Assembly (NCBI GenBank): GCA_902787365.1
Contig: CADAGC010000004.1
Location: 15,506-57,948 of the forward strand
Direction: 5' to 3'
DNA length: 42,443 nucleotides
Source of the DNA: an uncultured Ruminococcus sp.
Lineage (GTDB): Bacteria; Bacillota; Clostridia; Oscillospirales; Ruminococcaceae
The notes beneath the pieces were generated by a model. The model saw only the letters and a list, made by a program, of their open reading frames with translations, ran no database searches and was not told the origin of the DNA. Shown here piece after piece: positions 1 through 42,443 of this stretch. Position 1 is the stretch's first letter, and each line of letters begins with the position of its first letter. Both the position numbers and the translations under genes were made by a program.

Positions 1-73
1 GAAAATTTTCAAGCATATGGCATACAAAGGCGTAAGCCGTTGGTTGTGCGGTGTTGCCTTAATATCTATATCT

Positions 74-367
74 CTAACTGTCAAGCCTTACCCTAAGAGA
101 TATAAGTGTGTTTCTTCCCTCAAAGCCGACATATGCCCTGATTATCGCCAAAGCTGACACGGCACATACTGCGCATACAGCCAGAGCTGCACCGCACGCC
201 GCACCGAGCCTTAACATATTGTCGCATATCTGCAATACAGCGCATATGCCGCAGCCCTCGCCGCAGCAGTCGTGGTCATACTGCGCCGCCTCAAAGGCCG
301 CCGCACCGAACACGGTCAGCGCAAAAACAAGCGCAAGTACAGCGCCTAAAAGCTTTATCCTTTTCAT
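74..367 (-). CDS. small Cys-rich membrane protein downstream of Fur
   Basis: The 97-residue protein has a hydrophobic N-terminal segment (about residues 4-25), a Cys-rich stretch with the pattern HDCCGEGCGIC (about residues 31-41), and a second hydrophobic segment (about 58-78). The start at 367 was chosen over a longer reading because AAGGAT lies just upstream of it and the Fur-family stop codon lies 5 bp away. The two genes are thus almost certainly one transcript. Similar short Cys/His-rich membrane proteins follow metal regulators in Clostridia, but I know no assigned function. Metal binding or sensing is an inference from the CC/GC/IC cluster and the neighbour. Confidence 0.6.
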   Translation of the reverse strand: MKRIKLLGAVLALVFALTVFGAAAFEAAQYDHDCCGEGCGICAVLQICDNMLRLGAACGAALAVCAVCAVSALAIIRAYVGFEGRNTLISLRVRLDS

Positions 368-372
368 AACAT

Positions 373-777
373 TTATCCTTTGCAGTCTTTGCATTTGCCG
401 GGGAGAACGGCGCTCTTGTCAAGCTCAAAGCTCTCCTCCCTGAATATGCGCTCTACTATCTCACGGCTCTCCTCATCGTTCATATGATAGAGCTTGCCGC
501 AGGTGACGCATTTCATATGCAGGTGGTGGTGGCAGCCCTCGCCCTCGGTGAGCTGATAGACGAAATTGCGGCTGTTGCCCTTGACGGTGCGCTTAACCTC
601 GCCGCTTTCTACCAGTTCCTTGACGAGCCTGTATACAGTACTCTCGCCGGGGGCTTTGCTCACCTCGGGGTCGGCTTTCATCATATCGGCTATCTGCCGC
701 ACCGTGAAGCTCTCGCTCTTATGCCTTGCCAGAAAGCACTTAAGCTCCTCTTTCTGATGAGTATTGTATTTCGCCAT
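373..777 (-). CDS. Fur-family metal-responsive repressor
   Basis: A 134-residue winged-helix regulator of the Fur/Zur/PerR superfamily. The N-terminal half holds the DNA-binding helix region (STVYRLVKELVESGEV). The C-terminal half holds the HHHLHMKCVTCGKLYHM motif with the first CxxC pair, and a second CxxC (CKDC) at the extreme C-terminus, a four-Cys structural zinc site. The start at 777 (MAKYNTHQKEEL) gives normal family length. The longer reading to 852 would run through the promoter. It is followed at once by the Cys-rich membrane protein gene. Whether it senses iron, zinc or peroxide cannot be told from sequence alone; the His-rich metal motif is typical of all subgroups. Confidence 0.88.
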   Translation of the reverse strand: MAKYNTHQKEELKCFLARHKSESFTVRQIADMMKADPEVSKAPGESTVYRLVKELVESGEVKRTVKGNSRNFVYQLTEGEGCHHHLHMKCVTCGKLYHMNDEESREIVERIFREESFELDKSAVLPGKCKDCKG

Positions 778-789
778 TTCGTCACCCGC

Positions 790-816
790 TTTCAATTTGA
801 GAGTAATTTTCAATTT
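790..816. promoter_or_regulatory. paired TTTCAATTT boxes at the Fur-family promoter
   Basis: Two exact copies of TTTCAATTT (790-798 and 808-816) lie 18 bp apart around the predicted transcription start. Their position just downstream of the -10 box suits an autoregulatory operator. They do not match the classical 19-bp Fur box, so this is an inference from position and repetition. Confidence 0.4.
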
Positions 817-819
817 CAA

Positions 820-848
820 ATTATACCACATAACCCCCGCAATGTCAA
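820..848 (-). promoter_or_regulatory. sigma-A promoter of the Fur-family operon
   Basis: Read on the minus strand, TTGACA (843-848) and TATAAT (820-825) are separated by exactly 17 bp, a full consensus pair. Transcription would start near 813, leaving a leader of about 36 nt before the start codon at 777. Confidence 0.85.
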
Positions 849-900
849 GCAAAAAGGCGGGTTTTAACAGTTTGTTTACTGTAGATAATAGACAGCGCTA

Positions 901-929
901 TTGACTTTGATTTGGTGATTTTGTATAAT
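901..929 (+). promoter_or_regulatory. sigma-A promoter of the GNAT gene
   Basis: TTGACT (901-906) and TATAAT (924-929) are 17 bp apart, 38 bp upstream of the GNAT start codon. The promoter is divergent from that of the Fur-family gene. Confidence 0.8.
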
Positions 930-966
930 AAGGTAAACACAGCACCTCTTGATAAGGAGAACACAT

Positions 967-1515
967 ATGAACATAAGGCTTGTAAACATAACCCGTGACC
1001 CGACCCACATCGAAGACATAAAAAGGCTTTACCTCACATCATTCCCCGAAGATGAGCGAGCGCCATTTGATAAGCTTGTAAGAAAGGCAAAAAGGAAAGA
1101 CATAAACTTCTTTGCCTGTATGGACGGCGGCAAGTGGATAGGTATGCTCTACATACTCAACTATAAAGACTTAAGCTACATCTTCTACCTTGCAGTAGAC
1201 GAGCGCTCACGTGGCAGGGGCTACGGCACGGCAATACTCAAAGCCGCCCTCAAAAAATATCAGGGCAGGCGGTTTTTCCTCGCTATCGAGCAGCCTGATG
1301 AACGGGCGGATAATTTTAAACAGCGGCTTGCCCGTCAGCACTTTTATGAGAATGCAGGCTTTGAGCGCACAGGCCAGCGCATACAGGAAGCAAACGTCAT
1401 CTACGATATGCTCGGTGTCGGCGGCAGAGTTCAGCCTTCGGAATACCGCTCGCTGATATGGGGCTTTGCAGGGCTTATGATGCTTAAATACACAATGAAA
1501 CTTTATGACAGCTGA
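967..1515 (+). CDS. GNAT-family N-acetyltransferase
   Basis: 182 residues. The acetyl-CoA loop is visible as RSRGRGYGTAIL in the middle of the protein (the family motif Q/R-x-x-G-x-G/A). It is preceded by a beta strand (SYIFYLAVD) and followed by the usual C-terminal HFYENAGFERTG segment. The ATG at 967 was chosen because AAGGAG lies 9 bp upstream; an upstream TTG at 949 precedes that ribosome site. The substrate cannot be predicted. It is a stand-alone gene between its own promoter and the next one at 1654. Confidence 0.85.
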   Translation: MNIRLVNITRDPTHIEDIKRLYLTSFPEDERAPFDKLVRKAKRKDINFFACMDGGKWIGMLYILNYKDLSYIFYLAVDERSRGRGYGTAILKAALKKYQGRRFFLAIEQPDERADNFKQRLARQHFYENAGFERTGQRIQEANVIYDMLGVGGRVQPSEYRSLIWGFAGLMMLKYTMKLYDS

Positions 1516-1653
1516 CACGGGCTTTTTTGCGTGATAATGCCCCTATGCGCACAGCGTGAAACCGAATTGTAATATCTATCGTAAAATAGTCTAAAAAAGT
1601 CTCTTGATAGCAAGGATAATTTTGTTTTAAATGCGTAAATTCTGTAATAATTA

Positions 1654-1683
1654 TTGACAAATGTATATTGTTTCTGATATTAT
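1654..1683 (+). promoter_or_regulatory. sigma-A promoter of the CmpB-type membrane protein gene
   Basis: TTGACA (1654-1659) followed after 18 bp by TATTAT (1678-1683), about 60 bp upstream of the next start codon. The rest of the 1519-1742 gap shows nothing recognisable. Confidence 0.6.
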
Positions 1684-1742
1684 TATATTAGATAAGTATT
1701 TAATACTGGCATTTTATTATAGATATTTAATGAGGGACGTTT

Positions 1743-2354
1743 ATGCTAAACACATACTTTCAGCGTGTTCTGACAGACCTTCCTTATATAGGCTACAGCC
1801 TTTACCAGATGTTCGGTATATTCTGCTTCTGGAGTTTTATAGGCTGGTTGGTAGAAGTCGCCGATATGGCGATAGAAGCAAGGGAATTTCAGAACAGAGG
1901 CTTTCTTCATCTTCCCCTGTGCCCGATATACGGGCTGGGTATCCTTACTTTGAATATAATACTCAAGGGCTTCAGCGACAATTATGTTTTGCTGGTCATC
2001 GTGTCTATGCTTTTATGCACGGGCATCGAGCTGCTTGTAGGCGAGGCGCTTCAAAAAGCATTCCACGCACGGTGGTGGGATTACTCGCATATGCGCTTTA
2101 ACTTCAAGGGGCTGATATGCCTGCGAAATACCCTTTTCTTTGCGGCTGCGGGGTTTGTTATAGTAACTATCATCGAGCCCAAGGTCGAGCAGGCGCTTGA
2201 TTCGCTTATGATAAGTGCAGGGCTCATCATCATGATGGTGATGTCGGTCATGCTCTTTGTTGACACGCTGCTGTCGCTTTTCAAGGCAAAGAAGATACGC
2301 AAGACCACACCCGATGAATACGAGCCGAAGCTCCTATTCAAATCACACAGATAA
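1743..2354 (+). CDS. putative ABC-transporter permease-like membrane protein (CmpB/DUF1113 type)
   Basis: 203 residues with about five hydrophobic segments. It carries features of the family annotated as putative ABC transporter permease, PF06541: FWSFIGWLVEV near the N-terminus, an N-R-G-F-L motif followed by PLCPIYGLG, and WWDYSHMRFNFKG in the middle. The N-R-G-F-L/PIYG and W-D-Y-S motifs are the family hallmarks. No ATPase partner is adjacent and the real function of the family is not established. It is monocistronic between its promoter at 1654 and a terminator at 2360. Confidence 0.75.
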   Translation: MLNTYFQRVLTDLPYIGYSLYQMFGIFCFWSFIGWLVEVADMAIEAREFQNRGFLHLPLCPIYGLGILTLNIILKGFSDNYVLLVIVSMLLCTGIELLVGEALQKAFHARWWDYSHMRFNFKGLICLRNTLFFAAAGFVIVTIIEPKVEQALDSLMISAGLIIMMVMSVMLFVDTLLSLFKAKKIRKTTPDEYEPKLLFKSHR

Positions 2355-2359
2355 TATTC

Positions 2360-2394
2360 ACGGCATAGGGCAAAACGTCCTGTGCCGTTTTTTG
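2360..2394 (+). terminator. Rho-independent terminator after the CmpB-type gene
   Basis: The stem ACGGCATAGG / CCTGTGCCGT, with one internal mismatch, encloses a short A-rich loop and is followed by a run of six T. Confidence 0.8.
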
Positions 2395-2395
2395 C

Positions 2396-2424
2396 TTGAC
2401 AAAGCAGCAGAAATATGCTATACT
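2396..2424 (+). promoter_or_regulatory. sigma-A promoter of a stand-alone small RNA
   Basis: TTGACA (2396-2401), 17-bp spacer, TATACT (2419-2424). No open reading frame follows before the terminator at 2575. Confidence 0.75.
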
Positions 2425-2430
2425 ACATAC

Positions 2431-2575
2431 AACTCAAACGCCAATGCGAGTATAAACCAAGTGGCTAAGCCGCAAGCTTTATGTTTGCGAAATTTACTGT
2501 CGGAAGCTCCGCTCAAATGCCCGACTGATAAATGCGGACACCTATCGCCCTTATGTAATAGTAAGGGCGATTTTT
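2431..2575 (+). ncRNA. candidate small structured RNA, about 145 nt, family unknown
   Basis: The stretch has its own consensus promoter upstream and a strong terminator hairpin at its end: ATCGCCCTTA at 2544-2553 pairs with TAAGGGCGAT at 2562-2571, followed by T5. It contains no ribosome site plus ORF. Internal helices are visible: CGCAA (2471-2475) with TTGCG (2485-2489), and GTCGG (2499-2503) with CCGAC (2521-2525). The following gene has its own promoter at 2620, so this is a free-standing transcript and not a riboswitch leader. I tried to match it to 6S, the small SRP RNA, T-box and common riboswitches and could not. Confidence 0.6.
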
Positions 2576-2619
2576 ATATACCGCAAATATGAACAATGCG
2601 TAAACTTTGAAACAAACTG

Positions 2620-2648
2620 TTGACATTTCTGCACGAATGTGGTATATT
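2620..2648 (+). promoter_or_regulatory. sigma-A promoter of the TerD-like gene
   Basis: TTGACA (2620-2625), 17-bp spacer, TATATT (2643-2648). It implies a leader of about 75 nt. Confidence 0.8.
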
Positions 2649-2729
2649 ATAGTACTTACCCAAAATAGGAGAGAAGAATAAAAACACCGAAATCATGCAC
2701 CATGCATTGAAAAAATGGAGGGGACAGAT

Positions 2730-4733
2730 ATGAATTACAATCAGCTTTTGTTTTCGCAGCTGCGTTTGGTGGCTGTAAAGACAACAGATAAAGAACTGAC
2801 AGACGAAGCGCTCGTTAAGTCTATGACCGTCAACGAAGAGCTTGTAAACCTCGGGTACACCCTGTCCCCGAGCGATATAGCGACACTTGCCTGCTCAGAC
2901 AGTATGGGGGGCTTTGTTGCCCGTGTGCGTGAGTATATAGGCGACGTAAAGGCAGACCCTATGTACCCCGATTTCCCTAATCAGGTAATGGCAATGGACG
3001 AAGCGACTTTCCGCTTTCACCAGATGCTCCACTACCTCTCGACCTACGGTATCGAGCGCTTTACAGGGCAGAGAGTGTCAAAGGGCTGGCTGCCTGAAAT
3101 GGAAAAGACCGAAAAGACCGAGCAGGACACACCCCTGCTCAGCGCTAAGGTGTTGGGGCTTATAGATGAAAAGGACAAGTTCATCACGCCTTACACGAAG
3201 ATACTCTCAAAGACCGAGCGTATGGACGACAAAGAGCGTATGATGATACTCGAATGCCTTAAAAACCTCACCACCGAGCAGATAAGCGGCGTGACTGTTA
3301 CTTTCAAGCAGAACCTGCTTGATGTGTTCAACACCATATTCACGGCGGCAGAGCTTGACAGCGCACAGAAGCTTGAAGCCCTGCACGCAGTATGCCAGCA
3401 CACAGGCGACGTGTGGAAGTGTATGGACTTTGCCCTCACAAGGGCTGGCTTCCACTTCAAGACCTCGCAGAAAAGGCTCATCGTCAAGCTGCTTGAAAGC
3501 TACCCCATAGACGACTTTAAGGCAAACCTTATCCTTTCAAACAAAAAGGGCGAGAGAACGCTGCTCATGCTCAAATTCATCGACTTTAATGAGTATTCGA
3601 GGAGCAGAGAGCACAAGGCGGCTGTGGCTTCATTCAGAAACGGCGACCTGCGCTCGTGGGAGTCAAGGGCGAAGTATCTTGTTTCAAGCAAAAACCCCTC
3701 AGCGCTGGGCTACTACATACAGCGCCCCGGCATAATGATAAGGCACCTCACCTATCTGCTCAGAAACGGCTACAAGGCAGACCTTATCTACAAGCTTTTG
3801 TTTGAAAAGGCAACACAGCTGAAGATCCAGACGCTTGTGAGCTTAGCAAACCACTTTGAGCGCCCTGCCGAGGTTTGGGAGAGCGACGAGCGCTTCAACG
3901 AAGCCTTAGTGCTCAGCATTATGATAAACCAGCTGCTTATGCGCCGCTTTATGGCCTGCAATACGCCTTTCAGGGGCAAGAAGGTCTACGTTGACGAGCG
4001 TGACTTTGACCTTGACGAGTCGGCAATAAGAGTAGTTGACAAGTCGGCAGAGGGCGGCTATATACGCTCGGGGCTTGCTTACAAGATACCCGAGGGAGTG
4101 AGCCGCATAAGATTCTTTGTTTACTGGAACGACGAGCAGCGTGTTGACATTGACCTGCACAGCTCGGCAAAGGGGCTTAACGGCGAGAACATCCACGTAG
4201 GCTGGAACTCACAGTACAAGACCGACGAGATGGTATTCAGCGGCGACATAACCCACAGCGATGCCGCAGAATACATAGACATAGACCTCGACAAGGCAAG
4301 CACCTCTGTAAGCTACGTGTCTGCTAACATAAACATATTCTCGGGCTACTCCACATTCGCTGAGATAGACGAATGCTTCGTGGGCGCTATGGCAGTTGAC
4401 AAGGTGGGCGAAGAGATAGCACTCTACGACCCCAAGAACTGCTTCTTCACCCACTACCTCACAGGCAAATACAGAACGATAAACTACGGCTACGTTGATT
4501 TGCAGCACAGGGTAATAGTATTTGACGGCGTCAGGAACAAGGGCGGCGGCTACTATGACACCTATGCAAGAAACAATGCCTTTAACGTAAACAAGTACTT
4601 AAACGTGCTCTTCAAGGGTCAGTGGGCAACGAGAGTTGACACCCGTGAAGAGGCTGACGTAGTGCTCGTTATGGGCAAGCCCACAGACGATAAGGAAGTA
4701 AGCCTTATCGACAATAATTTCTTTATGGGGTAA
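2730..4733 (+). CDS. large cytoplasmic protein with C-terminal TerD-like domain
   Basis: 667 residues, no signal peptide or membrane segment. The N-terminal 450 residues are helical and not recognised. From about residue 455 there is a TerD-like fold: the strand RIRFFVYWND, the acidic DIDLHSS turn, an H-V-G-W strand, and FSGDITHSDAAEYIDIDL. This resembles the calcium-binding DxDxH and Y-S-G-D-T/A-E-Y-I-D-L pattern of TerD relatives and of the MXAN_6230/SCO0854-type proteins. I do not see their RING domain. The start at 2730 was chosen because GGAGGGG lies 6 bp upstream; the ATG at 2715 precedes that site. It stands alone, without the ter operon neighbours. The role, possibly a stress or phage response, is inference. 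Confidence 0.7.
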   Translation: MNYNQLLFSQLRLVAVKTTDKELTDEALVKSMTVNEELVNLGYTLSPSDIATLACSDSMGGFVARVREYIGDVKADPMYPDFPNQVMAMDEATFRFHQMLHYLSTYGIERFTGQRVSKGWLPEMEKTEKTEQDTPLLSAKVLGLIDEKDKFITPYTKILSKTERMDDKERMMILECLKNLTTEQISGVTVTFKQNLLDVFNTIFTAAELDSAQKLEALHAVCQHTGDVWKCMDFALTRAGFHFKTSQKRLIVKLLESYPIDDFKANLILSNKKGERTLLMLKFIDFNEYSRSREHKAAVASFRNGDLRSWESRAKYLVSSKNPSALGYYIQRPGIMIRHLTYLLRNGYKADLIYKLLFEKATQLKIQTLVSLANHFERPAEVWESDERFNEALVLSIMINQLLMRRFMACNTPFRGKKVYVDERDFDLDESAIRVVDKSAEGGYIRSGLAYKIPEGVSRIRFFVYWNDEQRVDIDLHSSAKGLNGENIHVGWNSQYKTDEMVFSGDITHSDAAEYIDIDLDKASTSVSYVSANINIFSGYSTFAEIDECFVGAMAVDKVGEEIALYDPKNCFFTHYLTGKYRTINYGYVDLQHRVIVFDGVRNKGGGYYDTYARNNAFNVNKYLNVLFKGQWATRVDTREEADVVLVMGKPTDDKEVSLIDNNFFMG

Positions 4734-4767
4734 GATACCCCACTTACACAGCCGGAGAGCACCGGCG

Positions 4768-4796
4768 TTGGTACACACTTTTTTCGGCAGCATACT
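4768..4796 (+). promoter_or_regulatory. possible promoter of the large non-coding RNA
   Basis: TTGGTA (4768-4773), 17-bp spacer, CATACT (4791-4796). The -35 and -10 boxes each differ from consensus, so the RNA could also be processed from read-through of the TerD-like gene. Confidence 0.35.
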
Positions 4797-4802
4797 TTTA
4801 AC

Positions 4803-5296
4803 CTGTCACGGCGGAGGGTCATGTTCCGGTACAGCGGGGCATGACGCCGCAGTTGTGTGTATCAGTCAGCTGCCACATTGACGGTGCTTCCTATAGTCAG
4901 GCGTTCCCTCTGCTTTATTGCAGCTTCCTTTTAAAAATCTTACCTGATTTTTGCAGAGGTCAGTTCGCTGCAGCACAGCCTGACAACCTCTCGGGCGTTG
5001 TTTTCAAAAGCACGGTTCGATTCCGAAAACTGTGACTTCCTTTTATTGTTGGTAAATTATGTGACGGCAGACCCCCGTGAAAGCGGGGCTGCCCATATAA
5101 GCTTTGAAAACAGTCTGTCACAATCAAGGCCCGAGGGAAGCCGACAAGCGTTTGCCCGCTCCTTTATTACCCCTATGGACGGGGAATGACATCCTTTTAA
5201 CCTCCACCATTTTTACCGAGCGGCGCAAGTAAGTCATTATATAGCCTGTCGGAATATTAAAACTCAGCCCGAAGCGTAATACTTCGGGCTTTTTTT
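4803..5296 (+). ncRNA. candidate large structured non-coding RNA, about 490 nt
   Basis: The 740-bp gap after the TerD-like gene has no plausible gene but is full of helices in one orientation and ends in a perfect terminator. Pairs I can read: 4811-4814/4847-4850 with 4818-4823/4840-4845; 4907-4913/4953-4959 enclosing 4933-4939/4946-4952; 4959-4963/4980-4984 enclosing 4967-4970/4976-4979; 5000-5005/5025-5030; 5060-5065/5117-5122 enclosing 5066-5070/5089-5093 and 5073-5077/5084-5088; the long-range 5141-5145/5248-5252 enclosing 5185-5190/5233-5238. Size and multi-branched layout recall the large ornate RNAs of Firmicutes (OLE, GOLLD, ROOL). I see no RNase P or tmRNA core, and cannot assign a family. 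The 5' end is uncertain and could lie near 4750, where GCCGG/CCGGC also forms a hairpin. Confidence 0.6.
5266..5296 (+). terminator. terminator of the large non-coding RNA
   Basis: A perfect 9-bp stem (AGCCCGAAG at 5266-5274 with CTTCGGGCT at 5282-5290) followed by a T7 tract on the plus strand. This fixes the direction of transcription of the gap. Confidence 0.9.
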
Positions 5297-5405
5297 GCAT
5301 TTATTATCTTATTACTAAGTGGTAATAATGCTTAACAAGCAGGTTGACAATTTGTGCAAACATACAAAAACACCTTCGAAAACGATAAACATAAGTTAGC
5401 AAAGA

Positions 5406-5434
5406 TTGACAAATAAACTCATAAATGATAAAAT
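5406..5434 (+). promoter_or_regulatory. sigma-A promoter of the small charged protein/GGDEF operon
   Basis: TTGACA (5406-5411), 17-bp spacer, TAAAAT (5429-5434). Confidence 0.7.
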
Positions 5435-5523
5435 AAGATAGTAAGCAATTAACAATTACGCCTTATTTATAGGGTAATATGTTACAACTTTACTATATTA
5501 AAGCAAATGGAGGCGAAAGAATA

Positions 5524-5709
5524 TTGGATAAGAAAAAAGAAGCGGCCGGCAAGACCGAAGAGGTTAAAGTTAATGCAAATGCCGACCTTTTGATGAACAG
5601 GGTAAACAGTATTATGAGCGCTGTCGAGGATGACGATGATGACGATGAGGCTTTCCTCGAAGAGCTTGCGCCTAAGAAGAAAAAGAAATTCTTGGGTCTT
5701 TTTGGCTAA
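5524..5709 (+). CDS. small, very charged protein upstream of the GGDEF sensor
   Basis: 61 residues with a TTG start at 5524. This start was chosen because GGAGG sits 10 bp upstream; an in-frame ATG at 5479 has a poor ribosome site. The sequence runs from a Lys-rich head, through an amphipathic helix (ADLLMNRVNSIMSAV), to a block of six Asp, then PKKKKKF and a hydrophobic FLGLFG tail. No family is recognised. The tail could dock at the membrane. It shares a promoter with the GGDEF protein 43 bp downstream, so a partner or adaptor role is possible but unproven. Confidence 0.55.
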   Translation: MDKKKEAAGKTEEVKVNANADLLMNRVNSIMSAVEDDDDDDEAFLEELAPKKKKKFLGLFG

Positions 5710-5752
5710 GCAGCCACCAAACAAAAATATATGACAAAGAAGGTAAACGATT

Positions 5753-7315
5753 ATGAGTAAATCAAAAGACACGGGCAGAAGTTTTTCTACCCTTAATCTC
5801 ATCTTGATCATTCAGCTTGTCATAATGCTTGGCTTATCTATCTTCATCACACTAACAGTCAGCAGCAAGACAAAAGAGAATGCTATCAACCACATGAATG
5901 GTATCACAGATGAACGTGCAAACATCATCAAGAGCTATGTTGAGAACTCGGAAAGAACTCTTTCCTATTTCAGCAAATCTCAGCAGATAGTTGATATGTT
6001 CATGAACCCCGACGACGGCAACTATAAGTCCGCCGCACAGGCTTACACAAACGAGTTCGCTAAGGACATTGAGTACAACGAAGGTCTTTGGAGCGGTACT
6101 TTACAGACAGAGGTTCTTACACACTCGAGCTATGACCCCGCAAACCCCGACACCGCAGGCATCATAGGCATGGTAACACGTAAGGACGAGGACAGGCGCA
6201 AGCAGCTTATCGACGCTCTTGAAGCAGCAGGTCCTGACGGCGTTTACAACACAGGTATCATCATCTCCCCTGCATCCGGCAAGCAGTGCCTTTCGATGTA
6301 TAAGGGCGTTTTCAAGAATGATAAAATGGTAGGCTTCGTAGGTCTTGGTATATTCACCGAAGGCCTTATCGACACACTCGACAAGGTTCCCGTTCCCGGC
6401 ATCAAGAACTCCTTCTACACAATGGTGAACGTTAACACCAACAAGTACATCTTCAATAAAGATGACAAAATGGTTGACAAGGAGATCGAGAACGACGAGC
6501 TGTTAAAGCTCTGCGAAAAGTACAAGGGCGAAAAGGACTCGGCAACTGATGACTACGAGTATGAGTCTGACGGCGAGACTTATGTATCTATCTACACATA
6601 TATGCCCGAATACGGCTGGATCCTTACAATAGACGATACTCCCGGTGAGGTTTTCGAGCTTCAGAGAACGATGATCATCTACCTCGGCATCTTCGGTCTT
6701 GTAGTACTCGGCCTTATCATAGTATTCAACTTCATCAGCAAGAAACAGGAGAAGATCAACCAGAAGCTCGTTTCTACTATCGCCAAGGCAAACATCACCA
6801 AGAAATCGCTCAACACTGCGATGTTCAAGGACGTTCTTACCGATGTTAACAACAGAATCAGCCTTACTGTAGATCTTCAGAAGGCAGCTGAGCAGAAGAA
6901 GACAGATCCTTACTACTTCGTAATGTTCAACATCTGCGACTTCAGCGGCATCAACTCCAAGTACGGCACTATCGCAGGCGACAACCTGCTCGCACGTATT
7001 GGTCAGGTTCTTAAGGAACACTATGAGGCAGAGAACATCTACCGTACAGGTTCCGACGAGTTCGTAGTCAAGATACCCACAGCAGGCGGCAGCCCTGCAA
7101 AGGATGAGATCATGGACAGAGTAAATATTGCTTTCCGTGAGTTGCAGGCTACCATAAGGATAGATGAAGAAACAGCTATCTACCCGACATTCAAGGTTGC
7201 AGTTATCAAGACCAAGAACAATGTTGACGCATCTGTAGTATCCTCGATGAAGGATATGACTAACAAGACAGGTGAGGCTACATACGGTCTTATCGACTTC
7301 CGTGATATGACATAA
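5753..7315 (+). CDS. membrane sensor with dCache-like domain and degenerate GGDEF domain
   Basis: 520 residues. A transmembrane helix (about 14-36) is followed by an extracytoplasmic sensor domain of about 265 residues, a second helix (about 305-327), and a C-terminal GGDEF fold (about 365-515). Diguanylate cyclases of this type make c-di-GMP. Here the signature reads GSDEF (residues 433-437). The metal/substrate motif DxDxFKxIND reads NICDFSGINS (393-402), so the first metal-binding Asp is Asn393, the second Asp is Cys395 and the Lys is Ser398. Catalysis is therefore doubtful; nucleotide sensing is more likely. No EAL or HD-GYP domain follows. Co-transcribed with the small charged protein upstream; a terminator follows at 7338. 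Confidence 0.8.
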   Translation: MSKSKDTGRSFSTLNLILIIQLVIMLGLSIFITLTVSSKTKENAINHMNGITDERANIIKSYVENSERTLSYFSKSQQIVDMFMNPDDGNYKSAAQAYTNEFAKDIEYNEGLWSGTLQTEVLTHSSYDPANPDTAGIIGMVTRKDEDRRKQLIDALEAAGPDGVYNTGIIISPASGKQCLSMYKGVFKNDKMVGFVGLGIFTEGLIDTLDKVPVPGIKNSFYTMVNVNTNKYIFNKDDKMVDKEIENDELLKLCEKYKGEKDSATDDYEYESDGETYVSIYTYMPEYGWILTIDDTPGEVFELQRTMIIYLGIFGLVVLGLIIVFNFISKKQEKINQKLVSTIAKANITKKSLNTAMFKDVLTDVNNRISLTVDLQKAAEQKKTDPYYFVMFNICDFSGINSKYGTIAGDNLLARIGQVLKEHYEAENIYRTGSDEFVVKIPTAGGSPAKDEIMDRVNIAFRELQATIRIDEETAIYPTFKVAVIKTKNNVDASVVSSMKDMTNKTGEATYGLIDFRDMT

Positions 7316-7337
7316 TATAGTTTATATCAAAATATTC

Positions 7338-7376
7338 CCCGCCCGTGAGCAGAAGTTCACGGGCGGGCTTGATTTT
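7338..7376 (+). terminator. terminator of the GGDEF operon
   Basis: An 11-bp perfect stem (7338-7348 with 7357-7367, CCCGCCCGTGA) followed by the interrupted T tract CTTGATTTT. Confidence 0.7.
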
Positions 7377-7494
7377 CTGAATGTTTTTCCGGGGAGTATG
7401 TTAAAAAATTCAAATAACATTTTTCTTTTGGAAGATGTGTAAAAAACACAATCATTTTTTTGTAGCTTTGTATATAGAAAAAATACGATATATA

Positions 7495-7503
7495 TGTTAT
7501 AAT
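7495..7503 (+). promoter_or_regulatory. extended -10 promoter of the adaptor/permease operon
   Basis: TGTTATAAT (7495-7503) is an extended -10 element (TGnTATAAT). The matching -35 position is AT-rich without consensus, which is usual for this class. Confidence 0.5.
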
Positions 7504-7556
7504 ATAAAATGTATAAGTATTGGCAACCACCGACATATTGAAAAGGATATAAAAAT

Positions 7557-8612
7557 ATGAAACTATATTTATTAAAGAAATCAGCGGCGGTCGTGGCGGC
7601 ATTGGCGCTTTGCGGGGCACTCTCGGGGTGCTATTTCCTGCCCGATGAGGAGGAGGTTCTTGCAGCACCCTCGGTAAAGAGCTCAGAGGTCAAGTACACC
7701 ACCGTGACTGCCGAGAAAAAGACACTTGAAAAGAAGGTCATCTGCTCGGGCACGGTATCGAGCGAGAACCAGTATTCCCAGTCATATGCCGACAACAGCG
7801 GCGTGATAAAGAAATTCTACGTCAACACGGGCGACACAGTCAAGAAAGGCGACCCCATATGCTCGCTTGACACCACCGACATCGACTACGAGATAGCCGA
7901 GCAGGAGCTTTACCTCAAAAGGGCAAAGCTCGACACGCAGGTGATAGTTCAGAACAAGGGCACTCAGGCTGAGATAGACCGCTCGGGTGTTGAGGAGGAG
8001 CTTATACAGAAAAAGCTCGACAAGCTGTATGCCTTAAAGGAGGGCGCTACCCTCAAAGCCGAGGCAAGCGGCACTATAACCTATCTGACCTCGCTTCGTG
8101 CAGGCGACAGCATAGACACGGGCACGACAGTCTGCACCATACTTGACACAAAGGCATTATTCATCGAAATAAAGCCCAAGAGCGGCGACACCAAGTATTT
8201 CAAGATGGATCAGAAGGTAACTATCCGTGTGGGCGAAGATGAATACGAGGGAACTGTATTCATGATACCCTCAGAGCTTACCAAATACAGAGATGAGCAG
8301 AAAAAGTCAAAGGAAAAGATAGAGGACAAGATAGCCTACCTTGCAGATGCTGTATATGTGCGCTTTAACGACAAGAAATCATCCGCTTCGGCGGTGGGGC
8401 AGCTTGCTGACGTTACGCTGCTGCTCGACAAGGCAGAAGACGCTATCATCATATCAAACAACCTCATCAAGAAGGTTGACGGCGAGCAGGTAGTATATGT
8501 GCTCAAAGACGGCGAAAAGGTAGCCGTGACGGTAGAGGTCGGCTTACAGACAGGCTCACAGGCCGAGATAATCTCGGGTCTTAACGAAGGTGACGAGGTC
8601 ATTATCAGATAA
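7557..8612 (+). CDS. membrane-fusion/adaptor lipoprotein of an FtsX-type exporter
   Basis: 351 residues. A lipoprotein signal ends in the lipobox LSGC with Cys25. The remainder has the HlyD/MacA order: a first half-lipoyl segment with the turn NTGDTVKKGDPIC, a helical hairpin (about residues 115-155), the second half-lipoyl segment (KAEASGTITYL), a beta-barrel, and a C-terminal domain ending GLNEGDEVIIR. Adaptors of this type join MacB-like permeases in the cell envelope. It lies 15 bp upstream of the 985-residue permease and shares its promoter. Confidence 0.88.
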   Translation: MKLYLLKKSAAVVAALALCGALSGCYFLPDEEEVLAAPSVKSSEVKYTTVTAEKKTLEKKVICSGTVSSENQYSQSYADNSGVIKKFYVNTGDTVKKGDPICSLDTTDIDYEIAEQELYLKRAKLDTQVIVQNKGTQAEIDRSGVEEELIQKKLDKLYALKEGATLKAEASGTITYLTSLRAGDSIDTGTTVCTILDTKALFIEIKPKSGDTKYFKMDQKVTIRVGEDEYEGTVFMIPSELTKYRDEQKKSKEKIEDKIAYLADAVYVRFNDKKSSASAVGQLADVTLLLDKAEDAIIISNNLIKKVDGEQVVYVLKDGEKVAVTVEVGLQTGSQAEIISGLNEGDEVIIR

Positions 8613-8627
8613 GGAAGAATTACATCT

Positions 8628-11585
8628 ATGTTTACACTTTTGCTGAGAAAAATGCGAAACACCAAATGGATGGTGTTCTGCCTGCTGATAGGCTGCGTTA
8701 TGGCCTGCGCCATGATGGCGACCATACCTATCTATATGAATGCATCGCTGCAGCGAATGCTCGTTAAGGACTTAGAGGTCTTTCAGCAGGATTACAATAT
8801 ATACCCGGGTATGTATAATACCAAATACGCCATGAACATGAGCCTTAATGCCGAAGGGCAGCGGCAGCTCATAGAAGCCACCGAAAAAGCGGTTGACGAG
8901 AGCTTTGAGCAGCTTGACGTCGAGGCGACGAACAAGCGCTTTGTGAGTGATGACTACCTGTATGCTGCAAACTTCTCGACAGAGGCGGGCGGCGATTCGG
9001 TAAAACTTCACCTGGGCGCTATGAGCGGCATAGCCGACAATGTCACGGTAACGCAGGGGCGTATGTTTGAGCCGGGCAAAAACGGAAACGGCGCCTTTGA
9101 GGTCATAACCACCGAGCGTGCCATGAAAGTTACGGGCATAGCGGTCGGGCAGACCTACGAGCTTGCAAACATCTTTGACCCGTCAAAGGGCAGCATAAGG
9201 GTCGAGGTCGTGGGCGTTTTTGAGCCTAAGGAGGGCTGCGAGGCCTACTGGGCAGAGGGGCTTGATGAATACCTAAGCTCGGTGCTTGCAGACTATGACA
9301 CCTACCTTGGCGAGATGCTCGACACAGGGACACTTCACACCTCGCAGTATGTCAACAACTACGCTATCGACTACAACAAGCTCGATATGACGAGGCTTGA
9401 CAGCTTTATAGAAAAGATAGACGAGCAGGCAGAAGCCTACAAGCAGGCAAAGGTGAGCTTCTCGATGCCTGCTAAGGAGATAATCGAAGACTATGCCGAG
9501 CGTGCTTCACAGCTTAGGCTGGTATTATGGCTTTTACAGATACCCATAATGCTGATGATTCTTTTCTACCTGTTTATGGTGGCACAGCTCAACGTCGAGC
9601 AGGAGAAAAACGAGATAGCCGTATTCAAATCCCGTGGCGCATCACGTGGGCAGGTCGTGCTGATGTATGCCCTTGAATCGGTAGTTATCGGCGTATGCTC
9701 GGCACTTTTGGCACCCTTTGCGGGGCTGCTGCTTTGCCGCATACTCGGCGCATCAAACGGCTTCCTTGAATTTGTAAACCGTTCATCTATCCCTGCAAGG
9801 CTGTCATTTGAGGCGTTCATCTACTCATTCATAGCAGCGGCGGTGTTCTTTGCGACGACTATGCTGCCTATCTTCCCTGCAACAAAGGAAACGATAGTCG
9901 GCCACAAGCAGTCAAAGGCCAAAAAGAGAAAGCTCTCGCTTTGGGAGAAAACGGGGCTTGACATAATACTTCTTGGCGGCTCGGTAGGCTGGCTCTACTA
10001 CTACAAAAAAGAGCAGGCGCAGCTTTTAAGCGAGGGCGTTACCGACATAACAGCCACAGTCAACCCGATGCTGTTTGTAGCTTCTACAGGCTTTATTCTC
10101 GGCTGCGGGCTGCTGATAATCAGACTCTACCCGCTGATGATAAGGCTTATAGCTTTTGCAGGCAGGCGCTTCTGGCCGCCGTCGATACACGTATCACTCA
10201 ACAACATCGGCCGCTCGTCCACGGGCAGGGAGAAGTTCCTTATCCTCTTCCTGGTGCTGACGGTATCGTTAGGCCTGTTCTTTGCAAACACCGCACGGGC
10301 GCTCAACCGCTCGGCCACCGACCAGATAAACTACGCAGTCGGCTGTGATGTAAGGCTCACCGAGACCTGGAAATCAAACAAGGTATCAAAGAGCAGTCAG
10401 GGGCAGTCGGCGGCTTCATTCGGCATGACGGGCAACACGGGCGACGAAGAGGAGGAAGAAGAAGTAGACGCTTCCACCTTAAGCTACGAAGAGCCCGACT
10501 TTACGAGATTTGAAAAGCTTGACGGCGTTGAGGCGGCGGCAAGGGTGTTTAGAAAAGACAGCGTGACCCTTTCTTCGAGCAAGATGAAGGTGCCCAAAAA
10601 GGCCACCTACAAAGACAAGAACGAGCGCAAGAAGGAAGACTTCATGAATATGGAGGACACAGGCTCGTCCAACTCGGCAAAGGACGTAACGCTTATGACC
10701 GTTGACCCGGGCGAGTTCTCAAAGGTGGTCTGGACGACCCCACGGCTTTTCCCGACACACATAAACAACTACTTAAACGCACTTGCCGACTACAATTCGG
10801 GCGTTATACTCTCGACATCGTTCCGTGACACCTACGGCTTAAAGCTTGGCGACACGGTATCGTGCAAGTGGGGCAGCAACTCTGAATTCACCGTGACGGT
10901 GCTGGCATTTGTTGACTGCTGGCCGTCTATTCAGCCCTATGCGAAGACCGAAACAGGCGAATACCGTGACTTTGCGATAATGAACTTTGACTATGTTCGG
11001 GTCGCAACGAACGTTGAGCCTTACGAGGTATGGCTAAAACTAAAAGACGGCACAAAGACTGAGGATTTCTACACAGCCCTTGAAGATGCAAAGATAAAGT
11101 GTGACACCTTAGAGGTCGCAAGCCAGCAGATAATACAGAAAAAGAACGACCCCATGCTGCAGGGCATGAACGGCGCTCTGACATTAGGCTTTATCATAAT
11201 AATGATAATGTGCATAATCGGCTTCCTTATCTACTGGATAATTTCCATTCGCTCACGCACGTTGCAATTTGGCATACTGCGTGCTATGGGCATGAAGTTC
11301 CGTGAGATAATCGCTATGCTCATAACCGAGCAGGTGCTTGTTTCAGGTGCGGCGATAGTGCTCTCATTCGTGGTAGGGTCTATCGCAAGCGAGCTGTTCG
11401 TGCCGCTGTTCCAGTCATTCATGCAGTCGGGCGCTTACCCCGAGTTCGCAGTTATCCCCGAGCGGGGCGACTACCTGAAGATATACGCCGCCCTCGGCGC
11501 TATGCTGCTGTTCTGCTTCGCAGTTCTCGGCAGGTTGATAAGGGGCATCAACATCAGCAAGGCGCTCAAACTGGGCGAAGATTAA
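8628..11585 (+). CDS. FtsX-type ABC exporter permease, duplicated architecture
   Basis: 985 residues. It begins with a transmembrane helix (about 15-37), then a large extracytoplasmic domain. A first FtsX core with several helices follows (about 295-430, including EKNEIAVFKSRGASRGQV). There are further helices near 445-560, a second extracytoplasmic domain containing a low-complexity acidic stretch, and a final FtsX core (about 840-985, including RTLQFGILRAMGMKFREI). The K/R-S-R-G-A-S and R-A-M-G-M motifs are the conserved coupling loops toward the ATPase. It has no nucleotide-binding domain and no ATPase gene next to it. The orphan ATPase at 29253 is one possible partner (inference). A terminator follows at 11599. 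Confidence 0.85.
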   Translation: MFTLLLRKMRNTKWMVFCLLIGCVMACAMMATIPIYMNASLQRMLVKDLEVFQQDYNIYPGMYNTKYAMNMSLNAEGQRQLIEATEKAVDESFEQLDVEATNKRFVSDDYLYAANFSTEAGGDSVKLHLGAMSGIADNVTVTQGRMFEPGKNGNGAFEVITTERAMKVTGIAVGQTYELANIFDPSKGSIRVEVVGVFEPKEGCEAYWAEGLDEYLSSVLADYDTYLGEMLDTGTLHTSQYVNNYAIDYNKLDMTRLDSFIEKIDEQAEAYKQAKVSFSMPAKEIIEDYAERASQLRLVLWLLQIPIMLMILFYLFMVAQLNVEQEKNEIAVFKSRGASRGQVVLMYALESVVIGVCSALLAPFAGLLLCRILGASNGFLEFVNRSSIPARLSFEAFIYSFIAAAVFFATTMLPIFPATKETIVGHKQSKAKKRKLSLWEKTGLDIILLGGSVGWLYYYKKEQAQLLSEGVTDITATVNPMLFVASTGFILGCGLLIIRLYPLMIRLIAFAGRRFWPPSIHVSLNNIGRSSTGREKFLILFLVLTVSLGLFFANTARALNRSATDQINYAVGCDVRLTETWKSNKVSKSSQGQSAASFGMTGNTGDEEEEEEVDASTLSYEEPDFTRFEKLDGVEAAARVFRKDSVTLSSSKMKVPKKATYKDKNERKKEDFMNMEDTGSSNSAKDVTLMTVDPGEFSKVVWTTPRLFPTHINNYLNALADYNSGVILSTSFRDTYGLKLGDTVSCKWGSNSEFTVTVLAFVDCWPSIQPYAKTETGEYRDFAIMNFDYVRVATNVEPYEVWLKLKDGTKTEDFYTALEDAKIKCDTLEVASQQIIQKKNDPMLQGMNGALTLGFIIIMIMCIIGFLIYWIISIRSRTLQFGILRAMGMKFREIIAMLITEQVLVSGAAIVLSFVVGSIASELFVPLFQSFMQSGAYPEFAVIPERGDYLKIYAALGAMLLFCFAVLGRLIRGINISKALKLGED

Positions 11586-11598
11586 ACCAAATAAAAGC

Positions 11599-11635
11599 AA
11601 AAGCAGGAGAGTTATCAGCTCTCCTGCTTTTCTTG
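11599..11635. terminator. bidirectional terminator between convergent operons
   Basis: A 12-bp perfect stem (AAAGCAGGAGAG at 11600-11611 with CTCTCCTGCTTT at 11619-11630), with T-rich flanks on both strands. It ends the permease operon and can also end the minus-strand sigma/anti-sigma operon. A second GC-rich hairpin (GCCGCCTT/AAGGCGGC, 11638-11666) stands beside it. Confidence 0.8.
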
Positions 11636-11701
11636 TTGCCGCCTTTTATTTTGGGGGGAAGGCGGCGGGTGGAAAGATCGTATATGGCTTCTTACTTATT
11701 C

Positions 11702-13477
11702 TTACTGGTGGAACTCAATCCTTTGCAGACTGCTCGGCGTGTGCAGAGTATAGTTATTGTCATACTCGCCGCTGCCGCCTATGAGCAGAGCGCTGCCGTT
11801 CTCTGCACTTACTACCTCGCCCACTATCTCGCAGTGGCTGCCGCCTTTCTTGACCAGCGTGCTGCTTATGGGGCTGCCGCTGCTGTCATAATCCACCCTG
11901 GCTTTCACGATTATATCCGACTCCATATATGACGGTTTTTTTGTCAGCTTTTTGTCCTCGAACCTTTCGGGGAAGTCATGCACCTCGTTTTCTGTATAGT
12001 AGCGTCCGTCCTCATCAACGTACAGCGTGATCTCATCATAATAGCATTTTTGCCTTGCGATAGAATACCTTGATGAAGAAATACCGCTGCCCGGAATGGG
12101 CACAAGACCTGTCTCGGTGCTAAGCTCAAAGTGCCTATTTTTGACGAAGGTTTCATAGTTCTCGCCTTCATATGTTCCGTGAATGAACTGCGCTGTCGTT
12201 ATCACGCCCGTGCTTTTGTTGAGCACGCACACATCTGTCTCGTATTCTGCGATAGCCGTGTATCTGTCCTCAAAGGTGCTGTCTGCAAACGGCGACTCGT
12301 CATCAAAGAGCTTTGCTGTCGCAGGCTCCTCTATGCCCAGCGTGTCAAGAGCCATTATGTGATACTCTACCTTGTAAAGCCCGCTGCTCTGCGGCTCTGA
12401 CGAGGTTTCGCTGTATATAATAAATATGTCGCTCATATTATCCTGATCTTCGGTCTTGCTCACGTTAAGCGTGCCTGAGGTGTATATGCCCTCGATGCGT
12501 GTCAGGGTCTTTGCACCATTTTTATCGGTGATGGTGTATAGCTTTTCGGGCTGCTTGCCAAAGCGCTGACGGTAGACCGTGTTTTCCGTGCTGCCGTCAT
12601 CCCTTTTTGCGATGGTGCTGTAAAATAGCGTTATGCAGCTGTCATCGCCCGTGCTGCCTGCTTCGGGTTCTTTTAATGTATAGTCCGAGTCGGCAAGGCA
12701 GTAAGCCGTCACATCAGCATCATCATACTGCACCCCAAAGCCCTTGCCCGTAGGCTCAAGAGTGCTTGCATCATAGCCAAACACCTCAAGCATTTGTTTT
12801 TTGCTATTATTTTCCGCATCATAGTCACAAGAGAGAAGTGCCACAAAAATATCACTGCCCGTGCAGGTGAGATAATCAAGCTTGCTGCATATATCCTTTG
12901 ATGTGGCGTAAATATTGCCGCTGCCGTCAACGACCGCCGAGCCGTCATTATTCATCAGCAGTATCCTGTCATAGCCTATCTGATAAGCCTGCCTTGCACC
13001 ATCGTCGGCATCATCTTCTTCTGCGCCCGTGACCTCGTTGGTGAGCAGGGTATACAGGCTCTTGCTCTTATCAAAAATATCCGTGCGCTTTGTGGCGCTG
13101 TTGTCGGAGGGCGTTCCCGTCGTCAGCCTGCCCTTATTGTAAAAGTTCACCGCAAACACGCCCAGCACTATCACCACTATGCAGGCAGCCGCCGCGCCCA
13201 GCCACATAAATAGCCTGGGCTGCCTTACCGCCGCCGCTGCGTGCTCCTCGCCCTCAGACGGAGTGGTGTCTGTTTCTGTGTACTCCGTCACGGGCGGGGT
13301 TATATCTAATCTTTTGTCCTCAATTATCGAAAACACCGAAGCTTCGTCGGCTATGTCGTTTACGGGCGTGTCTTTCTCTTTTAATATACGCTCGTTCAAT
13401 ATCCGTTCCCTGACGCCTGCAGGGGGGGCTATGCCGTCAAGCGACTTAAAAAGGTCAAACATCTCCTTATCCTGCAT
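11702..13477 (-). CDS. membrane-anchored anti-sigma-like protein with large extracytoplasmic domain
   Basis: 591 residues. A short cytoplasmic N-terminus (KEMFDLFKSLDGIAPPAGVRERIL) is of the kind that binds ECF sigma factors. A Pro/Thr/Glu-rich linker and a single transmembrane helix (about residues 89-110) follow. Then comes an extracytoplasmic part of about 470 residues that looks like repeated beta-strands, possibly a propeller, with no catalytic motif I recognise. The start at 13477 is preferred to 13486 because AAAGGAG lies 9 bp before it and directly abuts the earlier ATG. It overlaps the sigma gene by 11 bp, so the two are translationally coupled. Confidence 0.7.
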   Translation of the reverse strand: MQDKEMFDLFKSLDGIAPPAGVRERILNERILKEKDTPVNDIADEASVFSIIEDKRLDITPPVTEYTETDTTPSEGEEHAAAAVRQPRLFMWLGAAAACIVVIVLGVFAVNFYNKGRLTTGTPSDNSATKRTDIFDKSKSLYTLLTNEVTGAEEDDADDGARQAYQIGYDRILLMNNDGSAVVDGSGNIYATSKDICSKLDYLTCTGSDIFVALLSCDYDAENNSKKQMLEVFGYDASTLEPTGKGFGVQYDDADVTAYCLADSDYTLKEPEAGSTGDDSCITLFYSTIAKRDDGSTENTVYRQRFGKQPEKLYTITDKNGAKTLTRIEGIYTSGTLNVSKTEDQDNMSDIFIIYSETSSEPQSSGLYKVEYHIMALDTLGIEEPATAKLFDDESPFADSTFEDRYTAIAEYETDVCVLNKSTGVITTAQFIHGTYEGENYETFVKNRHFELSTETGLVPIPGSGISSSRYSIARQKCYYDEITLYVDEDGRYYTENEVHDFPERFEDKKLTKKPSYMESDIIVKARVDYDSSGSPISSTLVKKGGSHCEIVGEVVSAENGSALLIGGSGEYDNNYTLHTPSSLQRIEFHQ

Positions 13478-13961
13478 CGTCCTCATCTCCTTTCAGTAGT
13501 GCCGACAGCCGCTTTCTGCCTCGGCTGAGGGTAGAATACACCGTTCCCTCTTTCATATCAAGCATCTGTGATATCTCTGCTGCCGAATATCCGAAATAGT
13601 AGTAAAGCGTCATCACGCCCCGCTCATTATCCCCCATTTGTGATAGCGCCTGCGCAAGTTCGCTCGTCTGCTCCGGGGCTGTAAGCTCGCCTGCCTCGGC
13701 TATGTGCGCCTCCAAGCTTATCACCCGCCTGTATGCAAGCCTAAGCTGTGAGCGGCAGGTGTTCTGCGCCGTGACTATGAGCCAGGCTTTTATATGCTCG
13801 CTGTCTTCGGAGCTGACCGAGCAGCTTTTGTAAAGCTTTAAGAACGTGTCCGACACAGCGTCCTCCACGTCCTGCCGCCTGCCCGAAAGCTCGACAAAGC
13901 ATATGCGCCAAACCATATCAAAATATTCGTTATAGCAGGATATAAATTCTTTTTCCGTCAT
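13467..13961 (-). CDS. ECF-type RNA polymerase sigma factor
   Basis: 164 residues, standard ECF length. Region 2 is visible from YFDMVWRICFVELSGRRQDVEDAVSDTFLKLYK, and region 4 near the C-terminus as GYSAAEISQMLDMKEGTVYSTLSRGRKRL, a helix-turn-helix that reads the -35 box. The ribosome site GGAG lies 11 bp upstream of the start. It is the first gene of a two-gene unit with the membrane anti-sigma. Its leader carries the ATAAGTGAAAGGC box that also precedes the neighbouring sigma gene. Confidence 0.9.
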   Translation of the reverse strand: MTEKEFISCYNEYFDMVWRICFVELSGRRQDVEDAVSDTFLKLYKSCSVSSEDSEHIKAWLIVTAQNTCRSQLRLAYRRVISLEAHIAEAGELTAPEQTSELAQALSQMGDNERGVMTLYYYFGYSAAEISQMLDMKEGTVYSTLSRGRKRLSALLKGDEDDAG

Positions 13962-13983
13962 ATCCTGTTCACTCCTTTAAAAG

Positions 13984-13996
13984 GCCTTTCACTTAT
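13984..13996 (-). promoter_or_regulatory. shared ATAAGTGAAAGGC box upstream of ECF gene 1
   Basis: Read on the minus strand, ATAAGTGAAAGGC lies 23 bp before the ECF start. One mismatch separates it from the box before the second ECF gene (15667-15679). Upstream of it, TGTGAAACG resembles ECF promoter -35 elements. It could mark the autoregulated start of each sigma operon; this is an inference from repetition and position. Confidence 0.4.
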
Positions 13997-14051
13997 AACA
14001 CGTTTCACACCCCCGAATCCTTGCAAGGGGGATAAAAATTTTTTCTTTTTT

Positions 14052-14080
14052 ATTATAGCACAGATTTTGGGAAAAGAAAA
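14052..14080 (-). promoter_or_regulatory. possible sigma-A promoter of ECF operon 1
   Basis: Minus-strand TATAAT (14052-14057) with a poor -35 box (TTTTCT) 17 bp away. It would give a leader of about 85 nt that includes the ECF-like box. Confidence 0.35.
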
Positions 14081-14104
14081 GGCGGCAGGCTTTGTGCCTG
14101 CCGT
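14071..14104 (-). terminator. terminator of ECF operon 2
   Basis: A 10-bp GC-rich stem (14081-14090 with 14095-14104, GACGGCAGGC on the minus strand) followed on the minus strand by TTTTCTTTTC. Confidence 0.8.
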
Positions 14105-14127
14105 CTTTGGATTATCAGGTTTTATTC

Positions 14128-15099
14128 TTACTTGACCTCAAAGCGTGTACCGCCTATGGTTATTGCGCTTACATTGTCAATATCAACAAACTCCAAGAAC
14201 GATATGTGTATCTTGTCATAATGCCCGTCATCCCTCGATTCGGAAGAGCCGTATATCTCAATGCTCTTTGATGTGCCGTCCTTGTAGAATACTGTCACCT
14301 CTCTGAACGGCAGCGGGTCGGTCTTGACTGCGATCGTCACATCTCTGCCGCTTATGCTGTTTTCGCAAAGTGATATTTTTTCATTTTCCGCGTTTTCAAG
14401 AATTATTGTTCTTTCGTTCTTTTCAAAGGTCAGCTCAAACTCTGCAAAGGTTATATACTTTCCTCCCTCAATGCCAAAGGTTATAAGCGACATAGGCATA
14501 GTCACCTTGTCCTGCGGCTCGTCAAGAACATAAGACCAGCGCATTACCGCTCTGCCGTTTTCCACAAGAGTGTTTGTCTCCTCATCAAATTCCGTATCGC
14601 TTATCTCCGACTTGACCGAGTGCAGCCAGGGCTCCTCGCAGTTTTGAAGCATTTTTGCACCCCTTTCATCATTCGGCTCAGCATTTGCAACAACTGTAAT
14701 ATACTGCCCGTCCGAGAGTATCGTCTCTATGTTGATGTCAAAATGCTTGCCCTTGAAAGTCTGCTCGTATTTTGCGCCCATGCTTTCAAGCTTTTCGTCT
14801 GCGCCTGCGCCGAAGTATCTCTCGCTTGCGGAGTTTTTCTTATAAACATATGAAGCCCCCGCGCCCACTATGCCCGTGACCGCTATCGCCGCCGCTGCCA
14901 TAAAGCCTATAAAGCGTCTGCTGTATTTTTTGGTGTGACTAATTCTGTTCTCCATAGTTATCCCTGCCTTTCTCTCAGTCAGAGAAAGTATGCGTGCTGT
15001 TATGTCCTTGTCCCCGCGCTCTATGCGGCACTCATCGCCTGCAAGGGCAGCCTCCTCGGGGGTCAGGCTGTCAAAAAGCTCTGTTATCTTCTTTTCCAT
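14128..15099 (-). CDS. DUF4179-like membrane anti-sigma protein
   Basis: 323 residues: a cytoplasmic N-terminus (TELFDSLTPEEAALAGDE) of about 60 residues, one transmembrane helix (about 64-86), and a beta-rich extracytoplasmic domain ending in TIGGTRFEV. Layout and ending resemble the DUF4179-type partners of ECF sigma factors in Clostridia. The protein encoded at 39586 has the same plan and ends in YVKFNGKRY. Its start overlaps the sigma stop codon by one base (TAATG), so the two are coupled. The signal sensed is unknown. Confidence 0.72.
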   Translation of the reverse strand: MEKKITELFDSLTPEEAALAGDECRIERGDKDITARILSLTERKAGITMENRISHTKKYSRRFIGFMAAAAIAVTGIVGAGASYVYKKNSASERYFGAGADEKLESMGAKYEQTFKGKHFDINIETILSDGQYITVVANAEPNDERGAKMLQNCEEPWLHSVKSEISDTEFDEETNTLVENGRAVMRWSYVLDEPQDKVTMPMSLITFGIEGGKYITFAEFELTFEKNERTIILENAENEKISLCENSISGRDVTIAVKTDPLPFREVTVFYKDGTSKSIEIYGSSESRDDGHYDKIHISFLEFVDIDNVSAITIGGTRFEVK

Positions 15100-15629
15100 T
15101 ACATATCCTCCTCCAACTGCTGTCTGAGTTTTGATAAGGCACGCTGTATGCGCTTGTCAACCGTGTTCGGGCGCAGGCCTGTCTGCTTTCCTATTTCCTT
15201 TGAGCTTAGCCCGTAGAAATAGCGCAGCCATATAAGCCGTGAATCAGGCTCGCCGAGGGCTTTTATAAGCTCGATCAGCTCGGCACGCTCGGTGTCTGTG
15301 CTGCCGTCTGTTAAGTATGACAGGTCGTCTATGTCGATAACTTCGGGATCACCGCTTTTTGCACGAAACACATCGGCGCAGCGCCGCCTTGCTATCACCA
15401 GTATCACAGGGCGCACGGCTGTTAGAGTATCAAAGCCCCTTTTAAGCCCGAAGCGGTAGAAGCGCACGAAGATATCGCTCGCAGTCTCCTCCATATCACG
15501 CTCATCGCACACCGCAGACAGCCTGCCCTTGCAGACTGCATACACATATGCGCTATAGCTTTCCACTACCTGTTCAAGCCCCTTCTCGGGGTCGCTTTGC
15601 AGCAGCGAAAGCAGTTCCTTATCGTTCAT
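15099..15629 (-). CDS. ECF-type RNA polymerase sigma factor
   Basis: 176 residues. Region 2 covers YSAYVYAVCKGRLSAVCDERDMEETASDIFVRFYR. Region 4 covers LIWLRYFYGLSSKEIGKQTGLRPNTVDKRIQRALSKLRQ. The ATG at 15629 was chosen over a TTG at 15650 because GTGAGGA lies about 8 bp before it. It is co-directional with the first ECF pair but separated from it by a terminator, so the two pairs are separate operons. Confidence 0.9.
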   Translation of the reverse strand: MNDKELLSLLQSDPEKGLEQVVESYSAYVYAVCKGRLSAVCDERDMEETASDIFVRFYRFGLKRGFDTLTAVRPVILVIARRRCADVFRAKSGDPEVIDIDDLSYLTDGSTDTERAELIELIKALGEPDSRLIWLRYFYGLSSKEIGKQTGLRPNTVDKRIQRALSKLRQQLEEDM

Positions 15630-15666
15630 TTGGTTTTCCTCACCTTGCAAGATGTCTGAGATTTTT

Positions 15667-15679
15667 GCCTCTCACTTAT
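15667..15679 (-). promoter_or_regulatory. shared ATAAGTGAGAGGC box upstream of ECF gene 2
   Basis: ATAAGTGAGAGGC on the minus strand, 12 of 13 bases identical to the box before the first ECF gene. It lies 38 bp before the start codon. Confidence 0.4.
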
Positions 15680-15758
15680 ACTAATCATTCGGAATATGTG
15701 AAATATGACAGAGGGGAGAAATTTTTTTGCATTTTAGCTTTCCCTCCTGCACACAATG

Positions 15759-15788
15759 CAAAAGCCGCCGACATCTCTGCCGACGGCT
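15759..15788 (-). terminator. terminator after the DHH phosphoesterase gene
   Basis: On the minus strand an 11-bp stem (15763-15773 with 15778-15788, two G-U pairs), GAGA loop, then TTTT. Confidence 0.65.
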
Positions 15789-15801
15789 GTGAATACTCTT
15801 A

Positions 15802-16749
15802 TTACTTGAACCATTCCTTGACAGGGCGTCTGCCGTTTAGCTTGTCAACGATTATCGGCAGCTCGGCGTCTATCCTGTCATTGTCAAGCTGACAGGTGCC
15901 TGCATTGGTGTGACCGCCGCCGCCGTAGGTAAGGCAAAGCTCTCCTATGTCGAACTTCGAGCTGCGGTTTACTATCGACTTGCCTATCATAACTGCGGTG
16001 TTCTGCTTTCTGAAGCCCCACGCAACGTGAACGGAAAGCTCAACCTCAGGCCACATAGCGTATACCATAAAGCGGTTGCCTGCGTAGATAGTGCTCTCGT
16101 GGCGAAGGTCTATAACTGCCACCTTGCCGTCTATCTTGGTAAGGCGTCTGAGCTGCTCCTTGAAAAGCTCCTGCTGCTCAAAGTAGAGATCAACTCTCTC
16201 CTTGACATCGGGAAGCTTTAAAACATCATCGATAGAGTGGTCAACACAGAACTTGATGAGCTGCATCATAAGGTCATAGTTTGATATGCGGAAATCGTGG
16301 AAACGGCCAAGGCCTGTTCTTGCGTCCATAAGGAAGTTCATGAGCACCCAGCCCTTGGGGTTAAGTATCTCGTCAACAGTAAAGTCGGCGCTGTCGCCCT
16401 TGTCAACGGCTTCCATTATCTCCTGCGAAACGTTTGTGAACACCATTTCGCCGCCGTAGTAGTCATAAACAACACGGGCAGCCGATCTTGCTGTGCCGTC
16501 TATTATGTACTTGCCGAGGTAGTCTTCAAGGTTGTTTCTTATAAGCTCACTCTCGTGGTGGTCAAAGGCAAGGCCTACCCTCTTGTCAAAGGGAAGGTTT
16601 GTGGTTATGTCATTTTCGGTAAGCTCTATCTTGCCGTCCTGAACGTCCTTGGGGTGAACAAACTTTATCTCATCTATAATGCCTATCTCATTGAGAAGCA
16701 TGGCGCAAACCAGCCCATCAAAGTCGCTTCGTGTAACAAGTCTTTTCAT
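15802..16749 (-). CDS. DHH-family phosphoesterase
   Basis: 315 residues. Metal-binding motifs of the DHH/DHHA1 superfamily are present: DFDG at 9-12, DHHE at 63-66, and the C-terminal DHHA1 glycine motif GGGGHTNAGTCQ from residue 276. These enzymes hydrolyse phosphodiester or pyrophosphate bonds in substrates such as nanoRNA, c-di-AMP/pApA or polyphosphate. There are no membrane, PAS or CBS domains, so it is a soluble form. The substrate cannot be fixed from sequence. It lies 15 bp after the PNPOx-like gene and shares its promoter. Confidence 0.85.
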   Translation of the reverse strand: MKRLVTRSDFDGLVCAMLLNEIGIIDEIKFVHPKDVQDGKIELTENDITTNLPFDKRVGLAFDHHESELIRNNLEDYLGKYIIDGTARSAARVVYDYYGGEMVFTNVSQEIMEAVDKGDSADFTVDEILNPKGWVLMNFLMDARTGLGRFHDFRISNYDLMMQLIKFCVDHSIDDVLKLPDVKERVDLYFEQQELFKEQLRRLTKIDGKVAVIDLRHESTIYAGNRFMVYAMWPEVELSVHVAWGFRKQNTAVMIGKSIVNRSSKFDIGELCLTYGGGGHTNAGTCQLDNDRIDAELPIIVDKLNGRRPVKEWFK

Positions 16750-16764
16750 CTGTATTTCCTCCGA

Positions 16765-17160
16765 TCAAATAATGCTCTCGCCCTCGCCCATAACTGCTAT
16801 ATCAACAGCCGTGGCATCTTCAAGGTGAAAGACCATCATTTTATTTCCCGTTTCATCATTATATATGCCTCTGAGCTGCGGCATCGAATCAAGCATCGCC
16901 TCGGCATATTTCGGGTCAGTCTCAAAGACCGCCCTGCCTGTATATCTGAGCCAGTGCCCGTCGGGCTTGGCTGCGGCTATCTCGCACATAGGGTTAGCAG
17001 TCAGCTGCCTGTAAACCGCCTTAAAATCCCCCACTCCGAAAAGCACCTTTCCGTCCATTTCAAGATGTGCGCCGAGGGGGCGAAGCTTCGGCTGGCTGCC
17101 GTCTGCCGTTGCAAGGAAGAAGACCCCTGCCTCTGTCAGAAAATCATTTATCCTGCTCAT
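16765..17160 (-). CDS. pyridoxamine 5'-phosphate oxidase-like flavin-binding protein
   Basis: 131 residues with the split-barrel pattern of small PNPOx-like proteins: FFLATADGSQPKLRPLGAHLE, then VLFGVGDFKAVYRQLTANPMCEIAA, then WLRYTGRAVFETD. Such proteins bind FMN or F420-like cofactors. The short length argues against a true PdxH. The start at 17160 is preferred because GGAGGATCG lies 7 to 15 bp upstream; the longer reading to 17187 begins inside that leader. It is the first gene of an operon with the DHH gene. Confidence 0.78.
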   Translation of the reverse strand: MSRINDFLTEAGVFFLATADGSQPKLRPLGAHLEMDGKVLFGVGDFKAVYRQLTANPMCEIAAAKPDGHWLRYTGRAVFETDPKYAEAMLDSMPQLRGIYNDETGNKMMVFHLEDATAVDIAVMGEGESII

Positions 17161-17238
17161 AATATGCGATCCTCCGAAAATCACCATTATATTATGTATT
17201 TAGGGGCATTTTATAATTCAGATATATGCCCACAATAT

Positions 17239-17267
17239 ATTATACCATATTCCTTTAAAAATTTCAA
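17239..17267 (-). promoter_or_regulatory. sigma-A promoter of the PNPOx-like/DHH operon
   Basis: Minus-strand TTGAAA (17262-17267), 17-bp spacer, TATAAT (17239-17244). Confidence 0.8.
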
Positions 17268-17333
17268 GCATTTTTACCATATTTATTTGAGATTTCTTTC
17301 TTTTTACTGTCGGTAATGGATAAATAGCGCTCT

Positions 17334-18257
17334 TTACGCCAAAACCTTATCAAGAAAAGCCTTTACACAGTCCTTATACTCCTCGGGGGAAACGAGTATG
17401 CTCTCGGCGTGGGCAGCACCCTTTATGATATGCACTTCACTCACCCCTGCTGTGCGCTTTGCCATATCTTTTGAGTTTTGGGGGCTTATAAGGGCATCAT
17501 CCTCGCCGTGGATAAATAAAAGCGGCACTTTATTGTCATCAAGCGAATCTATCGGGCGCATATCAGAAAGATTATAGCCGTATCTGAAACCTGCCCCCAC
17601 ATCTGCAAGCTCAAAGAGGAACGAGGGCAGCTTTGCCGCCTTGAAGCCGCCTTTGAGCACATTCTCGATATCCGAAAAGCCGCAGTCTGCCACCGCAAAA
17701 TCAACATTCGGGGAATACTTAAGAGAAGCCACAGTCGATGCCGCACCAAGCGACTCGCCGTGAAGCCCAAGCACCGAGATATTATCATAGTGCTCTCTTG
17801 TGTCCTTGACAAGCTCGGCTATGTCCTGCCCCTCACGAATGCTGTAGGTGGTAAAGGTGCTCTCGTTCTCGCCGTGGCCTCGCAGGTCATAGATAACGCA
17901 GTTAAAGCCCAAGTCAAGATACATCTGCACATACTTGACCGCCCCGAAGCGGTTGTCGGTATAGCCGTGAGAGATTATTATGTATTTATCTGTCGGCACG
18001 GGGTTTTTGAGAAGCTGTGCGTGCAGGGTATACCCGTCATAGCTTTTGACAGTATAATCATGCTTTTCAAGGCCGTCATAGAACGACACATCGTAGTGCT
18101 CCTCCTGCCATTTCCTCGCTTCGTCAAGGGTCTGGCGCTTGCCCGTCACGATATACGCAGGCAGGCCTATCATTATGATAAGCGGCACGATGAGAACTAT
18201 CACCGCCGCAGCAATCAAAAGCCTTGTTCTTCTTTTAAGCCGTCTTGCCCTTGCCAT
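17334..18257 (-). CDS. membrane-anchored alpha/beta hydrolase
   Basis: 307 residues with an N-terminal signal anchor (about 12-36) after a basic head, then an alpha/beta-hydrolase domain. The triad is visible: nucleophile Ser169 in GLHGESLGA, Asp253 or Asp254 in HGEDDAL, and His283 in GAAHAES. The oxyanion strand reads ISHGYTDNR. This matches the extracellular peptidase/esterase-like group often annotated as alpha/beta hydrolase. The substrate is unknown. It lies 12 bp behind the flavodoxin fusion gene and shares its transcript. Confidence 0.82.
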   Translation of the reverse strand: MARARRLKRRTRLLIAAAVIVLIVPLIIMIGLPAYIVTGKRQTLDEARKWQEEHYDVSFYDGLEKHDYTVKSYDGYTLHAQLLKNPVPTDKYIIISHGYTDNRFGAVKYVQMYLDLGFNCVIYDLRGHGENESTFTTYSIREGQDIAELVKDTREHYDNISVLGLHGESLGAASTVASLKYSPNVDFAVADCGFSDIENVLKGGFKAAKLPSFLFELADVGAGFRYGYNLSDMRPIDSLDDNKVPLLFIHGEDDALISPQNSKDMAKRTAGVSEVHIIKGAAHAESILVSPEEYKDCVKAFLDKVLA

Positions 18258-18269
18258 AGATGCTCCTCC

Positions 18270-19370
18270 TTATCTGTTTTTCACCCAGTCATACAGCCGC
18301 TCTCTCGAATCGGGTATATCGTCGCAGTAGATACTCATTACCTCCTCGACATTGGCGCCCTTTGCCAGCTTTTTGACAGTCTCCGTGCTTGATGAGAAGC
18401 CGCTGCTGCCTTGCGTTGCCAAAAGATAGATGTTCTTGCCCGAAAAATCATTCTGCTCCAAAAACGTCGCTACGGGCATAGGCACATCGCCCCACCACAG
18501 CGGGTAGATAAGCACTATATCATCATAGCTGCTTATGTCGATAGGCTCTATTTCGGGGCGGGCGTCTTTATTCTTCTCGTCCATAGCCACGCCTATCGTG
18601 TCGTTATAGCTGCTGGGGTATTTCTTGCCTGTTATGGTTATTGGCTTTATCTCACAGCCTGTTATATCCTGCATCATAAGTGCGAGCAACTGGTCGCTGC
18701 CCATAAGCTCGCCGTCAGCAAGCATAAGCGATGCGCCCGAGACTGCATCAACGTCCTCCTCAAAGTCGGTGTTGCCGAGCCTTGTGAAATAGACTGTCAG
18801 CACCTTGCCGCCCGTCCACTCGGTCTTATCGCCGCTCACCTTATCGGAGAGGGATATGTCAACCTTTTTAAAGTGCCTGTTCATATAGGGCACGAGGGCA
18901 AGGCCTACAGCCGCCGCTGCTATCACCGCAAGGGTAGTGAGTATCACGGGCTTTTTCTTGCTTTTTGCGACTATTATAAAGTGCATTCCGCCGTGCGCCG
19001 CCGCAACAGACAGCACAGCCGTTGCAAGGTATCGGTGCAGGTCAGCACTTCCGAGATAGTTAAACCACGAAAACACAAGGCGTGACACGCCCATACTGCT
19101 AAGCGCAAGTATCAGGCAAAGCAGCATCAGAGCCGCTGTGAGCATATCTGAAACAAGCCGCAGCTTTGGGCGCTTGCTCTCACGCTTTTTAAAAAGGGCC
19201 GCAAACCACCAGCGCTTTATTACGATATGTATCACCACGCAGGCAAAAAAGCCCAATCCCAATATCTCGTGGACGGTATTGCCGGTAAAAATATAAAGCA
19301 TCTGAACAACAAGCAGCAGATACATAGCAGCATCTACTGCAAAGCCTATGGTCTTTTTGGCGTTTTTCAT
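18270..19370 (-). CDS. DUF4405-like membrane domain fused to a flavodoxin domain
   Basis: 366 residues. The first 170 carry about four membrane helices with His residues in them (HEILGLGFFACVVIHIVIKRWW, and HRYLATAVLSVAAAHGGMHFI). This is a DUF4405/cytochrome b-like pattern that could bind heme. After a fifth hydrophobic segment comes a flavodoxin_4-like domain from about residue 212: VLTVYFTRLGNT (FMN phosphate loop, atypically lacking the usual Ser/Thr run), IYPLWWGDVPMP and LLATQGSSGFSSS. The family flow would be electrons between FMN and a membrane heme, presumably at the outer face (inference). The start at 19370 has AAAGGAG 7 bp upstream. Confidence 0.8.
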   Translation of the reverse strand: MKNAKKTIGFAVDAAMYLLLVVQMLYIFTGNTVHEILGLGFFACVVIHIVIKRWWFAALFKKRESKRPKLRLVSDMLTAALMLLCLILALSSMGVSRLVFSWFNYLGSADLHRYLATAVLSVAAAHGGMHFIIVAKSKKKPVILTTLAVIAAAAVGLALVPYMNRHFKKVDISLSDKVSGDKTEWTGGKVLTVYFTRLGNTDFEEDVDAVSGASLMLADGELMGSDQLLALMMQDITGCEIKPITITGKKYPSSYNDTIGVAMDEKNKDARPEIEPIDISSYDDIVLIYPLWWGDVPMPVATFLEQNDFSGKNIYLLATQGSSGFSSSTETVKKLAKGANVEEVMSIYCDDIPDSRERLYDWVKNR

Positions 19371-19409
19371 AGTACGGCTCCTTTCGGCATGCGCTTTATC
19401 TTGCTGTAT

Positions 19410-19438
19410 ATTATAGCACATTTTAAACTTATTTGCAA
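19410..19438 (-). promoter_or_regulatory. sigma-A promoter of the flavodoxin-fusion/hydrolase operon
   Basis: Minus-strand TTGCAA (19433-19438), 17-bp spacer, TATAAT (19410-19415). Confidence 0.7.
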
Positions 19439-19485
19439 GACAGAAGCAAGTCAATATACACAAATAACGCCGCCTTTTTTCTGTA

Positions 19486-19514
19486 TTGACTTTAATATGA
19501 TAAAGCGGTATAAT
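19486..19514 (+). promoter_or_regulatory. sigma-A promoter of the nitroreductase gene
   Basis: TTGACT (19486-19491), 17-bp spacer, TATAAT (19509-19514), divergent from the flavodoxin-fusion promoter 48 bp away. Confidence 0.8.
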
Positions 19515-19547
19515 AATATAAAGTTTAAGTACAGGAGGCAGATACAT

Positions 19548-20072
19548 ATGAACGAAACTATAAACGCGCTAAAACAAAGACGCAGCATAAGGGGCTTTAC
19601 GCCCGAAATGCCTAAGAAAGATGACATTGACGCCATAATAGACGCAGGGCTTTATGCCGCCAACGGCAGAGGAAAGCAGGCGGTCATCACCATAGCCGTG
19701 ACCGACAAGCAGACCCGTGACAGACTTAGTGATGACAACAGAAAAATCGGCGGCTGGGACGAGGGGTTTGACCCGTTCTACGGCGCACCTGCTATACTCA
19801 TTGTGCTTGCCGACAAGAGCGTACCCACCTATATCTACGACGGCAGCCTTGTTATGGGCAACCTTATGAACGCCGCATATTCTTTGGGGCTTGGCAGCAT
19901 ATGGATACACCGAGCAAAGGAAGAATTCGAGCAGCCCTATTACAAGGAGCTGTTAAAGAGCCTCGGTATTGAGGGCGAATGGGAGGGCATAGGCCATGTT
20001 GCCTTAGGCTTCCCCGCAAGCGACACCCCTGCCCCCGCACCGAGAAAAGAGGGAAGAGTTTATTACATATAA
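19548..20072 (+). CDS. nitroreductase-family flavoprotein
   Basis: 174 residues. The N-terminal FMN-binding motif RRSIRGFTPEMPKKDDIDAIIDAGLYAANGRGKQ and the YDGSLVMGNLMNAAYSLGLGSIWIHRAKEEF segment are characteristic of the NfsA/FRP-like superfamily. The short length is typical of clostridial members. Such enzymes reduce nitro, quinone or flavin substrates with NAD(P)H. The ATG at 19548 has AGGAGG 9 bp upstream. It is divergent from the flavodoxin fusion, so both could belong to one redox response. Confidence 0.88.
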   Translation: MNETINALKQRRSIRGFTPEMPKKDDIDAIIDAGLYAANGRGKQAVITIAVTDKQTRDRLSDDNRKIGGWDEGFDPFYGAPAILIVLADKSVPTYIYDGSLVMGNLMNAAYSLGLGSIWIHRAKEEFEQPYYKELLKSLGIEGEWEGIGHVALGFPASDTPAPAPRKEGRVYYI

Positions 20073-20100
20073 ATAAGAAATAATAAAGAATAAAAAAGGT

Positions 20101-20115
20101 GTGCCCTTCGGGCAC
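20101..20115 (+). terminator. hairpin after the nitroreductase gene, weak terminator
   Basis: GTGCCC/GGGCAC stem with a CTTCGG-type cap, but no T tract follows. It may only attenuate transcription into the next operon. Confidence 0.3.
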
Positions 20116-20146
20116 GGATCTTAAAAATCATCGCCCTCAAATACAA

Positions 20147-20235
20147 GCTGACCCCGAGGTGATTCCTTGGGAACTTAGAAAGGCCTTTAGGTCTTTCTAA
20201 GTTTCCAAGCCTCTCCAATCGCCGAGTGGGTCAGC
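20147..20235. repeat. 89-bp near-palindromic hairpin element
   Basis: The ends GCTGACCC (20147) and GGGTCAGC (20235) are exact inverted repeats. Moving inward, GGTGATT pairs with AATCGCC and TTGGGAACTTAGAAAG pairs with CTTTCTAAGTTTCCAA (one mismatch) around the core GCCTTTAGGT. The whole element can therefore fold as one long hairpin. No target-site duplication or ORF is visible. It may be a small palindromic repeat (MITE or REP-like) or a leader structure. Confidence 0.7.
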
Positions 20236-20244
20236 GCAGGGGGT

Positions 20245-20263
20245 ATGGGGGCCATGCCCCCAT
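20245..20263 (+). promoter_or_regulatory. GC-rich hairpin just before the amrB-amrA ribosome site
   Basis: A perfect 8-bp stem (ATGGGGGC/GCCCCCAT) with a three-base loop, ending 7 bp before the ribosome site AGGAG at 20271. It could affect translation or RNA stability. Confidence 0.5.
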
Positions 20264-20282
20264 TAGGAATAGGAGTGATACT

Positions 20283-21608
20283 ATGCCGATAGAAGCTGCA
20301 TTCATAGTGCCGCACCCGCCGCTGATAGTTCCGCAGATAGGGCGTGGCGAGGAGAAAAAGGTCATAAAGACCATTCGCTCATACGAGCAGGTGGCAGACG
20401 AGATAGCAAGGCTAAAGCCCGACACTATCATCATCACAAGCCCCCATTCGGTGATGTACGGCGACTATTTCCACATATCGCCCGGCGAGGGGGCAAGGGG
20501 CAGCTTTGCGCAGTTTCGTGCGCCGCAGGTGAGCTTTGACGAGAAGTACGACACCGAGCTTGTGAGCCTGATAGAGCAGTATGCGCAGTATGCAGGCCTG
20601 CCCGCAGGCACGCAGGGCGAGCGTGACCCGATGCTTGACCACGGAACAATGGTGCCGCTTTATTTCATAAGGCAAAAATATCAGGGCGGGCGTATAGTGC
20701 GAATAGGCCTTTCGGGGCTGCCTTTTGCAATGCACTATGAGCTTGGCAGGCTTATCAAAAAGGCCGCGACCACCCTCGGGCGGCGAGCGGTGTTCGTGGC
20801 AAGCGGCGATCTTTCCCACAAGCTGCAAGCCTACGGCCCATACGGCTTTGCAAAGGAAGGCCCCGAGTATGACAGGCGGCTTATGGACGTTTGCTCACGG
20901 GCGGCGTTTTCAGAGCTTTTGCGGTTTGATGAGGGCTTTTGCGATAAGGCGGCAGAGTGCGGCCACAGGTCGTTTATCATAATGGCGGGCGCACTTGACG
21001 GGGTGAGCGTCACCCCCAATCCCCTATCCCACGAGGATATAACGGGCGTGGGCTACGGGGTCATAACCTTTCACCCGAAGGAGGAAGAGCAGATGAGTAA
21101 TGACCCATACGTAAACCTTGCAAGGCAGACGGTGGAGCTTTATATCAAAGAGGGCAGAGTGCCGAAAGTCACCGATGATCTGCCGAGGGAGATGCTTGAC
21201 ACACAGGCGGGAGCGTTTGTTTCGATTCACAAAAACGGCGACCTGCGGGGCTGCATAGGCACGATACTCGCCACAAAGCAAAACCTCGCCGAAGAGATAA
21301 TCTCAAACGCCGTCAGCGCCTCGACCAAAGACCCGAGATTTCCGCCCATAACCCGTGAGGAACTTAAAGACTTAGAGATAAACGTCGATGTGCTAAGCGA
21401 GCCCGAGCAGATAAGCTCTACCAACGAGCTTGACGTAAAGCGCTACGGCGTTATAGTCAGCCACGGCTACAGGCGGGGGCTGCTGCTGCCCGACTTAGAG
21501 GGCGTTGACACGGTAGAGCAGCAGATACAGATAGCCATGATGAAAGGCGGCATATCCCCTGATGAGGAGATAACGCTGCACAGGTTTGAGGTCATCAGAC
21601 ACGTATAA
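20283..21608 (+). CDS. amrB-amrA: AmmeMemoRadiSam system fusion: MEMO1-like (B) plus AMMECR1 (A)
   Basis: 441 residues in two domains. Residues 1 to about 265 form a MEMO1/extradiol-dioxygenase-like fold, with metal-ligand His in VPHPP (His11), SPHS (about 54) and LDHGT (about 120). Residues about 273-441 form an AMMECR1 domain with the hallmark LRGCIGTI (about 321-328) and STKDPRFPP. The start at 20283 is set by AGGAG 7 bp upstream. In many Firmicutes these modules and a radical SAM enzyme form the AmmeMemoRadiSam cluster, whose chemistry is, to my knowledge, not settled. The radical SAM gene follows 100 bp downstream. Confidence 0.9.
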
Positions 21609-21708
21609 ATGCATAATTAAGGTATCGGCGCTAAGCGCCGATGATATCAAAAGAATTGGTATACCCAACAAACAATGACCGTCAAATGATTTATGCGGGG
21701 GTGAAAAA

Positions 21709-22545
21709 ATGGCAAGATGTAAGGTCTGCTTCAGGCATTGTGAGCTTAAAGAGGGGCAGACGGGCTTTTGCGGGGCAAGGGTCTGTGAGGGCGGCGAGAT
21801 AACCGCCAAAAACTACGGCAAGATAACCGCTATCGCCCTCGACCCCATAGAGAAAAAGCCACTTGCACGCTTTGAGCCCGGGGCATACATACTATCGGTG
21901 GGCAGTTTCGGCTGCAACCTGCGCTGCCCGTTCTGTCAGAACAGCGGCATATCCTGGGCGGAGGAAGCCCTTGAATATGACGAGCGTGCGCAGCAGATAA
22001 CGCCGCAGCAGCTGGCTTCTCTTGCGTATGAGTACAGGCCAAAGGGCAACATAGGCGTGGCGTTCACCTATAACGAGCCGCTTATTGGCTTTGAATTTGT
22101 GCGTGACACCGCACGACTTGTCAGCGAGCGTGGAATGAAAAACGTGCTTGTGACTAACGGCTGCGCCACCCTTGATACACTTGCAGAGATCTCCCCTTAC
22201 ATTGATGCTATGAACATAGACCTTAAGTGCTTTAATGCTGACACCTACAGCCACACGCTGGGCGGCGACCTGCAAACGGTGCTTGACTTTATAACGCAGG
22301 CGCACAAGACGGCACACATTGAGCTTACTACCCTTATCGTGCCGGGAATGAACGACAGCGAAGGTGAGATAAGAGAGCTTAGCTCGTGGATAGCCGCACT
22401 TGATAACGAGATACCGCTGCACCTGTCACGCTTTTTCCCACGCTTCAAGATGACCGACAGAACGGCGACAGATGTAAGGCTTGTCTATCACCTTGCAGAT
22501 GTGGCAAGAGAGAAGCTTAAATACGTATACACAGGCAACTGCTGA
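21709..22545 (+). CDS. amrS: AmmeMemoRadiSam system radical SAM enzyme
   Basis: 278 residues. The radical SAM 4Fe-4S motif CxxxCxxC is at Cys69, Cys73 and Cys76 (GCNLRCPFCQN). An additional N-terminal CxxC...C set (CKVCFRHC, GFCGAR) is typical of the PflA-like AmrS group. The SAM-binding GG-like strand VAFTYNEP and the later NIDLKCFN follow the family pattern. The gap from the amrB-amrA stop contains an 8-bp hairpin (ATCGGCGC/GCGCCGAT, 21624-21642) without a T tract. GGGGGTG serves as ribosome site. nagA starts 10 bp behind the stop. Confidence 0.9.
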   Translation: MARCKVCFRHCELKEGQTGFCGARVCEGGEITAKNYGKITAIALDPIEKKPLARFEPGAYILSVGSFGCNLRCPFCQNSGISWAEEALEYDERAQQITPQQLASLAYEYRPKGNIGVAFTYNEPLIGFEFVRDTARLVSERGMKNVLVTNGCATLDTLAEISPYIDAMNIDLKCFNADTYSHTLGGDLQTVLDFITQAHKTAHIELTTLIVPGMNDSEGEIRELSSWIAALDNEIPLHLSRFFPRFKMTDRTATDVRLVYHLADVAREKLKYVYTGNC

Positions 22546-22555
22546 AAGGAGCACT

Positions 22556-23680
22556 ATGGAAAGCTATACACTAAAACACGGCCTTGTTTTTACAGAGAAC
22601 TGCCGCTTTGAACCGCTTGATGTGGCCTTTTCGGGCGGCGTGATAACAGATATCGCCCCCGATATTCAAAGCGGCGAGGTGATAGACTGCAAGGGCTGTT
22701 ACCTGCTGCCGGGGCTTGTTGACATTCACCTGCACGGCTGCATGGGGCATGATGTGTGCGACGGCGACACACGCTCGCTTTCGGCTATTGCAGGGTATGA
22801 GTTTTCCCACGGTGTTACGGCATTCTGCCCGACCACAATGACCATACCCGACGACAGGCTGAAAGCGGTGCTTATGTCGCTTAAAGCCTATACAACGCAG
22901 GCGAAAATGCAGGGCAAGGCGAAGATGATAGGCGTTCACCTCGAAGGGCCTTTCGTATCAAAGGATATGTGCGGCGCACAGAGCAGCGACAGCACACAGC
23001 TGCCCTCTGCCGAAAAGCTTATGGAATATCAGTCGCTCACGGGCGGGCTGATACGTCTTGTGACGATAGCACCCGAGATTGAGGGTGCGGCAAAAATGAT
23101 AAGCGAGTGCGGCGGCGAGTTTCATTTTTCTCTCGGGCACACGGCGGCAGATTATGATACCGCCAAGGCCGCCCTTGCCGCAGGGGCAGACCACATCACA
23201 CATCTTTTCAACGCCATGCCGCCCTTTCATCACCGTGAAACGGGCGTGATAGGTGCGGCCTTTGATGAGGGAAAATGCTATGCCGAGCTTATCTGTGACG
23301 GGGTGCATATATCGCCTACGGCGGTGAGGGCGGCGTTTAAGCTGTTCGGTGATGAGCGCATTATTCTCATAAGCGACAGCATGGAGGGCACGGGAATGCC
23401 CGACGGCAGCTACACATTAGGCGGCCAGCGTGTATTCAAGCGTGGCGCACAGGCTTCTCTTGAAAACGGCACCCTCGCAGGAAGTGTAACTAATCTCTAT
23501 GGCTGCATGAAAACCGCCGTGTCAATGGGCATACCGCTTGAGAGTGCCGTGCGTGCGGCGACCATTAACCCTGCCCGTTCGGTGGGGTGTGATGACAGAT
23601 TCGGCAGCATAGTCAAGGGCAAGGCCGCACATTTTGTGATAGCCGACAAGGCCGACCTTTCAATAAAAAGAGTAATTTAA
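22556..23680 (+). CDS. nagA: N-acetylglucosamine-6-phosphate deacetylase
   Basis: 374 residues of the amidohydrolase superfamily, normal NagA length. The metal and substrate motifs are in order: DIHLHG (about 55-60), HLEGPF (about 128), LGHT (about 195), HLFNAMPPFHHR (about 216-227) and the catalytic Asp in ISDSMEG (about 272). The enzyme removes acetate from GlcNAc-6-P for amino-sugar use or cell-wall recycling. It starts 10 bp after amrS with AAAGGAG in front, so it is in the AmmeMemoRadiSam transcript; nagB is not in the window. Confidence 0.92.
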   Translation: MESYTLKHGLVFTENCRFEPLDVAFSGGVITDIAPDIQSGEVIDCKGCYLLPGLVDIHLHGCMGHDVCDGDTRSLSAIAGYEFSHGVTAFCPTTMTIPDDRLKAVLMSLKAYTTQAKMQGKAKMIGVHLEGPFVSKDMCGAQSSDSTQLPSAEKLMEYQSLTGGLIRLVTIAPEIEGAAKMISECGGEFHFSLGHTAADYDTAKAALAAGADHITHLFNAMPPFHHRETGVIGAAFDEGKCYAELICDGVHISPTAVRAAFKLFGDERIILISDSMEGTGMPDGSYTLGGQRVFKRGAQASLENGTLAGSVTNLYGCMKTAVSMGIPLESAVRAATINPARSVGCDDRFGSIVKGKAAHFVIADKADLSIKRVI

Positions 23681-23693
23681 GGAGGAGCGTGCT

Positions 23694-24632
23694 ATGTTTT
23701 TTAAGAAAAAGCCACAACCCGACACAGACATTGACCCCGACATAATAGTTGTGCATAAGCCTGACCCCTTGGCCTGCGGCGGCACATATGCCACTCAGCG
23801 CAAAAACGCCCCCACCGAGATAGCGTCGCAGGATATGACTATGTTTATGGCGGATTCTTCGTTTACTGTAATGGTAGTTGACATAAACGAGGGCGAGCAG
23901 CGCATTGACCGCCTTTCGGCCTATGCAGCACCTGCAAATGGCGGCACGTTTCTTTATCTATACAAGGGCGTGAGATATGAAAAGCGCCCTGCAAGCGTTG
24001 CCCTTATAAAAGCTGACATAATGCCCGAGCTTGTAAGGGTCGTCAACGAGCAGAAAATGGCCACGGGCAACGGCTATCACTCAAACACCGCAGGCCTGCC
24101 CGAAAACTTCGGCGGCAGCGTTGACATAAGATACGCAAGCGGCGAGCAGATAAGCTATTCAAACAACCAATGCCCGATTTTCTCATACGAAACGGGGCAG
24201 AAGATAATCGAGGTGTTTGAGCGTGCTATGCAGAGCGAGCGTGTTGCCCTGCCGGATGTGACAGACCTTGTTAAGATAGAATTTGATGAGCAGCGCAAAA
24301 ACGGCGGCTTCACAAAGGCAGAGCTTACCATAAATGCTGACGGCACAGGTGTCAACAAAAAGCAAAGCCGCTATGAAGACCCTAAAGTTTTTGAGAGCGA
24401 GAAGCCCGTTGAAGCGGAAAGCATTGAAGCGATAAAGCAGAGCATAACAGGCTGCGGCATTCTCGCTTGGAACGGCCTGCCCGAAAGCGGCTATACACCC
24501 CTGAGCAGCAAGAAGCTGACATTCTTTTTTAAAGACGGCAGCGAGGTGACGGTGCCTGACGGGCTTATGCTGCCTTTCGGCATAAGCGGCGGTTTCTTTA
24601 ATATCGAGCTGGAAATGACGACTAAACACTAA
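23694..24632 (+). CDS. uncharacterised protein in the amr-nagA operon
   Basis: 312 residues, soluble, no signal peptide. I do not recognise a family. Visible features are a basic start (MFFKKKPQP), a mixed alpha/beta body, and a C-terminal repeat-like ending (LTFFFKDGSEVTVPDGLMLPFGISGGFFNIELE). It follows nagA by 13 bp with GGAGGAGCG before the ATG, so it is the last gene of the operon. A terminator follows 30 bp later. Confidence 0.65.
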   Translation: MFFKKKPQPDTDIDPDIIVVHKPDPLACGGTYATQRKNAPTEIASQDMTMFMADSSFTVMVVDINEGEQRIDRLSAYAAPANGGTFLYLYKGVRYEKRPASVALIKADIMPELVRVVNEQKMATGNGYHSNTAGLPENFGGSVDIRYASGEQISYSNNQCPIFSYETGQKIIEVFERAMQSERVALPDVTDLVKIEFDEQRKNGGFTKAELTINADGTGVNKKQSRYEDPKVFESEKPVEAESIEAIKQSITGCGILAWNGLPESGYTPLSSKKLTFFFKDGSEVTVPDGLMLPFGISGGFFNIELEMTTKH

Positions 24633-24662
24633 TGCACAATTACGGCTGCGCCGTGACAATAA

Positions 24663-24708
24663 AGCGCCCCGAGAGAAAATTCCTCCCGAGGCGCTGTGTT
24701 TTTTTAAT
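24663..24708 (+). terminator. terminator of the amr-nagA operon
   Basis: AGCGCC/GGCGCT outer stem with an inner GAG/CTC pairing, followed by GTG and T7. Confidence 0.75.
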
Positions 24709-24732
24709 CTATCCGCCGCAGGCGGATACCTC

Positions 24733-24765
24733 AACTGTTAACTGTTACCTGTTAACTGTTAACTG
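24733..24765. repeat. tandem 7-bp repeats, AACTGTT type
   Basis: Five consecutive 7-bp units: AACTGTT, AACTGTT, ACCTGTT, AACTGTT and a partial AACTG. They end 3 bp before the stop codon of the convergent ATPase gene. A small hairpin (ATCCGCC/GGCGGAT) precedes them. Confidence 0.75.
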
Positions 24766-24767
24766 AA

Positions 24768-25466
24768 TCAGTCCTGAATCTGCTCGATATCCTCTACCGA
24801 CTCTATCTGGCCGTCAACGAGTCTGACGAGCTTTGTGCCGTACTTTGCAGCCTTTTCAGAGTGAGTTACCTGCACTATGGTCTTGCCGTATTTTTTGTTT
24901 ATGTCACGGAAAAGCTCCATAATGCCGGTACCCGTCTTGGTGTCAAGGTTGCCTATAGGCTCATCAAGGAACAGTATCTTGGGGTCAAACACCAGCGAGC
25001 GTGCTATAGCAACTCTCTGCTGCTGGCCGCCCGAGAGCTCACGGGGGGTGAGCTTTCTCTTCTCCTCCATACCAATTATCTTTAAGCACTCATCAAGCTT
25101 GTCAGCGTAGTCAGAACGCTTCTTGCCTGCTATCATAAGGGGCAGAGCGATGTTATCCTCAACTGTAAGGTTGGGAACTAAGTTATAGAACTGGAACACG
25201 AAGCCCACGTCTTCATTTCTCATCTTGCAAAGCGCCTTGTCCTTAAGGGTGCTTAAGTCTGTGCCGTTTATCTTGACAGTGCCCGATGTAGGCATATCAA
25301 GGCCGCCCAGCAGATAAAGCAGGGTGGATTTGCCGCCGCCCGAGGGACCCATAATTGATATGAACTCGCCCTCCTCAACATTAAGGTTTATATCCTTTAA
25401 AACGTGTGCTACTTCCTTGCCGTTCTGGAACTTTCTGTTTACAGCGTTTACTTCTATTACACTCAT
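24768..25466 (-). CDS. ABC exporter ATPase (LolD/MacB type)
   Basis: 232 residues, a single nucleotide-binding domain. Walker A is GPSGGGKST (40-48), the Q-loop is in [12 protein letters not shown], the signature is LSGGQQQR (144-151) and Walker B is ILFLDEP (164-170). The usual DEPTGNLD reads DEPIGNLD. This group energises FtsX-like permeases, and one lies directly upstream (14 bp). The start at 25466 (MSVIEV) has GGAGGAAGAG in front of it. Confidence 0.92.
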   Translation of the reverse strand: MSVIEVNAVNRKFQNGKEVAHVLKDINLNVEEGEFISIMGPSGGGKSTLLYLLGGLDMPTSGTVKINGTDLSTLKDKALCKMRNEDVGFVFQFYNLVPNLTVEDNIALPLMIAGKKRSDYADKLDECLKIIGMEEKRKLTPRELSGGQQQRVAIARSLVFDPKILFLDEPIGNLDTKTGTGIMELFRDINKKYGKTIVQVTHSEKAAKYGTKLVRLVDGQIESVEDIEQIQD

Positions 25467-25479
25467 TTTCTCTTCCTCC

Positions 25480-27969
25480 TTATTCGTACTTAAGCTCTTC
25501 CACAACTCTCAGCTTGGCGATGTTCTTCATCGAGCCGACAGATGCGAGGAATATTACAAATGCGATAACTACTAAATATATCGGGTACTGCTTCCAGCTG
25601 AATGTTATATCAAGGCCGCCCATACCAACACCGTCGAGAAGCTTCTGTGCGAGTATGCATAAAAGCATTGTGTAAGGTATAGATGCGATAGCGCTCCATA
25701 CAACGCCTGTGATGCTCTCTGAGAGTATCATTCTTCTTCTCTGCTTGATGTTCATACCTACAGATGCCATTACCGCAAACTCTTTCTTTCTCTGCGCAAA
25801 GCTTATAGAGATGTTGTTGAATATACCTATAGATGCGATAACAAGTGCAAGGTATGTGAATATCGAGAGAATGTCGATTATCATCTGGTTGCTCTGAACG
25901 TTATCATCTACCATATCCTGCTTGGATATGTAGGTAGCGCCGTAGTCGCCTATCGACTTTTTGAGCTCCTCCTCTACCTTGTCGGAGTCTGCGCCGTCCT
26001 TAAGGAAGAAGGTTATAGAGCCTGCCTCTTTGAGCTTGTAGATCTCCTGTATCTTGTCCTCGTGCATAAGGATTATCTTGCCGCCGTTTAACTGGCCGCC
26101 GTCAAACTCGCCTATGATGTGGAATGTATCCTTGATGCCGTCGATGTCTATGTCGATATCATCGCCGACGCTCTTGTCTATATCCTTAAGGAAGCTGGTG
26201 GATACCATAGCGTCCTTGCCTGTCGATGCAGTGTAGTCCTTGTACTGCTCGCTTGTCTTGCCGACTGTGAGCTTTAAGTATTCGCCCCACTCGGCAAAGA
26301 GTGTCGGGTCTGCCGCCATAACGACAGCTTCCTTGCTGTTTACTGTTGCCCATGCATCTGTCTGTGTGCAGAACCTTGTTGAGTCGATGCCGTCTATCTT
26401 TTTAAGCTCCTCCACTATCTTCTGTGTGGTGGTAACTTCTTCGTTGCTGGGTATGCCTGCCGATATCATATAGTCGTAGTTGAGTTCCTTGTAGGCATTA
26501 ACTATGTAATCTGTCATGCTCGAACCTATTGAAGCTATGAGCATTACCGATGAAAGTGTAAGTACCAAAAGTGTTATGTTGCCACGAAGCAGCTTTGAAG
26601 TCTTGATAGCATTGAGTGAGAGGAATGTAGTTGTGTGGCCTCTGAACAGCCCTGCTATCTTGCCCGAAACTACCTTGATGAACTTTCTCGACATCATCAG
26701 CATACCGATTATGGCAAATACCATAAACAGCCCTGCTAAAGCGTCGATAGATTCGTTCTTTACAAGTGCGCCAACTACTGCAAGTGCTAAGAGTATGCAG
26801 CCGATAGTGAAGCGAACTGCACCCTTTTTGTGAGTAGTCTCCATACGGTTTAAGATAACATCCTTGACCTGGAACTTTCTTATGCTTCTTATCGGTATCC
26901 AGGCGGATATTACCGAGAGGAAAACTGCAAACAGCACGCCTATTACGATATGCACGCCGTTTATTCTCAGGGGCATATAGATGCCGTAGTCCTTAAGGGG
27001 CGATATCATGTTTGTGAGCAGCTTAAGTCCGCCAAGACCCACGCCAATGCCGAATGCCGAGCCGCATATGCCGTAGAGTACAGCCTCAACGAGCAGGATA
27101 TGCTCTATCTTTTTCTTTGTAGCGCCCTGGCTCATAAATGTGCCTATTACCGTGATACGCTCGGTGATTATCAGCTTGAATGCACCGTAGATGATGATCA
27201 CGCAGACAACGCACACGATCGAGAGCATTACATAAAGGCCTAAGGTTATCGACTCTGAGCCGTCCTTACTGTCGTTGACAAGTGCGCTTGCTGCGACCTT
27301 GTCGTTCTCGTCATTGAAATCCGAGATAATACCCTTTATCTTATCGTAGCTCTTATCTTCTGAATCGACCTTTGCTCTCATATAGTTATACTTGCCGCCT
27401 GCGCCTAACAGGTCATCAAGATAAGCATAAGGAACGACCACGCTGAAATTCTTCTTGGTGTCGGTATAGAAGATACCGCTGTTTGCGGCGATACCCTTTA
27501 TCACGAAGTCTGTCTTTTCGCCGTTTATGGCTACTGTGAGCTTATCGCCTACCTTAAGGCTTCTCTCATCGGCTATTCTGTCGGATATAACGCAGACCTT
27601 TTCGTTCACGTTGTCGATCTTACCCTCGACCATATCCTTATCATAGCCCTTTTTACCGCTGATCGATACATAGATTATCTCGTCCTCATTAAGAACGCCC
27701 GTAAGCCCTATGCCACCCTCGAGGTCTGAAACGTTGCCCTTGACGTCATTCTCATCAAAGAACTGGTCGTCGGTGGTGGAGTAGATCGTGATATCCTGCC
27801 CCTCCGCCGCCTCCCTTGCGGGCTGCGTAAAGCTGTCAAGCAGCACATCGACAAGGCCTAAGCTCATTATCAGAAGCGCCGTACAGCACATGATCGAGAA
27901 GATTAGCAGGAACAGTCTGCCTTTCTTTTCGAGCATATTCTTTGAAATGTACTTCAGAAAAACTCCCAA
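25480..27969 (-). CDS. FtsX-type ABC exporter permease
   Basis: 829 residues, TTG start with GGGAGAGG 5 bp upstream. The order is an N-terminal helix (about 14-38), extracytoplasmic domain, three-helix FtsX core (about 245-375), two further helices (about 395-430), a helix near 470, a second extracytoplasmic domain, and a final three-helix core (about 700-820). The motif QRKKEFAVMASVGMN marks the cytoplasmic coupling loop. Two FtsX cores in one chain match exporters of the bacitracin/lantibiotic-resistance or macrolide type. No sensor kinase genes accompany it. It forms an operon with the ATPase. Confidence 0.88.
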   Translation of the reverse strand: MGVFLKYISKNMLEKKGRLFLLIFSIMCCTALLIMSLGLVDVLLDSFTQPAREAAEGQDITIYSTTDDQFFDENDVKGNVSDLEGGIGLTGVLNEDEIIYVSISGKKGYDKDMVEGKIDNVNEKVCVISDRIADERSLKVGDKLTVAINGEKTDFVIKGIAANSGIFYTDTKKNFSVVVPYAYLDDLLGAGGKYNYMRAKVDSEDKSYDKIKGIISDFNDENDKVAASALVNDSKDGSESITLGLYVMLSIVCVVCVIIIYGAFKLIITERITVIGTFMSQGATKKKIEHILLVEAVLYGICGSAFGIGVGLGGLKLLTNMISPLKDYGIYMPLRINGVHIVIGVLFAVFLSVISAWIPIRSIRKFQVKDVILNRMETTHKKGAVRFTIGCILLALAVVGALVKNESIDALAGLFMVFAIIGMLMMSRKFIKVVSGKIAGLFRGHTTTFLSLNAIKTSKLLRGNITLLVLTLSSVMLIASIGSSMTDYIVNAYKELNYDYMISAGIPSNEEVTTTQKIVEELKKIDGIDSTRFCTQTDAWATVNSKEAVVMAADPTLFAEWGEYLKLTVGKTSEQYKDYTASTGKDAMVSTSFLKDIDKSVGDDIDIDIDGIKDTFHIIGEFDGGQLNGGKIILMHEDKIQEIYKLKEAGSITFFLKDGADSDKVEEELKKSIGDYGATYISKQDMVDDNVQSNQMIIDILSIFTYLALVIASIGIFNNISISFAQRKKEFAVMASVGMNIKQRRRMILSESITGVVWSAIASIPYTMLLCILAQKLLDGVGMGGLDITFSWKQYPIYLVVIAFVIFLASVGSMKNIAKLRVVEELKYE

Positions 27970-28119
27970 AATTACCTCTCCCTTCCTATTTTCGGGCAGC
28001 AGCGCCCGTCTTACAAAGATTAGACGGAGAAAGCGCCGATTCGTTACAAGAAAAACAAAATATTTTTCCCGAAGCGGTCAGCGGCCTTTCTTTTCTATTC
28101 ATTTCCGCCCTATGATGAT

Positions 28120-28148
28120 ATTATACATCATATAATATTGTTTGTCAA
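28120..28148 (-). promoter_or_regulatory. sigma-A promoter of the FtsX exporter operon
   Basis: Minus-strand TTGACA (28143-28148), 17-bp spacer, TATAAT (28120-28125): a full consensus pair. Confidence 0.85.
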
Positions 28149-28406
28149 TATAATATCCCAAGTTTTATAATATTCGTCAGAATATAACAACTTACAACAA
28201 ACTTTTCACATTTGATTTAGTCAAACGTCTCAAAAAGTTGCAACATTTTACATATATTGCCGCCGAGCAAGCGGCTTGTACGCACATCTTAATCGTTTTC
28301 GCCGCTTTAGCACTTTATTATTGTAACATATTTTAAAGGATTTGTAAAGATGTGGATAAAGAGGGAATTTGTTTGGGCTGAGCAAGGGGAAAAAAGCCGC
28401 TCGGCA

Positions 28407-28435
28407 TTGACAAAATATGGGAGGCATTGTATAAT
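28407..28435 (+). promoter_or_regulatory. sigma-A promoter of the lipoprotein gene
   Basis: TTGACA (28407-28412), 17-bp spacer, TATAAT (28430-28435). It rules out the upstream ATG at 28427 as the start of the following gene. Confidence 0.85.
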
Positions 28436-28456
28436 AAAATAAAGGAGGCGGTCAGA

Positions 28457-29164
28457 GTGAAAAAAGCACTATCGGCAATACTATGTGCGCTTTTACTGAC
28501 AGGTTGCGGCAACGCTTCAAGCAGCAGTACAGAGGACACAACGACTCGGAGCGACTCAGTTTCGCAGACAGCTTCCGAGAGCAAGCCTGAAAGTGTGACC
28601 GACAGCACGGCAGAAAGCACGACCGAGAGCACGCAAAATGAAGATTCTTCAAACACAGAATTGACATACGACCCGTATGAACTTGAAAAGTCTATGTCTG
28701 ACGGCGACTATTTTGTTGACGACAGCGAAAAGTTTGAAAAGATAGAGGATATGCGAAACTCGGTATGGGGAGATTTTCTGAGCGAAAGGGGCGGTGTGCC
28801 GAAAGAAAAGCTAACACCAAAGCCAAAGGAGGGCTTTGTGGAATACGGCTGCACGGCACATCTGAGCTTTTACCGCCTTTCGTATGATTACAAGGATAAG
28901 CCCTACAATATGGAAGTATATTTGCTGAAATTTGACAACATAGATGATATGTATGAAAAGTTCTTCAAGGAAATGGGCTTTATGATGCCAAATTCCTCAA
29001 CCGAGATAAAGGACGGCTTGATAATAGATAAAAACAGCGAATACACAAACGGTTATGCACTTATGGGGCTAAGCTCCGAGGGGCTTGCGTGGAGCTTATA
29101 TGCAAACGACAAAGGCATAACCCTTGATGAGATGAAAGAGTTTGCAAGTCAAATGGAATTCTGA
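28457..29164 (+). CDS. putative lipoprotein of unknown function
   Basis: 235 residues with a GTG start, placed by AAAGGAGG 8 bp upstream and by the promoter that covers the earlier ATG. A lipoprotein signal with lipobox LLTGC is followed by a Ser/Thr/Glu-rich linker of about 45 residues and a compact mixed domain (from about residue 75). No family is recognised. It is monocistronic, with a terminator at 29177. Confidence 0.65.
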   Translation: MKKALSAILCALLLTGCGNASSSSTEDTTTRSDSVSQTASESKPESVTDSTAESTTESTQNEDSSNTELTYDPYELEKSMSDGDYFVDDSEKFEKIEDMRNSVWGDFLSERGGVPKEKLTPKPKEGFVEYGCTAHLSFYRLSYDYKDKPYNMEVYLLKFDNIDDMYEKFFKEMGFMMPNSSTEIKDGLIIDKNSEYTNGYALMGLSSEGLAWSLYANDKGITLDEMKEFASQMEF

Positions 29165-29176
29165 TAGAGCAATTAT

Positions 29177-29205
29177 AGCCGAGGACTGACCCCCTCGGCT
29201 TTTCT
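29177..29205 (+). terminator. terminator of the lipoprotein gene
   Basis: 8-bp stem AGCCGAGG/CCTCGGCT followed by TTTCTCTTT. Confidence 0.75.
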
Positions 29206-29206
29206 C

Positions 29207-29235
29207 TTTACAAACTCCCCAAAATATAGTATAAT
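29207..29235 (+). promoter_or_regulatory. sigma-A promoter of the orphan ATPase operon
   Basis: TTTACA (29207-29212), 17-bp spacer, TATAAT (29230-29235). Confidence 0.75.
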
Positions 29236-29252
29236 AGATGTGAGGTGAGAGT

Positions 29253-29954
29253 ATGGCATTTGTGGAATTCAAAAACGTATACAAGCGCTACCGCATGGGC
29301 GAGGTGACGATAACGGCGTCTGACGGGGTCAGCTTTGAGGTCGAGAGGGGCGAGTTTGCGGTCATTCTCGGCTCGTCGGGTGCGGGCAAGACCACCATAC
29401 TCAATATGCTCGGCGGTATGGACAGATGCGACGAGGGGCAGATGATAGTTGACGGCGTTGACATCACCGCCCTTTCAAAACGTGGGCTGACCGAGTATAA
29501 GCGCTATGACATAGGGTTTGTGTTCCAGTTTTATAACCTCGTCAACAACCTCACCGCTAAGGAGAATGTTGAGCTGGCAACGCAGATATGCCGTGACGCC
29601 CTCGACCCCGCCGAGGTGCTTAGGAGCGTGGGGCTGGGCGACAGGCTTGATAACTTCCCCTCGCAGCTTTCGGGCGGCGAGCAGCAGCGAGTGTCGATAG
29701 CAAGGGCGCTTGCGAAAAACCCGAAGCTGCTTTTATGCGACGAGCCGACTGGTGCGCTTGACTACACCACGGGCAAGCAGATATTGCAGCTTTTGCAGGA
29801 CACCTGCCGCAAGCAGGGCATGACGGTCATAGTCATCACCCACAACAGCGCCATAGTGCCTATGGCCGACAGAGTGATAAAGGTAAAAAACAGCAAGGTG
29901 GTAGATGTAAGGCTCAACCCCTCCCCTACCGACGTCAGCGAGATAGAGTGGTAA
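29253..29954 (+). CDS. ABC exporter ATPase without adjacent permease
   Basis: 233 residues. Walker A is GSSGAGKTT (40-48), the signature is LSGGEQQR (139-146) and Walker B/D-loop is [12 protein letters not shown] (159-170). The [10 protein letters not shown]-loop is typical of MacB/LolD-type exporters. No permease lies on either side; the genes behind it are an ART-like protein and a SUKH protein. The 985-residue permease at 8628 lacks an ATPase, so the two may work together although they are 18 kb apart (inference). Confidence 0.9.
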
Positions 29955-29958
29955 GGCT

Positions 29959-30531
29959 ATGCTGTTATATCACGGAAGCAACACTGCGGGTCTGACACAG
30001 CTCTGCCCAAGACAGGCCGACCACGACAGACCGTATGTGTACCTGACGACAATAGAACAGGTAGCGGCGATGTATCTCTGCAACGCCGTGCAGCGCCCCT
30101 TTTACTGGTTTCCTTACGGCTTTGAGCGAGGGAGCGATGTGCCCGTATATCACGAGCTTTACCCCGATGCTCTGCGTGAGGTGTCGCAGGGCGTGCGTGG
30201 CTGCATATACACAGTCGATGCCAAAGAGGGGGAATACATACCGTTTAAGGACATTCCCTGCGCACGGCTCGGCTCGGTGCCGCTTGATGTGGTCGGCCGA
30301 ATCGAGGTGGCTGATGCCTATGAGCTTATGCAGCAGTATATTGCAGAGGGCAAGCTTAAAGTCAGCAGATATGAGGACAAGACCCCCGAAGAGCTTGAGC
30401 GCTGGCACAGAATGGTGGCCGCATACCTCAAGGAGAAGAACATGGCAAGCGCCCCCGACTGCTCGTATGCACATTTTGTGCGCCAAAAGCTGCCAAGGGC
30501 GTGGGAGATATACACAGAATCAGGAGAGTAA
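29959..30531 (+). CDS. uncharacterised protein with ADP-ribosyltransferase-like N-terminus
   Basis: 190 residues, no signal peptide. The start LLYHGSNTAGLTQLCP followed by RPYVYLTT resembles the H-G-S...Y-L-T opening of DUF3990/ART-fold proteins, with His5 and Tyr/Thr in the NAD-binding positions. I cannot identify the catalytic Glu with certainty. It starts 4 bp after the ATPase stop and ends 3 bp before the SUKH gene, so the three genes are translationally linked. It could be an effector or a housekeeping protein; the fold call is tentative. Confidence 0.5.
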   Translation: MLLYHGSNTAGLTQLCPRQADHDRPYVYLTTIEQVAAMYLCNAVQRPFYWFPYGFERGSDVPVYHELYPDALREVSQGVRGCIYTVDAKEGEYIPFKDIPCARLGSVPLDVVGRIEVADAYELMQQYIAEGKLKVSRYEDKTPEELERWHRMVAAYLKEKNMASAPDCSYAHFVRQKLPRAWEIYTESGE

Positions 30532-30534
30532 AGA

Positions 30535-30972
30535 ATGCACAGATTCACGACAGCACCGCCGAAAAACGCAGCCGAAACAGAAGCTGCGATAAAGCACCTT
30601 GAAGAAAAGTATGGCATACGATTCCCCGAAGCTTTGAGGAAGCTATACGCCGAATGCGAAACGGGCAGAATAAAGCTATGCGTTTTTGACATCGGCGGGG
30701 TCGTTTGCGAGGTCTGCAAGCTTACACACCTTAAGCCCGACATATTACACTTTGAGAAGATAGCCGACTGGGACAGGGCTGACGGCTTTCTGCCCGACAC
30801 CTTTTATCCCCTTGCCGCAGATCGTGGCGGCGACACCTACTACTGGGACAGTGCAAGCGAAAAGGTCTATCTTTCCTTCCCAGACGACATCGAGCACCCG
30901 CTGCTTATTGCCAACAGTACCTCGGAGTTTATTGCTCTGCTTGATAAGAGCGTTGCCGAAGCCGACAAGTGA
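30535..30972 (+). CDS. SMI1/KNR4 (SUKH)-domain protein
   Basis: 145 residues. It shows the SUKH pattern: an N-terminal helix pair (AAIKHLEEKYGIRFPEALRKLYAECETGRI), a central strand region, LPDTFYPLAADRGGDTYYWD (the conserved G-G-D-x-Y-x-x-D element) and VYLSFPDDIEHPLLIANSTSEFIALL. SUKH proteins often serve as immunity proteins against contact-dependent or secreted toxins, or as general binding scaffolds. Its direct linkage to the ART-like gene makes an effector/immunity pair conceivable. Confidence 0.75.
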   Translation: MHRFTTAPPKNAAETEAAIKHLEEKYGIRFPEALRKLYAECETGRIKLCVFDIGGVVCEVCKLTHLKPDILHFEKIADWDRADGFLPDTFYPLAADRGGDTYYWDSASEKVYLSFPDDIEHPLLIANSTSEFIALLDKSVAEADK

Positions 30973-31030
30973 CATTCGCAGGCAAATATTAAAGTTTTAT
31001 TAAATTTGCCCCCGTTTTTTCAAATGCCCC

Positions 31031-31059
31031 TTGACTTGCGCTTTATGATATGATATAAT
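31031..31059 (+). promoter_or_regulatory. promoter of tRNA-Arg
   Basis: TTGACT (31031-31036), 17-bp spacer, TATAAT (31054-31059), with the tRNA 5' end 17 bp downstream. Confidence 0.85.
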
Positions 31060-31075
31060 ATATAAGTTGAAACGT

Positions 31076-31152
31076 GCGCCAGTAGCTCAGCTGGATAGAG
31101 TGACTGGCTACGAACCAGTAGGTCGGGGGTTCGAGTCCCTCCTGGCGCACCA
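31076..31152 (+). tRNA. tRNA-Arg (anticodon ACG)
   Basis: A full cloverleaf with encoded CCA: acceptor GCGCCAG/CTGGCGC with discriminator A, D-arm starting GCTC, anticodon stem ACTGG/CCAGT around CTACGAA (anticodon ACG, read CGN), and T-arm with GGTTCGAGTCC. It is the left border of the accessory region. The first repeat module begins 3 bp after the CCA. Confidence 0.95.
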
Positions 31153-31154
31153 TA

Positions 31155-31437
31155 TATGGCGAACGAAAAAGATGTCCGCCAAGAAAAGCGCGTATTTACG
31201 CGCTTTTTTGTTGCTCTGATGCTGAAAAATTTTTATACAAAACCGAAGATGACATTCGACTTTTTCGAGTATGAAGCAGGAGTTGAACTCTCACAAAAAG
31301 GATTTTGGAGTGTTTATGCACATAGATTTAAAGCAACCGCATATATTTTTAAGCAAAAAGTTTCACGAATTTTTAAGCCCGTATTTGTTAGTATCTCACA
31401 AAAGTGAGGTGCTAAGAAATATGGGCTTTTTTATTGC
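31155..31437 (+). repeat. 283-bp module, left copy, next to tRNA-Arg
   Basis: Homologous over its length, in patches, to 40975-41258. Shared blocks include ATGGCGAA, GAAAAAGATGTCCGCCA, CGTATTTACGCGCTTTTTTG, CCGAAGATGACATT and AGGAGTTGAACTCTCACA. A second terminator-like helix (AAGCCCGTATTT, 31375-31386, with AAATATGGGCTT, 31417-31428) encloses CTCAC/GTGAG. The right copy keeps the same helix with changed bases (CCCGGA/TCCGGG), which looks like compensatory change. An 83-codon reading frame (31156-31407) starts inside it. In the right copy the frame is interrupted by TAA after 28 codons, so coding is doubtful. Confidence 0.75.
31186..31209 (+). terminator. terminator behind tRNA-Arg, inside the module
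   Basis: AAGCGCG and CGCGCTT pair around a short loop, followed by T6. The right module copy has the equivalent at 41006-41029. Confidence 0.8.
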
Positions 31438-31477
31438 CCAAAAGCAATATAAAATATAATATATAAAGAAATGTGTA

Positions 31478-31864
31478 TCGGAAGCGTTTTTATCTATTGC
31501 GAAGAATTTTCAGATTGTTAACAATTTAGATCCTAACAAAAAGCTTAAATATGTCGTCATAAGTATTAGAAACACAGCCAAAGATACTTTGAAGAAAGAA
31601 AAAATCAATTTGAACACCGAAGAATATGACGATGACAGTTTCTTTACCGAAGAAGGCTTTTCCGAATATGGTATAGTTGATTGGAACGAAAGTATAAAAA
31701 TGCTTACTCAAACCGACAAGGATATTTTATACTTAAGATGTATATTGCAGCTCGAATATAAGGAAATAGCTAAAACGCTCCGTATAAGTCAAGGCGCAGC
31801 AAGGGTAAGGGTATATACCGCCAGAGAAAATTTGAAAAAGCTGTTAGGAAAGGAGGACTCATAA
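31478..31864 (+). pseudogene. ECF sigma factor lacking its N-terminus
   Basis: The frame can be read from 31478 (SEAFLSIAKNFQIVNNL, then LKYVVISIRNTAKD), through the linker, to a region-4 helix-turn-helix (YKEIAKTLRISQGAARVRVYTARENLKKLL). A TAA codon sits seven codons upstream and no region 2.1 or start codon is available, so the first 30 or more residues are missing. A TTG at 31589 could only make a region-4 fragment. The break lies just after the repeat module, which suggests a rearrangement there. The stop overlaps the next ATG (TAATG). Confidence 0.7.
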
Positions 31865-32010
31865 TGGGAAGTAACAAACTGTTTTTGCAGGCGTTGGAAA
31901 ACGTCTATGATGATGAATTTGAAAACTATATGAGTTCTCTTGAAAGAAATAATTGCAGCGAGCATATTTTTGGAGAGGAGCATAACAAGAAAATACAGAA
32001 GGAAATATAA
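31864..32010 (+). pseudogene. truncated partner of the broken ECF sigma factor
   Basis: 48 residues (MGSNKLFLQALENVYDDEFENY...), ending abruptly in KKIQKEI before the membrane helix expected for a sigma-linked regulator. The TAATG overlap with the sigma remnant indicates the original two-gene arrangement. Downstream bases do not continue the protein in another frame that I can see. Confidence 0.6.
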
Positions 32011-32198
32011 CATCAAGCGAAAAACTTTTTTGAAGCAATCTCCGCGATTTCAAGAAAACTATTTATACGTTGCAGAAATATGAGAGATGATTTCTTCGCA
32101 TTTTAGGATACTATGGTGGTAAAAGCGGCATTAAACTAATGCAAATCTCCTCAACCTCTCCCACACGAAACAATACATTAAATGTGTAAAGGTAAAAA

Positions 32199-32233
32199 AC
32201 AGCCTCGGTACTCAAAAGAGTATCGGGGCTGTT
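32199..32233 (+). terminator. hairpin with terminator shape
   Basis: AACAGCC pairs with GGCTGTT around an inner GTACTC/GAGTAT helix and an AAAA loop, followed by ACTTTG. It has few T residues and stands between two gene remnants. Confidence 0.4.
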
Positions 32234-32279
32234 ACTTTGCAGAGGGATCAAAAAACGTTGTATTTGCGTATATTTTGCT

Positions 32280-32507
32280 TTATCGGGTTTTCGACAATGA
32301 TGTGTGCCACTCGTTAAATAAATTGAGTATCGGCATCATGTCAAGAGCTGAACTGTCTTTATTAGCCGTATCAACATTATCATTAAGCGCAATAAAACGG
32401 ATATTGTAACTCGGAAAAATGTAATCTACATATCTGCCGACTTCGATATAGTTTCTTCCGAAACGGCTGAGGTCCCTTGCTCACACAAAATAGATGACAA
32501 CCCCTCC
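32280..32507 (-). pseudogene. fragment of a large serine recombinase (resolvase domain)
   Basis: On the minus strand the translation reads GVVIYFV, stop, ARDLSRFGRNYIEVGRYVD, then YNIRFIALNDNVDTANKD, ALDMMPILNLFNEWH, and a stop at 32280. DLSRFGRNY-x-E-x-G and D-x-V-D-T are conserved parts of the catalytic domain of Tn4451/TnpX-like serine recombinases. The catalytic N-terminus and the DNA-binding C-terminus are absent and there is an in-frame TGA, so it is a dead remnant. It shows that an integrative element once occupied this locus. From 32508 to 32700 I see nothing further. Confidence 0.8.
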
Positions 32508-32696
32508 AAGTCCCGAAAATACGGTATTTTAAGAGCCATTTTACAGAAATTTTTATACTACAAAACCATAGATGAAAAATCGGATTTTTAAGCAAAAAAC
32601 GCCCCGAAACCATATAAAAAGTCCAATAAATAGTACCACTTTCTGTCAAAACAACAAAATAACGATTCACACGTAATAATAACATATTAACTTCCC

Positions 32697-32744
32697 TGAA
32701 AACTTAACCGGCAGCAGCATTCTCAAGGAATACTGCTGCCGGTT
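32697..32744 (-). terminator. terminator of the secreted-protein/ABC transporter gene cluster
   Basis: A 12-bp perfect stem (AACCGGCAGCAG, 32706-32717, with CTGCTGCCGGTT, 32733-32744), extended by ATTCC/GGAAT-type pairing. On the minus strand AAGTTTTC follows. Confidence 0.65.
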
Positions 32745-32760
32745 AATATAATAAGAATTC

Positions 32761-33798
32761 TTATATTTTTTTACTCCAAGCCATTGAAACTGCTAATGAT
32801 AATAAGATGCTTTTTATAAATATTATTCCTACAAGTAACCACAGGCTTACAGATGCCGAATACATCTTTCCAAGCTGCATTCCGCTTATATAATAAACAG
32901 CTCTCTCACTTTCAACTCCTGTCGAAATGATCTGAGGCGTTATCCCGATAATAAACCCCGTAATGATTGCAAAGGTGATATTTTTAAAAAGCACTGCGAT
33001 AAGGCAGAAAAGGCAGGAATACATTGCCCATATCAGAGCTTTTAACAGAGTATATTTAAGATAATATACTATCAGAGAAGTATCCCCGAAACCGTCAGTC
33101 AGCAGGATATTCCCGACAGGCATATCGCTGTATTCAAGTCCATTCCGGTATACAAACACACCGAGCATGACCGCACTCATCAGACAGGACAACACAAATA
33201 TCGCAGCCCAAACCGCCGCAAGCTTTGATAGCGCAAGCTGAGTTTTTCCTCGCTTTGATGTGATTATCTGTTTAAAGCTCCCCGACGAATACTCGGCATC
33301 AAAAGCAGGAACAGCAATACACAAAAGCGCTATCAGCATCACATAGTCAAAGCCGTTATCCTCGAAAAAGTCATTCCAGGCGGTATCACAAAAGATCTGC
33401 TTATCAAAATCAGTACAGCCGTCAAGTGCTTCGCATTTGCTGCAAAGATAACGCACCGTGCTTTCCTCTGCCTTTGCTTTGCCATGCTGCTCGGTGTAGG
33501 CTGAATATTCATCAAGGGTGATCTCTCCTGCCGTGTACCTTTGCTGCATTTCATCATAGGCACCTATTAGCTCGTCTATTTCGGCAAGGCGGCTGTTAAG
33601 ATACTCTGCCTTTTCAGCTGTCAGCTCACCTTCAAGCTGCGCGGTGTAGCTTTTATAGACTTCATCAGAATAGGGGTGCTCATGCACCGACGGCAGAATA
33701 CACAGCACCGCCCTTACAGCGACCGCAAGCAGAATGACAAGCGGCAGGCGGTTTATTTTTACAAGCTTTTTAAACTCCGTGAAAAATATCCTAAGCAT
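32761..33798 (-). CDS. ABC-2-type transporter permease, subunit 2
   Basis: 345 residues. An N-terminal helix (about 18-36) is followed by an extracytoplasmic loop of about 110 residues with a helical, charged segment, then about five further helices (from residue 150). It has the sequence EYSSGSFKQIITSKRGKTQLALSKL, the cytoplasmic motif common to lantibiotic/bacitracin-type ABC-2 permeases. It overlaps the ATPase gene by 8 bp. With the permease at 34660 and the ATPase it forms a heteromeric exporter. Confidence 0.8.
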   Translation of the reverse strand: MLRIFFTEFKKLVKINRLPLVILLAVAVRAVLCILPSVHEHPYSDEVYKSYTAQLEGELTAEKAEYLNSRLAEIDELIGAYDEMQQRYTAGEITLDEYSAYTEQHGKAKAEESTVRYLCSKCEALDGCTDFDKQIFCDTAWNDFFEDNGFDYVMLIALLCIAVPAFDAEYSSGSFKQIITSKRGKTQLALSKLAAVWAAIFVLSCLMSAVMLGVFVYRNGLEYSDMPVGNILLTDGFGDTSLIVYYLKYTLLKALIWAMYSCLFCLIAVLFKNITFAIITGFIIGITPQIISTGVESERAVYYISGMQLGKMYSASVSLWLLVGIIFIKSILLSLAVSMAWSKKI

Positions 33799-34660
33799 TT
33801 TCCGTCACTTCACCAAAATAGTTCATGTAAACATCTTCAAGCCCGGCCTTTGCAGGGCTTGCGTTTTTGTCGGGCATTTCGTCCGACACCGTATGCACAA
33901 AAACACCGCCCTCACGCTTTATGATATTGGCGCAGCTATGTGTCAGCAGATAGCTTTCCGCCTGCTTCTCGGTCATTGGGATATCCCATACCTTGCCCTC
34001 TATTTTCGCGCACAGCTCGTCTGGGCTGCCCTTGTCTATCAGTCGCCCGTTCTTTAGCAGCAAACAGTCATCGCTGATGCTCTCGACATCTGAAACGATA
34101 TGAGTTGCAAGAATGACTATCTTGCCAAAACCCACCTGCGAGATAACATTGCGAAAGCGCATTCTCTCCTTTGGGTCAAGACCTGCCGTGGGCTCGTCAA
34201 GGATAAGTATTTTCGGGTCATTCAGTAGTGCAAGCGCAATACCGAGCCGCCTTTTCATTCCTCCGCTGTAACCGCCGACCTTGCGCTTTTTATCCTCCTG
34301 CAAATTCACAAGTGTCAGCAGCTCGTCTATGCGCTTTTTGCTGTCTTTCACATCACGCAAAGCAGCATAGTATTCAAGCGTTTCGACTGCCGAAAAGCTC
34401 TTGTAAAAGCCAAGATCCTGCGGCATAAAGCCAAGTATCTCCCTAAAATCAGCACCCATTTTGTCGGTGTCAGTTCCATCTATCATCACGCTGCCCGAGG
34501 TCTGTTTGAGCAGACCTGCAAGTATATTCATAAGCGTCGATTTGCCTGCACCGTTAGGACCGAGCAGAGCATGAACGCCTTCGTTCAGCGTCACCGAAAA
34601 ATCTGTAAGCGCCTGCTTTGACTTATAGCTTTTGCACACGTTTTTGAATTCAAGCTCCAT
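33791..34660 (-). CDS. ABC transporter ATPase (BcrA/LanF-like)
   Basis: 289 residues. Walker A is GPNGAGKST (34-42), the Q-loop FMPQDLGFY, the signature YSGGMKRR (131-138) and Walker B/D-loop ILILDEPTAGLD (151-162). A C-terminal extension of about 80 residues is normal for drug- and bacteriocin-type ABC-2 ATPases. The start at 34660 has AAGGAGG 10 bp upstream and overlaps the permease stop by one base (TAATG). It belongs to the accessory cassette. Confidence 0.92.
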   Translation of the reverse strand: MELEFKNVCKSYKSKQALTDFSVTLNEGVHALLGPNGAGKSTLMNILAGLLKQTSGSVMIDGTDTDKMGADFREILGFMPQDLGFYKSFSAVETLEYYAALRDVKDSKKRIDELLTLVNLQEDKKRKVGGYSGGMKRRLGIALALLNDPKILILDEPTAGLDPKERMRFRNVISQVGFGKIVILATHIVSDVESISDDCLLLKNGRLIDKGSPDELCAKIEGKVWDIPMTEKQAESYLLTHSCANIIKREGGVFVHTVSDEMPDKNASPAKAGLEDVYMNYFGEVTENA

Positions 34661-35859
34661 TATGACGCCCTCCTTATTCTTCCGCTTTGGATATAGCCAA
34701 TTACTGCGCAGGCTGCCGATATGATGACCGCCAAAGCAATACAGAACACTATCCTGCTGCAAGGAAAACCGAACAGCGAAAAGCAGTCAAAACCTTTGAG
34801 GTATTCTCTTATGTTGAGCAAACTCTGCGGCAGGATAATACGCAGCTTATCATAAATGGGGATAAGTGCTGATTTGCTCTTTTCGCTTTTGTCAATAGCA
34901 ACATAAAGTGCCATATTTGCCGCAAGACCGCTTGCCGAAATGATGATAGATATGATGTTCACGATAAGCGGACGCTTAATAAAGACGGCGATTAACGCTG
35001 TTGCAGAGATAACAGCCGTATAGCAGATAAGCCTTACAAAATACTTTATCACATAAAACTCCGCTATGCTGAGAATGTAGGGGCAGTATTCAAACTCGGC
35101 TATCTGCTGCAAGGGCAGGCTGAAATTCTTTGCCCCGTAAGCATACATTCCAAAGCCTATCTCAAACACCGCCTGAACAAGCAGAACAACTGCCGCAATG
35201 CTGATGATTGCAAGATACTTTTTTAAAAATAAATCCTGCACCGTGCGTTTGCTTGTGTTTACAAGACAGTATGCGGAGGTGGTGTATTCAAGTGTGAAAA
35301 GCCGCACTGTCATCATAACGCAGAAAGCAATCATTACATACTCCCACATTGAATAATTGAAAGACGAATAATAGCCTGAGCTGTTCATTCCGGTGTTCTC
35401 AAATTCAAGCTCAATCCTGCGGTTATACTGCGATATTGCTTTCTTGTTCGCTCTGATAAGATATTTGTCGGGGCTTTCCTTTTGCTGCTCGGTAACGTTC
35501 TGATAGATCATTCCCTTTACAAGCTCTTTTCTGTCACTCTCAAAGCCTGTGGTCACATATTGCAGCTTGTCGGCTGCAAACATTATACCGCCGACATCGT
35601 TTATAGCGTTGTCGCTGTATATAGGTTTAGCCTCACCGTTTGCGAAGATATTGTTTATCTCCTCATAAAGCTCGCCGTAGGTCTTGTTATCTGCCTGCGC
35701 TTTTGCTATAATGTTTTCATAAGATTGAAAAGTTTTGCGGTTTTCCTCTATTCCGCCCCAGACTTCACGCACGGGAAGATATATCATATATGCAAGCGTC
35801 AGCGCAAGCATAATAAGCAACAGCTTTGAGGAGAAAAGCTTTTTGTATTCGTATTTCAC
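34660..35859 (-). CDS. ABC-2-type transporter permease, subunit 1
   Basis: 399 residues, GTG start with GAGGTGA 8 bp upstream. An N-terminal helix (about 11-28) is followed by an extracytoplasmic region of about 140 residues and about five further helices (from about residue 168). The cytoplasmic motif TLEYTTSAYCLVNTSKRTVQDLFLKKYLA follows the first core helix, as in the sister permease. The two permeases are dissimilar in sequence but have the same plan. It lies 13 bp after the lipoprotein gene. Confidence 0.8.
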   Translation of the reverse strand: MKYEYKKLFSSKLLLIMLALTLAYMIYLPVREVWGGIEENRKTFQSYENIIAKAQADNKTYGELYEEINNIFANGEAKPIYSDNAINDVGGIMFAADKLQYVTTGFESDRKELVKGMIYQNVTEQQKESPDKYLIRANKKAISQYNRRIELEFENTGMNSSGYYSSFNYSMWEYVMIAFCVMMTVRLFTLEYTTSAYCLVNTSKRTVQDLFLKKYLAIISIAAVVLLVQAVFEIGFGMYAYGAKNFSLPLQQIAEFEYCPYILSIAEFYVIKYFVRLICYTAVISATALIAVFIKRPLIVNIISIIISASGLAANMALYVAIDKSEKSKSALIPIYDKLRIILPQSLLNIREYLKGFDCFSLFGFPCSRIVFCIALAVIISAACAVIGYIQSGRIRRAS

Positions 35860-35872
35860 TTAATGGCTCACC

Positions 35873-36934
35873 TCATTCTTTAGCAACTCTGGTTTTGTTA
35901 GTGCTTGAACCATTATAGCCATATGATGTGTTGTTTTTTATATTATCTAAAGCATTCGGAATATAATAAGGTACGGCAACAGCTTGTAATATGTGCAATC
36001 CTTTTGATTTTAGAAAAGTTGAAGGGATAGCATATTCAAATGTCTTATCACAGGCTTTTAATTCACTTGTAAAAGGGGTGTGGACTATAATTGTTTTGTT
36101 ACCTTTAAAGACAGGTATTATTTCTCCGTCGATAATGATAAATAAGCTATAATATATTCCCAATGGTTCTTGCTCATCATTGACCTGATCGCAGTTGAAT
36201 TTAATGTACATATTATCATTTTCTTTTAGGATAAAGTCCTCATAAAACTGAAAATGAGTGTCTTTATCGTTTTCAAATGACGATTTATCAAAATCAAAAC
36301 AGCCTTTGCTTACAGCCGACGGTGTCACAAGATAATTATTCTCATCAACAGCGTCAGGAATAATGTCAAGTGAATTTGAGCTTGTGTTGACAAACGTATA
36401 TGTACAGATTCCGGTATATAAGCCGAGTTTAAGTTCCGGGACATGATCGGGCAAGGCAGAAATTACTACTGTTACAAATCTCATATCCTTTTTTCCGTTA
36501 AAGCTGATTATATGAGAATATCCCTCACTTTCATCATATTCATTAGTTTCTTTGAATTCACCCCCGTCGAGTGAAAACGGCAATAATTCATTATCGCATA
36601 TAAGCCAAACCCTTACTGGCAGCTTATCTGATTGTATACTGCTGTCCGGTGACACTGTAGTCTCAAGTACAATACTGACTAACTCGTCACCTATTTCATA
36701 TTTGAATCCCAATGGTTCTCCCGTACTGTTATCATCATTTAATTTACATAAATTCATAGCAGCAAAAAAGTCAAATGATTCATTATCAGATTCATTATTA
36801 TCAGAAGCTGATGTCAATATTTCCGACTCTTTGCTCTCTGAACTATTATCCGATGTGGCATTATTTGTACATCCACATAGTATTACACTTATTATCAGAA
36901 ACAGATGTATCAGCATTATTCTTTTATTCATCAT
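35873..36934 (-). CDS. lipoprotein of unknown function in the cassette
   Basis: 353 residues. The signal ends in lipobox ILCGC, followed by a Ser/Asn/Glu linker and a beta-rich body in two halves, each opening with an E-P-L-G-(F/I)-(K/Y)-Y motif. The repeat suggests two copies of one domain. The ATG at 36934 was chosen because GAGG lies 8 bp upstream. The base composition is clearly more AT-rich than the genes left of 31 kb. No family recognised. It starts 8 bp after the propeller-like lipoprotein gene. Confidence 0.65.
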   Translation of the reverse strand: MMNKRIMLIHLFLIISVILCGCTNNATSDNSSESKESEILTSASDNNESDNESFDFFAAMNLCKLNDDNSTGEPLGFKYEIGDELVSIVLETTVSPDSSIQSDKLPVRVWLICDNELLPFSLDGGEFKETNEYDESEGYSHIISFNGKKDMRFVTVVISALPDHVPELKLGLYTGICTYTFVNTSSNSLDIIPDAVDENNYLVTPSAVSKGCFDFDKSSFENDKDTHFQFYEDFILKENDNMYIKFNCDQVNDEQEPLGIYYSLFIIIDGEIIPVFKGNKTIIVHTPFTSELKACDKTFEYAIPSTFLKSKGLHILQAVAVPYYIPNALDNIKNNTSYGYNGSSTNKTRVAKE

Positions 36935-36942
36935 TCTAATCC

Positions 36943-38112
36943 TCAATATGATAGTATTTCTTCCCTGCCGTTTTCGGGCTGATACCAGATACCAAGACTT
37001 GTTGCTCTGACCTCGTTCGTTTCCTTATCTATCCTGAAAAGTGCATTGTAGCATTTATCGCCCGTGCTTTTGGTGTAGTCAAGCAGGTATATAAACCTTG
37101 ATGACGGGCAGGAGATAAGCTGCACTGTGCCGAAGTCACTTGTGACATATTGCTCGTTATTTTCGTAGGTAAGCTCAAGGCTTATCTTCTCCGCATTTTC
37201 GCCTGATAAGTCACAGCTATACAGCCCGTCAGTCGTCAGATAGTAAATACGTTTATCGGTCACATACATAGAAAGCTCGGTATCTGTGACCAACTTTTTC
37301 TCATTGCTCCCATCGGGATCACTTTTAAAAACAGAGTTCTTGCCCTCGTCGGTTTTTATGTAGTAAAGGCTATCATTACAAGCCTGAATGCGCCATACCT
37401 TGTCGGCAAGCTTTTTAAGCTCACCGCTTTTCATATCATAGCTGATAAGTTCTAAATTCTCGTTTGTTATATAGAACATATCATCGCTTACATCGGCGTT
37501 CCATATAGGGCTTTCGGATATAACTACGGGCTCACAGGTCTGCTTCATTGTGGAGATATCGACGGTGTAGAAATATGTCATTCCCGTAACATATAATGTT
37601 TCCCCATGGATGAAAAAACCGCAGCCTGTTTTAGCGTCGGGCTCAAATTCGGCCTCCTTGTCGGTGTAAAATGTGTTTTCAAAGACTGTTTTTTCCTCTC
37701 CTGCCGTCTTGAAAAACAGCTTTCCGGGAGAAAAATAATTTGTGTAATACATTCCGTCCTTTGTAAAAATAGGGTTGTTTATCGGCATATATTCCTTGCA
37801 GGTGTCAATTGCCGTGTCATCGTGAGGACACCCGGGTATATCGCAGAATGAACTTATTATGCCAGTGTTAAGGTCAATAAGCTTTTTTCTGTCCTGCTCA
37901 AAAACGGCAAACTGATTTGATGAAACAGAATATCCCGAGTGCAGAAAGACCTTCGCTTTATCATCAATTTCAATTGTGTCAGCATTCTCCGAGGTAATTG
38001 CTGTTTGATATTCCTCTTCAACATCTTTATAATCGATGTACTGTTCTGTGTTTTTAGATGAGCACGAACTTAAAAATATGGTTGTTATGATTACTATTGC
38101 TATTTTTTTCAT
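36943..38112 (-). CDS. beta-propeller-like lipoprotein
   Basis: 389 residues with lipobox LSSC. The body has repeated strand patterns (YYTNYF, LYVTGMTYFYTVDISTMKQ, MFYITNENLELISYDMKSGELKKL, DSLYYIKTD, RIYYLTTDGLYSCDLSGENAEKI), like the DUF5050-type propellers. Near residue 90 it has CDIPGCPHD...C, a Cys-rich signature that occurs in clostridial extracellular lipoproteins of this kind. A ligand or partner binding role at the cell surface is likely. Ribosome site GGGGATATCAA precedes the ATG. Confidence 0.7.
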   Translation of the reverse strand: MKKIAIVIITTIFLSSCSSKNTEQYIDYKDVEEEYQTAITSENADTIEIDDKAKVFLHSGYSVSSNQFAVFEQDRKKLIDLNTGIISSFCDIPGCPHDDTAIDTCKEYMPINNPIFTKDGMYYTNYFSPGKLFFKTAGEEKTVFENTFYTDKEAEFEPDAKTGCGFFIHGETLYVTGMTYFYTVDISTMKQTCEPVVISESPIWNADVSDDMFYITNENLELISYDMKSGELKKLADKVWRIQACNDSLYYIKTDEGKNSVFKSDPDGSNEKKLVTDTELSMYVTDKRIYYLTTDGLYSCDLSGENAEKISLELTYENNEQYVTSDFGTVQLISCPSSRFIYLLDYTKSTGDKCYNALFRIDKETNEVRATSLGIWYQPENGREEILSY

Positions 38113-38290
38113 TTGATATCCCCTTTAGTACAAATATAAATGATTTTGAATCTCCCATTCGAAACGCTTTTTTAATCACCTTATACTTCAAAAGCACTTG
38201 ATAATTGGTCACAATATCAAAATGATTCAATTACCCAACTAATCCGCGGTAGATTAGAGAGGCTGCCATATCAATAACTTATAAAAGATT

Positions 38291-38343
38291 GCCACACAGT
38301 ACAATTGCAATGGAATTCATTTTAGCAAATTATACTATGTGGC
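38291..38343. repeat. 53-bp imperfect palindrome between lipoprotein and secreted-protein genes
   Basis: GCCACACAGTA (38291-38301) pairs with TACTATGTGGC (38333-38343) with one mismatch. Inside, AATGGAATTCATT is a further palindrome. Read on the minus strand it includes TAGTATAAT. It could terminate the secreted-protein transcript, act as an operator, or carry a promoter for the lipoprotein-ABC genes. The rest of the 38113-38383 gap shows no gene. Confidence 0.5.
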
Positions 38344-38383
38344 ATCTATCATTGCATCAATAAATTGACATAATTAATAAAGA

Positions 38384-38827
38384 TTAGCAATTGTAATTGC
38401 AACTCTGTGATGAAGTGCCATATACAGAGGATGATGTCTTAACAGTTGATGTTACATAATTATATTTTGTTGAATTGGTTGAAGAAATGTCCTTGTCATA
38501 GTGTTCACCGCTATTGGATCCACTAAAATAATCAGAAGTTGACGAATTGTGTGCATAGCCTGTAATCGTAAATTTAGTGGTAATAGTGTTGGAATTGTTA
38601 TATCCGGGTGTATATGCTCTTACTCCCCAATAATAAACATGAACACCACCGGATGGCTCATAAACATCTGTATAACCTCGAGCGGTTATTTTTATGCTCT
38701 GTGAACCATTTGTATATGCATAAGTGGGTGAGCCTTTATAAGTAAATGCACTCGCATTTATGCATAGAAAACTAGCTGCTGTCAGTAAAGACAATCCCAT
38801 TGAAATTATTCTCTTACTCTTTTTCAT
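38384..38827 (-). CDS. small secreted beta-rich protein, possible bacteriocin-like effector
   Basis: 147 residues. A Sec signal peptide (MKKSKR, hydrophobic core, ASA before FTYKG) would leave about 119 residues. The mature part is rich in Ser, Thr, Tyr, Asn and Gly with alternating strands, and ends in SQSCNYNC; the two C-terminal Cys are its only ones. AAGGAGGTC provides an excellent ribosome site. It does not match a bacteriocin family I know; lactococcin 972-type precursors share only the layout of secreted beta protein plus ABC transporter. Its promoter matches that of the divergent ECF sigma gene. Confidence 0.65.
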   Translation of the reverse strand: MKKSKRIISMGLSLLTAASFLCINASAFTYKGSPTYAYTNGSQSIKITARGYTDVYEPSGGVHVYYWGVRAYTPGYNNSNTITTKFTITGYAHNSSTSDYFSGSNSGEHYDKDISSTNSTKYNYVTSTVKTSSSVYGTSSQSCNYNC

Positions 38828-38912
38828 CAGTAAGACCTCCTTGAAAAATTTTATATTTTATGTGTTTGCAAAAGCAAAACACAATAATCAACCGATTAAT
38901 TGCTTTCATAAT

Positions 38913-38943
38913 TATTGACGTATCATATTTGAATAGTACTACA
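38913..38943 (-). promoter_or_regulatory. ECF-type promoter of the secreted-protein gene
   Basis: On the minus strand TGTAGTA (38937-38943), 15 bp, ACGTCAATA (38913-38921). Both boxes and the spacing are identical to those before the ECF sigma gene. The -10 part contains CGTC, a typical ECF -10 core. The leader would be about 80 nt. Confidence 0.7.
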
Positions 38944-38983
38944 TATTTCTTGATAATTTTATAAAAATAATTTATAATAAAAG

Positions 38984-39014
38984 TGTAGTAAAACTATATT
39001 ATTTTACGTCAATA
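38984..39014 (+). promoter_or_regulatory. ECF-type promoter of the sigma gene (autoregulation)
   Basis: TGTAGTA (38984-38990), 15 bp, ACGTCAATA (39006-39014), 18 bp before the GTG start. The exact copy in divergent orientation at 38913-38943 makes chance unlikely. Confidence 0.7.
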
Positions 39015-39031
39015 TAATAGGTGGTGATTCT

Positions 39032-39589
39032 GTGGATGATAATCAGATTATAGAATTATTCTTTCGTCGTGATGAACAAGCAATTTATGAAACTGAACGA
39101 AAATATATGGAAATGTGTTGTAAAATTGCTTTTAATATACTTAATAACAATGAAGACTGTAATGAAGCACTCAATGATACATGGTTGAAAGTCTGGAACA
39201 GCATTCCTCCTGAAAAGCCTAAAAATCTACCTGCATATCTTACTGTAATTGTTAGAAATGCATCGATAGATAAATATAGAAAAAATATGTCTATTAAGCA
39301 GTTGGATAATGATATGAAAGCAACAATCGAAGAAATATCAGACATTATTCCTGACACATTAAGCGTAGAAAAGCAATTAGAAAATAAAGAACTGATCAAT
39401 TGCATCAACGATTTCATTGAAACTCTATCCAAAAAACAGCGCATTATTTTTATAAGACGATACTATTATTTTTATAGTATACGGGATATTGCTGAGGAGT
39501 ATGGATGGTCGGTCAGTTACATAACAGTGAATCTTACACGTATTAAACGCAGATTAAAGAAACATATTGAAAAGGAGAATCTGATATGA
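39032..39589 (+). CDS. ECF-type RNA polymerase sigma factor of the accessory cassette
   Basis: 185 residues, GTG start with AGGTGGTG 5 bp upstream. Region 2 spans YMEMCCKIAFNILNNNEDCNEALNDTWLKVWNSIP. Region 4 spans IIFIRRYYYFYSIRDIAEEYGWSVSYITVNLTRIKRRLKKHI. It is more AT-rich than the ECF genes at 13.9 and 15.6 kb. The stop overlaps the next start (ATGA). Its own gene and the divergent secreted-protein gene carry the same promoter, so it probably drives both. Confidence 0.9.
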   Translation: MDDNQIIELFFRRDEQAIYETERKYMEMCCKIAFNILNNNEDCNEALNDTWLKVWNSIPPEKPKNLPAYLTVIVRNASIDKYRKNMSIKQLDNDMKATIEEISDIIPDTLSVEKQLENKELINCINDFIETLSKKQRIIFIRRYYYFYSIRDIAEEYGWSVSYITVNLTRIKRRLKKHIEKENLI

Positions 39590-40569
39590 TTTATAAAAAC
39601 GAGCTTGATTTTTTAGAGCTGTTATCTCAAATTGATGAGAAATATATATGCGAGATCCAAGAAGGTGAACAAAAAAGAAAGGTTAGGATCCCAAGGTTCT
39701 CTTTTGCATTAGCTGCCGCCATAACAATAATGGCGGTATTGAGTATTGGCGCTTCTGCTGCAATCAGATATTATATATCTCATAAAGATAATGTTAACCA
39801 CGAATATCATAACAATCAAGCTCTTATATCTGAACTTGATAAACGAGCAACAGAGCCGATAGTTTGTGAAAACAAACACATAAGAATGACAGTTGATTCA
39901 GTTATATCTGATGAGATCTATATCCGCTGCACAGCCACACTTGAGGGAATCGATAATAGCGGAAAGAGCTTTATTTCTGATAATCTTATACTTCCGGAAG
40001 AAGTCGATAAAATGACTGATTCTGAAATATCAAATTACTTTGAGAACAATGATCATGACTTTGACCAGTTTATTCCTTATATGATAGCATATTCGCAGTC
40101 GGGGGAAAGGCTGACGGGGTTCAACTCTACCTCTGACAATATGTTTGGCAAAAAGGGTGATGAAACAGAAGCAACATTTACCTTCGGAATCAACAAAAGA
40201 AATTTAGGTAATGATGAAAAAGTAAAGGTAGAATGCAATCAGCTCAAAACATATTTCCAGGAGCAAAATGCGGGGATATTTGAGGGCATGAGCTTTGAAC
40301 TGCCTTTGAAATCGAATTTTGACACGCTTGTCTTACAGAGCGAGAATGGCGATGAGATCTATCTGTCCGAGGTCTGCCTGTATGAAAACCGAAAGGCAGA
40401 GGAGAGCGAGGACTTTAACTTTTCGGTGTATTATAATAACGGAGAGAGCAAGACAGATATTTTGACAGGTTTTACAGAGGATAGTCTTTATAGACTTGGA
40501 GAGGTGAAGTATGTAAAATTCAACGGAAAGAGATATGATCCGGAAGAGCTTATAAAGTCAAGCAGATAA
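39586..40569 (+). CDS. membrane anti-sigma protein, DUF4179-like
   Basis: 327 residues: cytoplasmic N-terminus of about 35 residues, one transmembrane helix (about 40-62), and a beta-rich extracytoplasmic domain ending in VKYVKFNGKRYDPEE. The plan and the ending match the chromosomal anti-sigma at 14128. The ATGA overlap with the sigma gene shows coupling, as usual for sigma/anti-sigma pairs. The extracytoplasmic domain would be the sensor. GC content rises in the last third of the gene, which may mark a patchwork origin. Confidence 0.78.
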   Translation: MIYKNELDFLELLSQIDEKYICEIQEGEQKRKVRIPRFSFALAAAITIMAVLSIGASAAIRYYISHKDNVNHEYHNNQALISELDKRATEPIVCENKHIRMTVDSVISDEIYIRCTATLEGIDNSGKSFISDNLILPEEVDKMTDSEISNYFENNDHDFDQFIPYMIAYSQSGERLTGFNSTSDNMFGKKGDETEATFTFGINKRNLGNDEKVKVECNQLKTYFQEQNAGIFEGMSFELPLKSNFDTLVLQSENGDEIYLSEVCLYENRKAEESEDFNFSVYYNNGESKTDILTGFTEDSLYRLGEVKYVKFNGKRYDPEELIKSSR

Positions 40570-40601
40570 ATCATGGGCCTGTTGCACCCCGCAACAAGAA
40601 A

Positions 40602-40647
40602 AAGAGCCTGGCACATACCAAAGAGGTAGTGCCAAGCTCTTCTTTTT
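40602..40647. terminator. terminator of the ECF sigma/anti-sigma operon
   Basis: AAGAGC-TGGCAC-TACC pairs with GGTA-GTGCCA-GCTCTT, with single bulges, followed by CTTTTTG; A-rich sequence on the other side makes it bidirectional. Confidence 0.75.
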
Positions 40648-40974
40648 GTGGTATAATATAGTTGTAAAAACATTTAACTAACGAAAGAATTGTACCACAA
40701 AAATGAGAAATTGTCAAGTGCGGATGAATATGAATTTCGATGTATATATCGAGGAAAATTGAATTTTTTGATTAATATGATGAATTAGATTTAACAGCAA
40801 ACATTTCTGTAGCTTATGAGAGACTGTATATTTAATTGATTGAACTCGTTTTTATTGTCATATGATTGATACTACTTTGGTGTTGAATATTTCGCAAGAA
40901 AAACTATATCGAAAAATATACACTTGGATAGCTATTCTGTGCTGAAAATCATTTTTATTATCAAATGAATATTC
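40648..40974. other. AT-rich gap without a gene, 327 bp
   Basis: Contains GTGGTA (40649) and TACCAC (40693), which form a loose inverted repeat around a TATAAT. A short frame begins at about 40691 (LYHKNEKLSSADEYEF, stop soon after) that could be a remnant of a mobile-element gene. Nothing else is recognisable. Confidence 0.3.
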
Positions 40975-41258
40975 TATGGCGAAAGAAAAAGATGTCCGCC
41001 ACGAAAAGCACGTATTTACGCGCTTTTTTGTTGCCCTAATGCTGATATTTTTTTATACATAACCGAAGATGACATTTGCTGCTTTTGAGGGTAAAACAGG
41101 AGTTGAACTCTCACATATGGAGCTTATTGGAATTATCAGAGGGTTTATCGACTAAAGAATCACTGATTTTAGTGGTAGAATAATAAACAAACTTTTTCAG
41201 CCCGGATTTGGTGCTTTTCACGAAATGTGAGAACACTGAGTCCGGGCTTTTTTGTTGC
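40975..41258 (+). repeat. 284-bp module, right copy, upstream of the amidoligase gene
   Basis: Diverged direct copy of 31155-31437, almost the same length. It keeps the first terminator-like hairpin (with one mismatch, GCACG against CGCGC), the AGGAGTTGAACTCTCACA block, and the second hairpin (AGCCCGGA with TCCGGGCT) followed by T6. The second terminator lies 40 bp before the amidoligase start, so the module sits as leader or boundary of the next gene block. Confidence 0.75.
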
Positions 41259-41297
41259 AATAACCTGGATACATATTAAAAGGACGGAGGTGAAACA

Positions 41298-42398
41298 ATG
41301 GCCGGAAACTTTGACGGTATCAAGACAAGGCGGTTCGGAGTCGAGATCGAAATGACGGGCATCACCCGATGTTCGGCGGCAAAGGCTATCCAAAAGGTGC
41401 TGGGCGGTTCTATCAATCATGAGGGTGGGACTTATGATAAATACACTGTCGGTGATGAGAAAGGCAGAAGGTGGCAGATCGTATATGACAGCAGTATCTA
41501 TGCCCGAAAGAAAAACGGAGATTCTGCCTCAGACTATTATAAGGTTGAGATGAACTCCCCTATTCTTGAATTTGATGACCTTGACCTGCTGCAGGAGGTC
41601 ATACGAGCTTTGCGTAAGGAAGGAGCAATTACCGGTCCGCAATATGACTGCGGTACTCACATTCACATTGACGCTGCCGACTACACCCCACAGCAGATAC
41701 GGAACCTTGTTAATCTGTGGTCGAGCAAAGAAGATTATCTTTGGGATGCTCTTCAGGTATCCTCTGCACGGTCATATTACTGCAAGAAGATAAATCGTAC
41801 TTTTGTAGAACAGCTTAACCGCCGAAAACCAAAAACAATGAACGAGATCAAGAAGCTGTGGTATGCAGAAACAACAGACAGTCCTGAACGGCACTATAAC
41901 TCTACCCGTTATCATGGTTTGAATCTGCACAGCTTTTTTCAGCATGGTCACTATGAGATAAGAGCCTGCAATGCTTCGCTCCACGCTGGCGAGGTCAAGG
42001 CACAGATACTTCTTGCACTTGCTATCAGCAACGCCGCAGTTACAAGAACAAAATGCTCTCCGGCTGTATCGCATTCAGATAATATGCGGTACAGCTTTCG
42101 TGTTTTTCTGCTGAATTTGGGTTTTATCGGTGATGAGTACAAGAACTACCGTTCTCACCTGCTCAAGCATCTTTCGGGCAATATCGCATGGCGACACCCC
42201 GAAGATGCCATAGCCCAGCGAGAAAGGATCAAGGCCGAGCGTGAAGCCGCCCGTAACGAGCGTGTGCGAGTCGTGTCGCAAAATGAGAGCGAGGTCGGGG
42301 AAACACCCGGTGAGGAACAGAACGGCGCTGTGGGCGATTTGTCGAGCAGTTCCGAGGAAGAGACAGCCGAGGAAACTGCGGTCACAATGAATATGTAA
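41298..42398 (+). CDS. amidoligase-family protein
   Basis: 366 residues. GVEIEMTG near the N-terminus, YDCGTHIHID in the middle (metal-binding His) and HYEIRACNASLHAGEVKAQILLALAIS (E-I/F-R motif) are the signature elements of the amidoligase group related to glutamine synthetase and gamma-glutamylcysteine ligase. The C-terminal 70 residues are an acidic, Ser/Glu-rich tail. These genes are frequent in conjugative and integrative elements of Clostridia, often beside an AIG2-like cyclotransferase. Ribosome site GGAGGTGA lies 7 bp upstream. The target protein or amine is unknown. Confidence 0.85.
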   Translation: MAGNFDGIKTRRFGVEIEMTGITRCSAAKAIQKVLGGSINHEGGTYDKYTVGDEKGRRWQIVYDSSIYARKKNGDSASDYYKVEMNSPILEFDDLDLLQEVIRALRKEGAITGPQYDCGTHIHIDAADYTPQQIRNLVNLWSSKEDYLWDALQVSSARSYYCKKINRTFVEQLNRRKPKTMNEIKKLWYAETTDSPERHYNSTRYHGLNLHSFFQHGHYEIRACNASLHAGEVKAQILLALAISNAAVTRTKCSPAVSHSDNMRYSFRVFLLNLGFIGDEYKNYRSHLLKHLSGNIAWRHPEDAIAQRERIKAEREAARNERVRVVSQNESEVGETPGEEQNGAVGDLSSSSEEETAEETAVTMNM

Positions 42399-42411
42399 AG
42401 GAAGTGAAATA

Positions 42412-42443
42412 GTGAAAAAGAAAAGCGAATACAGGCTGCCGAC
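42412..42443 (+). CDS. start of the next gene, cut by the window end
   Basis: A GTG codon with AAAGGAAGTG in front opens a frame reading KKKSEYRLP up to the last base. From what is known of amidoligase neighbourhoods, a gamma-glutamylcyclotransferase (AIG2-like) or another element protein is likely here, but ten codons cannot show it. Confidence 0.45.
   Translation, partial: MKKKSEYRLP

Follow-up and report, generated by a model that had tools for sequence, protein, structure and literature searches.

A probable autoregulated ECF sigma switch with a two-way promoter beside a lipoprotein-ABC transporter operon in an uncultured Ruminococcus

The stretch of DNA analyzed here (the window, 42,443 nucleotides from an uncultured Ruminococcus sp.) carries an ECF sigma factor gene and a putative anti-sigma factor gene on its plus strand and, diverging from them, a gene for a small secreted protein followed by a lipoprotein-ABC transporter operon. 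The features of the locus are:

32761-33798, minus strand: ABC-2-like permease (ABC2_membrane_4, 23.5 bits, below the cut-off of 27)
33791-34762, minus strand: ABC transporter ATPase (ABC_tran, 112.6 bits)
34660-35859, minus strand: permease-like protein without a Pfam family
35873-36946, minus strand: second lipoprotein (open reading frame)
36943-38112, minus strand: DUF5050 lipoprotein (DUF5050, 34.9 bits, cut-off 27)
38290-38344, minus strand: predicted hairpin between the secreted-protein gene and the lipoprotein genes (from the fold of 38250-38400)
38384-38827, minus strand: secreted protein of 147 aa (open reading frame; Sec-type signal sequence by eye)
38904-38943, minus strand: candidate ECF-type promoter of the secreted-protein gene
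38950-38978, plus strand: sigma-A-like promoter TTGATA-17-TATAAT (11 of 12 consensus bases; consensus scan only)
38984-39014, plus strand: candidate ECF-type promoter of the sigma gene
39032-39589, plus strand: ECF sigma factor of 185 aa
39586-40569, plus strand: putative membrane anti-sigma factor, DUF4179-like, 327 aa (4-base overlap with the sigma gene)

The 39032 product scores above the cut-offs of Sigma70_r2 (42.6 bits), Sigma70_r4_2 (35.1 bits) and TIGR02937 (sigma70-ECF; 84.8 bits, cut-off 42.9), and has regions 2 and 4 only, with a short linker, as defines the ECF (group IV) sigma factors. A PDB sequence search with this protein matched SigW. The protein encoded by the overlapping gene at 39586 has a single hydrophobic segment, and its residues 34-120 match DUF4179 with 23 bits, below the gathering score of 30.1; among 24 anti-sigma factors (set A1), 4 match this family at an E value of 0.01 or better. 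The PDB sequence search with the anti-sigma factor gave nothing at E 1. The best structural match of its predicted ectodomain model is 3FBQ, with 11% identity over 193 aligned residues, and the modeled fold is of the DUF4179 anti-sigma (RsiV/BAS1627) type. According to a passage of PMC6066255, 3FBQ is the part of an ECF anti-sigma factor with DUF4179 that lies outside the cell.

On the minus strand, an alternative ATG at 34660 would fit the ATPase gene to the stop of its neighbor. The ATPase falls below the cut-off of every NCBIfam model among the matches listed, including TIGR03740 for lantibiotic protection ATPases (E 2.2e-53, 181.3 bits, cut-off 309.75). PADLOC matches were limited to the ATPase and generic, and no relatives of the permeases were found in viral contigs or plasmids. 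The operon may function in peptide export or immunity, exporting or resisting an envelope-active peptide. The secreted protein had no match in phages, plasmids, PDB, Pfam, NCBIfam or PADLOC, and the single-sequence AF2 model (mean pLDDT 33.9) was unusable. Among 149 relatives, the protein was found in its own only, and 3 of 396 family genomes carry it: its own, G292 (39% identity over the full length) and G156 (residues 2-48 only). A match to residues 1-36 of a 737-aa protein (L057) was discarded as signal sequence only.

The two candidate ECF promoters share the motif TGTAGTA-N15-ACGTCAATA with 0 mismatches, at 38984-39014 (+) and 38913-38943 (-). An earlier note on this DNA had described an identical bipartite element facing both ways at exactly these positions, and this description was borne out to the base. 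When up to 3 mismatches were allowed, a scan of the 42-kb window returned only that pair, while shuffles of the whole window gave a mean of 0.33 matches, with at least two matches in 3 of 100. The earlier note had also named many unrelated genomic copies as a result that would speak against it; these did not turn up in its own genome (G000; 2,915,761 bases in 137 contigs, 93.75% complete), where the only two exact copies are those in the window. At up to 3 mismatches the genome holds 14 places, namely the window pair and 12 places at 3 mismatches, with none at 1-2 mismatches, as compared with 81 places for a backward control pattern. All 12 overlap a mechanically called open reading frame of at least 80 aa, and the window pair overlaps none. 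The looser pattern TGTAGTA-N14-17-CGTC at 0 mismatches occurs at 10 places (control, 17), and the 8 besides the window pair all lie inside such reading frames.

The 204-base intergenic region has a GC content of 22.5%, and a chance match arising from AT-rich DNA was considered. The inverted two-block match with equal gap comprises 17 bases here, and dinucleotide shuffling of the region gave a match of at least 16 bases 8 times in 3000 (~0.3%), so that base composition alone is an unlikely, though not absurd, source of the pair. Since the likeness of the two spacers is limited to AT-richness (by eye), the pair is not a fresh inverted duplication either. Comparison with other genomes leaves chance hardly credible: the pair recurs at two loci of another genus, with no other copy at 0 mismatches in either genome.

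These loci emerged from a search with the first permease, which turned up similar operons in 20 of the 396 family genomes, the window's genome being one of the 20. The stretches examined were 11 from 9 genomes besides the G292 stretch, giving 12 outside the window. G384, which belongs to another genus, has two loci (L236 and L237) where a lipoprotein-permease-ATPase-permease operon diverges from a sigma/anti-sigma pair. Gene by gene, the operons show 45-74% identity to the window, with 45% for the DUF5050 lipoprotein in both loci, 52-53% for the permease-like protein and 51% for the ABC-2-like permease in both; the sigma factors are 49% (L236) and 46% (L237) identical to that of the window, and the anti-sigma factors 39% and 40%. 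Both intergenic regions carry TGTAGTG-N16-CGTCARTATAA in both directions. An alignment of the six sites from the three loci needs no gaps, and TGTAGT and CGTCA.TA are invariant in it. At 0 mismatches, TGTAGTR-N16-CGTCARTA has four copies in G384 and two in G000, every one of them in these pairs. Relaxing this motif to 1-2 mismatches added 22 scattered matches in the two genomes, with no genome-wide excess over controls (12 vs 67 in G000, 16 vs 60 in G384).

Neither the secreted-protein gene nor the second lipoprotein was found at the G384 loci. Conversely, the G292 operon includes the secreted protein and both lipoproteins (the second at 30% identity), and no close sigma was found in that genome (best E 3e-4). 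Of the 12 stretches outside the window, two have a divergent sigma pair, one (L241) has a sigma gene on the same strand, six have no sigma pair in the DNA examined, and three lie near contig ends or are partial copies. The sigma factor of L241 (G006; 10288-11703, minus strand) is an ECF protein of 471 aa that carries a long C-terminal extension and is encoded upstream of the operon; this is a putative second way to link a lipoprotein-ABC operon to an ECF sigma. The same genome has another operon copy (L242) near a contig end, in which the lipoprotein frame is in two pieces and the permeases and ATPase are identical to those of L241 by hit statistics. Small proteins with a signal-like start are encoded beside the like operons of L243 (3089-3466, plus strand; G199) and L244 (11284-11691, minus strand; G016); these align at only 31% and 25%, too diverged for kinship to be called, and are not claimed as relatives of the secreted protein.

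For a broader view of the promoters, the upstream DNA of 92 sigma-gene relatives within the order was used; the 60 fetched regions were hand-picked, not random, from among the matches listed. From 95 upstream regions, those of the window, L049 and L050 were kept out of training, and removal of 11 near-duplicates from the other 92 left 81 regions for a two-block model. The resulting family promoter, with the window and G384 excluded, is TGTAACc-N13/14-ccGTcTATATaaGTGAAA. Under this model, the secreted-gene site (-35 TGTAGTA at 38937-38943, -10 ACGTCAATA at 38913-38921, followed by TTATGAAA) comes first, with 17.0 bits, among the 84,820 window positions scored. Downstream of it lies a TGAAA where the family has one, a feature that the earlier note had not used. 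The sigma-gene site (-35 TGTAGTA at 38984-38990, -10 ACGTCAATA at 39006-39014) reaches only 5.9 bits and rank 129 under the full model, for lack of a TGAAAG stretch behind its -10. Of the two, the divergent promoter thus fits the family better, and the call of the sigma-gene promoter draws on the exact repeat and on conservation in G384, where each locus has its counterpart of both window promoters. In L236, one unrelated place (16.7) scores between the two promoters of that locus. On the strand opposite the sigma gene, the window has the best score (16.9) of 33 loci (L016-L048), followed by L026 (15.4, far upstream at -277), L045 (11.6) and L030 (10.6), with the others at or below 9.2; L020 and L021, close sigma relatives, face a different gene. 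These scores indicate that the two-way design is not family-wide and is tied to the lineage of the window and G384.

The same sites might instead form an operator, with a dimeric regulator bound to the inverted pair and sigma-A promoters doing the transcribing. The pair is indeed inverted, ~40 bases apart in AT-rich DNA, and has the sigma-A-like site at 38950-38978 between its halves. However, each site is directional and bipartite with ECF spacing, and each matches the motif found upstream of many sigma genes that lack a second copy. The distance between the sites, moreover, varies from 40 bases in the window to about 44 in L236 and about 250 in L237, and the consensus scan of 37900-39013 showed no minus-strand sigma-A-like site from which the secreted-protein and operon genes could be read. 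We regard an operator as very improbable. In the preferred reading, in which the pair consists of two ECF promoters, the sigma-A-like site could possibly be a basal promoter for the sigma gene; the consensus scan that found it returned 26 sites in the scanned region, as compared with 14.5 in shuffles.

How far transcription from the divergent promoter reaches is a separate question. The secreted-protein gene is separated from the lipoprotein gene by a 271-base gap, and the fold of 38250-38400 on the minus strand (-41.5 kcal/mol, z -4.8) was equaled by none of 200 shuffles. Should the hairpin at 38290-38344 end the transcript, only the sigma and secreted-protein genes would be regulated, and the lipoprotein-ABC genes would be controlled separately, in keeping with the like operons in L210, L239, L240, L243, L244 and L245, which have no adjoining sigma pair in the DNA examined. 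Yet both G384 loci place the promoter directly before the lipoprotein gene, with no secreted-protein gene in between, and the gap in the window has neither an ECF-like site above 5.2 bits nor a minus-strand sigma-A-like site. The consensus scan found no terminator-like site at the hairpin, and no Rfam family reached its gathering score within 37900-39100. Termination at the hairpin is a reading that we consider unlikely, while giving it some weight. The hairpin could possibly be an attenuator or mRNA stabilizer, and it may split expression between the secreted-protein gene and the pump. The predicted conserved target is the DUF5050 lipoprotein-permease-ATPase-permease operon, which here lies behind the secreted-protein gene.

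The sigma factor itself offers a further line of evidence. Its specificity residues are D80, T165, V166 and T169, shared with both G384 sigma factors, and these were compared with promoter letters in the 74 of 92 relatives that have a called site (the 18 without a site of at least 15 bits were excluded). In region 2, the identity of residue 80 tracks the opening base of the -10 core, which is C in 27 of 27 cases with D, T in 18 of 24 with N and G in 18 of 18 with K. For bases 3 and 4 of the -35, V166 is accompanied by T (28/29) and A (25/29), serine at this position by C (15/18) and methionine by T and G (15/15). Bases 5-6 are AC in 43 of the called relatives and GT in 8. K165 goes with AC in 42 of 43 cases and T169 with GT in 7 of 7; T165 alone is found with AT (3) or AC (1), never GT, so the GT call depends on T169. 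By this residue-base code, the contact residues of the 39032 sigma fit TGTAGT/CGTC. That ECF sigma factors follow such a code is already known in general terms from Todor 2020, according to a passage of PMC8103513. After correction for kinship, sign tests on supported branches gave median p values of 0.06 to 0.13 (D80, 0.0625; V166, 0.070), and T169-GT had too few independent pairs for such a test. The links thus run in the right direction and are each individually marginal, with few independent changes.

The -35 box lacks AAC in both window sites and in all four G384 sites, which have TGTAGT. Passages of PMC8103513 and PMC8791391 name AAC in the -35 as an ECF hallmark; later definitions do not require it. 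The window sigma, those of L236 and L237, and L020 and L021 form a clade with support of 100/99. Within it, the nearest relatives L020 and L021 combine K165 and M169 with TGTAAC, which indicates that the -35 changed along with the recognition helix. TGTAGT also occurs in a second, distant clade, where 7 of 8 called members have T169.

If the sites are real ECF promoters, they might still be read mainly by another ECF sigma, such as the paralogue on contig 84 (L048), which has D80 and V166 and a close upstream site, TGTAATA-ACGTCTATATAAGTGAAAG. The L048 -35 differs at base 5, however, and this sigma has N165 and H169; in addition, the promoter pair travels with the 39032 sigma lineage into another genus. 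We hold a different reader to be highly improbable.

The shared promoters, the conserved arrangement and the fit of the contact residues together support, by sequence comparison, an autoregulated ECF switch, in which the 39032 sigma very probably reads both promoters and has this operon pair as a local regulon. At rest, the membrane anti-sigma factor (39586) would hold the sigma factor off, with a low supply of sigma from the 38950-38978 promoter. An envelope signal would remove the anti-sigma, and the sigma factor would fire both promoters, region 4 reading TGTAGT (V166, T169) and region 2 reading CGTC (D80). The sigma-gene promoter would provide feedback on sigma and anti-sigma, while the divergent promoter would drive the secreted protein, the two lipoproteins and the two-permease ABC transporter. 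In this scheme we infer the anti-sigma action, the signal and the read-through past the hairpin at 38290-38344.

Several proposals of the earlier note can be judged against this model. Its identification of the sites as promoters with an ECF-type -10 box gains backing from the family model, the G384 promoter pairs and the sigma contact residues, and the same three lines, conservation in G384 among them, argue for autoregulation and control of the divergent gene. Its ECF reading holds for the CGTC -10 and needs correcting at the -35, where TGTAGT is not the usual AAC box. The proposed link of the sigma factor to the secreted protein stands as divergent control, but the secreted protein, absent from G384, is not the conserved partner. 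The motif does appear to predict the regulon, as was claimed, but a local one of two promoters in its own genome and four in G384.

An autoregulated ECF sigma with an anti-sigma and a neighboring target is a known kind of system. The autoregulated ECF sigma of the B. subtilis sigma-Y operon is also linked to ABC transporter genes, which lie within that operon, whereas in the window they are on the strand opposite the sigma gene. LanI-LanFEG lantibiotic immunity comprises a lipoprotein, an ATPase and two permeases; the window set is alike in layout only, its permeases and lipoproteins matching no such family, and no lantibiotic gene was seen. In sigma-V/RsiV of Bacillus subtilis (ECF30), the ECF sigma gene is likewise followed by one for a single-pass anti-sigma that contains a DUF4179-like stretch. 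According to passages of PMC6066255 and PMC8844934, RsiV-type anti-sigma factors are cut by signal peptidase after the hydrophobic segment, and the window protein likewise has an A-S-A tripeptide (residues 56-58, by eye) directly after its membrane segment, a position as expected if signal peptidase releases it in an RsiV-like way. In contrast to RsiV, the window protein has an unlike ectodomain and a DUF4179 match below the cut-off, and the predicted target is a divergent ABC operon; from the BAS1627-type DUF4179 anti-sigma (3FBQ), which its ectodomain model resembles, it differs in sequence, at the 11% identity given above. Sigma-P/RsiP of Bacillus thuringiensis (ECF30, now ECF265c2) likewise pairs an ECF sigma with an anti-sigma, and the sigma controls few genes, its own among them (passage of PMC8791391), but the sigma-P -35 has AAC(A) and RsiP is described in a passage of PMC8844934 as lacking DUF4179. 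The window system is set apart by its AAC-less -35, by the pairing of this operon with a conserved two-way promoter, and by a secreted protein as the first gene. No published account of this arrangement was found among the open-licence papers listed.

The system is a sharp and cheap test case for reading a regulon from sequence: its six sites are spread over three loci and two genera, no other exact copies occur, and a small set of contact residues fits the promoter letters. The ECF residue-base code would come to include a -35 lacking AAC, a state that seems to have arisen twice in the sigma family. In addition, a probable control system is given to an operon type about which little has been described, with a small secreted protein, DUF5050 lipoproteins and an ABC pump; its hosts we infer to be Oscillospiraceae-like gut or rumen bacteria, and it may serve in antimicrobial action or immunity. 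A more speculative and rather doubtful extension is a portable sensing unit, with the sigma/anti-sigma pair back to back with the lipoprotein-ABC operon via the two-way TGTAGT promoter and insulated from other ECF sigma factors by the T165/T169 helix. The secreted protein would have been inserted as the first gene and be the payload. This protein, or a relative of it made by a competitor, would be sensed and exported by way of the anti-sigma, the lipoproteins and the pump, making the whole an ECF-controlled secreted-protein/immunity module.

Some further observations concern the surroundings. An Amidoligase_2 gene (41298-42398, plus strand) lies near the window operon and, by eye, an amidoligase-like gene (L213, 1840-2865, plus strand) near the G292 operon, where a site-specific recombinase (L210, 67-1701) is encoded as well; the lipoprotein-ABC operon may ride on a mobile element. 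Of the 92 sigma upstream regions, 16 have a dyad, TGAARG-N2-CYTT, directly after the -10 where the start is expected, as compared with 0.065 in mononucleotide shuffles; L106 entered this count in the wrong orientation. Examples are L048, L115, L101 and L116, and six carry TGAAAGCGCTTT, which resembles a catabolite-control site. The window has two more ECF sigma genes on the minus strand (13467-13961 and 15099-15650), each followed by a gene for an anti-sigma-like membrane protein (by eye, one a weak match), the two pairs spanning 11702-13961 and 14128-15650 and making three sigma/membrane-protein pairs in 42 kb with the 39032 pair included.
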